From NCBI GenBank assembly GCA_013331795.1, contig DUFP01000009.1, forward strand, positions 1-54,372: a stretch of DNA of 54,372 bases, read 5' to 3'. Below the pieces are notes generated by a model. The model had not been told where the DNA came from, ran no database searches, and saw nothing but the letters and a program-made list of their open reading frames with translations. The translations under genes were made by a program, and so were the position numbers. The stretch is from Nanobdellota archaeon. GTDB lineage: Archaea; Nanobdellota; Nanobdellia; SCGC-AAA011-G17; GW2011-AR17. Shown piece by piece: positions 1-54,372 of the stretch (position 1 is the stretch's first letter; each line of letters starts with the position of its first letter).

Positions 1-1
1 T

Positions 2-1237
2 TTGTTTGAAAAGAGCTATACACGTATGAAAAAGCCAGAATTGCTTACACAGTTCAAGGAATTGGTTGAAAAAGATAAACAGTTGAGGCTTATACAAATA
101 GAATTAGATAGATTACGATCACAAAAAAATACGCTTTCTCAAGAAATTAACATTTTGAAAAAAGCTGGAAAAAATATTGATGCAGTTCTGAAAAAAATGA
201 AAGAGCTTCCTGAGGAAGTCAAAAAGAAAGAGGAAGAATATACTGCTTTTCAAGAGAGGGTTACTGAGTTATTGCATACATTGCCTAATATCATTCATGA
301 TAAAGTTCCTTATGGAAAGAGTGATAAAGATAATGTTGAGATTAAAAAATGGGGAAAAATTCCAAAGTTTTCTTTCCCTGTAAAAACACATGTTGAAATT
401 TTAGAAGCTTTAGATGCTGTTGATTTTGATGCGTCTGCCCGTGCGACAGGGAATGGTTTTTATTATTTGAAAGGGGATTTTGCATTGTTGAATCAAGCAC
501 TGATCCATTTTGTGCAGGATTATATGGTAAAAAAGAAGTATACATATATTGAACCACCTTTGATGTTAAAGAAAGATCTTTTGTTTAAGAGTATTGATGC
601 AAAATCTTTTGAACAAAGTGTTTATTCTATAGAAGGAGAAGATACTGCTTTGATCGGAACTAGTGAGTTTTCTATGTTGACCATGTATTTTGATAGGATT
701 ATTGATCTCCCTAAAAAATATTTTTCTTATACTATGTGCTTTCGAAGAGAAGTTGGAGCACATGGAATTAATGAGAAAGGATTATGGAGAACACATCAAT
801 TTAACAAAGTTGAACAATTTATTTTTTGCAAGCCTGAAGAGTCTTGGAAATTTTATGATGAGTTACTGAAAAATACTGAAGAGGTGTTTCAAGCTTTAGA
901 ATTACCTTACCATGTCATTGAACTTTGTACGGGGGATTTATCAGTGTGGAAAGCGCGAAGCGCTGATATAGAAGTGTGGAGGCCGACGACGCAGGCTTAT
1001 GGGGAAGTAGCTTCTCTTTCTAATTGTACTGATTATCAGGCACGAAGTTTGAATATTCGCTATGAAGAGAAGGGAGAGAGGAAGGTGGTGCATACATTGA
1101 ATAATACTGCGATTGCTACGTCACGTGCATTGGTTGCTATCGTTGAGCATTACCAGCAGAAAGATGGGAGCATTGCAATTCCAAAAGTTTTACAGAAGTA
1201 TATGAGTGGAAAGAAAGTTATTACAAAAAGTAGCTAA
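2..1237 (+). CDS. serS: Seryl-tRNA synthetase, 5'-truncated by window edge
   Basis: Charges tRNA-Ser with serine in the cytoplasm. The N-terminal part is the antiparallel coiled-coil tRNA-binding arm (about residues 10-95, rich in K/E/L), followed by a class II catalytic core. Motif 2 reads FRREVGAHG...LWRTHQFNKVE. A TSEF segment replaces the usual TAE-type serine/ATP loop. Motif 3 contains SNCTDYQAR followed by HTLNNTAIATSRALVAI. Bacterial and archaeal relatives have about 25 more N-terminal residues than are visible here, so the TTG at position 2 is probably not the start and the gene begins outside the window. The C-terminus looks complete. The next gene, mutS, starts 35 nt downstream on the same strand with its own TATA-like box. 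Confidence 0.95.
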   Translation: MFEKSYTRMKKPELLTQFKELVEKDKQLRLIQIELDRLRSQKNTLSQEINILKKAGKNIDAVLKKMKELPEEVKKKEEEYTAFQERVTELLHTLPNIIHDKVPYGKSDKDNVEIKKWGKIPKFSFPVKTHVEILEALDAVDFDASARATGNGFYYLKGDFALLNQALIHFVQDYMVKKKYTYIEPPLMLKKDLLFKSIDAKSFEQSVYSIEGEDTALIGTSEFSMLTMYFDRIIDLPKKYFSYTMCFRREVGAHGINEKGLWRTHQFNKVEQFIFCKPEESWKFYDELLKNTEEVFQALELPYHVIELCTGDLSVWKARSADIEVWRPTTQAYGEVASLSNCTDYQARSLNIRYEEKGERKVVHTLNNTAIATSRALVAIVEHYQQKDGSIAIPKVLQKYMSGKKVITKSS

Positions 1238-1271
1238 ATTCTTTTAAAGTTCGTTTTAGTTCTTTTTTTCT

Positions 1272-3668
1272 ATGGATCCAGAGAATCTTACTCCTGCAAT
1301 GAAGCAGTATGTGGAGCTCAAGAAAGAGTATCCTGACTGTGTGATTATGTTTCGTATGGGTGATTTTTATGAAATGTTTTATGAAGATGCTGTCCTTGCT
1401 TCCAAAGAACTAGAAATTACTCTTACTTCGCGAGGAAAATATGAGAAGAAAGCGCCACTAGCTGGAATACCTTATCATGCATTAGAGCCCTATTTAATTA
1501 AATTTGTGAAGAGAGGATATAAGATTGCTATTTGTGAGCAGTTAGAAGATCCAAAAAAAGCAAAGGGTTTAGTGAAGAGAGGGATTGTACGAATTGTTAC
1601 ACCGGGGACATTGTTAGAACAGCAATCACAACATAATTCCTTCATTATGAGTCTCTATGTATATGGGGATACTTTGTATTCTGCGTTTTGTGATGTATCT
1701 ACTGGAGAATTTTTTGTTTCTGAGGGTGTTGATTTTGCTGTTGTCGATGAATGCGTTATCCCCTCTAGTTTATTTGTCAATAAAGAATTGATTGCGCAGC
1801 TTCAAAGTAAAGGTTTGTATCTTTCTCAAGTGGAAGATAGATTTTTTTCTCAAGATCATTCGTATAAAACTCTTCTGGATCATTTTCATATTCTTTCTTT
1901 AGAGAGTTTTGGTATGAGAAAAGATGATATGAGAGTTCGTGCTGCTGGTGCATTATTATCTTATCTTCTTGATACACAAATGCATTCTCTTTCACACATT
2001 AAAAAAATTTCTTTGCGAGAAAAACATACACAGATGTTTCTTGATCCTGTTACTATACGAAATTTAGAATTATTTTCTAATGTGCGAGATAGTTCTCCTA
2101 AAGGCTCTCTCATTTCTGTTTTAGACCAAACACAGACTGCAATGGGTTCACGGTTATTACGGAAGTGGTTGTTAGAGCCTCTTTTAGAACTTGAAAAAAT
2201 TCACTTGCGACAAACAAGAACGGAATATCTTGTACAACATCTTATGCAAAGGGTGGAATTAAAGAATATTTTGAAGCATATTGGAGATATTGAGAGGATT
2301 ATTGCAAAAATCAATCTTGATCGGGCAAATGCACGAGATTTAGTTGCATTAAAGCAAAGTTTGATTCTTGTTCAACAGATTCGATTAGAAAGCTTTGGTG
2401 ATTTAGTAGCATTTCAAGGATTTCAGGAGGTCATTGATTTTTTAGATAAAGCTCTTCGTGATGATGCTCCTGCTGGTCTGAAAGATGGTGGGTTGATTCG
2501 ACTTGAGTTTGATGAGACGTTACAAGAACTGCATAGTATACGAAAAAATAGCAAACAATTTCTTTCTGCATTAGAAGTGAAGGAGCGTGAACGAACAGGT
2601 ATTAAAAATTTGAAGATAGGGTATAATAGAGTATTTGGCTATTACTTTGAAGTTTCTGCTGGAAATCTTGCACACATTCCTGGGGATTTTATACGAAAAC
2701 AAACTCTTGCAAACTATGAACGGTTTGTGACAGAAGATCTGAAAAGGGAAGAGGAAAAAATTCTTACTGCACAAGAAAAAATTGGTGAATTGGAATATGA
2801 ACTTTTTTTACGTGTTGTTGAAGAAGTGAAAAAGTATACAGAACCTATTCAAGCTGTTTCACAAAAAGTTGCAGAAATTGATGTCTTGTGTTCTTTTGCA
2901 CAGGTGAGTGTAGAAAATAATTATGTGAAGCCTCTTCTGGATACAAGTTCTGTTCTTGAAATTCAAGATGGGAGACATCCTGTTGTTGAATTAAGCTGTG
3001 CATATATTCCAAATGATACACTCTTGAAGGATTTTGAGATCATGATTATTACTGGGCCTAATTTTGCTGGGAAAAGCTGTTATATGAAACAAGTTGCGTT
3101 GCTGGTGATTATGGCACAGATGGGTTGTTTTATCCCTGCAAAATCTGCTCGGATTGGATTAGTCGATAGAGTTTTTACACGTATAGGTGCCTATGATGAT
3201 CTTGTTTCTGGACAAAGTACTTTTATGGTAGAGATGAATGAGACTGCAAATATCTTAAATAATGCAACGTCACAAAGTCTCATTATTTTAGATGAGATTG
3301 GACGTGGAACGTCAACCTATGATGGAGTATCTATTGCATGGGCTGTTGTAGAATATTTGTATAATCGTGTAAAAGCGAAAACATTGTTTGCAACACATTA
3401 TCATGTGTTGAATAAACTCACAAATAGTTTTGAAAGAATTAAAAATTATAATATTGCAGTGAAAGAAGAAAAGGATGAAATTATATTTTTACGAAAATTG
3501 TTAGAAGGTGGTACGGATAAAAGTTTTGGAGTGTATGTTGCTAAATTAGCTGGGTTGCCTGAAGAAGTTGTTGTTCGTGCAAGGGAAGTGCAAAGTGAAT
3601 TAGAGGATACTGATAAGCTTGACAGGATACAAGCGAAAAAATTGGAAGAGCAGAAGAGGTTATTTTAG
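1272..3668 (+). CDS. mutS: DNA mismatch repair protein MutS
   Basis: Recognises mismatches and small loops and recruits MutL. The mismatch-reading F-x-E motif is present as GDFYEMF (Phe32, Glu34). The C-terminal ABC-type ATPase has a Walker A reading TGPNFAGKSC near residues 593-603 (most bacterial MutS have GPNMGGKST), the signature STFMVEMNET, Walker B LIILDEIGRGT and the TLFATHYH switch. At 798 aa it is slightly shorter than E. coli MutS and lacks much of the C-terminal tetramerisation tail. A TATA-like tcttttaaag lies about 26-35 bp before the ATG, so the mRNA is probably leaderless. The last 9 nt overlap the convergent 504-aa gene. The architecture is bacterial-type MutS1, which occurs only patchily in archaea. 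mutL is about 2 kb away. Confidence 0.96.
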   Translation: MDPENLTPAMKQYVELKKEYPDCVIMFRMGDFYEMFYEDAVLASKELEITLTSRGKYEKKAPLAGIPYHALEPYLIKFVKRGYKIAICEQLEDPKKAKGLVKRGIVRIVTPGTLLEQQSQHNSFIMSLYVYGDTLYSAFCDVSTGEFFVSEGVDFAVVDECVIPSSLFVNKELIAQLQSKGLYLSQVEDRFFSQDHSYKTLLDHFHILSLESFGMRKDDMRVRAAGALLSYLLDTQMHSLSHIKKISLREKHTQMFLDPVTIRNLELFSNVRDSSPKGSLISVLDQTQTAMGSRLLRKWLLEPLLELEKIHLRQTRTEYLVQHLMQRVELKNILKHIGDIERIIAKINLDRANARDLVALKQSLILVQQIRLESFGDLVAFQGFQEVIDFLDKALRDDAPAGLKDGGLIRLEFDETLQELHSIRKNSKQFLSALEVKERERTGIKNLKIGYNRVFGYYFEVSAGNLAHIPGDFIRKQTLANYERFVTEDLKREEEKILTAQEKIGELEYELFLRVVEEVKKYTEPIQAVSQKVAEIDVLCSFAQVSVENNYVKPLLDTSSVLEIQDGRHPVVELSCAYIPNDTLLKDFEIMIITGPNFAGKSCYMKQVALLVIMAQMGCFIPAKSARIGLVDRVFTRIGAYDDLVSGQSTFMVEMNETANILNNATSQSLIILDEIGRGTSTYDGVSIAWAVVEYLYNRVKAKTLFATHYHVLNKLTNSFERIKNYNIAVKEEKDEIIFLRKLLEGGTDKSFGVYVAKLAGLPEEVVVRAREVQSELEDTDKLDRIQAKKLEEQKRLF

Positions 3669-5174
3669 TTTTTTCTCCCAGTAGTTGCTCCATGCACGAA
3701 GATGTATTCCATATTTTGCCCATAGTTCTGGTTGTTCACTTTCTATTCTTTCTAGAAGAACTTTCCTGAATACTTTGTTTGCTTCAACGGGTTCCATTTC
3801 TCTAAGCATTAATCCTTGGAATTTATCCGTTTCAAGCCCATATTCTATTTTCCCAATAGGTGTGTAAAAATGGGGTATTGTGGTAGGCCAGTTGTTCTCT
3901 GTGGATATTTTGTGTAGCCATTCTCCTACTTCTTCTCTTTTCTCATCCCAGCCCCATTCACCTCCACCAATGACCTTAAATCCCATTTCCCTCATTTTAT
4001 CATTGATTCTTTCTACATAGGTTTCCCAGACTTCTCCTTCTTCTCTCTTTATGATAATTGTAGATTTTGGAAGTTTTATATATGCGAAAAAAGATACGTC
4101 TACGGTTGGTCCTCCGTAAAATGTTTTGTTATTAAGATCTTTGAGTTCTTTGAATGGCATAAGTATTGCAGTATCGGCGTCCTTCCATCCTCCTTGTGCT
4201 GCTCCGTGTGGAACCACTACATGATTTAGGGTGAGGTGAATACTTGGTCTCCAAGCAGTTGCGTACAGAACTTTTGGACCAAACATTTTAGAGACTACAA
4301 CCTTCTTATAGTCTGCTTTTTTGGTCATATGGACTGCAATAAGATCTGCTTCAGTAAATGTTCTAAAATCTTTTTTATCTGTTTGTAATTTTAAAAGTGT
4401 TCTTTTGATGGGGTTAAGATCTATATTAAAACTTTTAATGATAATATTTCCTTTTGTTTGGACAATTATTGTTGCTTTACCTGTTGATATCTTTCCATTT
4501 TTTATATTCTCTTCGTTTGTAAACTCTGTTTTTATTTTATCTATGTAAAAATGATGAGTCCCCCATTTTTCTTCTTTGGCCATATAGTATGTGTTTATAT
4601 CTTGCTTTTTTATTCCTAATTTATCTTCAAATGAGAGAGTGATTTGAAGGTTATAATAGAGAGTTGTAATTGCCAGCTGAGGAATGAAACTGATTGTTAA
4701 TTCTTTACTTTCGTTAACTTCCAGAAGTAGGTTTTCGCATTCTATCTTTTCTGCTTTTTTCATACGTTCTTGTATATGTTGCAGGTTTACAGAAATTTCT
4801 AGAGATTTTTCAGAGTACTTTTGATCCCTTACAAAAATTCTAATTTTGGTTTGTTTTATTCCTTTTTCCAGAAGATCTAATAGGCTATGAATAGAAATTG
4901 TAAACAAAAGTTGTGATATATTTCCTTCAGAAAATTGTAGCCCTTTTTCTGTTTTTAGGTCATCGAGATATTCTTCTTCTATTGTTCCCTGATTTAATAT
5001 ATATGGTGTTGTTCCACCTGAGATTGTGAGAAGATTTTGAGCATTGATTATGCATGGTATTTTTTTTTTGTCTTTTTCATTAAAGTTTTTTTCATCTATT
5101 TCAATTATAAGAGTATTTTTTGTAGAGTTGATTGTAAGTTCTTGTTCCTTTACCTTTTTTGAAAAGAATCCCAT
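3660..5174 (-). CDS. Uncharacterised 504-aa protein
   Basis: I do not recognise this family. The N-terminus is short and charged (MGFFSKKVKEQE). Residues about 20-290 look like beta-rich, hydrophilic sequence with alternating hydrophobic strands. Near residues 305-335 there is a compact conserved-looking patch, WRPSIHLTLNHVVVPHG followed by GGWKDAD and ILMPF. A Gly/Trp-rich block, GGGEWGWDEKREEVGEW, follows near residue 425. No signal peptide or membrane segment is evident, so it is probably cytosolic. It is the third gene of a minus-strand run bolA-grx-this gene, 32 nt after grx. A TATA-like aatttattaag inside the end of grx (about 5196-5206) suggests it may also have its own promoter. Its 3' end overlaps mutS by 9 nt. 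The His/Trp patch may be an active or binding site, but this is not established. Confidence 0.8.
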   Translation of the reverse strand: MGFFSKKVKEQELTINSTKNTLIIEIDEKNFNEKDKKKIPCIINAQNLLTISGGTTPYILNQGTIEEEYLDDLKTEKGLQFSEGNISQLLFTISIHSLLDLLEKGIKQTKIRIFVRDQKYSEKSLEISVNLQHIQERMKKAEKIECENLLLEVNESKELTISFIPQLAITTLYYNLQITLSFEDKLGIKKQDINTYYMAKEEKWGTHHFYIDKIKTEFTNEENIKNGKISTGKATIIVQTKGNIIIKSFNIDLNPIKRTLLKLQTDKKDFRTFTEADLIAVHMTKKADYKKVVVSKMFGPKVLYATAWRPSIHLTLNHVVVPHGAAQGGWKDADTAILMPFKELKDLNNKTFYGGPTVDVSFFAYIKLPKSTIIIKREEGEVWETYVERINDKMREMGFKVIGGGEWGWDEKREEVGEWLHKISTENNWPTTIPHFYTPIGKIEYGLETDKFQGLMLREMEPVEANKVFRKVLLERIESEQPELWAKYGIHLRAWSNYWEKKLK

Positions 5175-5206
5175 ATATCTCTTTTTGAGTTTTCTTCTTA
5201 ATAAAT

Positions 5207-5518
5207 TTATTCTTCTATTAATTTCTTTAATTTTCCGGATTTATGTAACTCTTCTGTAATGTCACAGCCACCAATGAATTTTCCGTTAATGTAGACTTGG
5301 GGGATTGTTGGCCAGTTTGCGTATTCTTTTACTGCTTGACGAATTTCTTCATCTTCAAAAATATTGAAATAGCCAAATTCAACTTTGTAACTTTTAAGAA
5401 TTTCTATTGTGCGCATGGAGAAGCCACATTCTGGTGCGTCTGGTGTTCCTTTCATAAAGATAAAGACTTTATTTTTGTGAATCATGTCTTTAATTTGTGT
5501 TTTTGTTTTTTCATCCAT
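5207..5518 (-). CDS. Monothiol (CGFS) glutaredoxin, Grx4/GrxD type
   Basis: Members of this family bind a [2Fe-2S] cluster with glutathione or another thiol and pass clusters to acceptors, usually together with BolA. The CGFS active site is at residues 31-34, within KGTPDAPECGFS. The WPTIPQVYINGKFIGGCDI block contains the cis-Pro and the GG..D thiol-ligand motif, and the 103-aa length is typical. The open frame extends 12 nt further upstream, but the ATG at 5518 is chosen because a GAGG ribosome binding site lies 7 nt before it, inside the last codons of bolA. bolA ends 1 nt before this start, so the two genes are translationally linked. Grx4-type proteins are unusual in archaea, most of which lack glutathione. 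Confidence 0.93.
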   Translation of the reverse strand: MDEKTKTQIKDMIHKNKVFIFMKGTPDAPECGFSMRTIEILKSYKVEFGYFNIFEDEEIRQAVKEYANWPTIPQVYINGKFIGGCDITEELHKSGKLKKLIEE

Positions 5519-5519
5519 T

Positions 5520-5765
5520 TTATTCCTCATGTGTTTCTATGCCTAGGGCATGAAGTTCTTCTTTTAGTTCCTCTTTTAGCGTTGCATAGACCATTTGGTG
5601 CTGTTCTACAAGAGATTTATCTTTAAAACCCTTATAGATAACTATTGCCTTTAAATGAACACCGTCTCTTCTGGGATCTTGGATTTCTACCTTAGAACCA
5701 GGTAAACCAGCTTCTATTTTTTCTTTGATTTGTTGGATTGTTAACATCTGATGTTTGTTTTCCAT
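5520..5765 (-). CDS. bolA: BolA family protein
   Basis: BolA-like proteins form heterocomplexes with CGFS glutaredoxins that hold or deliver [2Fe-2S] clusters. The start used is MENKHQMLTIQQ, giving 81 aa. The open frame reaches 5861, but the upstream residues would overlap mutL and do not look like BolA. A TATA-like gatataaaaagg about 30 bp upstream supports a leaderless start at 5765. The family core is visible as LPGSKVEIQDPRRDGVHLKAIVIYKGF, then a helix with LVEQHQMVYATL (the conserved H-Q-x-V-Y segment), and it ends ALGIETHEE. The gene is divergent from mutL with only 40 bp between the starts, and is followed directly by its usual partner, the CGFS glutaredoxin. Confidence 0.9.
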   Translation of the reverse strand: MENKHQMLTIQQIKEKIEAGLPGSKVEIQDPRRDGVHLKAIVIYKGFKDKSLVEQHQMVYATLKEELKEELHALGIETHEE

Positions 5766-5805
5766 TAAATATATTCTTTTAAGTCTTTCCCTTTTTATAT
5801 CTGTT
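5766..5805. promoter_or_regulatory. Divergent bolA/mutL promoter region
   Basis: The 40 bp between the two ATGs hold two opposed TATA-like boxes. tcttttaagtc lies about 23-33 bp before the mutL ATG on the plus strand. gatataaaaagg lies about 28-38 bp before the bolA ATG on the minus strand. There is no room for long leaders, so both messages are probably leaderless or nearly so. Confidence 0.5.
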
Positions 5806-7461
5806 ATGATCCATGTCTTAGATGAAAAGCTCATTAATAAAATTGCTGCAGGGGAAGTCATTGATAGGCCTGCAAATGTTATAAAAGAACTTGTAGAGAA
5901 TGCAGTAGATGCTGGTGCAAGTCATATTGTTGTTGAAGTTTCCGAGGATTATATTAAAGTCGTTGATGATGGGCATGGAATGAACAAAGAAGACATTGAA
6001 CTCAGTATTTTACGACATGCGACAAGTAAAATCCATTCTTTTGAAGATCTTGAACATGTATCTAGCTTTGGTTTCCGAGGAGAAGCACTTTCAAGTATTG
6101 CTGCAGTCTCCTCGTTTCGTATTTTAAGTAAAACTGAAGATATGCTTGAAGGGTATGAACTTTGTGTAGAGGGAGGGCGTATCAAGTCCTTTCGTGCGGA
6201 AGCCTGTCCACAAGGTACTGTTGTTGAAATACGAGATTTGTTTTTTAATACTCCAGTACGAAAAAAGTTTCTTGATGCCTTAGAAGATGAGCGTATTGTT
6301 GGCTTTTTAGAAAAATTTGCTTTAGGAATTCCTGTTGCTGTGCGCTTGCGTATGCATGGAAAACTTGTTTTTGATGTACAATCACGAGACCCTTTTGAAA
6401 GGATTGGGCAAGTATGGGGATTTACTCTTCTCAATGATATGCTTCCTCTAAAATATAATGAGGGGAATATTTCTATTGAAGGGTATGTTTCTAAGCCTTC
6501 TTATGTGCGAAAAGACAAAAGTATGCAAGCTCTCTTTGTGAATGGAAGGCTTGTCTATAGCGATGAAATTAGTAGTGGGTTATATGATGCATATAAGAGC
6601 CTTCTTTTTGTCAATAAACATCCTGTTGTTGTTTTGCATGTGCATACAGGCGGAGTAGATGTGAATGTGCATCCTACAAAAAAGATTGTCAAATTTTCTC
6701 ATCCTGGAAAAATTACTCGTGTTGTATTTGAGGCTATTCGTGCTTTGTTTAGGGAAAGCACTTTAGACTTTTCAGCAGAAGTGCAAACAACTTATGGAAA
6801 TTCTTTTCAGAGTATGTTCAAGCCAGAAAATACACGCTTTGTACGAGACATACAGCAGGGACTTTCTGTATTGCCTTCTTTTGAGAATCGATATGTGCAT
6901 TTTCCAGAGTTGAAAATTTTAGGAAATATTGCAAAAACTTTTTTTCTTGCTGAGAGTGAGGAAGGACTCGTGATTATTGATCAACATGTTGTTGAAGAAA
7001 GAATTAATTATGAAAAATTTATGAAGCAATATATGAAAGGAGAAGTGGTGATACAGGATTTGCTCGTGCCTGAATTACTGGAGTTTTCTCCTAAGGAAGC
7101 TATGCTTGTGCGTACACAAAAAGAGCAGTTGAAAAGTTATGGATTTTATGTAGAAGAATTTGGAGAAAATACTTTTCGCTTAGAAAAAGTACCTATGCTT
7201 TTTAACAAAGTAAAGGGTGTTGAATTTTTGCGTGATTTGCTTGTTGATTTTAAAGAAGAAGAAAAAGAGGATATGATTACTATGATGTCCTGTAAAAAGT
7301 CTATAAAAGCAGGAGATTCTGTAACTGTTTCTGAGATGTATGGCCTTCTTCGGCAGCTTGATCTGTGTGACTTGCCTTATACATGCCCTCATGGGAGGCC
7401 TATTATGGTGAAACTTCCTTTAGAGGATTTAGAAAAAATGTTTCGAAGAAAAGGATTTTAG
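5806..7461 (+). CDS. mutL: DNA mismatch repair protein MutL, endonuclease type
   Basis: Acts after MutS and links mismatch recognition to strand removal. The N-terminal GHKL ATPase shows INKIAAGEVIDRPANVIKEL, VDDGHGM, RHATSKI and GFRGEALSSI. The C-terminal domain carries DQHVVEERINYE near residue 392, matching the DQHAxxExxxxE nuclease motif with one A-to-V change. It also has SCKKSIKAGD and CPHGRP (near residue 527), the other metal-site motifs of nicking MutL proteins. The MIHVLDEK start is chosen because MutL proteins begin just before the IAAGEV motif, and the longer frame would overlap bolA. Total length is 551 aa. It abuts the convergent PH-domain gene with no spacer. Confidence 0.95.
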   Translation: MIHVLDEKLINKIAAGEVIDRPANVIKELVENAVDAGASHIVVEVSEDYIKVVDDGHGMNKEDIELSILRHATSKIHSFEDLEHVSSFGFRGEALSSIAAVSSFRILSKTEDMLEGYELCVEGGRIKSFRAEACPQGTVVEIRDLFFNTPVRKKFLDALEDERIVGFLEKFALGIPVAVRLRMHGKLVFDVQSRDPFERIGQVWGFTLLNDMLPLKYNEGNISIEGYVSKPSYVRKDKSMQALFVNGRLVYSDEISSGLYDAYKSLLFVNKHPVVVLHVHTGGVDVNVHPTKKIVKFSHPGKITRVVFEAIRALFRESTLDFSAEVQTTYGNSFQSMFKPENTRFVRDIQQGLSVLPSFENRYVHFPELKILGNIAKTFFLAESEEGLVIIDQHVVEERINYEKFMKQYMKGEVVIQDLLVPELLEFSPKEAMLVRTQKEQLKSYGFYVEEFGENTFRLEKVPMLFNKVKGVEFLRDLLVDFKEEEKEDMITMMSCKKSIKAGDSVTVSEMYGLLRQLDLCDLPYTCPHGRPIMVKLPLEDLEKMFRRKGF

Positions 7462-7962
7462 TTATTTAGGTGTTTTTATTAGATGATGAATTTGTTTTTC
7501 CACAGCTAATGGATTCTTTAAAAAGAGTAGTTTGATATCACTTGTTTCTTTTTCATCTGCTGTATGGAGAATAAGGTCTCCAGCATTTGTTAGCCTATCC
7601 CAAAACGATATTTTTGCATCAATATTTGTAATCTTATTATATGGTACCGATTTCTTTTCGATTTGTAATAGTTTTGATTCTACCTCTAGATGATGTTTAT
7701 AGAAACGATATTTATAATGAGGTGTAAAAATGAATACTTTGATGATGAGAATAGTTATGGAGAGAACTATACCTGCTAAGAAAATTGTTCCTATAACCCA
7801 ATAGAGATTTATTTCCTTTCCTTGTATGCTATTTGTTATTACAAAGACTATTCCAAGAGGGATTGCTATGTAAAAAATAGTTCTTAAGATGTATTTTATG
7901 AGTGTGGGAAAGAATGCATTTATTAAATTTGGTCTTAGGACAAGTAGAGGTTCTTCTGCCAT
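7462..7962 (-). CDS. Membrane protein with bacterial PH (DUF304-like) domain
   Basis: A 166-aa protein with two hydrophobic segments near the N-terminus (about residues 22-45 and 54-80), separated by a short loop. They are followed by YRFYKHHLEVESKLLQIEKKSVPYNKITNIDAKISFWDRL and a C-terminal beta-rich stretch. The YKHHLEV...KKSVPYNKITNI...FWDRL...GDLIL pattern is that of the YdbT/YdbS-like bacterial PH domain (bPH2) anchored in the membrane. The function of these proteins is generally unknown; they are thought to be membrane-associated and have been linked to envelope stress in bacteria. The gene converges with mutL and its stop codon is adjacent to the mutL stop. It is the only gene on this strand locally. 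Confidence 0.8.
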   Translation of the reverse strand: MAEEPLLVLRPNLINAFFPTLIKYILRTIFYIAIPLGIVFVITNSIQGKEINLYWVIGTIFLAGIVLSITILIIKVFIFTPHYKYRFYKHHLEVESKLLQIEKKSVPYNKITNIDAKISFWDRLTNAGDLILHTADEKETSDIKLLFLKNPLAVEKQIHHLIKTPK

Positions 7963-8047
7963 AGCTTTTTTGAGTTGTTTGCGTTTTTAACTCTTTCTTT
8001 TTCTGCTATCGTAAGTCTTAAATACCCCAATAAGGCTGATAATAGAC

Positions 8048-8605
8048 ATGGAAGAATCACAAACTCTACATAAAATAACTAGTGATATGACTATTGGTGA
8101 AGTTGTTAAACTTTATCCTCAATGTATAGAAATTATGCTCTCTTATGGGCTACATTGTGTTGGTTGTGGGTCAAATACTATGGAAACTTTATATGAAGGG
8201 AGTGCTGGTCATGGTATGCCTGATGATATCTTTCAGGAAATGCTTGAACATTTGAATGATGCAATTATTGAAATTGAAGGGAAAACTTTGACAATTACTG
8301 CTAAAGCATCAGAAAAAATTCTTGAACTTTTGAAGAAAAATACTAAAGAATCTTATGGTTTGCGTATTCAAGTTATCAAAGGTGGTTGTGCGGGGAAGGA
8401 ATATAAATTTTCTTTTGAAGAAGAGCCTAAGGAAGGTGATGAAGTTATTGTTGCTGGTGATGTTAAAGTCTTTGTTGATGCAGAAAGTGGACATTATTTG
8501 AAAGGCTCTCTTGTTGATTATCTTGAAAGTTTAGAAGAGTCTGGGTTTCGAGTAAGTAATCCGAATTCTTCACACTCTTGTGGCTGTGGAAAAAGTTTTA
8601 CATAA
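8048..8605 (+). CDS. DUF1858 domain fused to A-type (IscA/HesB) Fe-S carrier
   Basis: Two domains are joined. Residues about 8-72 match DUF1858, a redox-disulfide-type domain with the motif YGLHCVGCGSNT (Cys37 and Cys40). Residues about 80-185 are an A-type iron-sulfur carrier of the IscA/SufA/HesB fold, with the three cluster-ligand cysteines at 114 (KGGCAG), 178 and 180 (SCGCGKSF). A-type carriers accept and deliver Fe-S clusters. The fused domain might supply electrons or a second thiol site, which is inference. A TATA-like cttaaatacc lies about 25-35 bp upstream of the ATG. It lies about 2.5 kb from the bolA/CGFS-glutaredoxin pair, so Fe-S trafficking genes are locally enriched. Confidence 0.9.
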   Translation: MEESQTLHKITSDMTIGEVVKLYPQCIEIMLSYGLHCVGCGSNTMETLYEGSAGHGMPDDIFQEMLEHLNDAIIEIEGKTLTITAKASEKILELLKKNTKESYGLRIQVIKGGCAGKEYKFSFEEEPKEGDEVIVAGDVKVFVDAESGHYLKGSLVDYLESLEESGFRVSNPNSSHSCGCGKSFT

Positions 8606-8741
8606 CTCTTCTTCTTTCTAAATATTCTTTAAATGCTTCTGGTTCTCTTATTTTACATCTAGGAATGAGAAATTTCCTTTTCTTGGGAGTTCAATTGAGT
8701 CTCTGAGAATGTTTGATTCTATTTGGTAAGGACTGAATCTG

Positions 8742-9227
8742 TTGAATATTTCTACTCCTCATAGAAAGATAGAGTTAGCTTTAGCTAATCGTATATTTTT
8801 AAAACAAATTAAAGAGATGCTTTTAGACTTTGATATTAAGACTTCAAAAACTTATTCTATGATTACATCTAAAGGATTTAAGAAATATGCTTTTTATGTT
8901 AGGACTAATAGTAATCTTTCTATTTTCTCTAAAATGATTGGTTTTAATCATCCTTTAAAAAAATCTTCTCTTGGAAATATCCTTCTTCATCCTGGTAGGA
9001 TTAGCTATGCTCATGGTGGGACTCAAGGAATGATTTTATTACTTTTAAAAGATATGGATTTAACTGTTGCTGAGTTAGTTCCTCTTCTTAATCGACATCA
9101 AAGTACAATAAGATTTGCACTTTTAAAACTAAAATGTAAGGGTTTAGTTTTTTCAAAAAGTAAAACCTTTAAAAAGGGAGGGGGAATTCTCTGGTCTTTA
9201 GATGGACAAACCAATTTTAATACTTAG
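8742..9227 (+). pseudogene. Remnant LAGLIDADG-like domain followed by winged helix
   Basis: The frame begins with TTG, is closed by an in-frame stop at 8727-8729, and has no ATG before the conserved part. HRKIELALANRIFLKQIKEML followed by FSKMIGFNHPLKKSSL is the pattern of the C-terminal half of archaeal LAGLIDADG endonuclease domains. The remaining ~60 residues (DLTVAELVPLLNRHQSTIRFALLKLKCKGLVF) look like a winged-helix HTH. Upstream of the stop, the same frame reads SLRMFDSIW, which may be a decayed second LAGLIDADG helix. I read it as a degraded homing-endonuclease-derived gene. It could instead be a small HTH protein using a TTG start. The last 26 nt overlap topA. Confidence 0.55.
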
Positions 9228-11316
9228 TGAAAAACCGAGTGCCGCTTTAAAAATAGCTGAGGCTCTTGCAGATAAAAGTGTTACAAAGAATGTGTATATG
9301 AAGAAGATTCCTTATTATGAACTTACTCATAATGGAGAGAAAATTATTGTTGCTTGTGCTGTTGGTCATTTGTATACAGTCACTGAGAAGAATAAAAAAG
9401 GTTGGACGTATCCTATTTTTGATATTGAGTGGAAGGCATCTTATGAAGTGAATAAAGGTGCTGCATTTACTAAACCATATTTACAGCTCATTCAGAAGCT
9501 TTCTAAAGAATCCCAAAAAATTGTTGTTGCTTGTGATTATGATGTTGAAGGAGAGGTCATTGGTTTTAATATAGTTCGTTTTGCTTGTGGGAAAAAAGAT
9601 GCTTTTCGAATGAAATTTTCTACTACTACTAAAGAAGATCTTCGAGAAGCATATGCACAGCTTATGAAACATATCGATATGGGACAGGCAGAAGCAGGAA
9701 TTACAAGGCATGAATTAGACTGGCTTTTTGGAATTAATCTTTCTCGAGCATTAACTCTTTCTATTAAAAATGCAACAGGGATGTTTAAAATTCTTAGTTC
9801 TGGTAGAGTACAAGGACCAGCGTTAAAATTACTCAGTGCAAGGGAAAAGGAAATTCAGGCATTTATTCCTGTGCCTTATTGGGAGTTAGAATTAGATACA
9901 GAAGAGCTTATTGCAAAGCATGAACAAGGAAAATTAGATGATAGGAAAAAAGCTGAAGAAATTTATGTTCGATGTAATGGAAAAAAAGCTGTTGTTGAAT
10001 CATTAGAAAAAGAACAGTTTAGACAAGAGCCACCTCATCCTTTTGATCTTACTGCATTACAATTAGAAGCCTATCGTGTTTTTCGTATCCAACCAAAAGA
10101 AACTTTAGAAATTGCACAAGTTTTGTATATTAATTCTTATATTTCCTATCCCAGAACTTCTTCCAATCAGTTACCAGAAAGCATTGGCTATAAAAAAGTT
10201 TTGCAAAAGCTTAGTCAACAAAATCAATATGCTCCTCTTATTTCTACTCTTCTCAAACAAAAAGAGTTGAAACCAAATAATGGGAAGAAAAAAGATGATG
10301 CACACCCTGCAATGTATCCTACTGGAGAAGTTCCAGGCAGTTTAGAAATAAAAGAGGCAAAAGTCTATGATCTTATTGTAAAGAGATTTCTTGCAACTTT
10401 TGCAGAGGCTGCAGTGCGAGAGACTGTTTCTGTGAAAATAGATGTCAATCAAGAAAAGTTTTTAGCAAATGGAACACGAACAGTTGAGGAGAACTGGCAT
10501 ATGTATTATAGGCCTTATGTAAAATTAGAAGAAGCAGAAGTACATGTGAAAGAAAGGCAAGAACTGCATATTAGAGAATTAAAAATTCTCGATAAAGAGA
10601 CGAGTCCTCCTAGAAGATATACCCCTGCTTCTATCATTAAGGAATTAGAAAAGAGAAATCTTGGAACAAAGGCTACCAGATCTGAAATTGTGGAGAGTCT
10701 TTTTGATAGGAATTATTTGAAAAGAGGAGATTCTATTGAAGTGACTAATCTTGGTTTGAAGACAGTTGCAGTTTTAGAAAAATATTGCCCTGATATTCTA
10801 GATGAACAACTTACAAAAGATTTTGAAAAAGATATGAATAAAATCAGAAAGGGGAAAAGTACTAAAAAAGAAGTTCTTGCACATGCAGAGGTGCATCTTC
10901 TCAAAGTGTTGACTCAATTTAAAGCAAATGAGAAAGAAATAGGGAAAGAGCTTTCTGGGTCGTATCAAGAAACTATGAAACAAGCAAGTTTTGTCAAAAA
11001 ATGCAGTTGTGGTGGTGATTTGCAGATTAGGTACACTCCGAAGTTCAAAAGTTATTTTATTGCCTGTTCTACATATCCAGAATGTAAAATTACCTTTTCT
11101 CTCCCTCGTGGATTCCTTGCAAAGAACTCTGATAAAGTTTGTAGTGCTTGTAGTTTCCCTGAAATATTACTCATTAAGAAAGGAAAGAGGCCTTGGAATT
11201 TTTGTATTAATCCAAGCTGTCCGAAGAAAGAAGAATACAGAAAAAGTATTGCTGCGCCAAATAATGAGCAGGATAGTCCTTCACTACAAGATCAGCCTTA
11301 TACTTCCATGCCTTGA
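9202..11316 (+). CDS. topA: DNA topoisomerase I (type IA, archaeal TopA)
   Basis: Relaxes negative supercoils by single-strand passage. The Toprim domain starts at once with ILILSEKPSAALKIAEAL and continues to the acidic motif CDYDVEGEVIGFNI. The catalytic tyrosine is Tyr316 in YISYPRTSSNQLP. The central domain includes KATRSEIVESLFDRNYL, a conserved TopA motif. The C-terminus carries two zinc-finger-type modules: CSCGG...CSTYPECK (about residues 600-635) and CSACSFPE...CINPSCP. At 704 aa it is typical for archaeal TopA and has no reverse-gyrase helicase, so a mesophilic or moderate lifestyle is possible but not proven. The ATG at 9202 puts the Toprim motif at the N-terminus as expected. The 3' end overlaps convergent radB by 19 nt. 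Confidence 0.95.
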   Translation: MDKPILILSEKPSAALKIAEALADKSVTKNVYMKKIPYYELTHNGEKIIVACAVGHLYTVTEKNKKGWTYPIFDIEWKASYEVNKGAAFTKPYLQLIQKLSKESQKIVVACDYDVEGEVIGFNIVRFACGKKDAFRMKFSTTTKEDLREAYAQLMKHIDMGQAEAGITRHELDWLFGINLSRALTLSIKNATGMFKILSSGRVQGPALKLLSAREKEIQAFIPVPYWELELDTEELIAKHEQGKLDDRKKAEEIYVRCNGKKAVVESLEKEQFRQEPPHPFDLTALQLEAYRVFRIQPKETLEIAQVLYINSYISYPRTSSNQLPESIGYKKVLQKLSQQNQYAPLISTLLKQKELKPNNGKKKDDAHPAMYPTGEVPGSLEIKEAKVYDLIVKRFLATFAEAAVRETVSVKIDVNQEKFLANGTRTVEENWHMYYRPYVKLEEAEVHVKERQELHIRELKILDKETSPPRRYTPASIIKELEKRNLGTKATRSEIVESLFDRNYLKRGDSIEVTNLGLKTVAVLEKYCPDILDEQLTKDFEKDMNKIRKGKSTKKEVLAHAEVHLLKVLTQFKANEKEIGKELSGSYQETMKQASFVKKCSCGGDLQIRYTPKFKSYFIACSTYPECKITFSLPRGFLAKNSDKVCSACSFPEILLIKKGKRPWNFCINPSCPKKEEYRKSIAAPNNEQDSPSLQDQPYTSMP

Positions 11317-11867
11317 TTGGTGATTATGAAGGGTATGTCTATTTTTGTATTTTCTATTATTAAAGTGCGTTTGTTTTTATTTTCTAGTTTAATTATGTAT
11401 GCTGCTGTTTTTTTTATTAGTTCCTTTGCAATAGGATTTGTTTGGTTTTTAAAATCTGTGTATACTTGTGAGGTCATGATGACAGGAATTTTAAGCTCTT
11501 TAAGTTCAGAAAGCATTTTCTTAAAAGATTTGTTAATAAAAAGTTTTTTTTCTTCTTTTGTTTTTTTTCTGTAATGTGTTGTAAAAGAATCTATAATTAT
11601 AAGAGAAATATTGTTCGTATTTTTGAGATTACTTATTGCTTTTGTTTGTTCAGAGTATCGTTTTGCTTTTATGACTATAATGTTCTCCACATTTGTTAAA
11701 GGGTTCATTTGCTGGAGTCTTTCAATGTTAAAAGAATTTTCTGTGTCAATGAAAACTATCTTTCCAGGGTTGTTTGCAGCAATTTGCAGACATAACGTAC
11801 TTTTTCCTGATGCTGGTGGACCATATATAAGCGTAATATCCTCAGGAAAGTTTAAGAATTGTAACAT
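11298..11867 (-). CDS. radB: RadB-like RecA-family ATPase
   Basis: An archaeal RecA/RadA paralogue thought to assist homologous recombination. The 189-aa protein has a compact RecA core without the N-terminal helix-hairpin-helix domain of RadA. Walker A is YGPPASGKSTLCLQIA (about residues 15-30), a VFIDTENSF strand follows, and Walker B is SLIIIDSFT. The L1/L2 region is short, with PVIMTSQVYTDF matching the Q-containing strand of RadB and RadA. It is a little shorter than the usual ~220 aa, mainly at the C-terminus. It converges with topA, overlapping by 19 nt, and is divergent from the winged-helix gene at 11991. Confidence 0.85.
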   Translation of the reverse strand: MLQFLNFPEDITLIYGPPASGKSTLCLQIAANNPGKIVFIDTENSFNIERLQQMNPLTNVENIIVIKAKRYSEQTKAISNLKNTNNISLIIIDSFTTHYRKKTKEEKKLFINKSFKKMLSELKELKIPVIMTSQVYTDFKNQTNPIAKELIKKTAAYIIKLENKNKRTLIIENTKIDIPFIITNQGMEV

Positions 11868-11990
11868 TTTCTTTTTTGAGAGCTTAGGCTTTTTCTGCTT
11901 TTTGGTGCTCTTCTACTAAGAATTGACTCTTTTCTCAACCATATTGGGGATAAAGTTTAAATATTCATTTCTCTTTTTTTAAGGTGATAT

Positions 11991-12281
11991 ATGCATAAAT
12001 CTTCCACACAAAATGTCTTTTGTGAGCTTTTAGGTTATAGCCCAGAAACAAAAATTATGGAATCCCTTCTAGAATTTCCTAGTCGGCATTTTACGTTTAA
12101 TGATGTTGTTAAAGAAATTAATGTGAATAGAAAAAGGGCATATGAAATTCTCCATTATTTATTGGATGAAGGTTTTATTAAGGAAGTTGAGAAGATAAAA
12201 AATATTCAGTTCTATGTGTTAAATGTGCGAAGAGCTGAGATTAAGTGTTTAGAAGCCTTTTTTCAGAAATTGTTGAGATAG
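11991..12281 (+). CDS. Winged-helix DNA-binding protein (96 aa)
   Basis: A small predicted transcription regulator. Residues about 20-75 (TKIMESLLEFPSRHFTFNDVVKEINVNRKRAYEILHYLLDEGFIKEV) fold as a helix-turn-helix with the recognition helix VNRKRAYEILHYLL and a following wing. No ligand-binding domain is attached, so it may act as a simple repressor or a DNA-binding accessory factor. A TATA-like agtttaaatatt and an aaggtgat ribosome binding site precede the ATG. The target is unknown. It sits between radB (divergent) and cdc48 (downstream, same strand, about 100 nt), so autoregulation or control of these neighbours is a reasonable guess only. Confidence 0.75.
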   Translation: MHKSSTQNVFCELLGYSPETKIMESLLEFPSRHFTFNDVVKEINVNRKRAYEILHYLLDEGFIKEVEKIKNIQFYVLNVRRAEIKCLEAFFQKLLR

Positions 12282-12380
12282 TGTTTTTTTTCGTATTTTT
12301 TAAAAATCCTAAGCTTTAATAATCCTTAAGTCATAATTGCATTATTGAGATAGTGAGAAAGATTTATTAAGAGGATCAAA

Positions 12381-14930
12381 ATGGAAGAATTCACCATGAA
12401 TGAAGTAACTTTGAAGGTTATGGAAGCTCTGCAAGAGGAAGCTTATAAAGGGGTTGTTCGTATAGATACAGAGACCATGCGTGATATAGGTGTTCGTATA
12501 GGTGATATTGTTGAAATTGAAGGCGGAAGAAAGACTGTTGGTATTGTTGATCGTGCCTATCCTACTGATATTGGACAGACTGTTATTCGGATGGATGGGA
12601 TTCTTCGAAGAAATGCAAAGACAGGCATTGGTGAAGTTGTTAAAGTCCGAAGGGCTGCAGTAAAAGAGGCAAAGACTGTCACTATTGCCCCTGCGCAGAA
12701 AGGTGTTACTATCAAAGTTGATCCCAATATGTTTAAGAGAGGTTTGTTGGGAAGAGCAGTTGTGAAAGGAGATATTCTTGCTTTAGGCGGTACACGAAGA
12801 CGAAGAAGTGCCATGTCTGATAATCCTTTTTTTGAAGATGTGTTCCAAATGTTTGAAGATGATTTTATGGGTGGGTTTGGTATTGCTGGTTTGCGTTTCG
12901 TTGTTGCTGATGGTTTTCCAAAAAGTGCACTTGTTATTACAGAAGCTACTGATTTGAAATTTAGTACTAAAGCTGTTGAAGTGCTTGAAGAAAAAGTTCC
13001 TTACATTACTTATGAAGATATTGGTGGGCTTACAGATGAAATTGAAAAAGTGCGAGAGATGGTTGAGTTGCCATTGAAGCATCCAGAATTATTTGAGCGA
13101 TTAGGAATCGAGCCACCAAAAGGAATTCTTTTGCATGGACCCCCAGGATGTGGAAAAACTCTTTTAGCAAAAGCTGTTGCAAATGAATCCGATGCAACTT
13201 TTCTTCTTATTAATGGGCCAGAAGTTGTTTCTAAATTTGTTGGAGAAGCAGAAAAGAAAATTCGAGAGAAGTTTGAAGAAGCAGAGAAAAAAGCACCTTC
13301 TATATTATTTATTGATGAGATTGATGCTATTGCATCTAAAAGAGAAGAGAGTTATGGAGAGGTAGAGAAGAGAATGGTTGCACAGTTATTAGCGACTATG
13401 GATGGAATGCAAGAGCGAGGAAAGGTTATTGTTATTGCTGCAACGAATAGGCCTAATTCTATTGATCCAGCCTTACGGAGACCAGGAAGATTTGATAGAG
13501 AAATTATTATTGCTCCTCCTTCAAAAGAAGGGAGATTGAATATATTGAAAATTCACACACGAAATATGCCTTTGAAGCCACAGATTAAAAAAGCATATGT
13601 AGAGAGAGGGATTGTTAAATTTACAGATAAATTAAACGCCTTAATTCAAAAATTAGATTCTAAAAAAATTAAAGTAGATGGAGAACAAGCTGTACATGCA
13701 GAAATAGAAGAAGTTAAAGACTACCTTACTGGATTAAAGGATGTTTATAAACTTCTCAAAGGTGATCTCAAAGAAAATGAGAAGGTCTGGGAAACAGTTC
13801 CTCTTCTTCAACGTGAAAAACTTCGCCCGATTTTTATAGAAGGAATGTTGAGTGAGTTTGCTTCTCGAACGCATGGATTTGTTGGAGCAGATCTTGCTGC
13901 TCTTTGTAAGGAAGCGGCGATTAATGTTATTCGAAGAGTTCTTAAAAAGGATATTAGTTTGAAAGAAAATCAACCACTTGCTAAAGAAGTATTAGATAAA
14001 TTAATTATCTTAGATAAAGATTTTGAAGAAGCAATGCGTATTGTTATACCGTCTGGTATGCGAGAAGTTATGGTAGAAGTACCTAATGTTGGATGGGATG
14101 ATATCGGAGGACTTGAAGATATTAAAATGGATTTGAAGGAAGCAGTTGAATGGCCTTTGAAATATCCTCAGAGATTCAAAGATATAGGAATTCGTGCGCC
14201 TCGTGGAGTATTATTATATGGCCCACCTGGATGTGGTAAGACTATGCTTGCAAAAGCTGTTGCACATGAATCTGAAGCAAATTTTATTTTGGTGAAGGGT
14301 CCAGAGCTTTTGAATATGTGGGTTGGAGAGTCAGAAAAAGGTGTGAGAGAGATATTTAAGAAGGCACGGCAAGTTGCCCCTACTATTATCTTCTTTGATG
14401 AGATTGATGCAATTGCAACACGAAGGGGAGTGAGTGGGAATAATGTTGTTGAAAGAGTGGTTAATACTTTACTTACTGAAATTGATGGACTTGAGGAACT
14501 GCATAATGTTGTTGTTATCGCAGCTACAAACAGACCAGATATTTTAGACCCTGCATTATTGCGGTCTGGGCGATTTGATAGAATACTTTTAACGCCTTTA
14601 CCAGATGAGAAAGCCCGTTTAGAAATCTTTAAGTTACATACAAAGAATATGCCTCTTGCAAAAGATGTACATTTGAAAATACTCATAGACAAAACTGTAA
14701 ATTATGTTGGGAGTGATATTGAAGGAGTCTGTCGAGAAGCTGGTATGCTTGCACTTAGAGAGAATATTAAAGCTGCAGAGGTAAGTATGGATCATTTTGA
14801 AAAAGCTCTTGATAAAGTTAAGGCTTCTGTGCGCCCTGAAGATATGAAACGTTACCAAGAAATTGAAGAAAGTTATATTAGAACTGCTCGTGGTGCAGAG
14901 ATACATGCACGAACTAATTATTTTGGTTAA
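12381..14930 (+). CDS. cdc48: Cdc48/VCP-type AAA+ ATPase with extended D1-D2 linker
   Basis: A double-AAA unfoldase that extracts and unfolds protein substrates in archaea, feeding the proteasome or acting alone. The N-domain occupies residues 1 to about 190, with the double-psi barrel signature [11 protein letters not shown]1 has Walker [10 protein letters not shown] (about 252-260), Walker [11 protein letters not shown] and Arg fingers in [11 protein letters not shown]2 has YGPPGCGKT (about 613-621), [10 protein letters not shown] and RSGRFDR. Compared with other archaeal Cdc48 there is an extra ~90 residues (about 397-486), lysine- and glutamate-rich and probably helical, between HTRNMPL and the usual [12 protein letters not shown]. 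Translation likely starts at 12381 because a GAGGATC ribosome binding site lies just upstream; a second ATG follows at codon 6. Confidence 0.95.
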
Positions 14931-14961
14931 GTTTTTATAGTCTTTTTCGTTTCTTTTTCTT

Positions 14962-17217
14962 ATGAAAGGGTTTATTGTTGATGCTTCCTATAGGATTATT
15001 CATGGAAAAGCATTTGTGAGTCTTTTTGGAAGATCCAAAGAGGGAGAAGCATTTCTTGTTCTTTCTTATTATAGACCTTATTTCTTTATTCAAAAAAGTG
15101 ATCTGGCTCAGGCACAAAATTCAGAAGATTTTGATGTAGAAGATGTAGGATTCAAAAATTTTCAGGGGCATGAAGTTGTAAAAATAGTTGTTGATCTTCC
15201 TTCTGACGTTGTTGCATTACGAAAGATGTTTGAGCCAGAAGGTATCCAATGTTATGAAGCGGATATTCAGTTCTCCAGAAGGTTTCTCATTGACCACAAA
15301 ATTCAGGCTTTTGTTGAAGTAGAAGGAGAGTATAGTTATCAAGGCGAGATAAAAGTTTATACCAATCCTGAGCTAAAAACTATCGAAGCTTTTTCTGCTC
15401 CTTTACAGATTATGGCATTAGATATAGAGACTGATTCACGAGCAAAAACCATTTATAGTATTTCTCTCGTTTGTGGAGATTTTCAAAAAGTTTTGATTGT
15501 TTCTGAACAAAAATTAAAATATGCAGAATCTTTTACTACAGAAAAAGAATTATTAGAAAGATTTTTCGCTGTTCTTAAAGAAGTAGATCCTGATTTGATT
15601 CTTGGTTGGCATGTTATTGATTTTGATCTTTTAGTGATCAAAAAAAGATGCCAAAAATTAGAAGTGCCTTTTATTCTTGGAAGATTTGATTCTGTGAGTA
15701 AAATTACTTTAAAACAAGGCTATTTTTCACGATCACGTGTTGTTGCAGAGGGAAGACAAGTTATTGATCTTCTTTCTTGGGTTAGAGATACAACAAAATT
15801 AGATGATTATAAATTAGAAACTGCTGCACAACACTTTCTTCAAGAAGGAAAAAATATTACTTTTGTTGATAAGGGTAATGAAATAGAGGAATTGTATAAA
15901 CATCATCAGCAGAAGCTTGTAGATTATAATTTGAAAGATTCTGAATTAGTATTACGTATCTTAGAAAAAAGTACTCTCCTCGCTTTGTATACAAAAAGAA
16001 GTGTCCTCACTGGTTTAATGTTGGATGAGGTCAAAGGAAGTATTGCATCTTTGGATTCTCTTTATTTAAAAAAATTGCGGGATAGAAGATATGTTGCTCC
16101 TTCTGTTGCACATAGTGTGAAGGAAGAATCTATTACAGGAGGATATGTGATGGATTCTCTTCCTGGTTTATATAAAAATATTCTTGTTTTTGATTTTAAG
16201 TCCTTGTATCCTTCCTTGATGAAAACGTTTAATATTGATCCTCTTAGTTTTGGGAAAAAAGGAATCAAGGCGCCAAATGGTGCAACGTTTTCTAAGGAAA
16301 TTGGAGTCATGCCTGAGATTATCAGTGAATTGATGGAAGTTCGAGAGGAATATCGAAAGAAAAAAGATGAAGTTGGTCGCTATGCAATTAAGATTCTTAT
16401 GAATTCATTCTTTGGAGTCATGGCATCTCCTCTTTGCCGCTATTATAGTCTAGATTTGGCAAATGCTATTACTTCCTTTGCACAATTCTTTATTAAAAAA
16501 ACTGCTGAGATGATTCGAGAAGAGGGATATGAAGTCATTTATTCTGATACTGATAGTTGTTTCGTTGTTGCAGGAAAAAGGAATCCTGAGGAATTAGGAA
16601 AGGAATTAGAAGAAAAAATGAATATTATCCTTAAAGATTATATCCGCTCAGAGTATTATTTAGATAGTTGCTTGCAATTAGAGTTTGAAAAAGTGTATAG
16701 TGAATTTATTATGCCTCGTTTGCGAGGAGTTGAAAAGGGTGCGAAGAAGAGATATGCAGGGCTTGTAAAAGGGAAGCTGGAAGTTGTTGGTATGGAAGCT
16801 GTTAGAGGTGATTGGACACCACTTGCAAAGAAATTTCAGGAAGAATTGCTCATGAGGGTGTTTACTGGGAAAAAAGTAGAAGAGTTCATTTCTCATTTTG
16901 TAAAAGATTTGAGAAAAGGAAAATATGATTCTTTGCTTGTGTATAAAAAATCCTTGCGAAAACCTTTGAAGGATTATATAAAAATTCAGCCGCCTCATGT
17001 AAAAGCTGCGAGAAAGTTAAAGAATTTTAAAGGAACAGTTGTGAGGTATGTGTATAGTAAGGAAGGTGTTGAACCTTATGAAGGATTTAACGAAAGCTAT
17101 GATTATGAGCATTATATCCAGAAACAAATCAAGCCCATTGCTGATTCAGTTCTTGTTTTCTTAAGCTTGAAATTTGATGAGTTACTATCTGGACAGAAGA
17201 GTTTGTCTGGGTATTAG
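14962..17217 (+). CDS. polB: Family B DNA polymerase resembling bacterial Pol II
   Basis: DNA-directed DNA polymerase with a 3'-5' proofreading exonuclease. The exonuclease motifs are MALDIETDS (Exo I, near residue 152), LGWHVIDFDLLVI (Exo II) and YNLKDSELVL (Exo III). The polymerase motifs are FDFKSLYPSLM (motif A, near 410), KILMNSFFGVMA (motif B) and IYSDTDSCFV (motif C). All catalytic acids are present, so it should be active. The 751-aa length, GGYVMDSLPGLY, KPLKDYIKIQPPHVKAARKL, YDYEHYIQKQIKPIAD and the terminal LLSGQKSL closely parallel E. coli Pol II from memory, rather than Pfu-type PolB1. No intein is present. A TATA-like tttttata lies about 25-30 bp before the ATG. It follows cdc48 by 31 nt. 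Confidence 0.95.
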   Translation: MKGFIVDASYRIIHGKAFVSLFGRSKEGEAFLVLSYYRPYFFIQKSDLAQAQNSEDFDVEDVGFKNFQGHEVVKIVVDLPSDVVALRKMFEPEGIQCYEADIQFSRRFLIDHKIQAFVEVEGEYSYQGEIKVYTNPELKTIEAFSAPLQIMALDIETDSRAKTIYSISLVCGDFQKVLIVSEQKLKYAESFTTEKELLERFFAVLKEVDPDLILGWHVIDFDLLVIKKRCQKLEVPFILGRFDSVSKITLKQGYFSRSRVVAEGRQVIDLLSWVRDTTKLDDYKLETAAQHFLQEGKNITFVDKGNEIEELYKHHQQKLVDYNLKDSELVLRILEKSTLLALYTKRSVLTGLMLDEVKGSIASLDSLYLKKLRDRRYVAPSVAHSVKEESITGGYVMDSLPGLYKNILVFDFKSLYPSLMKTFNIDPLSFGKKGIKAPNGATFSKEIGVMPEIISELMEVREEYRKKKDEVGRYAIKILMNSFFGVMASPLCRYYSLDLANAITSFAQFFIKKTAEMIREEGYEVIYSDTDSCFVVAGKRNPEELGKELEEKMNIILKDYIRSEYYLDSCLQLEFEKVYSEFIMPRLRGVEKGAKKRYAGLVKGKLEVVGMEAVRGDWTPLAKKFQEELLMRVFTGKKVEEFISHFVKDLRKGKYDSLLVYKKSLRKPLKDYIKIQPPHVKAARKLKNFKGTVVRYVYSKEGVEPYEGFNESYDYEHYIQKQIKPIADSVLVFLSLKFDELLSGQKSLSGY

Positions 17218-17218
17218 A

Positions 17219-18367
17219 CTATCGATGTTTTATTATACTCTTTTTTCGTGCGTAGTCTTTTAATTCTTTTATAGAAATAGGATTTTGTTTTGATTTTAGT
17301 TGTTTTAGCTCTATTTTTTGTATGTCTTTTTCATTGTGAATAATAAATGCATAACTTTTTGTTTTTGGGTAGTACATTTTTTCTTTTTCATTAAGCTGAT
17401 ATTCATCTCTCCAATTTCCTGTGTTCAGCATCCATTTATCTTTTATTTTCCATATTTTTGCTCTGTGTGTATGCCCGAAGCAGATTGCTTTGAAACCATT
17501 CTTCTTTAGTTTTCTTTTTGCATGGCGATCTACTTTTATTTCATATTCTCCTTTGAAAAAATTATACATATATTTCTTAAATTCTGGAAGTGTAAAGTGA
17601 TATAAAGGGTCTTCTTTGTGTTTCCATTGTGTCCAGAAAAATACTTTTAATAAATACCATACAGTTCCTCCAAGAATTCTCTTTTTTAATTTAAATGGAA
17701 GCAGCTCTATTGTTCTTGCTCTTGGGTTCAGGCGTTCTATTATTGGAAATTCTTCTTTTATTGCAATGTAGTGTTCATAAATTGCATTGTAGCCCCATGG
17801 GCTGAGTAAAAAAGGCTCTCCTACAATTTGATTTGGAGAGTCATATACTAGTTTATCTGGCTCTACTCTAAAAAATTCATCCAGCTGAGAACCATGTTCA
17901 ATATGGAGGATGCCATCAGAAAATTCAAATCCTGGGAAGAGAATCTTTTTTTGTTCTTCTTTTTCTTTTGTAATCATTTCTTTGATTTTTTTCTGCACTC
18001 CTGCAAATTCTATATCAAAGTCATGATTCCCATGGATAAAAATAATTCTTGACTGCTTGTTTGTTTTTAAGCATTCTGTGAGTGTAATGAAAAATAAAGG
18101 GTGTGCTTTTTGTATTTCTTCTAACTTCCATAAAGAAATCTTTTCTGTAATATGCCTAAGATATTTTCCCTTGTATGGGGCTTTTAAGAAATCAAATGTA
18201 TCACCATTAAAAACAAAATCAATAGGATATTCTTTTCCATAGTGAAAATTTTTACTTATTGTTTCTATGAAAAGCTCATCTTCTACAAAGTCGTCTGTTG
18301 CATTTCCTTCCCCAAATTCTGTATCACTAAAGATAAGGGTGAGTTTTTGCATAGCTTCATTATACAT
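17219..18367 (-). CDS. Calcineurin-like metallophosphoesterase
   Basis: A metal-dependent phosphoesterase of unknown substrate. The motifs in order are LIFSDTEFGEG (the first metal-binding D-x-H-type strand, with TEF rather than H), FVFNGDTFDFL (GD-x-x-D), FIHGNHDFD (GNHD), then near the C-terminus CFGHTHRAKIW (GHTH) and LNTGNWRD. This resembles the UDP-2,3-diacylglucosamine hydrolase-like branch. The 382-aa length includes an insert of about 150 residues between GNHD and GHTH. The start may be the ATG at 18367 or the one at 18352, which puts the first strand nearer the N-terminus. It lies 8 nt after the nuclease-like gene on the same strand, so the two are probably cotranscribed. The 3' end converges with polB. 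Confidence 0.85.
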   Translation of the reverse strand: MYNEAMQKLTLIFSDTEFGEGNATDDFVEDELFIETISKNFHYGKEYPIDFVFNGDTFDFLKAPYKGKYLRHITEKISLWKLEEIQKAHPLFFITLTECLKTNKQSRIIFIHGNHDFDIEFAGVQKKIKEMITKEKEEQKKILFPGFEFSDGILHIEHGSQLDEFFRVEPDKLVYDSPNQIVGEPFLLSPWGYNAIYEHYIAIKEEFPIIERLNPRARTIELLPFKLKKRILGGTVWYLLKVFFWTQWKHKEDPLYHFTLPEFKKYMYNFFKGEYEIKVDRHAKRKLKKNGFKAICFGHTHRAKIWKIKDKWMLNTGNWRDEYQLNEKEKMYYPKTKSYAFIIHNEKDIQKIELKQLKSKQNPISIKELKDYARKKSIIKHR

Positions 18368-18374
18368 TCTTCTC

Positions 18375-19028
18375 TTAAAAAGTTTTTTGTAGGATTTTTT
18401 GTTCTCCTAGTGGTATTTTACAGCTATTGGGGTTAAAAACATAGGTGTTTATTGCATCAAAATAGCCACAGCGGAAGTTGTCTAATGGTATAGCTGTTCT
18501 TTTTGAAAGCATATAGGCATAAAAGTATACTTGTGTGGATGCAAATTTCTCCAGACGTGCGTTTGGTTTGTAATCCCAAATCCAAATTTTTCCATCTTCT
18601 ATTCTTAATGCATCAATATGACCTGTTAATGGGTTGTTTGTGCCAAAAAGTCTTTCGTAATTCTGTAATTCTTGTGCGTGTAGCCATAGGGGGACTTCGA
18701 TTGCTATTGTATTCCTGTCATTCTCTAACATATAGAGTTGTACTTTTGAGTGATTAGATTGGTAGCGTTGTGCGTTTGCAGTTAAACCTTGTTTTGTCAG
18801 TTCTGTGAGTTCGTGCTTGTCAATGTGTTTCATGTTTATGTTTGAAAGGTTAAATTTCAATTTAGAAGAGCGAGGTTCTATTTGGAAATAATCATGTGGG
18901 CAGTTTTCAAAGACATCGTAGAGGTAATTTTTAAGTCCAGGATAGTTTTCTGTGAGAAGATTTGTTTTTGGTTCGTGCACTCGATAGAAGTACCACCAGC
19001 CATGCTTAAAAGAAATATGTTTTATCAC
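18375..19028 (-). CDS. PD-(D/E)XK nuclease superfamily protein
   Basis: A probable nuclease or nuclease-derived protein. The hallmark is in the second half: TGHIDALRIEDGKIWIWDYKP followed by STQVYFYAYML. This gives the D...D-x-K active site (Asp of GHID, Asp and Lys of WDYK) and the Q-x-x-x-Y helix of the Cas4/RecB/CRISPR-associated exonuclease type. No iron-sulfur cysteine set as in Cas4 is visible, and there are no CRISPR genes or repeats nearby. The N-terminal half (MIKHISFKHGWWYFYRV) is not recognised. At 217 aa it is a stand-alone domain, followed 8 nt later by the metallophosphoesterase, so the pair may act on the same nucleic acid. That link is inference. Confidence 0.8.
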   Translation of the reverse strand: MIKHISFKHGWWYFYRVHEPKTNLLTENYPGLKNYLYDVFENCPHDYFQIEPRSSKLKFNLSNINMKHIDKHELTELTKQGLTANAQRYQSNHSKVQLYMLENDRNTIAIEVPLWLHAQELQNYERLFGTNNPLTGHIDALRIEDGKIWIWDYKPNARLEKFASTQVYFYAYMLSKRTAIPLDNFRCGYFDAINTYVFNPNSCKIPLGEQKILQKTF

Positions 19029-19067
19029 CAGTTTTTCTTTATAGAAAAGATGCTTTTATAAACTTTT

Positions 19068-19835
19068 TTATGGCTTTTTTCTTTTTATCCCTTTTGCCTT
19101 TTTCCAGCAGTCCTTGAAATATGTTTCTAAGGCTAAAGAAAGTGAGGTATCATGCACATAGATATTATATTTTTCAGGGAGTGTTTTATCTTTTAGGGTA
19201 ATTTTACATTCTTCCCCATCAATGATAAGCATGGTGAATTTATCTTGTTCTAAAGGAAGATATTTTATTTTTATTCCTACTTTTTCATATGCTTGAATAA
19301 GTTCCCATGCTTTCTCTGGTCCGCCTGTAAGAATTAAACGCACGTCTACCTTTTTTTTAATTGGTTCTTTAAACTGGTGCAGGAAAGTGTATTTATCTTT
19401 GATTTTATGCATTCTCCAGCCCAGGATGTAAATAGATTTCTTTGCATTTTTAATTGCATTTTCATAAATAGTTACAGAAGCTTTTTGTCCTATGGAAAGA
19501 CTCAGAATTTCTTTTCGTTGGTTTATTCTTTTTTCTTTTTTTAGTTTTTCAATCTCTTGTAGAAGTTGTTCAGCATTCTTTTCTAGAGCTTTCTTTTTGT
19601 TTTCAATATATGAAGGGATTGAAATCTTTGGATCTATAGCTTCAAATTGTTTTGTTTTTCCAGAAAATTCTAGGATAAGATTCTTTTTCCCTAAACTTTG
19701 TAATGTTGGATAGACTGCTGTTGGTGGCACAGTTGAACATTCTGCAAGTTGTTTTGCTGAGAGTCTTTGTCCTTGGAGAAGCCCTTTATAAATTTTTGCT
19801 TCGTACTCTGTGAGATCAAGTGTTTTAAGTTCCAT
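19068..19835 (-). CDS. TrmB-like transcriptional regulator
   Basis: A sugar-sensing type archaeal regulator. The N-terminal winged helix reads LDLTEYEAKIYKGLLQGQRLSAKQLAECSTVPPTAVYPTLQSLGKKNLI, the standard TrmB HTH (LT..EA.iY..Ll). A lysine- and glutamate-rich coiled coil (about residues 80-115) follows. The C-terminal part is a phospholipase-D-like/TrmB effector fold without the full sugar-binding domain (SVTIYENAIKNAKKSIYILGW, then VDVRLILTGG). At 255 aa it belongs to the shorter branch. It is divergent from the inositol-phosphatase-family gene at 19885 with 49 bp between starts, so that gene is its most likely target along with itself. This is inferred from position only. Confidence 0.85.
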   Translation of the reverse strand: MELKTLDLTEYEAKIYKGLLQGQRLSAKQLAECSTVPPTAVYPTLQSLGKKNLILEFSGKTKQFEAIDPKISIPSYIENKKKALEKNAEQLLQEIEKLKKEKRINQRKEILSLSIGQKASVTIYENAIKNAKKSIYILGWRMHKIKDKYTFLHQFKEPIKKKVDVRLILTGGPEKAWELIQAYEKVGIKIKYLPLEQDKFTMLIIDGEECKITLKDKTLPEKYNIYVHDTSLSLALETYFKDCWKKAKGIKRKKP

Positions 19836-19884
19836 TAATGATTAGGAATTAATAGTTATTTCTATTTATTAATTCTTCTGTTGT

Positions 19885-20721
19885 ATGTGTATGAAAAACT
19901 ATCAACTATATCAAGAGTTAGACGTAGCACGCCGTTTGGCTGAACAAGCTGGTATTCGTATCATGAGGGGATATTTTGGAGCAGCAGATAAAACTAAGAC
20001 TATCAAAGATGATGGTACTCCTGTTACAGAAACAGATAAGGCTGCAAATGAGCTTATTGTTCAAGGATTGCATAATGCTTTTCCACAAGATGGGATTGTG
20101 AGTGAAGAATTACCTCCTTTAGAAGGTTTAGAAGGGGTTGTCAATAGAGTATGGTATGTTGATCCTTTAGATGGGACAAGTGGATTTGTGTATAGAAGTG
20201 ATCAGTTTGCGGTGCATATTGGTTTAGCCATTGATGAAGAAGCTGTATTAGGTGTTGTACATAAACCTACGACTGGGGAAACGTATTTTGGCATTAAAGG
20301 ACAAGGTGCATATCTTGCAAATATGTATAAGACTGAACGAATGTTTGTGTCTTCTTCAAGGAATCCAGAGTCTCGTGTCGTTGTTGACAAGGATACTATC
20401 ATTGATCCTGCATGGAAAGAAGTTTTTGAAGATTTACGATGCAAAAAACTCTTTACAAGCGGAAGCGAGGGACTTCGTATTATGAAGGTTGCTGAAGGCA
20501 TTGCCGATGTACATATGAATAATGGACCACAGTTTTGTAATACTTGGGATCTTTGTGCGCCGCAGATTATTGCAACAGAGGCTGGAGCATATTTTTGTAC
20601 TTTAGATAAGAGTCCTATGCTTTATCAAAAACAAGGAAAGATTGGAAGAGTATATGTGTTTGCAAACACTGAGGAAAGAGTGGAACATGCACGAGAAGTG
20701 CTTGGAAAGTTTTTTGCGTAA
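19885..20721 (+). CDS. Inositol monophosphatase family phosphatase (IMPase/CysQ/FBPase-like)
   Basis: A Mg2+-dependent, lithium-sensitive type sugar phosphatase. The metal-site motifs are all present: GIVSEELP (the Glu), VDPLDGTSGFVY (the DPLDGT motif) and NTWDLCAPQIIATEAG (the WD...A motif). In archaea such enzymes hydrolyse inositol-1-phosphate, fructose-1,6-bisphosphate or 3'-phosphoadenosine phosphate. The sequence alone does not separate these, although the short 278-aa length fits IMPase or CysQ. MCMKNYQ at 19885 and an ATG two codons later are both possible starts. It is divergent from the TrmB-like regulator and followed 32 nt later by fen1, which has its own TATA-like box. Confidence 0.85.
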   Translation: MCMKNYQLYQELDVARRLAEQAGIRIMRGYFGAADKTKTIKDDGTPVTETDKAANELIVQGLHNAFPQDGIVSEELPPLEGLEGVVNRVWYVDPLDGTSGFVYRSDQFAVHIGLAIDEEAVLGVVHKPTTGETYFGIKGQGAYLANMYKTERMFVSSSRNPESRVVVDKDTIIDPAWKEVFEDLRCKKLFTSGSEGLRIMKVAEGIADVHMNNGPQFCNTWDLCAPQIIATEAGAYFCTLDKSPMLYQKQGKIGRVYVFANTEERVEHAREVLGKFFA

Positions 20722-20753
20722 GTTATAAATACTCTTTTTTCTTTTTTCTTTTT

Positions 20754-21764
20754 ATGGGAGTAAAGATTTCTGAGCTTGTAGATAAGCGAGATTTGAAATG
20801 GGAAGAATTACAAGGTAAAAGTCTTGCTATTGATGCTTCAAATGTTCTCTTTCAGTTTACGAGTTCTATTCGGCAAGCAGATGGAACACTTTTGATGGAT
20901 AGTAATGGGCATGTGACTTCTCATTTAGTAGGATTATTTTCACGAGTGCCGAATCTTATGCAAAAAGGAATAGTTCCTGTGTTTGTGTTTGATGGTGAAG
21001 CCCCTTTATTGAAAGAAAAAACACGAGCAATACGAAGAGGCTTGAAAGAAAAAGCGCAAGAGCGATATACAAAAGCAGTTTTGGAAGAAGGCGAAGAAGC
21101 TGCAGGAAGATATTCAAAACAATTTTCTTATGTTACTGGAGATATGTTTGATGAATCCAAAGAGTTGCTTCTTGCAATGGGGTTACCTGTTGTTCAAGCG
21201 CCTTCAGAAGCTGAGGCAGAATGTGCATATATGGTACAGAAAAAAATTGTGTGGGCTTCTGTATCACAGGATTATGATTCCTTACTTTTTGGAGCTCCAC
21301 GACTTATTTTTAATCTTACTTTGTCTCAGAAAAGGAAAATTACTGGGGGAAAGCATGTGTTGATTGCTCCCTATCTTGTTGAATTGAAAGGTGTGTTAGA
21401 GAAGTTGCAGTTAACACAAGATCAGTTGATAGTTTTAGGAATCCTTGTGGGTGGAGATTATAATCCTGGTGGAATCAAGGGGATAGGACCGAGAAAGGCT
21501 TTGAAGTTACTACATACTGAGAAAGATTTTGGAAAAATATTTTCTTCTTTAGAGACTGATTTTGATTGGAAAGAAATTTTTGATACCTATAAAAATATTC
21601 CTGTAGAAGATGTTGTTTTACGAAAAGGAACATTAGATGAAGATGCTGTCAAAGAGATTCTTGTTGATAGGCATGATTTTTCTGAAGAGCGGGTGAATCA
21701 AACTTTAGAAAAAATAAAGAAAGTTATACCTGAAGAGAAGAGTAGTTTGAAGAAGTGGTTTTAG
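20754..21764 (+). CDS. fen: Flap endonuclease 1
   Basis: Removes 5' flaps during Okazaki fragment maturation and base excision repair. The N-terminal nuclease region begins MGVKISELV and includes SLAIDASNVLFQF and VFVFDGEAP. The internal region has APSEAEAECAYMV and SQDYDSLLFGAP, which carry the metal-binding carboxylates, followed by the helix-hairpin-helix GGDYNPGGIKGIGPRKAL. The C-terminus ends SSLKKWF, a PCNA-interacting (PIP-box-like) peptide. The 336-aa length is normal for archaeal FEN1. A TATA-like agttataaata lies about 23-33 bp before the ATG, indicating a leaderless message. It is an archaeal/eukaryotic-type replication gene, consistent with mcm and the rfc genes in this window. 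Confidence 0.96.
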   Translation: MGVKISELVDKRDLKWEELQGKSLAIDASNVLFQFTSSIRQADGTLLMDSNGHVTSHLVGLFSRVPNLMQKGIVPVFVFDGEAPLLKEKTRAIRRGLKEKAQERYTKAVLEEGEEAAGRYSKQFSYVTGDMFDESKELLLAMGLPVVQAPSEAEAECAYMVQKKIVWASVSQDYDSLLFGAPRLIFNLTLSQKRKITGGKHVLIAPYLVELKGVLEKLQLTQDQLIVLGILVGGDYNPGGIKGIGPRKALKLLHTEKDFGKIFSSLETDFDWKEIFDTYKNIPVEDVVLRKGTLDEDAVKEILVDRHDFSEERVNQTLEKIKKVIPEEKSSLKKWF

Positions 21765-22269
21765 GGCTCTGTAGAATACTTCAATAAAACTCACTTATAG
21801 ACCTTAAAGATAGTGTCTAGACTTATAAATAGCAGATATTTTCTAAAAAATAATCTTTACACAAAAATATTTTTCTAACTTTTTAATTCTTAATTTCCCC
21901 TCTAATTTGATTAGTTGTTTTGCCTTACTCAAGAATAGTTGAAGACAAAAAGTTATAAATGATCTGATTCTCCTCCTCTTGAAATGCTGAAAGAAGTCAT
22001 TAAAGTCCATACATTAAAAATTCATGCTGGCGCAAACCTCATTAGAGAAAACTCTTCTGCTCTTTGGAGTGTGTTAATGGGACGAAAACAACAATCTTTA
22101 CATTTTTATTTGCATAATAATGGAGAGTGCTATGTTATTTATTAAGCTTGTTCTTAGGTCTTTTGTGTTAGCAACTAAGATTAATCTGTGAAGAGCTTTT
22201 GTGTATAAAAAATCTTTACCAATAGCCCTTATACGAACTTTAATAAATTCTTCCTTCTTTTTTCCTGTT
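21765..22269. other. 505-nt gene-poor interval
   Basis: Between fen1 and trm5 there is no recognisable protein family. It contains two TATA-like boxes (acttataaatag near 21819 and agttataaatg near 21952), a very A/T-rich block (about 21835-21905), the small open frame described separately at 21984-22145, and a weak inverted repeat cttag...ctaag near 22153-22178. The first TATA box has no ORF behind it, so a short non-coding transcript is possible. Nothing stronger can be said from the sequence. Confidence 0.4.
21984..22145 (+). CDS. Possible small protein, 53 aa
   Basis: An ATG-initiated frame of 53 codons, starting MLKEVIKVHTLKIHAG and ending NGECYVIY. It is preceded about 25-33 bp upstream by the TATA-like agttataaatg, the spacing seen before many genes of this window, so a leaderless small mRNA is plausible. 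The composition is mixed and not membrane-like. No family is recognised. It could be a chance frame in a gene-poor interval. Confidence 0.35.
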   Translation: MLKEVIKVHTLKIHAGANLIRENSSALWSVLMGRKQQSLHFYLHNNGECYVIY

Positions 22270-23187
22270 ATGAAATGTGTGAAAGTTCTCAAAAAGGATG
22301 CGGAAAAAGTAAAAAAGCAACTTTTAGAAAAAGGAGCTTTTGCTTTAGGCTATGGTCCTCTTGTTGGAAGAGAGTATATTTATTTCCCTGTGAATAAAGA
22401 TGTAAAAGGATATACACTTGTAGAAAAAGATGTTCTTCTTAAAGAAAGAAAAGAGAAGTATAGCGGTGCGTATGATCAAATAGGTGATATTATTATTGTT
22501 GGTGAGGATGTTAAAACATCTGAAGCAAAAAAACTTCTTCAAAAAGTAGATGTAAAAGTCGTTTTGAGAAGAAAGGGATTGTATCATGGGGAATTTCGCA
22601 CACAGGATTTAGAATGGATTATTGGAGAGAAAAGAAAAGAGACAGTGCACAAAGAAAGTGGTGTGCAGATGAAATTAGATGTAGAACAATGTTATTTTAC
22701 TCCACGCTTGGGAACAGAACGACTGCGTATTGTACAGATGATTAGGCCTTATGAAAAAGTTTTAGTTTTTTTTTCTGGGGTTGGTCCCTACCCTTTAATT
22801 TTTGCAAAGTATAGCAAAGCTTCTTTGATTGTAGGAGTAGAGAAGAATCCTATTGCTCATCAGTATGCTGTACAGAACTGTATGAAATATCCTCAGATTC
22901 ATTTGTATAATATAGATGCAAAGGATTTCTCTTCTTCTGAAAAATTTGATAGAATACTTATGCCTCTTCCAAAATCAGCAGAAGAATTTCTCCCCGTTGC
23001 TGTGAAACATTTGAAAAAAAATGGGATGATTCATTTCTATACTTTTGCGGCAGCAGAAGAAATAGAAAAAAAGCCTTTAGATCTTATACGTACAAAGGTT
23101 CTTTCTTTCAAAGTTCTTTCTGTGGTGAAATGCGGGCAGTATGCTCCGAAAAAATTTCGTGTCTGTGTTGATTTTACTTTAGAGTAA
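22270..23187 (+). CDS. trm5: tRNA (guanine37-N1)-methyltransferase, Trm5/Tyw2 family
   Basis: Transfers a methyl group from S-adenosylmethionine to position 37 of tRNAs, protecting the reading frame. The MKCVKVLKKDAEKVKKQLLEKG start is chosen over an upstream GTG because it matches the archaeal family N-terminus and is preceded at normal distance by a TATA-like ctttaataaattc. The middle part holds the D1-type domain (GDIIIVGEDVKTSEAKKLL). The SAM domain has YFTPRLGTERLRI, VLVFFSGVGPYPL (motif I) and GVEKNPIAHQYAVQN (motif II). DRILMPLPKSAEEFLPVAV occupies the catalytic N/MPP-type motif position. Length is 305 aa. Its 3' end overlaps the convergent HExxH protein by 9 nt. Tyw2 is the main alternative assignment. 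Confidence 0.87.
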   Translation: MKCVKVLKKDAEKVKKQLLEKGAFALGYGPLVGREYIYFPVNKDVKGYTLVEKDVLLKERKEKYSGAYDQIGDIIIVGEDVKTSEAKKLLQKVDVKVVLRRKGLYHGEFRTQDLEWIIGEKRKETVHKESGVQMKLDVEQCYFTPRLGTERLRIVQMIRPYEKVLVFFSGVGPYPLIFAKYSKASLIVGVEKNPIAHQYAVQNCMKYPQIHLYNIDAKDFSSSEKFDRILMPLPKSAEEFLPVAVKHLKKNGMIHFYTFAAAEEIEKKPLDLIRTKVLSFKVLSVVKCGQYAPKKFRVCVDFTLE

Positions 23188-23673
23188 GTCCAACAATGTT
23201 TTGTAGAGGTCAAAGTCTCCTTCTATTTTGGCTCCATGAATGAAATGTGCGCCCACTTCTGCTGTAACTTCGCTGAGAAGAAATGTTGCTAACAAAGCAG
23301 AAGATGACCATTTTAGAAATGTTTTTGGGTCTTTGCTTTGTATTGTTTTTACTAGCCCTAATCCTAATATGCCAATGGCTAGTGCAGAATGGATTGCATA
23401 TGTTTCTGTGTGAGCTACTTCGTGTGCAAGTTCATAGGCCATATATTCTGCCCCCACTTCTGCGTTGAAAACATCTTGGTGAAACTCACATGCATCCTTG
23501 ATTGTTATTTCCTTTTTTCTTAATTGCACATTAGAAAGATCAAAATAGCCTTTTGTATCTTGAATGGTTACATTATATTCTGTACCAAAAATATTTGTCG
23601 CAGTATTCCCATCATAGTTTAGATTCCAACCATTTTTGTGAATATGTTGTTGTATTTCTCTTTCTATTTTCAT
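23179..23673 (-). CDS. Small membrane protein with HEVAH zinc-protease-like motif
   Basis: An unrecognised 164-aa protein. The hydrophilic N-terminal half (MKIEREIQQHIHKNGWNLNY...) is followed by EVGAEYMAYELAHEVAHTE at about residues 70-90, an HExxH motif in a helix as in zincin metallopeptidases. Next come a hydrophobic segment (HSALAIGILGLGLV), a basic loop (KTIQSKDPK) and a second hydrophobic segment (SSALLATFLLSEVTAEVGAHF). A third zinc ligand could be one of the acidic or histidine residues of SEVTAEVGAHF. The start has a clear AGGAGA ribosome binding site 7-8 nt upstream and a leader that contains an inverted repeat. Its 3' end overlaps trm5 by 9 nt. Protease activity is inferred only from the motif. 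Confidence 0.7.
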   Translation of the reverse strand: MKIEREIQQHIHKNGWNLNYDGNTATNIFGTEYNVTIQDTKGYFDLSNVQLRKKEITIKDACEFHQDVFNAEVGAEYMAYELAHEVAHTETYAIHSALAIGILGLGLVKTIQSKDPKTFLKWSSSALLATFLLSEVTAEVGAHFIHGAKIEGDFDLYKTLLDLL

Positions 23674-23718
23674 TTTTTTGTCTCCTTGTATAGCTCTTAC
23701 TATTTGTTTTGTTTTTCG

Positions 23719-23742
23719 CGATCAATGACCTGTTACTGATCG
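23719..23742 (-). promoter_or_regulatory. Inverted repeat in the leader of the HEVAH gene
   Basis: CGATCA at 23719-23724 and TGATCG at 23737-23742 form a 6-bp perfect inverted repeat with a 12-nt spacer, located 46-69 nt upstream of the minus-strand start at 23673. It could be an operator or a short RNA hairpin in the 5' leader. It is more G+C-rich than its surroundings. No protein is known to bind it. Confidence 0.4.
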
Positions 23743-23798
23743 AAATCCTTTACTCTTGTATTTTCTCCAAAAAGTTTATATGTTCTGGATACTTTATG

Positions 23799-23920
23799 TC
23801 CCCATGCTGGGATTTGAACCCAGAGATCCGGTCAAGGAAAGAGGTTTCCTTAGAACATTAGTTCCTCTGGTTCTAAGGGTTTTTTGGGACCTCCGCCATA
23901 CCAAGTTAGATGACATGAGC
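23799..23920 (-). tRNA. Intron-bearing tRNA gene, type II, probably tRNA-Leu(CAA)
   Basis: A canonical T arm (CTGGG-TTCAAAT-CCCAG), a D-loop with A14 A15...GG, the T8-A14 and A15-T48 tertiary pairs, and six of seven acceptor pairs (GCTCATG with CATGGGG) identify a tRNA. The anticodon stem GAGGT/ACCTC is separated by about 43 nt containing a perfect 9-bp hairpin (CCTTAGAAC/GTTCTAAGG). Removing a ~36-nt intron after position 37 leaves the loop CCCAAAA, anticodon CAA, and an 86-nt mature type II tRNA with discriminator A, as expected for Leu. Oddities are a G1-G72 mismatch, C33 instead of U33 and a weak D-stem. Identity is therefore tentative. A TATA-like cttttataaa is 23-33 bp upstream (23943-23953). 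Confidence 0.6.
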
Positions 23921-23967
23921 TTAGATTTTCTTTAGGCTTTTGTTTTTATAAAAGTTTCTGAGAAAAA

Positions 23968-23983
23968 TCCGGAAGATTTCCGA
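23968..23983. promoter_or_regulatory. Palindromic motif shared with the mcm upstream region (copy 1)
   Basis: TCCGGAAGATTTCCGA contains the perfect palindrome CGGAA-GAT-TTCCG. The reverse complement of 37987-38003 differs at only one of 15 core positions. This copy lies about 80 bp upstream of the 79-aa gene and 48 bp upstream of the minus-strand tRNA. It is a candidate binding site for a regulator. Confidence 0.4.
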
Positions 23984-24063
23984 AAAAAGCATTCTTTTTA
24001 GGAGGATTTTCGGTTTCTCGTCGATAAGCAAAAGTATTTAAAACCAGGATTTTTTCTTAGTTT

Positions 24064-24303
24064 ATGGCATTTGACAAAAATTTGGATAAAGCATTATTTA
24101 GTGAGACCGTAAAATTTGAAACTACAAGAATAACAGTGAGTGTTATGTCTTATAATGAAGGAACAGCAAAATTACAGATATCTCGAGAAGATTTAAGTAA
24201 TAATACGGGTGAGTATAGTTTTAGTAAATTAGGGAGACTCTTTAAAGAAGAAGCGGAAGCAGTTATGCCTTTGATGCAGAAAGCCTTGGCTTTTATGAAG
24301 TAA
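24064..24303 (+). CDS. Small conserved-looking protein of unknown function (79 aa)
   Basis: I do not recognise this protein. The sequence MAFDKNLDKALFSETVKFETTRITVSVMSYNEGTAKLQ-type pattern suggests a short helix, two or three beta strands and a C-terminal helix (GRLFKEEAEAVMPLMQKALAFMK). It is soluble and slightly acidic. The ATG is preceded at 25-33 bp by a TATA-like agtatttaaaac, so the message is probably leaderless, and a palindromic motif shared with the mcm upstream region lies further upstream. It is a separate gene, 56 nt before the MTAP-like gene, which has its own TATA-like box. Confidence 0.7.
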   Translation: MAFDKNLDKALFSETVKFETTRITVSVMSYNEGTAKLQISREDLSNNTGEYSFSKLGRLFKEEAEAVMPLMQKALAFMK

Positions 24304-24359
24304 AAACTCTATTTTTCATTTGCATTAGTTTTAAAAAGGGGCTTTTTCTTTTTCTTTTT

Positions 24360-25151
24360 ATGAAAATAGCTTTTCTTCTAGGAAGTGGTTTGAGTACAGC
24401 GTTTGATCATCTTTTATTGAATATTCAATATCATAAGGAGACTCACAATTCTTATGGTCGTGTGCTTCCTTATAAAACTGGAACATATCATGATGTAGAG
24501 GTTGTGTTGCTTCCTCGGCATGGGGAGAAAGATGGAAAACCTATTCGCAGTCCTGCAGAACTTATCCAAGAAAAAGGATATGAAGCAAATGTTTTAAGAC
24601 TTTATGAAGAAGGTGTTGATCTTGTGTATGGTTTTAGTGCGGTAGGAGCTTTAGATTTGGATATTCCCATTGCAGATCAACATGCTTTTGTTGTTCCAGG
24701 GAGAGCTTTCCGGGGTTTTGCTGCATCTCGACATAGTTTTGGAACTACATCTAAAAATGTTCATTCTAACTTAAATTCTATTTTTGATTTAGAACTACAA
24801 AGAAAAGTTGGATCTGCAATACGAGAGACTGGCTGTCTGGCTTTAGAAAATGGATTGTATATCTATAATGGAGGAGATTGTTTTGAAAGTAGTGATGAAA
24901 TTGCAGTACTGGATGAGCTCACTCAAAGTAGGAGGCCTTATAGAATTGTTGGCATGACGACAGTCCCAGAAGGAATGCTCCTTTCACAAATGGGAATACC
25001 TTTTGCAGCAATTTGTTCTAATGTTAATTATGCAAATGGGCTTGTTCCAAGTGCAGTTGTTGATCATAAGGAAACTAAGAGAGTTATGGCTATTGCAAAA
25101 AAAGATATTGTTCAGATTGTTGAACATTTATTAGATTCTACTACAACTTAA
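24360..25151 (+). CDS. Nucleoside phosphorylase, MTA/purine phosphorylase (MTAP) family
   Basis: Phosphorolytic cleavage of 5'-methylthioadenosine or purine nucleosides, for methionine and purine salvage. The N-terminal IAFLLGSGLS is the phosphate-binding loop. VVLLPRHGEKDGKPIRSPAEL matches the MTAP signature LPRHG..H....., and the C-terminal IVGMTTVPEGMLLSQMGIPFAAICSNVNYANGL matches the family's M-T-x-x-PE-A base and ribose site, although the usual Glu-Ala is Glu-Gly here. Length is 263 aa, normal for the trimeric family. Several usual pocket residues appear changed, so the exact substrate is uncertain. Its 3' end overlaps convergent rlmE by 11 nt. Confidence 0.85.
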   Translation: MKIAFLLGSGLSTAFDHLLLNIQYHKETHNSYGRVLPYKTGTYHDVEVVLLPRHGEKDGKPIRSPAELIQEKGYEANVLRLYEEGVDLVYGFSAVGALDLDIPIADQHAFVVPGRAFRGFAASRHSFGTTSKNVHSNLNSIFDLELQRKVGSAIRETGCLALENGLYIYNGGDCFESSDEIAVLDELTQSRRPYRIVGMTTVPEGMLLSQMGIPFAAICSNVNYANGLVPSAVVDHKETKRVMAIAKKDIVQIVEHLLDSTTT

Positions 25152-25710
25152 ATCCTGTTGCAACAATGTAAATTTCTTTTGAACCTTGGCGTGTTGATTG
25201 AGGGCTGTATCTTTTTACAAAGCTGAAATGGGGTTTTATTTCTTTTACAAGGTCTTCTGTTTCTTGTGACTGAAATGTTTTTACGAGAAAGTTTCCATTT
25301 GTATTGAGATGTTTTTTTGCAATAAGAAATGATTCTCTTGAAAGAATATAGGATATTGCTTGGTCTCTTTCTCGCATTCCTGTTGTTTTAGGTGCAATAT
25401 CAGAAATTATGACATCAAATTTTCCTTGCAATTGTTTTTTTACTTCTGTATCTTCAATATCTCCTTGAATGAATGTTACTCCTTCAATGGGTTTAATAGA
25501 AACAAGATCTACTCCAACAATTCTTCCCCTTGTCATTTGCTTAATCACTTGCAACCATGATCCGGGAGCACAACCTATGTCTAATACTGCGTCATTTTTT
25601 TGTATCAGCTGATATTTTTTTGCAATCTCTATAAGCTTGTATGAAGATCGTGCACGAAATCCTTCTTTCTTTGCTTTATTAAAATAATAATCTTTTTGAT
25701 TGTATGCCAT
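25141..25710 (-). CDS. rlmE: Ribosomal RNA 2'-O-methyltransferase RlmE/FtsJ family
   Basis: Methylates a 2'-OH in the large-subunit rRNA A-loop in bacteria; archaeal homologues are thought to do the same. The catalytic K-D-K-E tetrad is visible: RARSSYKLIEI, IISDIAPK, NFLVKTFQ and SKEIYIVA. The SAM motif is VLDIGCAPGSWLQV. The N-terminal GFRARSSYKL and the 189-aa length are typical, with no TRAM extension. It starts 1 nt after herA ends on the same strand, so the two genes are cotranscribed. Confidence 0.93.
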   Translation of the reverse strand: MAYNQKDYYFNKAKKEGFRARSSYKLIEIAKKYQLIQKNDAVLDIGCAPGSWLQVIKQMTRGRIVGVDLVSIKPIEGVTFIQGDIEDTEVKKQLQGKFDVIISDIAPKTTGMRERDQAISYILSRESFLIAKKHLNTNGNFLVKTFQSQETEDLVKEIKPHFSFVKRYSPQSTRQGSKEIYIVATGFKL

Positions 25711-25711
25711 T

Positions 25712-27049
25712 TTAGATGCCTAGGTTAGCGGAGCGTTTGTATTTGATTGCAGTTGGAGCTTCTCCACCATGCCAAGAGAATTTTGGCCGTGTGCGCAGAG
25801 GAAAAAGTCTTTCTGAGTTATCATCGAGGAGAATTGCTGCTCCTGGTTCTGCAGGTAAAGTGTTGAGGTAGCCTGTTAAAGTGTCTCCAAGGTATGATTG
25901 CATCATTGCATTCAGTGCATCAATATCACGTTTTGCAGTGAGCCTGTGTCCAATGACAATGTCTGATTGTGTGAGAACGTCTGAATGAACTTTTCCAGGT
26001 TGTTGTGTAATTAAAAGAAGAGAAATTCCTGGTTGTCTTCCTTCTCTCAGGATTGTTACAAGAGCATCTGTTGCTGCAGTTTTTCCTTCTGAGGGCAACA
26101 GCTCATGTGCTTCGTCAACAAAGAACCAGACTAAAGGCTTTTTTTCCTTTGATTCTATTTCTTCTTCTAGTTTGAAATAGGAATACCCTACTTTGATTGC
26201 TTCCACTTCTTCTAGTTGTCGAGAGATCATCCTTTCAATGAATACTTTTTTACAAATCAAGCCTACTACTAATGCTTTGACGCCCCAACCACCTTCAGAT
26301 GTTGCATATGCAGACATATCTAAAATAGACACTGTCCCTCCTTTAATGAGTACATCAATTTTTGTTCCTTCATCTGAGAAAAGACCCCAACGTTTTGCGG
26401 CACGCATTTTATTTATTGCTTCATTTCTTACATCTGTTGGAAAGGATTCTTCTTTTTCAAACGCTTGAATCATGTGGTCTAAGGTGTATTCTTCTCTTTT
26501 TTGTTCTGCAAAGTCTCCAAGAACTTTTTCGATAAGGATTGTTACTGAATCAGAGGCTCCTAGCTCAAAAGCTAAACGCCAGTCTTCACCTGTAAGCTCG
26601 GATGCTTTAATGGAAAAAGGATAGTCTGTTGGAATACCTTTGCTTTTTGCATCTTCAAATTTTCCAAAAGGAGTAAAGACTTTTATTTTTTCCAGGCCTT
26701 TTGGTTTGAGATTCCATTCTTCGAGAAGATCTGCATCTTTTTCATTAGGATATTTCATTGTCCAGAAAACACCCATTGTATCTAACATAATTACTGCAAG
26801 ATTTTTAGAGACTTCTTCAGGGAGGTCGAGGATGCCTTCTGCAATTACTGAAGCTGTGTAGGATTTTCCACTGCCTCTCTTTCCGACGACAAATACAACA
26901 TGTGCTTTGATAACATCCATGTAAACGTAATTAGAAAGCGAGGTTGTTTGACCCATCTTAACATATGCACGGCCTAAAAGAATTGTTCCTTTTTCACCAA
27001 ACTTTTTTTTATCTTCTTCGTTCCTTCCTACAATAATGTTAAAAGCCAT
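25712..27049 (-). CDS. herA: HerA-like DNA-translocating ATPase
   Basis: Hexameric FtsK/HerA-type ATPase; archaeal HerA works with the NurA nuclease in DNA end resection. The N-terminal HAS-barrel-like segment (KGTILLGRAYVKMGQTTSLSNYVYMDV) precedes Walker A VVGKRGSGKSYTASVIAEG (about residues 55-73). Walker B is VWFFVDEAHELLP, and the C-terminal motif ISLLLITQQPGKV...TQSDIVIGHRL is diagnostic for HerA/DUF87. Length 445 aa. No nurA gene is adjacent; the downstream partner is rlmE. A TATA-like element shared with divergent htpX (about 27098-27108) may serve both genes. Confidence 0.85.
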   Translation of the reverse strand: MAFNIIVGRNEEDKKKFGEKGTILLGRAYVKMGQTTSLSNYVYMDVIKAHVVFVVGKRGSGKSYTASVIAEGILDLPEEVSKNLAVIMLDTMGVFWTMKYPNEKDADLLEEWNLKPKGLEKIKVFTPFGKFEDAKSKGIPTDYPFSIKASELTGEDWRLAFELGASDSVTILIEKVLGDFAEQKREEYTLDHMIQAFEKEESFPTDVRNEAINKMRAAKRWGLFSDEGTKIDVLIKGGTVSILDMSAYATSEGGWGVKALVVGLICKKVFIERMISRQLEEVEAIKVGYSYFKLEEEIESKEKKPLVWFFVDEAHELLPSEGKTAATDALVTILREGRQPGISLLLITQQPGKVHSDVLTQSDIVIGHRLTAKRDIDALNAMMQSYLGDTLTGYLNTLPAEPGAAILLDDNSERLFPLRTRPKFSWHGGEAPTAIKYKRSANLGI

Positions 27050-27130
27050 TTCTTTTTCTTAATCTTGTTTGAGTTATTAAGTTTTCTCTGTTCCGCAAAT
27101 TATTTAAACTGCTTTTTTTTCATTTATTCT

Positions 27131-27979
27131 ATGGAAAATACTGTTAAGACTGTACTTTTTTTAGGCTTGCTTACTGGGATACTTATTGGTATTGGATATC
27201 TTTTTGGGCCTTATGGATTAATTATTGGTCTCATATTTGCAGTTCTCATGAATTTTTTTGCATATTTCTTTTCTGATAAAATTGTTTTATGGATGTATCA
27301 AGCGAAGGAAGTGAGCAAAAGTGAAAAGCCTGAACTTCATGCAATGATTGAGGGAATTGCAAGAATTGCAAAAATTCCAAAACCTAAAGTGTACCTTGTC
27401 AAGTCTGCAAATCCAAATGCGTTTGCAACTGGGAGAAACCCAAAGCATGCAGTTGTTGCAGTCACTACAGGAATTCTAGAGCTCCTTCATAAAGATGAAT
27501 TACAAGGTGTTCTTGCGCATGAAATTTCCCATATTAAAAATAGAGATATTCTTATTGCTTCTATAGCTGCAACATTAGCTGGTATTATTTCTTTTGTTGG
27601 AGCAATGGCACGATGGGGAGCAATCTTTGGAGCTTTAGGTGGAAATGATGATGATAATGGCGGTGGGATTTTAGGCTTTCTTGTTTTAGGTATTATTACT
27701 CCTATCATGGCTTTTCTTATTCAAATGGCAATTTCCCGAAGTAGAGAGTATCAAGCCGATGAAAGTGCTGCACGTTTGTTAGGTAGTGGAGAAGGTTTGG
27801 TTAAGGCATTAAAAAAGTTAGAAGATGGTGTCAAAGAACATCCTATGAAAGCAGGTGGAGAAGCTGGTGCTTCTTTGTTTATTGTTAATCCTTTTAGTTG
27901 GAAAGGTTTTATGAAGATATTAAGTACACACCCTGCAACAGAGGACCGTGTGAAACGATTACAAAGTTTAACGTTTTAA
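27131..27979 (+). CDS. htpX: Membrane zinc metalloprotease HtpX
   Basis: M48-family endopeptidase that degrades damaged membrane proteins. The start MENTVKTVLFLGLL is preferred over an upstream ATG because a TATA-like aaattatttaaac lies 22-33 bp before it. Two N-terminal membrane segments (about residues 4-48) are followed by the zinc site VLAHEISHIKNRDI (HEISH near residue 130), two more membrane segments (IAATLAGIISFVGAM and GILGFLVLGIITPIMAFL), and SREYQADESAARL carrying the third zinc-ligand Glu. It ends THPATEDRVKRL, as in other HtpX proteins. Length 282 aa. It is divergent from herA. Confidence 0.93.
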   Translation: MENTVKTVLFLGLLTGILIGIGYLFGPYGLIIGLIFAVLMNFFAYFFSDKIVLWMYQAKEVSKSEKPELHAMIEGIARIAKIPKPKVYLVKSANPNAFATGRNPKHAVVAVTTGILELLHKDELQGVLAHEISHIKNRDILIASIAATLAGIISFVGAMARWGAIFGALGGNDDDNGGGILGFLVLGIITPIMAFLIQMAISRSREYQADESAARLLGSGEGLVKALKKLEDGVKEHPMKAGGEAGASLFIVNPFSWKGFMKILSTHPATEDRVKRLQSLTF

Positions 27980-28018
27980 AAAAGTTTATATATTCTTTCT
28001 CTTCCTATATATTTATTC

Positions 28019-29134
28019 ATGAAACAGAAAAGGGGCAATAGGGTAGATCTTTCTTCTAAAGTTTTGAAAGTTCCGGTGTATTCAGGCAAAAAAAGTTCTG
28101 GGAAATTATTTGTTTATCCTAAAAAATCTTTGTCTAGGAATATTCCTTTTATTCTTGAAAGAAAAGAATCTTTCTTTGAAAGACTTTTCTCTCCTTTTCA
28201 AAAGTCCTCTTATACTTTTGCAGATACAGCCAAATCTTTATATTTTATTCCTACTCATGCAGAGTCTCTTTTTCCCAAAATACATTTTACTCTCTTTAAT
28301 AAAAAAGAAGCATTAAGATTAGAACATAAAAAAGTTTTAGAACAAAAGAAAGCTCCTTTACAAGAGATTCGTTTTCCTGAATTAGAAAAAAAAATATCTC
28401 CAATAAAAAATCTTTTTCCTGAATTGCGTTTCTTGAAAAAACCAAAACCTGCTGTTTTTCCTTCTCTTCCTTTTCCTGAACTTGTTATGCAAAAAAAGAC
28501 TATTTTCAAAAAGCAGGCTACACCTGAAGTTGTTTCATCTCCATTGCAAGAGAAAGAAACATTTCCAGATCCACTGGAAAAAACAAGAGAACTTATTCAG
28601 AAATGTAGGAAGTCTTTGGATAAAGGTAATTTAGATTATGCAGAAATCTTTTATGGTCAGTTAAGACCTTTTTATTTGCGAATTTCTTCTTCACAACGAT
28701 CTGAACTTTACCCTGTTTTTATTGCTTTACAACATGATCTTGAAATGTTACGACTTAGTTTTGTAAAACAAGATCTTCAAAAATATCTTCCTCTTTCTTA
28801 TACTCCTCAAAAAATGAATCCTATACTGCATGTCCCAGAAACATTGCCTCAGGTTCTTCCTTTAACTTTTCCTCAAAAGAAAAATACTGCTTTTGAAAAC
28901 CTTTCAAATTTAGACCCATTTGAGCATTGTATAGAATTAGTCCAAAAGTCACAGAAAGCATTAGAAAAAGGGAATCTTGATTATGCTCTAATTTATTCTG
29001 AAGAGTTAAAAGTATTTTATACTCAATTATCTAGAGAACAAAAAGAGCGAATAGGAAGTTCTGTGTTGGAAGTTCAGCAAGCTCTAGAGATGTTGCAACT
29101 TGCTATAGTGCGTAAGCGTCTTCAAAAGTCTTAA
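28019..29134 (+). CDS. Unknown protein with two C-terminal helical repeats
   Basis: Not assigned to a named family. Residues 1-175 are basic, proline- and phenylalanine-rich and probably disordered (many PSLPFPEL- and FPELRFLKK-like segments). Two copies of a ~72-residue alpha-helical repeat follow. The first (about 184-255) contains SLDKGNLDYAEIFYGQLRPFYLRISSSQ, shown here in part, and the second (about 299-371) contains ALEKGNLDYALIYSEELKVF and LSREQKERI. The shared pattern L.KGNLDYA.I....L..FY..L...Q resembles TPR-like modules seen in many DPANN archaeal proteins, to my knowledge without known function. A TATA-like agtttatatatt lies about 26-36 bp before the ATG. It converges with rfcL with 1 nt between stops. 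Confidence 0.7.
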   Translation: MKQKRGNRVDLSSKVLKVPVYSGKKSSGKLFVYPKKSLSRNIPFILERKESFFERLFSPFQKSSYTFADTAKSLYFIPTHAESLFPKIHFTLFNKKEALRLEHKKVLEQKKAPLQEIRFPELEKKISPIKNLFPELRFLKKPKPAVFPSLPFPELVMQKKTIFKKQATPEVVSSPLQEKETFPDPLEKTRELIQKCRKSLDKGNLDYAEIFYGQLRPFYLRISSSQRSELYPVFIALQHDLEMLRLSFVKQDLQKYLPLSYTPQKMNPILHVPETLPQVLPLTFPQKKNTAFENLSNLDPFEHCIELVQKSQKALEKGNLDYALIYSEELKVFYTQLSREQKERIGSSVLEVQQALEMLQLAIVRKRLQKS

Positions 29135-29135
29135 T

Positions 29136-30299
29136 TTATTTTTGTAACCAGGAAATTTCTTCTTCATCTAATTGTAGTTCTTTTATTGTTTCTGGTTGTA
29201 AAAGAATATTTTTTAAGTAGGGAAGGGAATCTCTTATAGCTCTCTTTGTTGATGTGTGTGTATGTTCTGCTATTTTATTTGCAATAGATTTCTTTTTTGC
29301 ATATTTCATATTTGCTTGCCAGAGTTTTAGAATTCTCATTGTCCTTGTATATTCTGTTGCATTGATATTTGTTTCTTTCTTTGCTGTTGCAACTCCTGAT
29401 GTGATGAGCATGTTTATGTATATCAAAAATCTCCAATGTTGCCATCTTCGAATTCTTCCATTATAAACATCTGCTTTGGAGAGATATGCATATGCTTTTT
29501 TCAAATCTTCAGCATTATATTCTTTAGGAAGATTTTCGTCTAGCCATAGGAGGCATTCATTAAGATCTTCATCAACTTTATCAAACACATTGATGGTTTC
29601 TTCCCATTTTTTACTTTTGAGAATTTTTCTTAAGCAATATTGCATACTTTCTTCACGATCTCGTTCACTTTTTTCTTCTGTGTTTATTGTTTTTGTTATA
29701 CTATAGGTTTGTATATCTGTTATTGCAGCCCTCATATCTCCTTTGCTTAGCTTAATAATATCCAAAAGATCTTTTTCTTGGTATTGAATAGATTCTGCAT
29801 CTGCAATATTTTTGAGATAGTTAAACATATTTTCTTTTTTTAGTGCTTGGAACTCAATGAGCAAACATTGTTTTCTGAGTTTCGAGTATTTGTCATCCCA
29901 AGGGTCTATGCATGTTATTGCAATAGCATGTTTTGTTTTTTCTATCAAGGCTAAAATTGTGGGAAGCCCACCCCTATCTTTTGTTCCTGATAATGCATCT
30001 ATGTCATCAATAAGAATAACTTTTCCTTTTGCAAAAAGGCTTTGTTGTGCAAGAGAGTTTCCTATAGTATTTTCAATATTTTCCTTGTTTCTTGCATCAG
30101 AGGCACTTATCTCAAATAATTCTAATCCAAGCTCTTTTCCTATAACTTGCACTGCAGAAGTTTTTCCTGTTCCTGTTGGGCCATAAATAAGGATTGTACG
30201 TTTTAGCTTGAGTGCTTCTTTAATTTTATAGAGTGCTAGTTCTTGTCCAAGAATATCAGTACTTTTTTTTGGTTCATATTTTTTTGTCCATGGGATCAT
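29136..30299 (-). CDS. rfcL: Replication factor C large subunit
   Basis: Subunit of the AAA+ clamp loader that places PCNA on primer-template junctions. WTKKYEPKKSTDILGQE at the N-terminus is the RFC box II-type start. Walker A is IYGPTGTGKTSAVQVI, followed by EISASDARN, and Walker B is VILIDDIDALSG. Sensor 1 (AITCIDPW) and sensor 2 (GDMRAAITDIQ) regions follow. At 387 aa it is shorter than most archaeal RFC-L (about 450-500 aa), missing part of the C-terminal collar and a PIP-box tail. It overlaps rfcS by 4 nt (ATGA), so the two subunits are translated together. Confidence 0.93.
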   Translation of the reverse strand: MIPWTKKYEPKKSTDILGQELALYKIKEALKLKRTILIYGPTGTGKTSAVQVIGKELGLELFEISASDARNKENIENTIGNSLAQQSLFAKGKVILIDDIDALSGTKDRGGLPTILALIEKTKHAIAITCIDPWDDKYSKLRKQCLLIEFQALKKENMFNYLKNIADAESIQYQEKDLLDIIKLSKGDMRAAITDIQTYSITKTINTEEKSERDREESMQYCLRKILKSKKWEETINVFDKVDEDLNECLLWLDENLPKEYNAEDLKKAYAYLSKADVYNGRIRRWQHWRFLIYINMLITSGVATAKKETNINATEYTRTMRILKLWQANMKYAKKKSIANKIAEHTHTSTKRAIRDSLPYLKNILLQPETIKELQLDEEEISWLQK

Positions 30300-31246
30300 T
30301 TTGCATAACTCGCAAGTAAGGCTTCAAGCTGGATAAATTCGTCTGCCCCTTCTACCATTCTAAATTCTATTTCTCCACATTTGTCAATAAGCTCTATTCT
30401 TTTTTCATCTGAAATTGTAGAGAGTTCCATTGTTTCTTTTTGGATTTGTTTTAAAATGTCGATGCCGGAGAGTCCGTGCTTGAGCATTGTGTCCAATAGT
30501 AATGATCGAGCTTTGATAAATTGCCTATTTATTGCCAAGTTGATGATTTCGTTTATTTCTTTTGGTTCCGCTGCTGAAACTAATGAGTAGATTAAATCTT
30601 TTGTAATTTTTTTCTCAATGGATGCACAGCTTTGTAAAATGTTTGTTACCTTTCTGACATCGCCGGAACTCATTTCAACAAGTGCTTTTACTGTTGTTTC
30701 ATCCATTTCTAGATTTTCCCTTTGGATAATTGCCTTGACATAGTCTGCAATGTCTTCTTCTGTTAATGGCTTGAAGCGAAATACTGTGCATCGACTTTGT
30801 ATGGGGTCGATAATCTTGCTTGAATAGTTGCAACTGAGGATGAAGCGCGTGGTCATTACATAATTTTCCATAGTCCTTCTCAGTGCTTGCTGTGCTTCTT
30901 TTGTTAAAGAGTCACATTCATCTAAGAAAATAATTTTAAATGGAACATTCCCCATTGATTTTGTTTTTGCAAATTCTTTGATTGTGTGTCTGACAACATC
31001 GATTCCTCTATCGTCACTCGCGTTCAGCTCTAAAAGATTTTGTTTCCAGGTATCTTTGAAGAGCTCTTTTGCAATGACTAAAGAAATAGTTGATTTTCCA
31101 ACGCCGGCCGGACCTGCTAAAAGGAGGTGGGGCATATTTTTTTGTTCTACAAATGCTTTTATTCTTTCAATAATTTTTTTTTGGCCTTTTATCTCTGCAA
31201 ATGTTTGTGGGCGATATTTTTCAGTCCAAATTGTAGAATCTTGCAT
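30296..31246 (-). CDS. rfcS: Replication factor C small subunit
   Basis: The main ATPase subunit of the archaeal clamp loader. WTEKYRPQTFAEIKGQ is the RFC small-subunit start, Walker A is LAGPAGVGKSTISLVIA (about residues 42-58), followed by LELNASDDRGIDVVR, Walker B is IIFLDECDSLTKEAQQALRRTME, and FILSCNYSSKIIDPIQSRC contains the SRC arginine finger. Sensor 2 is GDVRKVTNILQ. The 316-aa length is normal and no intein is present, although this gene often hosts inteins in archaea. A TATA-like atttataaagc lies at about 31268-31278, before the ATG. The gene is followed by rfcL with ATGA overlap. Confidence 0.95.
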   Translation of the reverse strand: MQDSTIWTEKYRPQTFAEIKGQKKIIERIKAFVEQKNMPHLLLAGPAGVGKSTISLVIAKELFKDTWKQNLLELNASDDRGIDVVRHTIKEFAKTKSMGNVPFKIIFLDECDSLTKEAQQALRRTMENYVMTTRFILSCNYSSKIIDPIQSRCTVFRFKPLTEEDIADYVKAIIQRENLEMDETTVKALVEMSSGDVRKVTNILQSCASIEKKITKDLIYSLVSAAEPKEINEIINLAINRQFIKARSLLLDTMLKHGLSGIDILKQIQKETMELSTISDEKRIELIDKCGEIEFRMVEGADEFIQLEALLASYAK

Positions 31247-31289
31247 AAAAATATAAAAAAAGAAAGAGCTTTATAAATTTTTAGTTCCT

Positions 31290-31601
31290 TTAGTTTTCTT
31301 CGTCGTCACTTAGTTCTTCTTGGGCGTAGCTTTCTTTGTCTTCATCAGACTCAGAAGAAGCAACACTTTCTTCTTCTTCAGAAGAAGCTTCACTAGAACT
31401 TCCTTCAGTAATTACTTCTGCGAAGGCCATTTTTTTGAGTACTCTTGTTATGCGTACTTTTACTTTATCGCCTTCTTTTGCACCAGGGACAATAATCACA
31501 AAGTTATTTACTTTTGCAATGCCGTCTCCCTTTGCTCCGGTGCTTTCGATAGTTACTTCTATCTCATCTCCTCTTTCAACTGGTTTTTGGTATGTATTCA
31601 T
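31290..31601 (-). CDS. TRAM-domain protein with acidic Ser/Glu tail
   Basis: A small RNA-binding protein. Residues about 5-65 are a TRAM domain (PVERGDEIEVTIESTGAKGDGIAKV...VIIVPGAKEGDKVKVRITRVLKKMAFAEVI), as in stand-alone archaeal TRAM proteins that act as RNA chaperones. The C-terminal ~37 residues are an unusually acidic, low-complexity Ser/Glu/Asp tail (SSSEASSEEEESVASSESDE...), probably disordered and possibly a functional mimic of nucleic acid. The start has a TAGGAG ribosome binding site about 10 nt upstream. It lies upstream of rfcS on the same strand, but rfcS has its own TATA-like box in the 44-nt gap. Confidence 0.85.
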   Translation of the reverse strand: MNTYQKPVERGDEIEVTIESTGAKGDGIAKVNNFVIIVPGAKEGDKVKVRITRVLKKMAFAEVITEGSSSEASSEEEESVASSESDEDKESYAQEELSDDEEN

Positions 31602-31682
31602 TTTTTAATTAACTCCTAATTTAATGTTTTTAAGTGGTTTTGTAAAGTTTATAAGAGTTTTGGTCACTTTACTGGGGGATTT

Positions 31683-32090
31683 TCAGAATTCTGAGATCCA
31701 TGCAAAACGTTTTCTTTCTTTCGGAAAGTTTCTATTTATATTATTGAACTCTTCTTCTAGATCTTCACTGATTGCAGCGGCTTTGAAGGCTTGTCTATCA
31801 CAGTAATGTTTTAAATGGTGTTCTGCATAGTCTTTTGTGATTCCATGTGTTTTGAGTCCTCTTTTTATGTCTTTATAACTGAGAAAACCTTTGATCCAGA
31901 GTGCACTAAAACACATAAGGTTTCCTGATATTATTGGGGCTATGTACCATTTCCATGATTGTGTTTCAATACCCTCTGATTGTAATAACATGTGGAGGTT
32001 ATAGCAATATAATAAGCCTCCTACTGTTGTGGACGCAACTGCTACTGGATTAATTCGTACTACATTTACTATTTTTTCAAGGGTGTTCAT
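31683..32090 (-). CDS. Unknown membrane protein (135 aa)
   Basis: Not recognised. An N-terminal hydrophobic segment (VAVASTTVGGLLYCYNLHMLL), a second one (WYIAPIISGNLMCFSALWI), then a hydrophilic helical tail with HHLKHYCDRQAFKAAAISEDLEEEF and a basic end (FPKERKRFAWISEF). It overlaps the preceding gene on the same strand by 14 nt and is the last of a tight three-gene group (32726 to 31683), which suggests the three products act together, perhaps as a small membrane assembly. Nothing in the sequence points to an enzyme. Confidence 0.65.
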   Translation of the reverse strand: MNTLEKIVNVVRINPVAVASTTVGGLLYCYNLHMLLQSEGIETQSWKWYIAPIISGNLMCFSALWIKGFLSYKDIKRGLKTHGITKDYAEHHLKHYCDRQAFKAAAISEDLEEEFNNINRNFPKERKRFAWISEF

Positions 32091-32454
32091 TTTCTTTAAA
32101 GCGTATCTTTTCTAGGAGATATGCAAGGCCTAATCCGGTTGCATATGCCAAAAAGTCTTTTGGATCATACACACCATGCTCATCATATGAATCTACTATT
32201 TCTGAGAGAGTTGCTAAGATGCCAATAGTTCCTATTGTTTTTATTTTGGATATATTCCAATGTCTTGCTATAAAATAATAAGAGAAGGGAATAAGAATGT
32301 CATTACCATAGGAGTGCATAAAATTATTTACTGTATCGTTTAGATTAAAGTTTATTTTTGTTATATTAGAAATAATAGCTGGTGGGATGGCTACTGCAAG
32401 ATATTTAAAATCTTTTCTTTGTTTTAATTTCATTTGTTTCCAAGAAGGGACCAA
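32077..32454 (-). CDS. Unknown membrane protein (125 aa)
   Basis: Not recognised. A basic N-terminus (MVPSWKQMKLKQRKDFKYL) leads into a hydrophobic stretch (AVAIPPAIISNI). Further hydrophobic segments are ILIPFSYYFIARHW, TIGTIGILATLSEIVDSYDEHGVYDPKDFLAYATGLGLAYLLEKI, the last reading as two helices around a polar turn. The DSYDEHGVYDPKDF pattern resembles VanZ-like or DUF2238-type small membrane proteins, but the match is too short to assign. It overlaps both neighbours (25 nt upstream, 14 nt downstream). Confidence 0.65.
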   Translation of the reverse strand: MVPSWKQMKLKQRKDFKYLAVAIPPAIISNITKINFNLNDTVNNFMHSYGNDILIPFSYYFIARHWNISKIKTIGTIGILATLSEIVDSYDEHGVYDPKDFLAYATGLGLAYLLEKIRFKENEHP

Positions 32455-32726
32455 CAGAGATAAGGGACTTTATTCTTATTTTCTTTGAAAAGGGTTACTT
32501 TTCCACCTTTTTTTACATGGAAAGCTGCGAAGGGACCAAGGTTAGAACGTAAGAAATATTCTCCTTCTTTCCAGTTTTTTGTGGTTTTTGAGAGGTAATC
32601 AGTAAATTCTCTTTTTGTTTTAAGATGCTCTTTTTTTAATTTAAGTTTAGGATTTGCTTTGTAGACTATAGAGAATTCAGGGCGAATTTGCATGACCAGC
32701 ATTGGTTTTTCGATAAGATCTTCCAT
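32430..32726 (-). CDS. Unknown small soluble protein (98 aa)
   Basis: Not recognised. A basic, lysine-rich protein (MEDLIEKPMLVMQIRPEFSI... KPK-type loops ...KKGGKVTLFKENKNK) with a predicted beta-alpha-beta layout and no membrane segment. It is the first gene of the overlapping minus-strand trio that ends at 31683, and it lies divergent from ileS. The 162-nt gap to ileS contains a TATA-like element for ileS; a promoter for this gene is less clear. Confidence 0.6.
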   Translation of the reverse strand: MEDLIEKPMLVMQIRPEFSIVYKANPKLKLKKEHLKTKREFTDYLSKTTKNWKEGEYFLRSNLGPFAAFHVKKGGKVTLFKENKNKVPYLCWSLLGNK

Positions 32727-32857
32727 TTTTTTGTGTTCATTTCTCTCACCACTTCTCCTTATTTAGGGTAAGAGATCCTTTATAAGGTTTTCTGTTGTTA
32801 CCACTTATGGATAAATCCAATACTCCTCTTTATCTTTGTTATTTTATTTATCCAAAG

Positions 32858-32867
32858 TTATTTAAAT
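32858..32867 (+). promoter_or_regulatory. TATA-like box of ileS
   Basis: ttatttaaat lies directly before an ATG at 32868 but 22-31 bp before the next in-frame ATG at 32889. Archaeal TATA boxes sit about 25 bp before the transcription start, so the message should begin close to 32889. This decides the translation start in favour of the second ATG. Confidence 0.6.
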
Positions 32868-32888
32868 ATGGTTTTTACTCTTTTGCAG

Positions 32889-35738
32889 ATGGAATCACAG
32901 GGAACTTATGCTTTAGAAAAGGAGATTTTACTCTATTGGGAAAAGAAAAAAATCTTTGAAAAATTACGAAAAAGAAATTCTGGGAAGAATGCATGGAGTT
33001 TTCTGGATGGACCTATTACTGCGAATAATCCTATGGGTGTGCATCATGCATGGGGAAGAACACTGAAAGATTTATTTCAACGATACCATGCAATGAAAGG
33101 ATATGATGGAAGATATCAAAATGGATTTGATTGTCAAGGACTCTGGTTAGAAGTTGAAACTGAAAAATCTTTGGGATTTAATTCGAAAAAAGATATTGAG
33201 CATTTTGGTTTAGATAAATTCTCCCAAGCATGCCGTGCACGTGTAGAAAAATATTCTGCTGTGCAAATAGAACAATCTCAGATGCTTGGGCAATGGATGG
33301 ATTGGGGTCATGATTATTTTACTATGGCTGATAGCAATATTGAGGCTATTTGGTATTTTTTACAAAAATGCCACAAGGAAGGTTGGTTGTATAAGGGAAG
33401 AAGAATTCTGCCTTGGTGTATTCGTTGTGGGACGAGCTCCTCAAAGCATGAGATGAGTGATGATGGATATGCTGAACTTGTTCATCCCTCTGTGTATGTA
33501 AAAGCAAAATTAAAAGGCAAAGAAAATGAATATTTATTATTATGGACAACAACGGAGTGGACACTTTCAAGTAATGTTGCTGCTGCAGTACATCCTGAAC
33601 ATTGGTATGTTGCAGCGAAAAAAGAAAATAATGTGTACTACCTTTCTGAGCTATTGGTTCATAAATTAAAGAAAGATTATACTGTTCTGAGAAAACTCCA
33701 AGGAAAAGAAATGCTTGGTTGGGAATATGAATCCTTCTATCCTGATTTTGAGGTGCAAAAAGAAATTGTGCATAGAGTTGTTGCATGGGATGAGGTTGGA
33801 GAAAGTGATGGTACTGGTATTGTGCATATTGCACCTAGTTGTGGAGAAGAAGATTATGAACTTGGAAAAAAAATAGGCTTGAAAATTTTACCCTCTGCGT
33901 TAGATGATTTTGGGGTGTATACACAGGGCTTTTCCTGGTTGACTGGAAAAGGTGTGATGAAAGCAAAAGAGGATATTGTGAAAGATCTTGAAAAGAGAGG
34001 AGTTCTTTTTGCTGTTGAGAATTACAAGCATCGATATCCTGTGTGTTGGAGATGTAAGCATGAACTTGTCTTTCGTTTAGATAATTCTTGGTTTATCGCA
34101 TGTGATGAACTTCGTCCAAGGATGAAAGCGGCAGCAGCAACAGTGCAATGGTATCCAGAGCATGTTGGAAAATTGATGCAAGACTGGTTGGATAATATGG
34201 ATGATTGGAATATTTCTCGAAGGAGATATTGGGGACTGCCTTTGATGTTTTATGAATGTAGTGCATGTCAAAATCTCATCGTTCTTGGTTCACGAAAAGA
34301 GCTGAGAGAGAAAGCAGTTGATCCAAAATTAGTAGATGCTCTTCCAGAATTGCACAGACCTTGGATTGATGAAATTAAAATTCAATGTTCTTGTGGTGCA
34401 GAAGTAGAGAGAGTTACTGATGTTGGAGATTGTTGGTTAGATGCTGGTATTGTTCCTTTTTCTACTTTGAAGTATTTTGAAGATAAAAATCATTGGAAAA
34501 AATGGTTCCCTATTGAATTAGAAATTGAAATGCGCGCACAAGTTCGTCTTTGGTTTTATGCACAGCTGTTTATGTCTGTAGTCTTAGAAGGTGTTGCACC
34601 TTATAAAAAAGTGCTTGCCTATGAAGAAGTACGAGATGAAAAAGGAAAAGCTATGCATAAGAGTTCTGGAAATGCTATCTGGTTTGATGATGCTGTACAA
34701 AAGATGGGTGCAGATGTTATGCGTTGGCAATACTGTTCGCAGAATCCACAGTTTAATTTGAATTTTGGATATGGACCTGGAAAAGAAATTCATAGGCATT
34801 TGTTGATCATTTTAAATTTAGCACGATATGTCAAAGAAAATACAGCCTATAAAGAGGAAATATATAGTTCTGATCCAGTTAGTCAATGGATACTCTCGCG
34901 TAAAGAAAGACTTGTTCAAGATGTCACAAAGAGTATGGAGAGTTTAGAATATCATAAGGCTATGGAAGCAATTAAGAATTTCCTTCTTTTTGATCTTTCT
35001 AAAACGTATGTTCAATGTGTACGAGATGATTTAGGGAATCCTCATGTCCAGAAAGTGTTATATGATTCTTATCTTACTGGTATTACTCTTCTTGCACCAT
35101 TCATTCCATTTATCAGTGAAAAGATTAATTTAGACGTGTTTGCATTTGAGTCTATTCATCTTCAACAATGGCCAAAAGTTCAAGAAGATTTGATGGATGC
35201 TGATCTTGAAGAGAGTATGAGTGCTTTTCTTCTTGTGTTACAAGGGATTATGGCTGCACGTGATAAAGAAAAAGTCAATGTGCGCTGGCCTTTAGAGAAA
35301 GCAGTTATATATCTTACAGAAGAACATAGGAATATTGCAAATGAAGTGCAAAAATTTGTGCCTTTGTTATTGAAGCAAGCAAATTTGAAACATATTCAGT
35401 TTGTACAAAGTGATGTTGCTCTTTCTGGCGGTGTGAATTTTGCATTTGGATCTCTTGTTCTTGATCTTGCGACCACAAAAGCTTTGGAAGAAGAAGGTTT
35501 TGCTCGTGAAATTATGCGAAGAGTACAGGCTTTGCGAAAAGAAGCTGGTTTACAAAAAAATGATTCTATTGAATTAGCTGTACATGTTGATACTGTACAT
35601 CTTGGTGCTTGGGCTGGAGTGATTGCAGAGCGTTGTGGTGCAAAGACTTTGCATTTAGAGCATAGAAAGAAATTTGTTCATAGTGCTGAGGGAGATATTA
35701 AGGGGAAAAAGTTTCTCATTGCTTTTGATAAAGTATGA
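32889..35738 (+). CDS. ileS: Isoleucyl-tRNA synthetase-like class I synthetase, divergent bacterial clade
   Basis: Charges tRNA-Ile, judging by its overall layout. The HIGH motif region reads NNPMGVHHAWGRT instead of a standard HIGH, and the KMSKS loop reads AMHKSSGNAI. The rest is clearly IleRS: zinc-binding WCIRCGTSSSKHE, editing-domain LLWTTTEWTLSSNVA and GTGIVHIAPSCGEEDYELGKK, CWRCKHELVFRLDNSWFI and WNISRRRYWGLPL. I recall NNPMGVHHAWGRT and MHKS-GNAIWFDDA in a bacterial 'class I tRNA ligase' clade (for example actinobacterial), so this gene may be transferred. The start at 32889 is set by the TATA box position. Length 949 aa, a little short for archaeal IleRS. No other IleRS is in this window. 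Confidence 0.9.
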   Translation: MESQGTYALEKEILLYWEKKKIFEKLRKRNSGKNAWSFLDGPITANNPMGVHHAWGRTLKDLFQRYHAMKGYDGRYQNGFDCQGLWLEVETEKSLGFNSKKDIEHFGLDKFSQACRARVEKYSAVQIEQSQMLGQWMDWGHDYFTMADSNIEAIWYFLQKCHKEGWLYKGRRILPWCIRCGTSSSKHEMSDDGYAELVHPSVYVKAKLKGKENEYLLLWTTTEWTLSSNVAAAVHPEHWYVAAKKENNVYYLSELLVHKLKKDYTVLRKLQGKEMLGWEYESFYPDFEVQKEIVHRVVAWDEVGESDGTGIVHIAPSCGEEDYELGKKIGLKILPSALDDFGVYTQGFSWLTGKGVMKAKEDIVKDLEKRGVLFAVENYKHRYPVCWRCKHELVFRLDNSWFIACDELRPRMKAAAATVQWYPEHVGKLMQDWLDNMDDWNISRRRYWGLPLMFYECSACQNLIVLGSRKELREKAVDPKLVDALPELHRPWIDEIKIQCSCGAEVERVTDVGDCWLDAGIVPFSTLKYFEDKNHWKKWFPIELEIEMRAQVRLWFYAQLFMSVVLEGVAPYKKVLAYEEVRDEKGKAMHKSSGNAIWFDDAVQKMGADVMRWQYCSQNPQFNLNFGYGPGKEIHRHLLIILNLARYVKENTAYKEEIYSSDPVSQWILSRKERLVQDVTKSMESLEYHKAMEAIKNFLLFDLSKTYVQCVRDDLGNPHVQKVLYDSYLTGITLLAPFIPFISEKINLDVFAFESIHLQQWPKVQEDLMDADLEESMSAFLLVLQGIMAARDKEKVNVRWPLEKAVIYLTEEHRNIANEVQKFVPLLLKQANLKHIQFVQSDVALSGGVNFAFGSLVLDLATTKALEEEGFAREIMRRVQALRKEAGLQKNDSIELAVHVDTVHLGAWAGVIAERCGAKTLHLEHRKKFVHSAEGDIKGKKFLIAFDKV

Positions 35739-35762
35739 TTGCTCTTCAAACGATGAGTTTTC

Positions 35763-36005
35763 TTGGTAGTTGATCTTGAGGTATATACTCTAAACTATAT
35801 TTCCCTCCCTTTCTTTAAAAAGTCCATTGCTTTTTTAGAAAATGAAGAGATTGCATGTAAAGGAGGGACAATTGCTGGGAATGCACGAAAGGATATTGAA
35901 AAACAATTGGGAAGAAGTGTTGTTAGTCCTAAAAATGCAAAAGAGATTTTAGATGAGTCTAAAAAGAAAAAGCTTGATTATCAGGATAGAAAGAAGAAGT
36001 CTTAA
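35763..36005 (+). pseudogene. Possible fragment resembling the C-terminus of BRO/DinD-type proteins
   Basis: An 80-codon frame with only a TTG start and no ATG. The conserved-looking part, KGGTIAGNARKDIEKQLGR followed by SVVSPKNAKE, resembles the GG.iAg.aRk.iE..tGk.Vvs..N tail found in phage BRO/antirepressor and DNA-damage-inducible D proteins. The N-terminal ~30 residues (LEVYTLNYISLPFFKKS) look like an untranslated A/T-rich stretch. It ends with a basic KKKKLDYQDRKKKS tail, like those proteins. I read it as a remnant, but it may be a real small protein if TTG is used. Confidence 0.4.
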
Positions 36006-36029
36006 AAAGAAAGTATTTATTCTTTTTTT

Positions 36030-36776
36030 ATGGCCTTTCTCAAAAATAAAGTGGTTGTTATTACTGGAGCTAGTAGTGGCATTGGTGAAGCAACTGCACT
36101 TGCATTTGCTCGTGAAGGATGCAGTGTTGTGCTTGCTGCGAGAAGACTAGATAAGTTAAAGGCATTAGAAAAAAAGATTCTTTCTTTGGATGTTGCTTGT
36201 CTGGCTATACAAACTGATGTGTCTCAACAAAAAGAAGTGCAAAGATTATTTTCTTTTGTGGAAAAAAGATTTGGACGTGTAGATATTCTTGTGAACAATG
36301 CTGGTGTTGGAAGAAATGTATCTTTAGAAAATACTTCTTTGAAAGATTGGCAGTCTATTCTTGATATAAATCTTTCTGGAGTTTTTTATTGTTCGCAAGA
36401 GGTGGTGCGATTGATGATGAAGAAACATACCGCTGGGCATATTATTACTGTGTCTTCGGTGCTTGGATTGATTGCAATGCCTGGAAGAAGTGCCTATTGT
36501 GCTTCTAAGCATGCAGTAACTGGGTTCAAAAGGAGTTTGCGTTGGGAGTTGCGAAAGGATCATATATCTGTTTCCATTGTGCACCCTGCAGGTGTGGACA
36601 CTGAAATATTACAAAATTCAGCTGTAGAAAGGAAGAAGTGGAAGATGCTACGGTCTGAAGACATTGCAGAGTATATCATTGCTTTAGCTTCGAGGGATAT
36701 TTTGCGTATTGTTTATGTTAGGATATTGAATGTTTGGAGGAGGTTTTATTATCTTGTGAAGTATTATCCTCAATAG
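36030..36776 (+). CDS. Short-chain dehydrogenase/reductase (SDR)
   Basis: NAD(P)-dependent oxidoreductase of the classical SDR fold. The cofactor motif is VVVITGASSGIGEATALAF (TGxxxGIG), LAARRL follows strand 2 with Arg residues that favour NADP, and VDILVNNAGVG is the NNAG motif. Ser in VSSVLG and the catalytic Y-x-x-x-K in SAYCASKHAVTGF complete the active site. Length is 248 aa. The C-terminal ~40 residues (RIVYVRILNVWRRFYYLVKYYPQ) are basic and aromatic and may touch a membrane. The substrate cannot be read from sequence. A TATA-like agtatttattc lies at normal distance before the ATG. Confidence 0.92.
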   Translation: MAFLKNKVVVITGASSGIGEATALAFAREGCSVVLAARRLDKLKALEKKILSLDVACLAIQTDVSQQKEVQRLFSFVEKRFGRVDILVNNAGVGRNVSLENTSLKDWQSILDINLSGVFYCSQEVVRLMMKKHTAGHIITVSSVLGLIAMPGRSAYCASKHAVTGFKRSLRWELRKDHISVSIVHPAGVDTEILQNSAVERKKWKMLRSEDIAEYIIALASRDILRIVYVRILNVWRRFYYLVKYYPQ

Positions 36777-36866
36777 TCTCTACTAGGGGATAGCATAGCT
36801 TTAAATACCTTTATAAAGAGGTTTTGGCATACTTAAAGAGTTAAAATATATCTTGGAGGCTATACA

Positions 36867-37415
36867 ATGGCAGTAAAGAAAGAAATTAAAATAGTTAATA
36901 TTGTTGCTACTGCTTCTCTTGAGCGGGCAATTCCTTTGGTGAAGTTGGCTGAGGCACTTCCTAATACAGAGTATAATCCTGAGCAATTTCCAGGTTTGGT
37001 TATGAGAATTAAAGATCCTAAAACCTCTGCATTAATTTTTAGTTCTGGTAAAATTGTTTGTACTGGTGCGAAAAGCATGCAAATTGTGAAGGATTCTATT
37101 GATATGATTATTAAGAATGTTGAAAAGATTAAAGTCAAAATTACTGTACAACCTAAATTCACTGTACAAAATCTTGTTGCTGCTGGTTCTATTGGTTTAG
37201 ATTTGAATTTAAATGCATTGGCTATTCAATTAAGCAATACAGAATATGAACCTGAGCAATTTCCAGGATTAGTCTATAAATTACCTGGTACACGAGCTAC
37301 TTTCTTGCTTTTTAGTAATGGAAAGATTGTTTGTACTGGGACACGATCAGAAGCAAAATTGCATGAAGCAGTTGATTTACTCATTAAAGAGTTGGCGAAG
37401 GTCGGGTATAAGTAG
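36867..37415 (+). CDS. tbp: TATA-box-binding protein (TBP)
   Basis: The archaeal general transcription factor that recognises the TATA boxes seen throughout this window. Two imperfect ~90-residue repeats form the saddle: repeat 1 has NIVATASLERAIPLVKLAEAL, then TEYNPEQFPGLVMRI and ALIFSSGKIVCTGAKS; repeat 2 has NLVAAGSIGLDLNLNALAIQL, then TEYEPEQFPGLVYKL and FLLFSNGKIVCTGTRS. Length is 182 aa, normal for archaeal TBP, without an acidic tail. The gene has its own TATA-like ctttataaag about 55-65 bp upstream and a GGAGG ribosome binding site, so it has a leader of about 25-30 nt. Two small membrane genes follow at once. Confidence 0.97.
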   Translation: MAVKKEIKIVNIVATASLERAIPLVKLAEALPNTEYNPEQFPGLVMRIKDPKTSALIFSSGKIVCTGAKSMQIVKDSIDMIIKNVEKIKVKITVQPKFTVQNLVAAGSIGLDLNLNALAIQLSNTEYEPEQFPGLVYKLPGTRATFLLFSNGKIVCTGTRSEAKLHEAVDLLIKELAKVGYK

Positions 37416-37417
37416 AT

Positions 37418-37624
37418 ATGGCTAAGAAAACAAAAACTATTCAAAAAGTTCCTTTTCGTGGGAGAGATGCAGTTGCTATTACTGTTCTTTGGATTGGTGT
37501 GTATCTTGCTGTAATGTATTTTTTAACAGGAGCTATTACGAGTTCTAATCTTATTTTTATGCTTGTTGGATTGACTTTTGTGTCTTTTTCAGAAATGGTT
37601 GGTAGGAGAAAAAATGGATCTTGA
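37418..37624 (+). CDS. Small membrane protein, two predicted helices (68 aa)
   Basis: Not recognised. A basic N-terminus (MAKKTKTIQKVPFRGRD) is followed by AVAITVLWIGVYLAVMYFL and IFMLVGLTFVSFSEMV, which are two transmembrane helices with a short loop. It ends GRRKNGS. It starts 2 nt after tbp and overlaps the next gene by 11 nt, so the three genes form one transcript. The lysine-rich end suggests the N-terminus faces the cytoplasm. Confidence 0.7.
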   Translation: MAKKTKTIQKVPFRGRDAVAITVLWIGVYLAVMYFLTGAITSSNLIFMLVGLTFVSFSEMVGRRKNGS

Positions 37625-37964
37625 AACTATTATGATTGTTGGAGGAACTGCTTCTCTTGTTTGTGGTGGAATGTATGGCGTTCGTACTTTCCTTCCAAAA
37701 TGGGGTTCAGCTTTAGGAGCACAATTGGGCTATGCTCTTGGTGAGGGTATTGGTCAAGGTATTACTCGAGATGTTCACAAAGCTTTTGTAGGTGAAGAAC
37801 TTGATCAAAAAATATTTGATAGTCCTGAAGCTCGTGCAGAGCGATGGAATTATACCAAGCCTGTCCTTACAAGTTATTTAGGCTTATCTGCTTCTGTTTT
37901 AGCTCTTTCTCTAGGAGTTTGTTCTGGTGTGCCTTTATCACTTGCAAAACTTATGATTCATTAG
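37614..37964 (+). CDS. Small glycine-rich membrane protein (116 aa)
   Basis: Not recognised. The start MDLETIMIV is chosen because a GGTAGGAG ribosome binding site lies 6-8 nt upstream. The first hydrophobic segment carries many glycines (ETIMIVGGTASLVCGGMYGV), the next is amphipathic and glycine-rich (GSALGAQLGYALGEGIGQG), then a polar middle (HKAFVGEELDQKIFDSPEARAE) and a C-terminal hydrophobic stretch (YLGLSASVLALSLGVCSGVPL). It overlaps the preceding small membrane gene by 11 nt. The mcm gene follows 84 nt later behind a palindrome and a TATA-like box. Confidence 0.65.
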   Translation: MDLETIMIVGGTASLVCGGMYGVRTFLPKWGSALGAQLGYALGEGIGQGITRDVHKAFVGEELDQKIFDSPEARAERWNYTKPVLTSYLGLSASVLALSLGVCSGVPLSLAKLMIH

Positions 37965-37986
37965 AGTTTTGTTTTTTTATCTATAA

Positions 37987-38003
37987 TCCGGAAATCTTTC
38001 GGA
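37987..38003. promoter_or_regulatory. Palindromic motif shared with 23968-23983 (copy 2)
   Basis: TCCGGAAATCTTTCGGA. Its reverse complement, TCCGAAAGATTTCCGGA, matches copy 1 at 14 of 15 core positions. It lies about 46-62 bp before the mcm ATG at 38049, directly upstream of the TATA-like tttatattt, which is where an archaeal activator or repressor would bind. Confidence 0.45.
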
Positions 38004-38048
38004 AAAAACACCTAAATCTTTATATTTTGAAAATTGTCTTGTAAGGTC

Positions 38049-40070
38049 ATGGGTATTGATGCAGCAGAGCAAATAGAAAAATTTCAGGAGTTTGTTGAGC
38101 AAAGCTATCAGCAACAGCTGCATGAGCATATGAATAAGGGTTTGCAATTTATTCTTATTGATTTCTTTGATCTTACAAAATATGATCCTAAACTTGCTGA
38201 TCAGTTATTATTGGAGCCTGAAGAAACAATTAAGGCTGCAGAAATGGCTTTAGAACAGTTTGAAGTAAAGAAAGGTTTTCGTGTGCGCTTTCGAAATCTT
38301 CCTAAGTCTGAAGAAATTTTTATTCGTAATCTGCGAAGCAAGCATCTTCTTAAATTTATTGCAATAGAAGGGATTATTAGACAAAGTTCTGAAGTACGAC
38401 CGCAGGCAGTAAGTGCAAAATTTGAATGCCCTTCTTGTGGGAATACTATTACTATGCCACAAATTGATCAACAGTTTCGAGAACCAACACGATGTAGCTG
38501 TGGCAGGAAAGGAAAGTTTCGATTATTGTCTAAAGATCTTGTTGATGTGCAAAGGCTTGTTATTGAAGAGTCTCCAGAGAATCTTGAGGGAGGAGCACAA
38601 CCGAAAAGAATGCAGATATTTTTACGAGAAGATCTTGTTGAGCCGAGAATGGAGAGAAGGACTACACCTGGAACACGAATTATTGTGAATGGCTCTTTGT
38701 ATGAAGTGCCTATACAAACCAAAACAGGTGCTACATCTACGCGGTTTGATTTGGCAATGCAGGCAAATTATATTGAACCTGTAGAAGAGGATTATTCTGA
38801 AATAAATATTACTCCTGAAGATGAAAGAGAAATTAAGAAGTTGGCAAAGGACAAAGATATTCATAATAGGCTTATTCGTAGCATTGCACCTTCCATTTAT
38901 GGGCATGAAAAAATAAAGGAAGCAATTCTCTTGCAATTATTTGGTGGGATTCGAAAAACAAAGAAGGATGGAACGATTGTACGAGGAGATTTGCATGTGT
39001 TATTAGTTGGTGATCCTGGAGCGGGTAAGAGCCAAATGCTTACCTTTGTGAATAATACTGCGCCGAAATCAAGGTATGTTGCAGGACGATCTGCGAGTGG
39101 GGCGGGATTAACGTGTTCGGTTGTGAAAGATGAGTTTCTTCGAGGCTGGGCACTAGAAGCAGGTGCGATGGTTCTTGCTGATAAAGGGATTCTTGTTTTA
39201 GATGAGATGGATAAAATCTCTAAAGAGGATACTTCTGCACTTCATGAGGCGATGGAACAACAGCACATTAGTGTTGCAAAAGCGAATATCCAAGCTACTT
39301 TGAGAACCCAGACGAGTATCCTTGGAGCAGCAAACCCAAAATTGGGAAGGTTTGATCCCTTTACTCCTATCCCTAATCAAATTGATATGCCTCCTGCTTT
39401 GATTAATAGATTTGATTTGATTTTTGTTATTCGTGATATTCCTAATAAAGAATTAGATGGGCATATTGCTACGCGAGTTCTGCAATCTCATGCATATAAG
39501 GATTCCAAGCCAGAATTTGAAGCTCCTTTTATTCGAAAATATCTGGCGTATGCAAAGCAGAAGATATTTCCTGTGCTTACTGATCAAGCAGTAGAAACTA
39601 TTAAGAAATTTTATGTGGAGTTGCGTTCGACTGGATCTACTGGTGATGGAACAATTAAGCCTATCCCTATTTCTGCAAGGCAGTTAGAAGCAATTGTGCG
39701 ATTGGCAGAAGCATCAGCGCGAGTTAAGTTGAAGAAAAATGTAGAAGAAGAGGATGCTTTACGGGCTATAGCTCTTATGAAGTGGTGCATGACAGAAGTT
39801 GGGATGGATCCTGAAACAGGAAAAATAGATATTGATCGAATGACTACAGGAATTAGTGCTTCTACTCGAGGAAGAATTATTGATGTGAAGGAAGTTCTTT
39901 ATGCATTATCTGAAGAAAAGCAAGGTGGGCCTATAAGTATTGAAGATGATTTGAAACCTAAAGTTTTTGAGAAAGGTATTACTGAGAAAAAATTGGAAGA
40001 AGCTATTGACATGTTGAAGAGAGCTGGGGATTTTTATGAGCCTAAAAAAGGTTGGTTGCAAAAGATTTAA
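38049..40070 (+). CDS. mcm: Replicative DNA helicase MCM
   Basis: Hexameric 3'-5' helicase at archaeal replication forks. The N-terminal part has an oligonucleotide-binding domain and a zinc ribbon with CPSCGN and CSCGRK cysteine pairs. The AAA+ core has Walker A VGDPGAGKSQML (about residues 320-331), Walker B ILVLDEMDKI, sensor-1 ILGAANP and the arginine finger in INRFDLIFVI. A C-terminal winged helix (about residues 610-673) follows. The ATG at 38049 is chosen over an upstream TTG because an aaggt ribosome binding site precedes it and a TATA-like tttatattt lies about 25-30 bp upstream. 673 aa, no intein. The 3' end overlaps the CPBP protease gene by 4 nt. Confidence 0.96.
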   Translation: MGIDAAEQIEKFQEFVEQSYQQQLHEHMNKGLQFILIDFFDLTKYDPKLADQLLLEPEETIKAAEMALEQFEVKKGFRVRFRNLPKSEEIFIRNLRSKHLLKFIAIEGIIRQSSEVRPQAVSAKFECPSCGNTITMPQIDQQFREPTRCSCGRKGKFRLLSKDLVDVQRLVIEESPENLEGGAQPKRMQIFLREDLVEPRMERRTTPGTRIIVNGSLYEVPIQTKTGATSTRFDLAMQANYIEPVEEDYSEINITPEDEREIKKLAKDKDIHNRLIRSIAPSIYGHEKIKEAILLQLFGGIRKTKKDGTIVRGDLHVLLVGDPGAGKSQMLTFVNNTAPKSRYVAGRSASGAGLTCSVVKDEFLRGWALEAGAMVLADKGILVLDEMDKISKEDTSALHEAMEQQHISVAKANIQATLRTQTSILGAANPKLGRFDPFTPIPNQIDMPPALINRFDLIFVIRDIPNKELDGHIATRVLQSHAYKDSKPEFEAPFIRKYLAYAKQKIFPVLTDQAVETIKKFYVELRSTGSTGDGTIKPIPISARQLEAIVRLAEASARVKLKKNVEEEDALRAIALMKWCMTEVGMDPETGKIDIDRMTTGISASTRGRIIDVKEVLYALSEEKQGGPISIEDDLKPKVFEKGITEKKLEEAIDMLKRAGDFYEPKKGWLQKI

Positions 40071-40750
40071 ATTAAGCCTAGAATTATAATAGCTATTCCT
40101 ATTTGTGCTGTATCTGCAAGTGCGTGAACTAACCAACAGGAATAAAGATCTTTGTACCTGTCAAAAATAAAATTCATTAGAATTGCATACGCACTTAATC
40201 CAACTGTAACAATAAGAAAAAAAGGTAAAGTAAACCAGTTATAGTAGAACATCATGTGATGAAGTGAGAATGCTAATCCAGTAATAATGTATGCTTTATT
40301 TCCTATATTCTCTTTCATTTTTTTGAATATGAAACCTCTCCAAAAAAATTCTTCTAGTAATGAGTTTATGAATATAATATATGCCCCTATGAAGATAATG
40401 TTTGTTGTATTAATTGTTGCTACTAACTCGAGCTTTTGTATAATTGAAGATATATCCACAAAGCCTTTTAAGAGAAAAAATGTAGTTATATATATAAGGG
40501 CTATCCCTAGGCCTAGGATACACATCTTCTTCCATGTATTTTTCACTGTTTTGAAAGAAAAATTTTCTTGATATATATTTTTTAAAGACTTTTTTTCTAT
40601 GTATATGTAATAAAATAATGGGAAAAGGAAAATAAGCTTGTATAGAGAAGAAAAAAGATAATTTGTCGGAAGGAAAAGTCTGCTTAGAATTAAAAATATT
40701 GGTGAAAGAAGAATAAGTCCAAATAAAATACTTAGTTCTTTTTTATTCAT
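40067..40750 (-). CDS. CPBP family intramembrane metalloprotease (CAAX protease-like)
   Basis: Multi-pass membrane protein of the CAAX-processing/bacteriocin-processing family. The motif order is EEFFWRGFIFKKM (EExxxR), then LAFSLHHMMFYYNW (the H of the FxxxH-type motif), with a third His possibly in CWLVHALADTAQIG. About seven hydrophobic segments are visible. The start MNKKELSILFG at 40750 is preferred over the ATG at 40768 because the TATA-like tttatataat shared with trxB lies 21-30 bp before it. Members cleave prenylated proteins or small peptides in bacteria and eukaryotes; the archaeal substrate is unknown. It is divergent from trxB across a short, shared promoter. Confidence 0.85.
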   Translation of the reverse strand: MNKKELSILFGLILLSPIFLILSRLFLPTNYLFSSLYKLIFLFPLFYYIYIEKKSLKNIYQENFSFKTVKNTWKKMCILGLGIALIYITTFFLLKGFVDISSIIQKLELVATINTTNIIFIGAYIIFINSLLEEFFWRGFIFKKMKENIGNKAYIITGLAFSLHHMMFYYNWFTLPFFLIVTVGLSAYAILMNFIFDRYKDLYSCWLVHALADTAQIGIAIIILGLI

Positions 40751-40770
40751 GCCTTTTTTTATTTTCATTA

Positions 40771-40780
40771 ATTATATAAA
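40771..40780. promoter_or_regulatory. Shared TATA-like box between CPBP protease and trxB
   Basis: attatataaa lies 23-32 bp before the trxB ATG at 40803 and, read on the other strand as tttatataat, 21-30 bp before the protease ATG at 40750. One near-symmetric element may thus drive both genes, each as a leaderless mRNA. It also decides the protease start. Confidence 0.5.
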
Positions 40781-40802
40781 GCTTGTTTCTTTTCGTTTTC
40801 TT

Positions 40803-42875
40803 ATGGAAGATGTTATTATCATTGGTGGGGGCGCTGCAGGTTTAGGCGCAGCATTGTATTGTGCGCGATTTACTTTGAAAACTACTGTTCTTGCAAAAGA
40901 ATATGGCGGGACAGGGAATATTGCACACCTTGTTGATAATTGGATTGGAGAGCCTGGAATTGCAGGGTCTGATCTCATGCAGAGGTTTCTTTCTCATGTA
41001 AAAGAGTATAAAGTCCCACTTATTGAGGCAGAAGTTACTTCCATTGAAAAAACTGCAAAAGGTTTTGCTGTGCAAACAAAAGAAAAAAAGAAATATGAAA
41101 GTAAAACCATCCTTTTTGCAAATGGTATGACTCATAGAAAATTAGGCGTACCTGGAGAAAAAGAATTTTCGGGTAAGGGTGTACATTATTGCTATACATG
41201 TTTAGTCCCTGGAGCTGAAATTATAACTAATCCCGATGTAAAGGATATACAACTTTTAAATGATGAGAAAGTACTTACCCATGAAGGTAGGTATAGTCAG
41301 TTTTTAGAAAAAGTTGAAGTTCCTTATTCTGGAGAAGTATTATCTATTATTCCGAGATACTTCTATGGTGAAACAAAAGTTACTCCTCAGCACAGAGTTC
41401 TCGCAGTTAAAAAAACTTGGAAATATTCTAAGTCCCTTACAGAACGTTTAAAATTAATTCCTGATTGGATAGAAGCTTCTGATCTAAAAAAAGGAGACTA
41501 TGTAGCTTATCCTATTCTTAAGGGGATTAAGGATATATTTTATTTGGATTTACATAGATATCTTCCAGAGAAGCTTATTGATGGAGATTTTATTAAAGAG
41601 CAGAATTGGAGTCCGACTGCAAAAAAATTACCTAAGCAAGTGGAGCTTAGTAGAGGTTTATTACGACTTTTTGGGTATTATATAGCAGAAGGTAATCTCG
41701 GTCATAATGGCATAGATTTTTCTTTTAATAATAAGGAAGAAGTTTATGTTAAGGATATTCAATTTTTACTCCTGCAAATATTTGGATTAGAGGGCAAAGT
41801 TACAAGAGAAGGTAAAGTCTTAGGCATATATTGCTATTCGAGGGTATTAAGAGATCTCTTTAAAACTCTTTTTGGGGAGTATGCTCATGCTAAAAAAATA
41901 CCTCAAGAATTTATGTTTCTGCCTAAGGATAAACAAATGGAACTTGTAAAAGGTATGTGGAGAGGAGATGGTTGTTTGAGAGAGAAGGATTTTTGTTATG
42001 TTACAAGTTCTAAAAAGTTAGCTTATCAATTAAAACTTATTCTTTTGCGTTTTGGAATTATACCTCGATTTGAGATAAGACTGAAGGAGAAATTAAAATC
42101 TTCATATATCCACAATAGAGAAATTAAATTTAATCATGATAAATACCATATTTACATCTCTGGTGCATATCTTGAAAAAGGTGAAAAGATATTAGGAATT
42201 CCTCATCCTAGAACTAAATCTAGAAATCGAATTATGAATTATGGATGGACAGACCAAAACTATGCTTACCTTCCTATTCGTAAAATACAATCTTCTTATT
42301 ATTCTGGTAAAGTTTATGACTTAACTGTTGAAAATGCCCATTCTTATACCACTTCTAACTTATGTGTTCATAATTGTGATGGTCCATTATATCGAGGCAA
42401 GACTGTTGCGATTATAGGTGGTGGTGATGCAGCTGCGTTGGGGACATTATTTATGAATGGCTATGCAAAGAAGATTTATGTAATTTATCGGGGTGGAAAA
42501 TTACGAGCAGAGCCTATTTCTGCACAGAAAGTGTATAAGATGAAAAAAGCAGAAGTTATTCATAACACAAATATCGTTGAGATTTATGGAGAGAAATTTG
42601 TGAAAGGTATAAAGACTGATACAAAGAAAGATATCAAAGTTGATGCAGTTTTTATTGAAATAGGGCATTTACCCTTGAATGATCTTGCGAAAAATATTGG
42701 TGTCAAACTTGATGAAAAAGGATTTATTTCTGTTGATAAAAATCATGCAACGAATATTCCTGGCGTGTTTGCCGCTGGTGATATTACTAATGCGACTTCT
42801 TTGAAGCAATTTATTACTTCTGCTGCTGAGGGGTCTATAGCTGCACAAGGCGTGTATTCTTATTTGCAAAAGTAA
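40803..42875 (+). CDS. trxB: Thioredoxin reductase interrupted by an intein
   Basis: FAD/NADPH-dependent reductase of thioredoxin. N-extein residues 1-132 start MEDVIIIGGGAAGLGAALYCARF (FAD site) and end GVHYCYT. The C-extein resumes CDGPLYRGKTVAIIGGGDAAALG (active site and NADPH site) and ends VPGVFAAGDIT...QFITSAAEGSIAAQGVYSYL. After splicing the active site is Cys130-Tyr-Thr-Cys133, a normal TrxR CxxC. The spliced protein is 298 aa, normal for the family. The 392-aa intein sits exactly between the two redox cysteines, so the second one is the intein's +1 cysteine. Without splicing the enzyme would lack a working active site. A TATA-like box at 40771 precedes the ATG. Confidence 0.94.
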   Translation: MEDVIIIGGGAAGLGAALYCARFTLKTTVLAKEYGGTGNIAHLVDNWIGEPGIAGSDLMQRFLSHVKEYKVPLIEAEVTSIEKTAKGFAVQTKEKKKYESKTILFANGMTHRKLGVPGEKEFSGKGVHYCYTCLVPGAEIITNPDVKDIQLLNDEKVLTHEGRYSQFLEKVEVPYSGEVLSIIPRYFYGETKVTPQHRVLAVKKTWKYSKSLTERLKLIPDWIEASDLKKGDYVAYPILKGIKDIFYLDLHRYLPEKLIDGDFIKEQNWSPTAKKLPKQVELSRGLLRLFGYYIAEGNLGHNGIDFSFNNKEEVYVKDIQFLLLQIFGLEGKVTREGKVLGIYCYSRVLRDLFKTLFGEYAHAKKIPQEFMFLPKDKQMELVKGMWRGDGCLREKDFCYVTSSKKLAYQLKLILLRFGIIPRFEIRLKEKLKSSYIHNREIKFNHDKYHIYISGAYLEKGEKILGIPHPRTKSRNRIMNYGWTDQNYAYLPIRKIQSSYYSGKVYDLTVENAHSYTTSNLCVHNCDGPLYRGKTVAIIGGGDAAALGTLFMNGYAKKIYVIYRGGKLRAEPISAQKVYKMKKAEVIHNTNIVEIYGEKFVKGIKTDTKKDIKVDAVFIEIGHLPLNDLAKNIGVKLDEKGFISVDKNHATNIPGVFAAGDITNATSLKQFITSAAEGSIAAQGVYSYLQK
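41199..42374 (+). mobile_element. Intein with LAGLIDADG homing endonuclease in TrxB
   Basis: 392 residues encoded in frame inside trxB. The N-terminal splicing block begins CLVPGAEI (Cys1) and block B is VTPQHRVLAV (TxxH at about residues 62-65). The endonuclease has two LAGLIDADG-type helices, LLRLFGYYIAEG (about 154-165) and ELVKGMWRGDG (about 248-258). The C-terminal blocks are VYDLTVENAHSYTTSN (372-387) and CVHN ending at Asn392, followed by +1 Cys. All expected residues for the canonical Cys/Asn/Cys mechanism are present, and both endonuclease acids are kept, so it should splice and may still home. Its codon use looks like its surroundings. Confidence 0.95.
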
Positions 42876-42944
42876 AAATTATATCTTTAGAATTACAAAA
42901 GGTTTTTAAAATATCTTGCCTTCTCTTTTTCTAGGTGAAAATTT

Positions 42945-44039
42945 TTGACTGAAGAAGCACAGATGTATGATAAGATTGGTCCTGAAAAAATTGTTCGTTT
43001 CTATGATGCAAAAAGTGGATTGAAGGGATATCTTATTATTGATAATACTCGACGAGGTCCAGCGAAAGGGGGGGTGCGTTTACGACCAGATGTTGATGAG
43101 TTAGAAGTTTTTCGTCTGGCGCGAGCAATGACTTTGAAATGTGCTATGGCTGATCTGCCTTTTGGTGGAGGAAAATCTGGTATTATCGCTGATCCAAAAA
43201 AATTAAGTAAGAAACAAAAAAAGACTTTGCTTGTTGCGTATGGGAGAGCAATTAAACATCTTGCCCCTTCCGAATATGTCTCTGCCCCTGATATGAATAC
43301 TGCTGAGCAAGAAATGGCATGGATTGTTGAAGGTAATGGAAGTAAAAAATGTGTTACTGGAAAGCCTAGGAGATTAGGAGGTATACCTCATGAGTTAGGA
43401 AGCACAGGATTTGGTGTTTATCATTCTACATTGGTTGCATTGAAATATTTGAAGAAAGATGTAAAACAGATTACTTTTGCTGTTGAAGGATTTGGGAATG
43501 TTGGGGAGTTTGCTGCAAAATATCTTTGCGAGGCTGGTGCAAAGCTTGTTGCAGTCTCTGATTCCAATGGTGTTCTTGTATGTCCAGAAGGAATTGATTT
43601 TTCTCGTTTACAAAAAATAAAAAAGAAAAAAGGGAGTGTTACAGCGTATGGAAAGGGAAAAATTCTTGAAGGAAATGCAATATTAGATGTTCGTTGTGAT
43701 GTTTTGATCACTGCTGCGATAAAAGATCTTGTTCGTTTGGAAGATGCTTCTCGTTTATACTTTTCTCTTATTGTTGAAGGGTCTAATATCCCTATGAGCC
43801 ATGCTACTGAGGAGTTGCTTCATAGAAAAGGTATTCTTGTGATTCCTGATTTTGTTGCAAATGCAGGCGGGGTTATTAGTTCTTATGTGGAATACAAAGG
43901 TGGAACTATTAAGGATATGTGGCGCATGGTGGAACAAAAAGTTGTTAAAAATACTAAGCTTGTTCTTTCTCGAAAAGGCAGATGCCCAAGATGTGTTGCA
44001 GATGCTATAGCCCTGAAAAGAGTAAATGGATATAGTTAA
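42945..44039 (+). CDS. Glu/Leu/Phe/Val dehydrogenase family enzyme
   Basis: Reversible oxidative deamination of an amino acid, most likely glutamate. The substrate domain has RGPAKGGVRLRPDVD, PFGGGKSGIIADPKK (catalytic Lys) and SAPDMNTAEQEMAWI. The Rossmann domain has FAVEGFGNVGEFAAKYL and LVAVSDSNG, and the end of the substrate domain has VIPDFVANAGGVISSYVEY. At 364 aa it is shorter than archaeal GDH (about 415 aa), mainly at the N-terminus and the C-terminal tail. The TTG at 42945 is favoured as start because an AGGTGA ribosome binding site is 8 nt upstream; the ATG at 42963 is the alternative. Leucine dehydrogenase cannot be excluded. Confidence 0.88.
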   Translation: MTEEAQMYDKIGPEKIVRFYDAKSGLKGYLIIDNTRRGPAKGGVRLRPDVDELEVFRLARAMTLKCAMADLPFGGGKSGIIADPKKLSKKQKKTLLVAYGRAIKHLAPSEYVSAPDMNTAEQEMAWIVEGNGSKKCVTGKPRRLGGIPHELGSTGFGVYHSTLVALKYLKKDVKQITFAVEGFGNVGEFAAKYLCEAGAKLVAVSDSNGVLVCPEGIDFSRLQKIKKKKGSVTAYGKGKILEGNAILDVRCDVLITAAIKDLVRLEDASRLYFSLIVEGSNIPMSHATEELLHRKGILVIPDFVANAGGVISSYVEYKGGTIKDMWRMVEQKVVKNTKLVLSRKGRCPRCVADAIALKRVNGYS

Positions 44040-44084
44040 GAGAGTATACAATAATTTATATATCTTATTTTGTCTTATATTTCT

Positions 44085-44738
44085 ATGTCGGAAGATCCAG
44101 TTTCAGGGCCTATTAAGAGACAAACTGCTTATAAAATATGGTTGAAAGATGTTCATCTTGTAGAAAGTAAATTTGATGAAGTTTCTGGATTACCTTCTTT
44201 TTCTTTACATGGAAAGCAGGTTCTTCGTGTCAATGTTATTGGGAGTGTTATTGGCTCTTTTCAATCTGGAATGTACGGCAGTCTTGTCTTGGATGATGGT
44301 TCTGCGCAAGTACGTGTGAAAGTTTGGGCAGATGATCTTTCCCTTATTGAGAATAAAACTATTGGAGATTTTGTTCTTGTTATTGGGAGAATAGCTGAAT
44401 ATCAAGGAGAAAGGTATCTACGGCCAGAAATTATTCGTATTGTTGATTTAGATTGGGCTTTGTTACGAAGACTAGAATTAATGAAAGAATATGGAGTTCC
44501 TACAAAAGAAGAAAAAATTGTTCTTCCCAAAGAGAAGGATTCTGTGCCGGAAGTTGAACCTTCTTTAGCTGCACGGGAGAGAATATTGCATACCATTGAA
44601 AAGAATGAAGAAGTTTCTGAAAATGTGCTTCTAGAAGAATGTAAGATGTCTAAGGATAAAGTTATGGTTGCTTTGTATGATCTTTTGAAGGAAGGAGAGA
44701 TTTTTTCCCCGAAAAAAGGGTTTTATAGGCTTGTGTAA
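44085..44738 (+). CDS. OB-fold nucleic-acid-binding protein with C-terminal winged helix (RPA-like)
   Basis: Likely single-stranded DNA-binding or RPA-associated protein. An OB fold covers about residues 40-125: VLRVNVIGSVIGSFQSGMYGSLVLDDGSAQVRVKVWADD and FVLVIGRIAEYQGERYLRPEII. A charged linker follows, then a winged helix at the end (SENVLLEECKMSKDKVMVALYDLLKEGEIFSP). This resembles the RPA32/RPA-associated protein layout in archaea. The start ATG at 44085 (MSEDPVSG) is preferred over a TTG 15 nt earlier because a TATA-like atttatatatc lies 26-36 bp upstream. Length 217 aa. No zinc finger is visible. Confidence 0.8.
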   Translation: MSEDPVSGPIKRQTAYKIWLKDVHLVESKFDEVSGLPSFSLHGKQVLRVNVIGSVIGSFQSGMYGSLVLDDGSAQVRVKVWADDLSLIENKTIGDFVLVIGRIAEYQGERYLRPEIIRIVDLDWALLRRLELMKEYGVPTKEEKIVLPKEKDSVPEVEPSLAARERILHTIEKNEEVSENVLLEECKMSKDKVMVALYDLLKEGEIFSPKKGFYRLV

Positions 44739-44771
44739 AGATTTATATAGTGGTCTTTTTTCTTTTATAGT

Positions 44772-45179
44772 ATGAAATATGAAGAAATGCTCAAATTAGC
44801 CAAAGAGAAGCTCCCAAAAGTTCAGAGTAAATCTGAAAGGTTTGTTGTGCCTAAAATTCAGGGGCATGTAGAAGGAAATAAAACAATCCTTATTAATATT
44901 TTTTCTATTGCAGATCTTATTGCAAGACAACCAGAACATATTCTTAAATATCTTCAAAGAGAATTAGCAACTCCTGGTTTTTTTCAGGATAAACGACTTG
45001 TTTTTGGAAGAAAACTCACTAGTGCAATGATTAATGAAAAGATGCAAAGTTATGTTACTACTTTTGTTCTTTGTGATCAATGCAGCAAACCTGACACTCA
45101 GCTTCTTAATGAAGAAGGGAAATTAATTAAAAAATGTACTGCTTGTGGTACTAAATCACTTGTACAAACGAAAATATGA
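44772..45179 (+). CDS. aif2b: Translation initiation factor aIF2 subunit beta
   Basis: Subunit of the archaeal heterotrimeric factor that brings initiator tRNA to the ribosome. The central domain contains NIFSIADLIARQPEHILKYLQRELATPG, and the C-terminal zinc ribbon has VLCDQCSKPDT and KCTACGTKS with four cysteines. The 135-aa length is typical. A TATA-like gatttatatag sits 22-32 bp before the ATG, giving a leaderless mRNA. It is the first gene of a run that overlaps by ATGA with the next gene and continues through DUF424 and the NMD3-like gene to Dus. aIF2-beta next to DUF424 and NMD3 is a recurrent archaeal arrangement, from memory. Confidence 0.95.
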   Translation: MKYEEMLKLAKEKLPKVQSKSERFVVPKIQGHVEGNKTILINIFSIADLIARQPEHILKYLQRELATPGFFQDKRLVFGRKLTSAMINEKMQSYVTTFVLCDQCSKPDTQLLNEEGKLIKKCTACGTKSLVQTKI

Positions 45180-45637
45180 GTCTTGAAAAAATTAAGAAGG
45201 AATATGAAAGATATGGTTTTAGCAATTTTGATTCAGTTAATAAAGAATTTGAATTGAGTAGTGTAGAAATTGATAAATGGGATTTTTTGAATTCTTTTTG
45301 TCGTGTCATTAATGGAAAACTGAATAAATTTCTTGGTTATAGCAGTGCTCTTTTTATGCCTGGAGGGAATTATAATGCTGTTGTTCAAGCAGGTATTAAA
45401 GATAAAACAGTAATAGAGGAGGCTAAAAATATCTATAAGGCTCTTATGATTGTTTCTCATGATTGTTTGAAAGCAGAAATGGCTGATGAAAAAACACAAA
45501 TTGCTTTTATTAAAGATTTTTTAAAAGTATACCCGAGTTATAAAAAAAGGATTTTCGTTCTTCTTGATGTTTGTAAACAAGTGTATGTAGAGCAATCTTC
45601 CGAGAAGAAGAAAGATTCTCATGGATATTTAGGATGA
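45176..45637 (+). CDS. Unknown protein (153 aa) in the aIF2-beta operon
   Basis: Not recognised. MSLEKIKKEYERYGFSNFDSVNKEFEL begins a helical N-terminus; LNSFCRVINGKLNKFLGYSSALFMPGGNYNAVVQAG and KALMIVSHDCLKAEMADEKTQIAFI follow. The latter looks like a buried helix. There are four cysteines, not in a zinc-finger spacing. It starts with an ATGA overlap with aIF2-beta and its own stop overlaps the DUF424 gene (ATGA), so it is translationally coupled to both. This position suggests a role in ribosome assembly or initiation, which is inference. Confidence 0.75.
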   Translation: MSLEKIKKEYERYGFSNFDSVNKEFELSSVEIDKWDFLNSFCRVINGKLNKFLGYSSALFMPGGNYNAVVQAGIKDKTVIEEAKNIYKALMIVSHDCLKAEMADEKTQIAFIKDFLKVYPSYKKRIFVLLDVCKQVYVEQSSEKKKDSHGYLG

Positions 45638-45915
45638 TATCTGTACAATTTCATGAAAATGTTGTCTCTCTCTGTGATTCTGAGCTTATAGGAAAAACTT
45701 TTGAAGAGGGAAAACATTTCTTAGTTGTCTCAGAGATATTTTATCGTGGTGAAGAAATGAATAAAAAGAAAGTTATTGAAGTTTTGAAAAACGCAATAAG
45801 TATAAATCTTGTAGGAAAGAAAACTATTGCAATCGCACTAGAAGAAGGATTTATTCAGAAAAAAGATATAATCCATATTCAAGGAGTTCCCCATGTCCAA
45901 ATCTACGCATTTTAA
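45634..45915 (+). CDS. DUF424 family protein
   Basis: A small archaeal-specific protein. ISVQFHENVVSLCDSELIGKTFEEGKHFLVVSEIFYRGEEMNKKKVIEVLK-type sequence, followed by NAISINLVGKKTIAIALEEG and VPHVQIYAF, fits the family pattern (E.LLGKTF.EG...L.VSE.FY.G..., NLVG..av..a...g, GvPHaQ). The function is unknown, but the gene is regularly found with aIF2-beta and NMD3. It overlaps the previous gene by 4 nt and the next by 23 nt. Confidence 0.88.
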   Translation: MISVQFHENVVSLCDSELIGKTFEEGKHFLVVSEIFYRGEEMNKKKVIEVLKNAISINLVGKKTIAIALEEGFIQKKDIIHIQGVPHVQIYAF

Positions 45916-46243
45916 TAACCCTAAATATTTTGAAGCAATTATTCAGCTTCGTCCTTATAATCAAGAAGTTTTTGAGTTTATTGAAAAGCAGATTCAAAAT
46001 AAAAATAATCAGGAATATTTTATTTCTAAAATTGAAGAATTAAAAACTGGTATTGATATTTATTTTAGTTCTCAGCGATATGCGAGAACTTTAGGGCAAT
46101 TACTTAAAAGAAAATTCCCTAAGGGAGAGTTGCTGATTACAAAAAAAATGCATACCCGAGATAGAATGACTGATAGAGAATTATCTCGGGCGACAGTATT
46201 ATTTCGCTTGAAGAAAAAAAGAGATGATGTAAAAGAGGAGTAA
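45893..46243 (+). CDS. NMD3-like ribosome biogenesis protein, C-terminal part only
   Basis: In eukaryotes NMD3 is the 60S export adaptor; archaeal NMD3 is linked to large-subunit maturation. The 116 aa match only the C-terminal half of archaeal NMD3 ([67 protein letters not shown]). The N-terminal Cys-rich zinc domains (normally about 100 aa) are absent. The start overlaps DUF424 by 23 nt, so the absence is not a start-site error: no zinc-domain frame lies upstream. The gene is followed 1 nt later by the Dus gene. Confidence 0.85.
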
Positions 46244-46244
46244 G

Positions 46245-47204
46245 ATGGAATATCCTCTCAAACTTTCTTCTCCATTGATTCTTGCACCTATGGCTGGTGT
46301 TACGAATGTTGCATATAGAATTCTTTGTAAAAAAATGGGTGCTGGACTTTGTTATACAGAATTTTTAAGTTCAGATGCGCTTGTTCGTTATAAAGAAGCT
46401 GTAGAAAATAATCCTATCTTTGATGTTGTTGAAGAAGAAAGACCTGTTGTCACACAAATATTTGGAGAGGATCCCAAGAAAATTTTTGAAGCTGCAGAAT
46501 TTCTTCAAGGAAAAACAGATATTATTGATTTTAACATTGGATGCCCTGCGCCAAAGATTCTTGCTTGTGGTGGTGGTGCTGCACTTTTGAAAAATCCTCC
46601 AAAAATTAAAGATATTTTAGAGCAGCTGCGTACTTTGAAGACTCCTCTTTCTTGTAAAATTCGTTTAGGTATTGATGCACAACATATTGTTGCTTTTGAA
46701 GTTGCGAAAATTGCTGAAGATGCTGGATGCTGTGCAATTGCTGTACATCCTCGAACACAAAGCCAAGGATATTCTGGAAGTGCTGATTGGAATTATATTA
46801 AAAAAATTAAAGAAATGGTTTCTATACCAGTAATAGGTAATGGAGATGTGCAAAGTGTTGAAGATGTTTCACGCATGATGGCTGAAACAGGGTGTGATTA
46901 TGTCATGGTAGGAAGGGCTGCAATGAAAGATCCATTCTTTTTTACGAAAGCAAATCATTATTTGAAAACTGGGGAGCATCTTGCTGAGATTCCCTTTGCT
47001 GAAAAGATGCGATTACTGCAGGAATATATTTCTCTTTTAGAAAAGTATGATATCTATACAAATGAACTTGCAAAGCAAACATTTATTCAATTTAGTAAAG
47101 GTTATCGAGGAGGAAATCAAATCAGGGCTGAGCTTTCACGCTTAGATTCTTTGGAAAAAATACAAGAAAAAATTACTGTTCTCCTCGAGAGCAAAGCTTT
47201 ATAA
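46245..47204 (+). CDS. tRNA-dihydrouridine synthase (Dus family)
   Basis: FMN-dependent reduction of uridines in tRNA D-loops. [36 protein letters not shown] is the family start, with VTQIFGEDP and [25 protein letters not shown] containing the catalytic Cys of the GCP motif. The C-terminal part of the TIM barrel has [19 protein letters not shown] and [17 protein letters not shown]...[16 protein letters not shown]. The C-terminal helical domain (about residues 240-319) is short. Length 319 aa. It lies 1 nt after the NMD3-like gene and 24 nt before aIF1A. Confidence 0.93.
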
Positions 47205-47228
47205 AGTGGTTCTAGTTATTTATTTTCT

Positions 47229-47576
47229 ATGAATAAGAAGAAGGAAGAAGAACTCAAACAACAACAAGAACAGCAAGAGATTATGCGTGTAAAGTTGCCT
47301 AGGGGAAAACAATCTATAGGTTTTATAGAATCAAGATTGGGTAATGGAAGAATGCGTGTTCGATGTTATGATGGGAAAATTCGTGTTTGTCGTATTCCAG
47401 GAAGTTTGAAAAGAAATTTATGGGTGCGGGAGAATGATATTGTTTTAGTTGAGCCTTGGGAATATGGTGGGGAAGATAAAGGGGATGTTATCTATAAATA
47501 TAGGCCTACTCAAGCTGAATGGTTGAGAAGAAAAGGGTATATTAAAGAAGTTACAGTTGACTTAGAAGAGTTCTAG
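47229..47576 (+). CDS. eif1a: Translation initiation factor aIF1A
   Basis: S1-type OB-fold factor that binds the ribosomal A site during initiation. MRVKLPRGKQSIGFIESRLGNGRMRVRCYDGKIRVCRIPGSLKRN and LWVRENDIVLVEPWEYGGEDKGDVIYKYRPTQAEWL are strongly conserved in the family. The N-terminal extension (MNKKKEEELKQQQEQQEI) is charged and glutamine-rich. Length 115 aa. A TATA-like ctttataaag overlapping the end of the Dus gene precedes it. It starts a common archaeal order aIF1A-Rio1-KH protein. Confidence 0.95.
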   Translation: MNKKKEEELKQQQEQQEIMRVKLPRGKQSIGFIESRLGNGRMRVRCYDGKIRVCRIPGSLKRNLWVRENDIVLVEPWEYGGEDKGDVIYKYRPTQAEWLRRKGYIKEVTVDLEEF

Positions 47577-47611
47577 ATAGATTTTTAAAGTTCTTTTATT
47601 GTGTATATACT

Positions 47612-48298
47612 ATGTCTAAGAATAAGTTTATTGCGTTTGGAAATGTTTTTGATGAGAGTACTTTACGAGGTTTGTTTTATCTTACCGGACAAGGGTATTT
47701 TGAAGAAGTTGAAGGGCCTATTTCTATAGGAAAAGAAAGCAATGTTTTTGCAGTATTGCATAAAGATGGAAAAAGAGTGGTCAAAATTTATCGAACTTCT
47801 GCAAATTTCAAAAAGATGTATGAGTACATGAAACCTGATCCACGATTTTCTGGAATGAAAGGAACAAAGCTTTCTATTATTTATACATGGGCAAAAAAAG
47901 AGTACAGGAATCTTTTACGAGCAAGAGAAAAAGATGTGCATGTGCCTATGCCTTATGCTGTACATAAGAATATTCTTGTTATGGAATATTTTGATGCTCC
48001 ATTGCTTCTCCACAAAGCTCCAAAGAAGCCTCAAGAGTTCTACGAAAGGCTTATAAGTGAGCTTCAGAAGCTTTTTCGTGCGGGACTGGTGCATGCAGAC
48101 ATATCTGAATACAATATCCTTAATGATAAGGAAAAGCCTGTATTAATTGACTTTTCGCATGCTTTAGACTTGCGTTATCCCAATGTACAAAGGCTTTTAC
48201 AAAGGGATGTACATAATCTTATTGTCTATTTCAATAAGTTGGGATTGAAGCTTGATGAAGAAAAGGAATTCATGAGAATATGGACAGCCAAGAATTAA
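47612..48298 (+). CDS. rio1: RIO1-type serine protein kinase
   Basis: An atypical protein kinase needed for small-subunit maturation. The nucleotide loop reads ISIGKESNVFAVLHKDGKRVVKIYRTS (invariant Lys in VVKIYR), then VPMPYAVHKNILVMEYF. The catalytic loop is HADISEYNILNDKE and the metal-binding motif is PVLIDFSHALD. These match the RIO1 branch (STYNIL/SEYNIL after HxD). Length 228 aa, lacking the C-terminal extension of eukaryotic Rio1. It overlaps the KH-domain gene by 19 nt. Confidence 0.94.
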   Translation: MSKNKFIAFGNVFDESTLRGLFYLTGQGYFEEVEGPISIGKESNVFAVLHKDGKRVVKIYRTSANFKKMYEYMKPDPRFSGMKGTKLSIIYTWAKKEYRNLLRAREKDVHVPMPYAVHKNILVMEYFDAPLLLHKAPKKPQEFYERLISELQKLFRAGLVHADISEYNILNDKEKPVLIDFSHALDLRYPNVQRLLQRDVHNLIVYFNKLGLKLDEEKEFMRIWTAKN

Positions 48299-48828
48299 AA
48301 ATACCTGTAGATCGTGTGGCAATTCTTATAGGAAAGAATGGTGAGGTTAAGAAAAAAATAGAGAAAAAAATGCATGTGCATATTGATATTCATTCTGAAG
48401 AAGGAGATGTTATTGTTTCTGGTGAAGATAGTGTTGCTGTCTATGAAACTTTGAGTATTGTCAAAGCAATTGGTAGGGGTTTTAATCCTGAAATTGCAGA
48501 GCTTCTTTTTGATGAAAATAATACTTTAGAGCTGATTACTATTTCTGACTTTAGTGGAAACTCGCAGAAGAAATTATTACGATTACGAGGAAGAGTTATT
48601 GGGCAGGAAGGAAAATCTAGAAAGATGATTGAATCTCTTACAGAGACATATATTTCTGTGTATGGAAAAACTATTGCACTTATTGGAGGAGTTGAAGCTG
48701 TGGCAATGTCACGACAGGCTGTGGAAATGCTACTCGAAGGTGCTCCACACGGAAATGTGTATAAATGGCTTGAGGATAAACGAAGAGAGACTATTAGAAG
48801 AAAATTTGCTGATAAAACTTTTATGTAG
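48280..48828 (+). CDS. KH-domain RNA-binding protein (Dim2/Pno1/Krr1-like)
   Basis: Binds the 3' end of pre-16S rRNA; partner of Rio1 in ribosome assembly. The first KH domain begins IPVDRVAILIGKNGEVKKKIEKKM (GXXG as GKNG). The second has LRLRGRVIGQEGKSRKMIESLT (GQEG) and VSVYGKTIALIGGVEAVAMSRQAVEMLLEGAPHGNVYKWLE, the Pno1/Krr1 C-terminal pattern. Length 182 aa. It overlaps rio1 by 19 nt, and the next gene starts 15 nt later, so the three are cotranscribed. Confidence 0.93.
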   Translation: MDSQELKIPVDRVAILIGKNGEVKKKIEKKMHVHIDIHSEEGDVIVSGEDSVAVYETLSIVKAIGRGFNPEIAELLFDENNTLELITISDFSGNSQKKLLRLRGRVIGQEGKSRKMIESLTETYISVYGKTIALIGGVEAVAMSRQAVEMLLEGAPHGNVYKWLEDKRRETIRRKFADKTFM

Positions 48829-48843
48829 GTGATAGGAGAACAA

Positions 48844-49152
48844 ATGGAATTACGTAATAAGGTAGCAGTTTGTACAATAGGTTTGTTTATGTGTTGTGGA
48901 TATTTGGGATATGTAGCTGGTGTTCGTTCAGAGCGAGAGGATATCATTTTAGATAAAAGTAGCCTTGAAGCTATTGTCAAAAGACCTCATGATATGCTGC
49001 ACGTCTATTTGATGGATATGAATCATGATGATAAAAAAGATCTTGTTTTTGATAAGGAACCTTTTATCTATTATGGGGATATGCATGATGCTACTATTCT
49101 GTATTATAAAAAGGAGTCTGCTGCTGGATCTGTTTTCCAATATGATCCCTAA
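48844..49152 (+). CDS. Small membrane-anchored protein of unknown function (102 aa)
   Basis: Not recognised. MELRNKVAVCTIGLFMCCGYLGYVAGV is an N-terminal signal anchor, followed by an extracytoplasmic or luminal domain (KRPHDMLHVYLMDMNHDDKKDLVFDKEPFIYYGDM). The DMNHDDKKDLVF stretch resembles EF-hand/FG-GAP-like calcium loops of extracellular repeat proteins, but this is too short to assign. The ATG at 48844 is chosen because a GGAG ribosome binding site is 6-8 nt upstream. The product was probably exported or membrane-tethered. It follows the KH-domain gene by 15 nt. Confidence 0.65.
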   Translation: MELRNKVAVCTIGLFMCCGYLGYVAGVRSEREDIILDKSSLEAIVKRPHDMLHVYLMDMNHDDKKDLVFDKEPFIYYGDMHDATILYYKKESAAGSVFQYDP

Positions 49153-49203
49153 TTTTTTCTTTTTTAATAAAGTTTATAAAAGCCTAGATTTTGTTTGAAA
49201 GAA

Positions 49204-49968
49204 ATGCTTCTTAATGAGATTAAAGATAAAAAAGAGTATCGTGGACTGAGTGATGCATTTGTTTCTCGTGTAGTTCAGCCTTATACACTGCAATATAATG
49301 AATATAATGAGAAAGAAAAAAAGAAATTGATTAAAGATGCACGAGCGCGGTTACGAGAGCTTTATGGTGCATTTCTTATTCCTGGGTATGAACGAAGAAA
49401 GAAATATCTTGCTGCTATGACTCAATGGAATGATATTGAAAAATGTGAGAGAATATTATCTTTCCATGTTTCGAGTAAAGAACGACTGCCCTATTATTCT
49501 AAATTATATTCTAAACTCCAAAGTAAGATTCATTATAAAACTATTTTAGATTTAGGCTGTGGAATGAATGTGTTTTCTCGGCCTTGGATGGGGCATATAC
49601 AATATTATGGTATTGATATCAATAAAGATGATATTGATTTTTGTAATACTTATTTAGAAAAATTTCAATTAGCTGGAGGAGTGCGTTGGGGGGATCTTTT
49701 GAGTTTTGATACCTTTGTGAAAACAGATGTGTGTTTTTTATTTAAAGTTCTTGAAGGTTTGGAAGCTCTTGAACGAGGGAGTACAGAGAAGTTATTGAAG
49801 AAAATAACAAGTCCTTATATTGTTGCGAGCTTTGCTACTCGTAGTTTAGGAGGGGGAAAAGTGATTTCTGCACGGCGGTTGAAATGGTTTGAACAGCTGG
49901 TTCCAGTGCATGAGAAGTTTAGTCTTGGGACTGAGGTGTATTATATTATAAGGAGAGATTCCTTTTGA
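49204..49968 (+). CDS. 16S rRNA methyltransferase of the ArmA/Rmt/FmrO family
   Basis: In bacteria this family makes m7G1405 in 16S rRNA and gives high-level aminoglycoside resistance. The whole layout matches: N-terminal KDKKEYRGLSDAFVSRVV and LIKDARARLRELYGAFLIP, helical SFHVSSKERLPYY, SAM motif TILDLGCGMNVFSRPWM, GIDINKDDIDF, then VCFLFKVLEGLE, VASFATRSLGGG and the end LGTEVYYIIRR. Counterparts remembered from RmtB are HASTKERL, LDIACGLNPLAL, LIFKLLPLLE, SFPTRSLGG and IGTELIYLIKK. The ATG at 49204 is preferred over a TTG 9 nt earlier because a TATA-like agtttataaaag lies 22-34 bp before it. Its target in archaeal ribosomes is unknown. Length 254 aa. Confidence 0.9.
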   Translation: MLLNEIKDKKEYRGLSDAFVSRVVQPYTLQYNEYNEKEKKKLIKDARARLRELYGAFLIPGYERRKKYLAAMTQWNDIEKCERILSFHVSSKERLPYYSKLYSKLQSKIHYKTILDLGCGMNVFSRPWMGHIQYYGIDINKDDIDFCNTYLEKFQLAGGVRWGDLLSFDTFVKTDVCFLFKVLEGLEALERGSTEKLLKKITSPYIVASFATRSLGGGKVISARRLKWFEQLVPVHEKFSLGTEVYYIIRRDSF

Positions 49969-50092
49969 TTCTGCTCTTGTTGTGGACAAGGCTTGGACAA
50001 AATTATTTTGGCACTACAAGCCTTATATCCATTGAATTTGATCCTATGGACAGATAGACACGTTTGGCAGCGGGTGTGCGCCAGCCTTATAA
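49969..50092 (+). ncRNA. Candidate structured RNA between the methyltransferase and endonuclease genes
   Basis: The 148-nt gap holds three potential hairpins. One is AAGGCTT (49988-49994) with AAGCCTT (50018-50024), enclosing CAAAA/TTTTG. The second is TCCAT/ATGGA (about 50028-50055). The third is a G+C-rich TGGC...GCCA hairpin near 50065-50081 (GGCAGCGGGTGTGCGCC), out of place in this AT-rich genome. A TATA-like tattataa at about 49937-49946 would start a transcript here; a second TATA-like ccttataatg near 50083 fits the endonuclease gene. It has no tRNA T arm and no protein frame. It may be an RNA gene or leader; this is speculative. Confidence 0.35.
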
Positions 50093-50116
50093 TGGGTTTT
50101 TGTTTACATTGATTTT

Positions 50117-50791
50117 ATGCGATCTTCTGTGTATGAACTTATTGGTGCTATTTATGGTGATGGCCATATTCATAGTACTGAAAATAGGGTGACTTTAGTT
50201 GGTTCGTTGGAAGATTATTACTATTATACTTTTTATCTTAAACCACTTATAGAAAAACTTTTTCCTGGAATAAATGTTTATATTAGAAAAAGAAATGATA
50301 GAAATTCTTACTATCTTAGCTTTGAGTCAAAGGATGCTTTTCAAAAACTTCAAAGCTTTCATTTATGGCGGGGTGCTAAAAATAATCTTGTTTTACCTAT
50401 TTTGCCAAATTCTCTAAGTTTAAAACTTTTCCTTAGAGGACTTTTTGATACTGATGGTTCTCTTAAATTTTCTAAACAAAGTAAAAATATTAATTATTAT
50501 CCTAGAATTCAATATGCTTTCAAAGAGAGTGATTTCTCGAGGGATTTAGGTACTTTTCTTTCTCAAGCAGGTTTTACTTTTTGCCGCTGGTATGATAAAA
50601 GAGATAAAGAATACTATTACCAAATATCTGGAGATAGTTTTCTTCATACATGGATTAAAACTGTTGGTTTGTCAAATCCTGTACACTATAGTAAATATCT
50701 CTATTGGAAAAGATTTGGTTATTTTATACCTAGATCAAGTTTAGCTTTTCGGATGAATGCATTACATTTAAAAACAGAGGATCTTTTTTAG
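50117..50791 (+). CDS. Free-standing LAGLIDADG homing endonuclease
   Basis: A DNA endonuclease of the intron/intein-mobility type. Two LAGLIDADG helices are present: LIGAIYGDGHIH at about residues 8-19 and LFLRGLFDTDGSLKF at about residues 106-120. Both keep the acidic residue. A C-terminal region of the repeat (DFSRDLGTFLSQAGF, KTVGLSNPVHYSKYLYW) follows each. At 224 aa it is a normal monomeric enzyme. It is not inside an intein: no splicing motifs flank it. It ends 15 nt before the 5' end of tRNA-Gln, whose TATA-like box lies within its last codons. It may serve the tRNA introns next door. Confidence 0.9.
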   Translation: MRSSVYELIGAIYGDGHIHSTENRVTLVGSLEDYYYYTFYLKPLIEKLFPGINVYIRKRNDRNSYYLSFESKDAFQKLQSFHLWRGAKNNLVLPILPNSLSLKLFLRGLFDTDGSLKFSKQSKNINYYPRIQYAFKESDFSRDLGTFLSQAGFTFCRWYDKRDKEYYYQISGDSFLHTWIKTVGLSNPVHYSKYLYWKRFGYFIPRSSLAFRMNALHLKTEDLF

Positions 50792-50796
50792 ATATA

Positions 50797-50855
50797 GGCC
50801 GCTTATAGCCCCGTAGAAAGTACTGTTTAGGCAGTCCTTACGGAGTGTAGCGGCC
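50797..50855 (+). other. Leader helix of the tRNA-Gln precursor
   Basis: GGCCGCT at 50797-50803, just upstream of the tRNA 5' end, is perfectly complementary to AGCGGCC at 50849-50855, the D-loop of the tRNA. In the precursor this 7-bp helix would enclose the acceptor 5' strand and the whole first intron. It could help form the splicing substrate before RNase P cuts the leader. Confidence 0.45.
50817..50845 (+). other. tRNA-Gln intron 1 (after position 10)
   Basis: A 29-nt intron. CCGT (exon, 50811-50814) pairs with ACGG (50840-50843) as a 4-bp central helix, flanked by 3-nt bulges AG|A (50815-50817) and AG|T (50844-50846), with inner helix AAGTACTG/CAGTCCTT (one mismatch) and loop TTTAGG. 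This is a bulge-helix-bulge substrate for the archaeal splicing endonuclease, and cutting after the second bulge nucleotide on both sides rebuilds positions 8-14 exactly. Confidence 0.75.
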
Positions 50856-50857
50856 AA

Positions 50858-50882
50858 ACTTTCAGTTAAGCTGTAGGACCAT
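50858..50882 (+). other. tRNA-Gln intron 2 (after position 21)
   Basis: A 25-nt intron in the D-loop. GGCC (exon) faces GACC (intron, three of four pairs), flanked by bulges AA|A (50856-50858) and AT|T (50881-50883), with inner stem CTttCAG/CTGtAG and loop TTAAG. Cutting after the second bulge nucleotide on each side rebuilds A21 followed by the D-stem TCAT. The geometry is weaker than for intron 1, so the boundaries may shift by one nucleotide. Confidence 0.6.
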
Positions 50883-50933
50883 TCATTTCGCCCTTTGGAG
50901 GCGGAGACCCAGGTTCGAATCCTGGCGGGGCTA

Positions 50934-50945
50934 TTTTTATTTTTA
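50934..50945 (+). terminator. T-rich terminator of tRNA-Gln
   Basis: tttttattttt directly follows the discriminator base (the T run begins within two nucleotides). Oligo-T tracts are the usual archaeal termination signal. Confidence 0.5.
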
Positions 50946-50980
50946 GATATTCTTTTAAAGTTCATTTCTTTCTCGACTGT

Positions 50981-52162
50981 ATGGAGTTTCAAAAAGAGGA
51001 ATTTAAATTACTCTGGAAAGTGTATCTTGCTGAGTTACTGAGAGGTATTGGTGCATTTATTGTCCCTTTTATGACTATATTTTTACAGGGGAAATCTTTA
51101 AGCCTTGCACAAATAGGGATCTTGTTAGGGATAGTTTCTCTTACTAACTTTTTCTTTGAAATCCCTACTGGTGTTATTGCTGATAAATATGGAAGGAAGT
51201 TTTCGGCATTGTTAGGATTTACTGTATCTTACCTTAGTTTTTTTCTTATGATTTTTACTAGTTCTTATTCCGTTTTGATGCTCCTTTTTTTCTTTCATGG
51301 TGTTGGATTTACTTTTATTTCTGGAGCTTATGATGGTTGGATTTATGAGTATTTGAAGTCACATAAAAAAGAAAAGTATATGCATAATTTTTATTCCAGA
51401 AGACTAAGCTTCTCTTATCTGGGGTTTGTTGTTTCTGCTCTACTTGCCGGATATTTTGTTTCATTCTTAGATCTGTATTGGTTAATTGTTTTTGATACTG
51501 CCTTTGGTCTATTGTTTATCCTTTTTTTATTACAAGTTCCTGATCCACCATTACTTAAAAAAAAGGAATCAATGAGATTTAAGACTTTTTTTGAAACAAT
51601 TAAAACTGGTTTTTTTCTTATAAAAAATAATAGAAATCTTTCTCTCCTTGTTCTTGCTTCAATATTCTTTAGTTTTACTTTTGGGGCTAATGAATTGCTT
51701 TATCAACCGGCTTATGTTGAATTAGGAACTCCTCTTTCTTATTTGGGTTATATTGCTTCCATTGGTGCAGTTCTTCTTTTTGTTATTCCCAATTTACTTT
51801 TACAGTCTAATAAAAAATATCCTAGAAAAACAATGATTATTTTTTCTTTCTTGGATTTTATTCTTGTTTGTTCTCTCTTCTTTGTTTCTAATTATTTTCT
51901 CTTTGCATTCCTTCTTATTCTTTCTTCTTTGTGTAGTTCAATAGTTCTTCCAACTTCAGATAGTCTTTTTCAGCATAGTTCTAAAACAGAAGTTCGAGCT
52001 ACTGCTATGTCTATATATAATATGCTTCTTTCAGTGGTATTTTTTATTGTTTTTATTTCTTTTGGAGCATTGGCAGATATTTTTGGTGCTCAGGTAATAT
52101 TGGCTTTGTCTGGTTTGTTTATTATCCCCAGTATTATTTGTTATTGTTTAATAAAAGAGTAA
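50981..52162 (+). CDS. Major facilitator superfamily transporter
   Basis: Membrane transporter of unknown substrate. The N-terminal half has LLWKVYLAELLRGIGAFIVPFMTIFL and the signature loop 2-3 motif PTGVIADKYGRKFSALLGF (the G-x-x-x-D-R/K-x-G-R-K/R pattern of MFS). About 12 hydrophobic helices are visible across 393 aa, split by a central cytoplasmic loop (PDPPLLKKKESMRFKTFFE). The second half includes IPNLLLQSNKKYPRKTMIIFSF and STKxEVRATAMSIYNMLLS-type residues. The closest look is to drug-efflux-like permeases, but this is not firm. A TATA-like tcttttaaagttc lies 26-38 bp before the ATG, so the mRNA is probably leaderless. Confidence 0.88.
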   Translation: MEFQKEEFKLLWKVYLAELLRGIGAFIVPFMTIFLQGKSLSLAQIGILLGIVSLTNFFFEIPTGVIADKYGRKFSALLGFTVSYLSFFLMIFTSSYSVLMLLFFFHGVGFTFISGAYDGWIYEYLKSHKKEKYMHNFYSRRLSFSYLGFVVSALLAGYFVSFLDLYWLIVFDTAFGLLFILFLLQVPDPPLLKKKESMRFKTFFETIKTGFFLIKNNRNLSLLVLASIFFSFTFGANELLYQPAYVELGTPLSYLGYIASIGAVLLFVIPNLLLQSNKKYPRKTMIIFSFLDFILVCSLFFVSNYFLFAFLLILSSLCSSIVLPTSDSLFQHSSKTEVRATAMSIYNMLLSVVFFIVFISFGALADIFGAQVILALSGLFIIPSIICYCLIKE

Positions 52163-52195
52163 ACTTTTTAAATATCTCTTAAGGACTAAAATCCT

Positions 52196-53320
52196 ATGTA
52201 TAAAGTTATTTCCTTTTATCGTTATGTTTCTTTACAGAATATAGAAGTCTTCCGAAAAGAAATTGCTGAGAAATGTATAGAATCTCATATTTTAGGTAGA
52301 ATCCTTCTTGCACATGAAGGTATTAATGGTGCTGTTTGTGGTGATGAAAAGTCCATAGTAAAATTTCAATCTTTTTTAGAACAATCTTTCCCTTCTTTGA
52401 CTTATAGAGAACAAGATGTTAAGGAACAAAGTTATCATAAGCTTGTAGTTCGTCTACGAAAGGAAATTGTTGTTTTTGGGAAAAATGTTTCTGTTGAACA
52501 TACTGGAAAGCATCTTTCGCCTCAAGAATTAGATTCTTGGTACAAAGAGAAAAAAGATTTTGTGATTATTGATGCACGAAATGTACATGAAGCTGAAGTA
52601 GGGAAATTTAAAGATGCCTTTGTGCTTCCTATAAAACACTTTAGAGATTTCCCTGAAGCAATTAAAAAATTTGAAAACTTAAAAGAAAAAAAAGTTGTGG
52701 TGTATTGTACTGGTGGCATTCGCTGTGAAAAAGCTTCTGCGTATATGAAACAAGAAGGTTTCACAGATGTATATCAAGTTGATGGGGGAATAATTAATTA
52801 TGTAAATCAATTTCCTGAAGGATTTTATGAAGGTTCATGTTTTGTTTTTGATGATAGATTAAGTTCCTATATTGAAAAACCTATCAGTAGATGTACTCTT
52901 TGTCATGCTGCTTGTGCAGAGTATACAAATTGTTATAATCTTGATTGTGATACATTATTTATTTGTTGTTCAACTTGCCGAGAAAAAATGAAAAATACTT
53001 GTAGTCTTGTTTGTAAAGATGCTCCTCGACAGAGAATTATGAAAGAAAAGAATAAAGAACTTCCTATTGTTGGTGTTGTAGAAAATTATTATCCTCATGC
53101 AAAAGTAGCTCTTGTACGTTTGGAAGGGAATATTTCTGTGCAGTCTTCTGTTTTATTTCAAGGAACAACAACAAAATCTATCCAAGAAAAAATTGTTGAA
53201 TTACGAGATTATGATGGTAATGTTCTTGAAAAAGCACAGAGAGGAATGAGAATAACTTTTCCAGTACAAGAAAAAGTGCGAACACATGATATTATGGTCC
53301 TTATGAAGGTAGCAGAATGA
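52196..53320 (+). CDS. trhO: tRNA uridine 5-oxyacetic acid-type hydroxylase TrhO (rhodanese) with C-terminal EF-Tu-like barrel
   Basis: TrhO (YceA) hydroxylates the wobble uridine of tRNAs in bacteria. The N-terminal acylphosphatase-like domain (YRYVSLQNIEVFRKEI, LAHEGINGAVCG) is followed by a rhodanese domain (DARNVHEAEVGKF, catalytic VVVYCTGGIRCEKASAY) and a Cys-rich tail (CTLCHAACAEYTNCYNLDC...CCSTCREK). An extra domain of about 85 residues follows (from PIVGVVENYYPHAKVALVRL to THDIMVLMKV). It fits the domain-II-type beta-barrel of translation factors, with FQGTTTKSIQEKI in place of the TT..Q.V motif. Bacterial TrhO lacks it. Length 374 aa. It overlaps the next gene by 4 nt (ATGA). Confidence 0.88.
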   Translation: MYKVISFYRYVSLQNIEVFRKEIAEKCIESHILGRILLAHEGINGAVCGDEKSIVKFQSFLEQSFPSLTYREQDVKEQSYHKLVVRLRKEIVVFGKNVSVEHTGKHLSPQELDSWYKEKKDFVIIDARNVHEAEVGKFKDAFVLPIKHFRDFPEAIKKFENLKEKKVVVYCTGGIRCEKASAYMKQEGFTDVYQVDGGIINYVNQFPEGFYEGSCFVFDDRLSSYIEKPISRCTLCHAACAEYTNCYNLDCDTLFICCSTCREKMKNTCSLVCKDAPRQRIMKEKNKELPIVGVVENYYPHAKVALVRLEGNISVQSSVLFQGTTTKSIQEKIVELRDYDGNVLEKAQRGMRITFPVQEKVRTHDIMVLMKVAE

Positions 53321-53865
53321 AATTTGAAGATTTACGATTGTTAGAACAAGAAAGTGTTGCTCGAGGTATCCCTATTGTGGGTGCCAAAAAAGGAAAATGG
53401 CTGTATGATAAAATTGAGGAATTACAACCGCAGAAAATTTTAGAGTTAGGAAGTGCGAATGGATATAGTGGATGTATTCTTGGAAGTACAAGGGCAGAAT
53501 TATTAACGATAGAATTAGACTCTGTTATTGCACAAGAAGCAAAGAAAAACTATTCTTTTTTTCAAGTAAAGGCAAAAATTATTATTGGTGATGCTGTTGC
53601 AGAAGTAGAAAAAATGGCAAAGGATGTGAAGAGTCATAAACAATTTGATATCATTTTTATTGATTTTGCGAAGAAGAAATACCTTACAGTTTTAGAAGAT
53701 TGTATTTCCCTTTTGAAAACTGGTGGATATATTATTGCGGATAATATTATGTTTCTTGATGTACAAGAGTATAGAAAACGTGTTCAAGATCATCCTCAGT
53801 TACGGACAGAAATTATTCCTATCCTAGATGGTATTGCTTGTAGCCAAAAAATTAAGAGTCATTAG
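53317..53865 (+). CDS. Class I SAM-dependent O-methyltransferase (COMT/CCoAMT-like)
   Basis: A Rossmann-fold methyltransferase. KILELGSANGYSGCILGS is motif I, LLTIELDSVIAQEAKKNY motif II with the acidic residue binding the SAM ribose, and IIIGDAVAEVEKM follows. FDIIFIDFAKKKYLTVLEDCISLLKTGGYIIADNIMF is the DxD/K-type metal-binding segment typical of cation-dependent O-methyltransferases. Length 182 aa, shorter than most. It overlaps trhO by 4 nt, so it is cotranscribed with it and could act on the same tRNA position (for example methylating an introduced hydroxyl). In bacteria the TrhO product is methylated by a different enzyme, CmoB-type or TrmR; TrmR is an O-methyltransferase of this type in Bacillus, so the pairing is meaningful. 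Confidence 0.87.
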   Translation: MKFEDLRLLEQESVARGIPIVGAKKGKWLYDKIEELQPQKILELGSANGYSGCILGSTRAELLTIELDSVIAQEAKKNYSFFQVKAKIIIGDAVAEVEKMAKDVKSHKQFDIIFIDFAKKKYLTVLEDCISLLKTGGYIIADNIMFLDVQEYRKRVQDHPQLRTEIIPILDGIACSQKIKSH

Positions 53866-53896
53866 ATTTTTAAAGTCTAAGTTTCTCTTTGGTTTT

Positions 53897-54372
53897 ATGA
53901 AAAAAGTATTAGTAGCAGCGCCAGTTTGTGAATGGTATGAATATTGTTATCCAGAATTTTCTAAAGCTTTGAAAGGTTTGACGTATCCTAGGAAGGATAT
54001 TTTTTTGGTAGATAATTCTCAGGGAATGCGTTTTTTTCAGAGAGTTTTTGCAGATGGTTTTACTGTAGAAAAGAGTGAACATTTACATAGAATACGAGAT
54101 ATGGTGACACGAGACCATAATAGAATACGACAAAAGGTTTTAGATGATGGATATGACTACTTGCTTATTTTAGATTCTGATGTTATTCCACCTAAAGATA
54201 CTATTGAAAAGCTTATGGAACATGATAAAGATGTTGTCTCTGCAATGTTTTTTGGGCCACATGATATTGGAGGGGAAGTTAAAGTAATGCCTTTTGCTTG
54301 GGTGTTTTCTAAAGAAATTGGAGATTGGGATCATACAGGATATTTATTGGATTCTGAAATTTGGGAAGAGCC
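53897..54372 (+). CDS. Glycosyltransferase-like protein, 3'-truncated by window edge
   Basis: The gene starts at an ATG behind a TATA-like attttTAAAgtc and runs off the window after about 158 codons with no stop. MKKVLVAAPVCEWYEYCYPEF is followed by YPRKDIFLVDNSQG, RIRDMVTRDHNRIRQKVL and YDYLLILDSDVIPPKDTIEKLM. The last segment has the D-x-D-like LDSDVIPP motif of GT-A fold glycosyltransferases (GT2-like). It then reads DVVSAMFFGPHDIGG. Substrate and function cannot be assigned from the fragment. It may belong to a cell-surface glycosylation cluster outside the window. Confidence 0.7.
   Translation, partial: MKKVLVAAPVCEWYEYCYPEFSKALKGLTYPRKDIFLVDNSQGMRFFQRVFADGFTVEKSEHLHRIRDMVTRDHNRIRQKVLDDGYDYLLILDSDVIPPKDTIEKLMEHDKDVVSAMFFGPHDIGGEVKVMPFAWVFSKEIGDWDHTGYLLDSEIWEE

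Follow-up and report, generated by a model that had tools for sequence, protein, structure and literature searches.

An intein between the two redox cysteines of archaeal thioredoxin reductase

Inteins are found in native sites that generally prefer conserved positions near the active sites of their hosts (PMC3359363). In two systems, an engineered DnaE intein and the MoaA intein of Pyrococcus abyssi, a disulfide between Cys-3 of the N-extein and the catalytic Cys1 of the intein blocks splicing (PMC3922620; PMC10663303). In the P. abyssi PolII intein, a disulfide between Cys1 and Cys+1 can block splicing (PMC3922620).

The window, the whole 54,372-nucleotide stretch analysed here, encodes the thioredoxin reductase TrxB with an intein inside it. 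The CxxC redox site is split exactly, and the second cysteine lies directly 3' of the intein. The original prediction had named this position, the residues and the Cys-3/Cys1 pair, all of which are exact, and had cited MoaA as a precedent, which is real. It had also cited no thioredoxin reductase intein known at this point. In the open-access literature covered, a search for a trxB or thioredoxin reductase intein likewise returned only trxB strains and fusion tags, and papers on DPANN inteins contained nothing on trxB. The allele itself recurs in nine archaeal genomes and is likely to be undescribed.

Anatomy of the split thioredoxin reductase

The trxB frame (40803-42875, plus strand) encodes 690 aa with 0 internal stops. 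An in-frame ATG is also present upstream at 40749, and intein-free orthologues align from the Met at 40803. The junctions are HYC130-Y-T↓C133-LVPGAEI and SNLCVHN524↓C525-DGP, where the arrow marks the splice point. Cys130 is Cys-3, Cys133 is Cys1 of the intein, Asn524 is the end of the intein, and Cys525 is Cys+1 (Table 1). The joined exteins read C-Y-T-C, as in orthologues.

Table 1. Coordinates of the features of the split trxB gene in the window
Feature	Positions	Strand	Basis
TrxB N-extein, aa 1-132, ending HYC130-Y-T	40803..41198	+	Gap-free against intein-free orthologues
Intein, 392 aa, Cys1-Asn392 (precursor aa 133-524)	41199..42374	+	Intein_splicing, LAGLIDADG_3, same-site homologues
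Intein block B, TPQH, aa 194-197	41382..41393	+	T, P and H invariant in 9/9 alleles
LAGLIDADG motif 1, LLRLFGYYIAEGNL (aa 289-302 region), acid Glu296	41667..41708	+	E/D in 9/9 alleles
LAGLIDADG motif 2, VKGMWRGDGCLR region, acid Asp389	41946..41981	+	RGDG invariant in 9/9 alleles
C-terminal splice junction, C-V-H-N↓Cys+1	42363..42377	+	V522, H523, N524 and C525 invariant in 9/9 alleles
TrxB C-extein, aa 525-690 and stop, starting Cys525-DGP (second redox Cys)	42375..42875	+	

The host shows the features of a low-Mr thioredoxin reductase, with two nucleotide-binding domains, a CxxC between them, a match to TIGR01292, and sequence and fold matches to TrxR in the PDB. TIGR01292 matches the frame in two halves (E 1.3e-81) and falls below its full-length cut-off, as expected of a split frame. 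Pfam identifies Pyr_redox_2, also in two halves, together with Intein_splicing (PF14890, 4e-10) and LAGLIDADG_3 (PF14528, 1.6e-13), all past cut-off. At 42489-42518, the usual HRRxxxR motif for NADPH is replaced by YRGGKLR, and the motif is altered in three relatives as well (L020, L022, L085). Because of this replacement, the electron donor of the enzyme may not be NADPH.

The intein possesses the residues of class 1, namely Cys133, a TxxH block B, His523-Asn524, and Cys525, and these are present in 9/9 alleles, the free position of block B aside. Its two LAGLIDADG motifs contain GYYIAEG and WRGDG, and the catalytic acids are retained in every allele. This anatomy is that of an ordinary class 1 homing intein. 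None of the other eight alleles shares one further cysteine of the window allele, Cys521 in C-V-H-N↓C (42363-42374), three residues ahead of the last Asn. Cys521 adjoins Cys+1 and could form another disulfide.

The predicted fold of the precursor has a mean pLDDT of 82 and matches the TliVMA intein and, on both sides of the split, Sulfolobus TrxR-B3. This model supports a precursor composed of two folded parts, though residues 126-131 at the junction have a pLDDT below 50, which leaves the Cys-3/Cys1 geometry at low confidence.

Distribution and mobility of the trxB intein

We scanned 84,980 genomes with a degenerate DNA pattern encoding V-H-N-C-D-G-x-[hydrophobic]-[F/Y]. The scan returned 21 loci, seven of which are trxB with an intein at exactly the codon used in the window; these came from records labelled Thermoplasmata, Euryarchaeota, Micrarchaeota (two), Aenigmatarchaeota, Pacearchaeota, and Woesearchaeota. 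One and the same locus is meant by L022 and G208. None of the bacterial and viral matches of the scan, five of them viral, is trxB. An eighth further bearer (G057) belongs to the order of the window genome and has CDA, which places it outside the pattern. The pattern is strict, and the count is a lower bound; the intein is thus carried by at least nine archaeal genomes, including the window's, from DPANN lineages and Thermoplasmata. A site unique to the window genome is therefore rejected.

The nine inteins are homologous, are 392-396 aa long, and share 35-68% identity within the compared set. Cys-3, Cys1, and Cys+1 are present in all nine TrxB alleles. Among the searched genomes, the allele occurs in 3/371 of the window's phylum, 2/196 of the Micrarchaeota group, 2/250 of the Thermoplasmata group, and 1/145 of the Aenigmatarchaeota group, and is rare and patchy across these archaea.

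The site is empty in three genomes of the same genus (G002, G006, and G003), and alleles cluster by insertion site, both of which are signs of mobility. Both LAGLIDADG acids are retained in all nine alleles, so the endonuclease is probably active. The kinship of the inteins is partly at odds with that of their hosts. The inteins of a Woesearchaeota bearer (L034) and a Thermoplasmata bearer (L017) are 60% identical to each other and approximately 41-42% identical to that of a third bearer (L019), whereas the three exteins are all 51-53% alike. This pattern suggests transfer across phyla. A phage or plasmid source was sought and rejected; the best matches were only 22-27%, in other hosts, and 0/5 viral pattern matches was TrxB.

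Related inteins in the searched archaea are hosted by RadA, SufB, IscU, a PHP protein (TIGR00375-like), an acetyl-CoA-synthetase-like enzyme, the beta subunit of 2-oxoacid:ferredoxin oxidoreductase (OFOR beta), ABCE1, and others. RadA, OFOR beta, and ABCE1 were identified by domain check, and SufB, IscU, PHP, and Acs from their junction motifs. In a maximum-likelihood tree of 62 related inteins, each host site with several members forms one group (TrxB, OFOR beta, IscU, SufB, PHP). The TrxB group has support of 92/89, and the RadA inteins branch closest to it. Grouping by site is the expected product of site-specific homing.

Several of these inteins lie directly 5' of a conserved cysteine. 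They include those of the IscU-like (12 loci) and SufB-like (10 loci) Fe-S scaffold proteins, among them L063, L064, L096, L105, L107, L109, and L112, and L067, L069, L071-L073, L114-L116, L118, L120, and L135. The OFOR beta intein that splits CPGC is found at L103 (1456-3468) and eleven further loci; across the groups searched, it occurs more often than the TrxB intein. The ABCE1 intein (L140, 1239-4043) lies in the ferredoxin-like domain (CISCGI↓CVRKCP) of a Thermoplasmata-group genome and has Cys at -3. The window genome contains other inteins, two in RadA and at least one each in Cdc6, a DUF362 protein, EF-2, DNA polymerase II DP2, RtcB, and aRF1, on contigs C29, C20, C26, C14, C21, and C33 (L066, L075-L080).

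The cysteine pair and predicted redox-sensitive splicing

We consider it probable, from the sequences compared, that a class 1 LAGLIDADG homing intein of an archaeal clade has settled in highly conserved trxB codons and that redox sensitivity is a by-product of its landing site. A mobile intein would have homed between the two redox cysteines. With its CxxC interrupted, the precursor would be inactive as a reductase. Cys1 would attack the Thr132-Cys133 bond, Cys525 would accept the N-extein, and cyclisation of Asn524 would release TrxB with C-Y-T-C. Under oxidising conditions, a Cys130-Cys1 disulfide, at CxxC spacing, would block the first splicing step, a consequence of the site rather than an evolved regulatory switch. 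Homing alone explains the intact endonuclease motifs, the absence of the intein from sister species, and the clustering by site.

By analogy with MoaA and DnaE, we rather expect that this disulfide makes splicing redox-sensitive in vitro. This is a fair prediction because the same Cys-3/Cys1 pair is present, and its CxxC spacing is one that lends itself readily to oxidation in the mature enzyme. Any Cys1 intein at this site would be expected to show the pair, since the reductase itself requires Cys-3 and Cys+1, and Cys1 is family-wide. Cys1 is general in the clade and is also found at sites where residue -3 is not cysteine, such as SufB (IEG↓C), IscU (GNP-V/T↓C), PHP (PAH↓C), and RadA (SEF↓C). 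Cysteine occurs at -3 in 3 of ~12 host sites, compared with 9/153 Cys residues in the ORFs of the window (binomial 0.03, post hoc). This weak excess is covered by the general preference of inteins for conserved positions near active sites (PMC3359363).

The original prediction had proposed a possible feedback switch, with the enzyme matured only under reducing conditions. In an evolved switch of this kind, the intein would be kept because the Cys130-Cys1 disulfide delays TrxB maturation in an oxidised cell and lets it proceed once reducing power returns, a feedback loop on the reductase of the cell. The chemistry is possible and the cysteine pair is present, but the sequences show no selection as a switch, and homing suffices. 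We regard an evolved switch as unlikely. In its favour are the three cysteines kept in 9/9 alleles, the measured MoaA precedent (PMC3922620; PMC10663303), and the thiol system of the window genome. No full TrxB other than the split one was found in the window genome or in six other bearers. In the window genome (974,666 bases, ~90% complete), TIGR01292 returned no second TrxB, and one candidate with a strong Pyr_redox_2 match (C11, L001) was rejected for want of a significant blastp match to TrxB. The genome has one thioredoxin-family match, a 94-aa protein with a CTHC motif, and two peroxiredoxins past cut-off. A thiol chain thus exists, and judged from this gene content it likely depends on the split TrxB alone.

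Against the switch, the active site of the host and the chemistry of splicing already dictate these cysteines, and their conservation is uninformative on regulation. Sister species live without the intein, and two Thermoplasmata-group bearers (G392 and G396) carry a second, intact TrxB free of it. A reductase held back just when the cell is oxidised has no obvious use. A 2014 review found no demonstrated physiological role for conditional splicing (PMC4031507); more recent reviews make the case for such roles (PMC10663303).

A wider form of the switch would have one archaeal intein family act as redox-gated maturation switches placed separately on the CxxC of TrxB, OFOR beta, and ABCE1. In TrxB, the Cys130-Cys1 trap would be reduced by thioredoxin or by TrxB itself, making control of the reductase autocatalytic and bistable. 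The presence of the same clade in these three unrelated CxxC sites, and in other Fe-S and redox hosts, could hint at a benefit. We hold this form to be quite improbable.

It is very improbable that the intein is an inactive or cleavage-only remnant and trxB a broken gene. The assembly comes from a metagenome, which would allow for such a reading, but all splicing residues are kept, the frame is open, and in other genomes the frames with an intein at this site are likewise intact. Once joined, the exteins of the window align with the intein-free trxB of same-genus G002 over 897/897 bases, with 85.8% identity and gap 0, and are 79% and 75% identical to those of G006 and G003. Extein dN/dS is 0.08 against G002 and 0.06 against G006, for which synonymous sites are near saturation. 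The value of 0.08 indicates strong purifying selection that preserves the spliced TrxB. From this selection on the exteins, we infer that the precursor is spliced in the cell.

A chimeric contig that fused an intein with trxB has a negligible probability; the window genome is a draft of 41 contigs, but homologous inteins occupy the identical codon in eight other genomes, the junctions are exact, the empty alleles are gap-free, and the window and G002 both have the order MCM - trxB - glutamate-dehydrogenase-like gene. An assembly artefact, which the original prediction had listed as a way to be refuted, is ruled out by these comparisons, and the pseudogene reading is rejected with it by the dN/dS of 0.08. 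The MCM gene upstream of trxB in the window (38034-40070) is intein-free, and the MCM of same-genus G004 (L090) ends an intein, SHN↓CGKSQMLTF.

Comparison with described inteins

The trxB intein recurs, is apparently undescribed, and interrupts a central redox enzyme; a single genus naturally contains both empty and filled forms of the site. The long debate over inteins as redox sensors or simple parasites becomes directly testable with it, because these forms coexist within a genus and because the predicted trap disulfide, the active-site pair, and the function of the host share one chemistry. Sister inteins whose -3 residue is not cysteine can serve as natural controls, and those at the CxxC sites of OFOR beta and ABCE1 as parallel cases.

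The RadA inteins of the window genome (L066) and of G002 (L065) group with the TrxB inteins (85/77). They differ in their length of 450 aa and in their site, SEF↓C, which has no Cys at -3. The inteins of OFOR beta (WCPG↓CGD) and ABCE1 (CGI↓CVRKCP) belong to the same family and directly precede a cysteine that has Cys at -3, but they lie elsewhere in the 62-row tree. These cysteines are part of iron-sulfur motifs, unlike the redox-active disulfide of TrxB.

TliVMA (7qss, 7qsu), an archaeal class 1 LAGLIDADG intein, shares with the trxB intein the two-domain fold, Cys1, TxxH, His-Asn, and Cys+1. The host and site differ, and identity in the structural alignment is ~20%. The trxB intein has both cysteines of the blocking Cys1/Cys+1 disulfide of the PolII intein (PMC3922620), which sits in a different host and has no reported role for Cys-3. 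In its cysteines the trxB intein also resembles the P. abyssi MoaA intein, where the N-extein has Cys-3 as well, next to a catalytic Cys1, and a disulfide of the two can block the first splicing step (PMC3922620; PMC10663303). Redox control has been measured for the MoaA intein and is predicted from sequence for TrxB. MoaA is a radical-SAM enzyme, whereas TrxB is itself the disulfide reductase, with Cys-3 as one member of its redox-active pair.

Follow-up and report, generated by a model that had tools for sequence, protein, structure and literature searches.

Transfer RNA genes with more than one intron are listed in one account of archaeal splicing for Crenarchaeota, Nanoarchaeum equitans, M. 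kandleri, M. thermautotrophicus, Korarchaeum and ARMAN-1/2 (PMC4033280). The accepted co-evolution view ties non-canonical tRNA introns to enlarged or two-subunit forms of the splicing endonuclease EndA. According to a 2019 review, only the (alpha-beta)2 and epsilon2 forms efficiently remove introns with relaxed motifs, and alpha4 enzymes are listed as narrow (PMC6379350). The nanoarchaeon Nst1, which has an alpha4 EndA, is reported to cut canonical introns only (PMC4033280), a strict requirement for the hBHBh' motif is given for the alpha2 enzyme of Haloferax (PMC7714728), and the cutting of bulge-helix-loop motifs is ascribed to homodimeric and heterotetrameric forms only (PMC8707768). The Arg/Trp clamp of the broad types, together with their loops, is described in a 2025 structural paper (PMC12397907).

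The locus considered here lies in the genome of a Woesearchaeote, whose tRNA genes resemble those of Thermoproteales in having two or three BHB introns in one tRNA, many of them non-canonical. The host load of 19 introns in 28 genes by our own parse (0.68 per gene) comes close to the 0.84 given for Thermoproteales and exceeds the 0.21 given over 217 archaeal genomes, in a survey whose intron models were trained on Crenarchaeota, Euryarchaeota and Thaumarchaeota (PMC8450103). Archaea of the Thermoproteales type, however, are described as having an (alpha-beta)2 EndA, which in its crenarchaeal form carries a Crenarchaea-specific loop, whereas a single, loopless alpha gene was found in the host. 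Nanoarchaeum equitans shares with the host a small DPANN genome and non-canonical BHB introns, and the catalytic subunit of its EndA is the closest solved sequence, but split tRNAs and an EndA of the (alpha-beta)2 form are described for it (PMC4033280), and a beta gene was not found in the host. ARMAN-1/2, which also belong to DPANN, have non-canonical tRNA introns as well as an Arg/Trp base clamp; their epsilon2 enzyme is described as a three-unit fusion of 390 aa with an ARMAN-specific loop (PMC6379350, PMC12397907), as against 187 aa and no insert in the host. The alpha4 EndA of Methanocaldococcus jannaschii (1A79) is encoded by a single gene of equal size and is the best fold match, but it has Tyr at a position where Trp is invariant in 47 Woesearchaeal EndAs. 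Enzymes of the alpha4 type are described as narrow, while the tRNA introns of Woesearchaeota are often relaxed: the gene presented here belongs to a known kind, and it is the pairing of enzyme and substrate that is the surprise.

The window, i.e. the whole stretch of 54,372 nucleotides that was analysed, had been proposed in a sequence-only reading to contain a gene for tRNA-Gln(UUG) that is interrupted twice, by introns of 29 and 25 nt. This gene came first in an exhaustive search in which one or two BHB-bounded segments were removed and the remainder was scored as a tRNA, and it is backed by relatives (see below). Its parts are as follows.

50807..50933, + strand: tRNA-Gln(UUG) gene with two introns, 127 nt (top-ranked BHB parse)
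50807..50816, + strand: exon 1, mature nt 1-10 (BHB parse; joined to exon 2 in G003 and G006)
50811..50814, + strand: intron 1 central helix, exon half CCGU, tRNA nt 5-8 (parse, covariation)
50815-50817, + strand: intron 1 5' bulge (BHB parse, covariation)
50817..50845, + strand: intron 1, 29 nt, at 10/11 (BHB parse; covariation, 8 genes)
50840..50843, + strand: intron 1 central helix, intron half ACGG (parse, covariation)
50844-50846, + strand: intron 1 3' bulge (BHB parse, covariation)
50846..50857, + strand: exon 2, 12 nt, UGUAGCGGCCAA (BHB parse; contiguous joins in relatives)
50852..50855, + strand: intron 2 central helix, exon half GGCC (parse, covariation)
50856-50858, + strand: intron 2 5' bulge (BHB parse, covariation)
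50858..50882, + strand: intron 2, 25 nt, at 21/22 (BHB parse; covariation, 14 genes)
50877..50880, + strand: intron 2 central helix, intron half GACC, one C.A mismatch (parse, covariation)
50881-50883, + strand: intron 2 3' bulge (BHB parse, covariation)
50883..50933, + strand: exon 3, 51 nt (BHB parse; Rfam tRNA model)
50895-50897, + strand: anticodon TTG, in exon 3 (BHB parse; Rfam tRNA model)

In the best parse, the segments taken out are 29 nt following nucleotide 10 and 25 nt following GGCCAA, which leaves the exact 73-nt product that had been claimed, with anticodon TTG; the second cut, which had been placed after position 21, is correct in Sprinzl numbering (21/22) and follows the 22nd nucleotide in the product's own count. 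Both introns had also been said to show 3-nt bulges flanking a 4-bp helix. This description fits intron 1, which has both bulges and a full 4-bp central helix (CCGU/ACGG), but only in part intron 2, in which both 3-nt bulges are present and the central helix (GGCC/GACC) consists of 3 bp and a C.A mismatch; intron halves of the GACC type have GGUC as their partner elsewhere, where the exon in the window reads GGCC. Neither intron has the strict hBHBh' form, as one of the three pairs of the 3-bp outer helix is present in each.

The best parse scored 65.0 against 62.0 for the second, and when the middle of the gene was dinucleotide-shuffled, its combined score was equalled in 6 of 400 trials. By itself, the window sequence makes a case of moderate strength, which the comparison with related sequences turns into a strong one for two introns. 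No tRNA was reported by ARAGORN in the window, and no family matched there at the Rfam gathering score; the Rfam tRNA model reached 26.3 bits on the 3' half of the gene, against a cut-off of 29. Since some tRNAs of these genomes escape both ARAGORN and the Rfam tRNA model, tRNA counts for them will tend to be too low. The expectation that the genome has no other tRNA-Gln(UUG) was borne out within the assembly, which is 89.7% complete: used as query, the spliced sequence matched one place, the window gene, and a second tRNA-Gln was not found. Upstream of the tRNA gene and separated from it by 15 bp, positions 50117-50791 of the window encode a protein with a LAGLIDADG_3 domain.

Within the same genus, the two introns are found separately. 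The tRNA-Gln of G001 has the 10/11 intron only and that of G002 has it together with a canonical intron at 37/38, while the genes of G003 and G006 have the 21/22 intron only, with likewise only three of four central pairs in these counterparts of intron 2. Exon 1 and exon 2 accordingly form an uninterrupted, identical stretch in G003 and G006, and the junction of exons 2 and 3 is uninterrupted in G001. Both intron joins are therefore fixed by contiguous sequence in these three relatives. The spliced product is identical at 69 of 73 positions to an uninterrupted orthologue (G050), a value reached by 0 of 5000 shuffles when two free deletions were allowed, and at 66 of 73 to the orthologue of G012. 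For three more distant orthologues, the observed identity was equalled or exceeded in the two-gap control by 4, 37 and 3 of 2000 shuffles, respectively. With each intron gained or lost in one tRNA within one genus, this set of genes is useful for studies of intron turnover.

Covariation points to the same structures. In the eight tRNA-Gln genes of the order with a 10/11 intron, 94.1% of the cells of the intron 1 motif are paired and both-side changes occur in 9 of 11 pairs; not one of 500 shuffles attained the covariation score, and sliding the partners by 1-3 columns lowered pairing to 29-48%. The central helix reads CCGU/ACGG in the window, CCAU/AUGG in G001 and G002, and CUGU/GCAG or CCGU/GCGG elsewhere. 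For intron 2, compared across 14 genes, 94.7% of cells are paired with 25 double-change cells, and the score was again reached by 0 of 500 shuffles, with 25-53% paired in the slid controls.

The remaining tRNAs of the host are also rich in introns. Among 29 tRNA-model hits in the genome, 28 were counted as tRNA genes (L028 was left out, see below), 15 of them uninterrupted and 13 interrupted by our own parse, with 9 canonical and 10 non-canonical introns making up the 19 introns of the interrupted genes. These counts treat as uninterrupted a type II tRNA-Ser (L015) for which the solver gave a false 11-nt intron, and they include two less sure reads, L018 with anticodon UAU and L023 with C at position 33. 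Three introns were read in each of at least two tRNAs. The initiator tRNA-Met gene (L029, G000:C17:23788-23938) has introns of 25, 22 and 29 nt at 29/30, 37/38 and 43/44, and once spliced it shows 93% identity over 75 nt to an uninterrupted counterpart in G007, of the same family; the tRNA-Asn(GUU) gene (L025, G000:C29:24369-24528) is parsed with introns at 27/28, 37/38 and 43/44. As a cell needs an initiator tRNA, and an uninterrupted initiator tRNA-Met was searched for in the host genome and not found, the host very likely splices several non-canonical introns. Of the indirect arguments for splicing of the window gene, this three-intron initiator is the strongest.

The view that such introns are unexpected in a small DPANN-type genome does not hold, either for this genome with its three-intron tRNAs or for the order, in which 51 of 119 distinct tRNA-Gln genes are interrupted and 68 are not. 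These genes were collected with a T-arm/acceptor pattern, with matches in 77 of 102 genomes, and supplemented with further genes; the pattern is blind to a changed or interrupted T arm, which makes the interrupted share approximate. For motif counts, two genes misread by the solver (L202 and L231, whose product is not tRNA-Gln) were dropped, leaving 49 interrupted genes, 32 with one intron, 15 with two and 2 with three. Their introns lie at 37/38 in 29 cases and elsewhere in 39. The full 3-bp outer helix is present in all 29 introns at 37/38 as against 2 of the 39 non-canonical ones, which have all four central pairs in 35 cases, a count that is partly by construction since central pairs were required by the search, and two or more pairs in the inner helix in 37. 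The contrast between inner and outer helix is informative because both were weighted equally in the search. The non-canonical introns of the order are of the relaxed HBh' kind. In another genus (g8) of the same family, four loci (L194, L195, L213 and L215) have similar canonical 37/38 introns of 83-95 nt, found in both tRNA-Gln(UUG) and tRNA-Gln(CUG), a likeness suggestive of intron copying between tRNA genes.

As the intron motifs are relaxed, the need for a splicing endonuclease of broad specificity, which the sequence-only reading had stated, is reasonable; the sole EndA found appears to resemble the narrow type. One EndA gene, alpha-only and coding for 187 aa, was identified in the host genome. 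Its named relatives are mostly from Woesearchaeota MAGs, and its best matches are in a MAG with the bare title "bacterium" (87%) and in a Lake Baikal Woesearchaeote (82%). In an alignment of 47 Woesearchaeal sequences, out of 80 loci, the catalytic triad Y123, H133 and K164 is invariant, as expected for an alpha4 enzyme encoded by a single alpha gene of about 180 aa. R157 and W184 are equally invariant, and W184 aligns with W384 of ARMAN-2, where M. jannaschii has Tyr, so that host EndA appears to possess the Arg and Trp clamp of the broad enzymes. A CSL or ASL insert relative to M. jannaschii was looked for in host EndA and is absent, while the profile, built from the 47 sequences, shows a 10-residue insert in S. 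tokodaii and a shorter one in ARMAN-2. Modelling of L086, a relative with 87% identity, gave a structure (mean pLDDT 86.5) with 1A79 as its best fold match (Z 23.9, rmsd 1.8, 170 of 171 residues, 38% identity) in a library without predicted cellular proteins.

That this EndA works with a divergent beta subunit missed by profiles, which would make it an ordinary broad (alpha-beta)2 enzyme, is unlikely but deserves serious consideration. Nanoarchaeum equitans, with the closest solved catalytic subunit, has such a beta chain, and no crenarchaeal beta chain is among the PDB matches of the EndA profile, which could therefore miss or overlook a subunit of the crenarchaeal type. The profile does pick up 3iey_B, the beta chain of N. 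equitans (E 6e-17), yet it has one match in the host genome at E values up to 10. Matches were found in 56 of 60 related genomes, single in all except G048, and in the four genomes that lacked a PF01974 match, a further search for EndA was also negative. It is tempting to speculate that the alpha-only EndA of Woesearchaeota, without beta subunit, CSL or ASL, processes relaxed introns at many tRNA positions, and we regard the chances for and against as evenly balanced. The clamp formed by Arg157 and Trp184 is perhaps the basis of such a broad range. It would then be wrong to hold, as a rule, that an EndA of broad specificity has to be of the (alpha-beta)2 or epsilon2 form and carry special loops, and the alpha-only enzyme would represent a further functional class, able to sustain a near-Thermoproteales intron load and a three-intron initiator.

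The host genome also has two genes for the RtcB ligase, and so encodes both of the enzymes, EndA and RtcB, expected of a host of BHB introns in tRNA. One of the RtcB genes (L166, G000:C21:448-3249) has an in-frame, intein-like insert between GFDIN and CGVRVL.

We propose, with a probability of roughly 0.9, that the window gene gives rise to one pre-tRNA-Gln(UUG) with two BHB introns, which is cut by EndA and joined by RtcB to yield an ordinary tRNA. Intron 1 would be marked by pairing of acceptor-stem nucleotides 5-8 (CCGU) with ACGG at the end of the intron. Because positions 5-7 belong to both the intron 1 motif and the acceptor stem, the two are not both fully formed at once, and the acceptor stem would be partly open, or formed later, when intron 1 is cut. 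Intron 2 would be marked by pairing of the D-loop GGCC with GACC. A single EndA of the alpha type presumably cuts behind the second nucleotide of each 3-nt bulge, and the exons would be ligated by RtcB to an ordinary 73-nt tRNA-Gln. The structure of the gene, the conserved and covarying motifs, the distribution of each intron among close relatives and the genes for EndA and RtcB are shown; splicing, the identity of the enzymes and the order of cutting are inferred. Four points speak against this proposal: the single-sequence control, which with 6 of 400 shuffles is not decisive; the published rule that single-gene alpha4 enzymes do not process relaxed motifs, as stated in two of the sources cited above (PMC6379350, PMC4033280); the C.A mismatch of intron 2 and the three of four pairs of its counterparts in G003 and G006; and the failure to find EndA in G001 and G003, same-genus genomes with an interrupted tRNA-Gln of which G003 is rated 100% complete. 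The last of these is read as putative assembly gaps.

A decayed tRNA pseudogene with chance insertions, with a working tRNA-Gln(UUG) encoded in the missing tenth of the genome, is very improbable. The assembly is only 89.7% complete, intron 2 has a helix mismatch and the single-sequence shuffle control (6/400) is only moderate, all of which speaks in its favour, but the exons are intact and give a product 69/73 identical to an uninterrupted orthologue, the motifs covary, each intron is common to other species, and like introns occur in other tRNA genes of the genome. A second copy was not found in the assembly, and the pseudogene was rejected on the strength of the intact exons, the covarying helices and this single match. 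Other boundaries, with intron 2 shifted by a few nucleotides or different segments removed, are just as hard to credit: alternative parses exist, with scores of 62.0 and lower, but both joins are fixed by the contiguous sequence of G001, G003 and G006. A group I intron contains a catalytic core, which is far longer than 29 or 25 nt. Self-splicing group I or group II introns, of which the former are reported to be widespread in archaea (PMC6125680), were rejected as practically out of the question, as the two segments are far too short, no Rfam family matches in the window at the gathering score and the covarying structure is BHB.

What makes the proposed removal of two BHB introns by EndA and RtcB interesting is the lineage, in which a reduced archaeon approaches the intron load of Thermoproteales and has many non-canonical introns, and yet the genomes show only a small single-subunit EndA without special loops. 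If the EndA of M. thermautotrophicus is of the alpha4 type, this archaeon provides a precedent for multiple introns under alpha4, and the novelty here would be intron number and relaxed motif. In the open-licence literature no paper on Woesearchaeal tRNA introns was found by title or beginning of the abstract, and no priority is claimed, as DPANN genomes may be covered by the 2018 survey of EndA types and introns by Kaneta. The combination of a simple enzyme and many introns makes a clean biochemical test feasible, for which a single purified protein and a small set of short RNAs would do.

Three further tRNA loci of the host have unusual features. The hit left out of the tRNA count (L028, G000:C8:9285-9389) has a body like that of tRNA-Leu(CAA) and an insert in the anticodon loop; matching acceptor strands are absent nearby, and it may be a fragment, a split gene or an element-borne copy. 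Locus L018 (G000:C11:13743-13850) reads as tRNA-Ile with anticodon UAU once a 34-nt intron is removed; N. equitans and Korarchaeum are treated as special cases among genomes without predicted CAT tRNAs in the survey cited above (PMC8450103). The tRNA-Ala(UGC) gene (L026, G000:C17:5098 onward) is interrupted in its T loop, at 59/60, by an intron of 34 nt. It lies just downstream of what we take to be the 3' end of a 16S rRNA gene.
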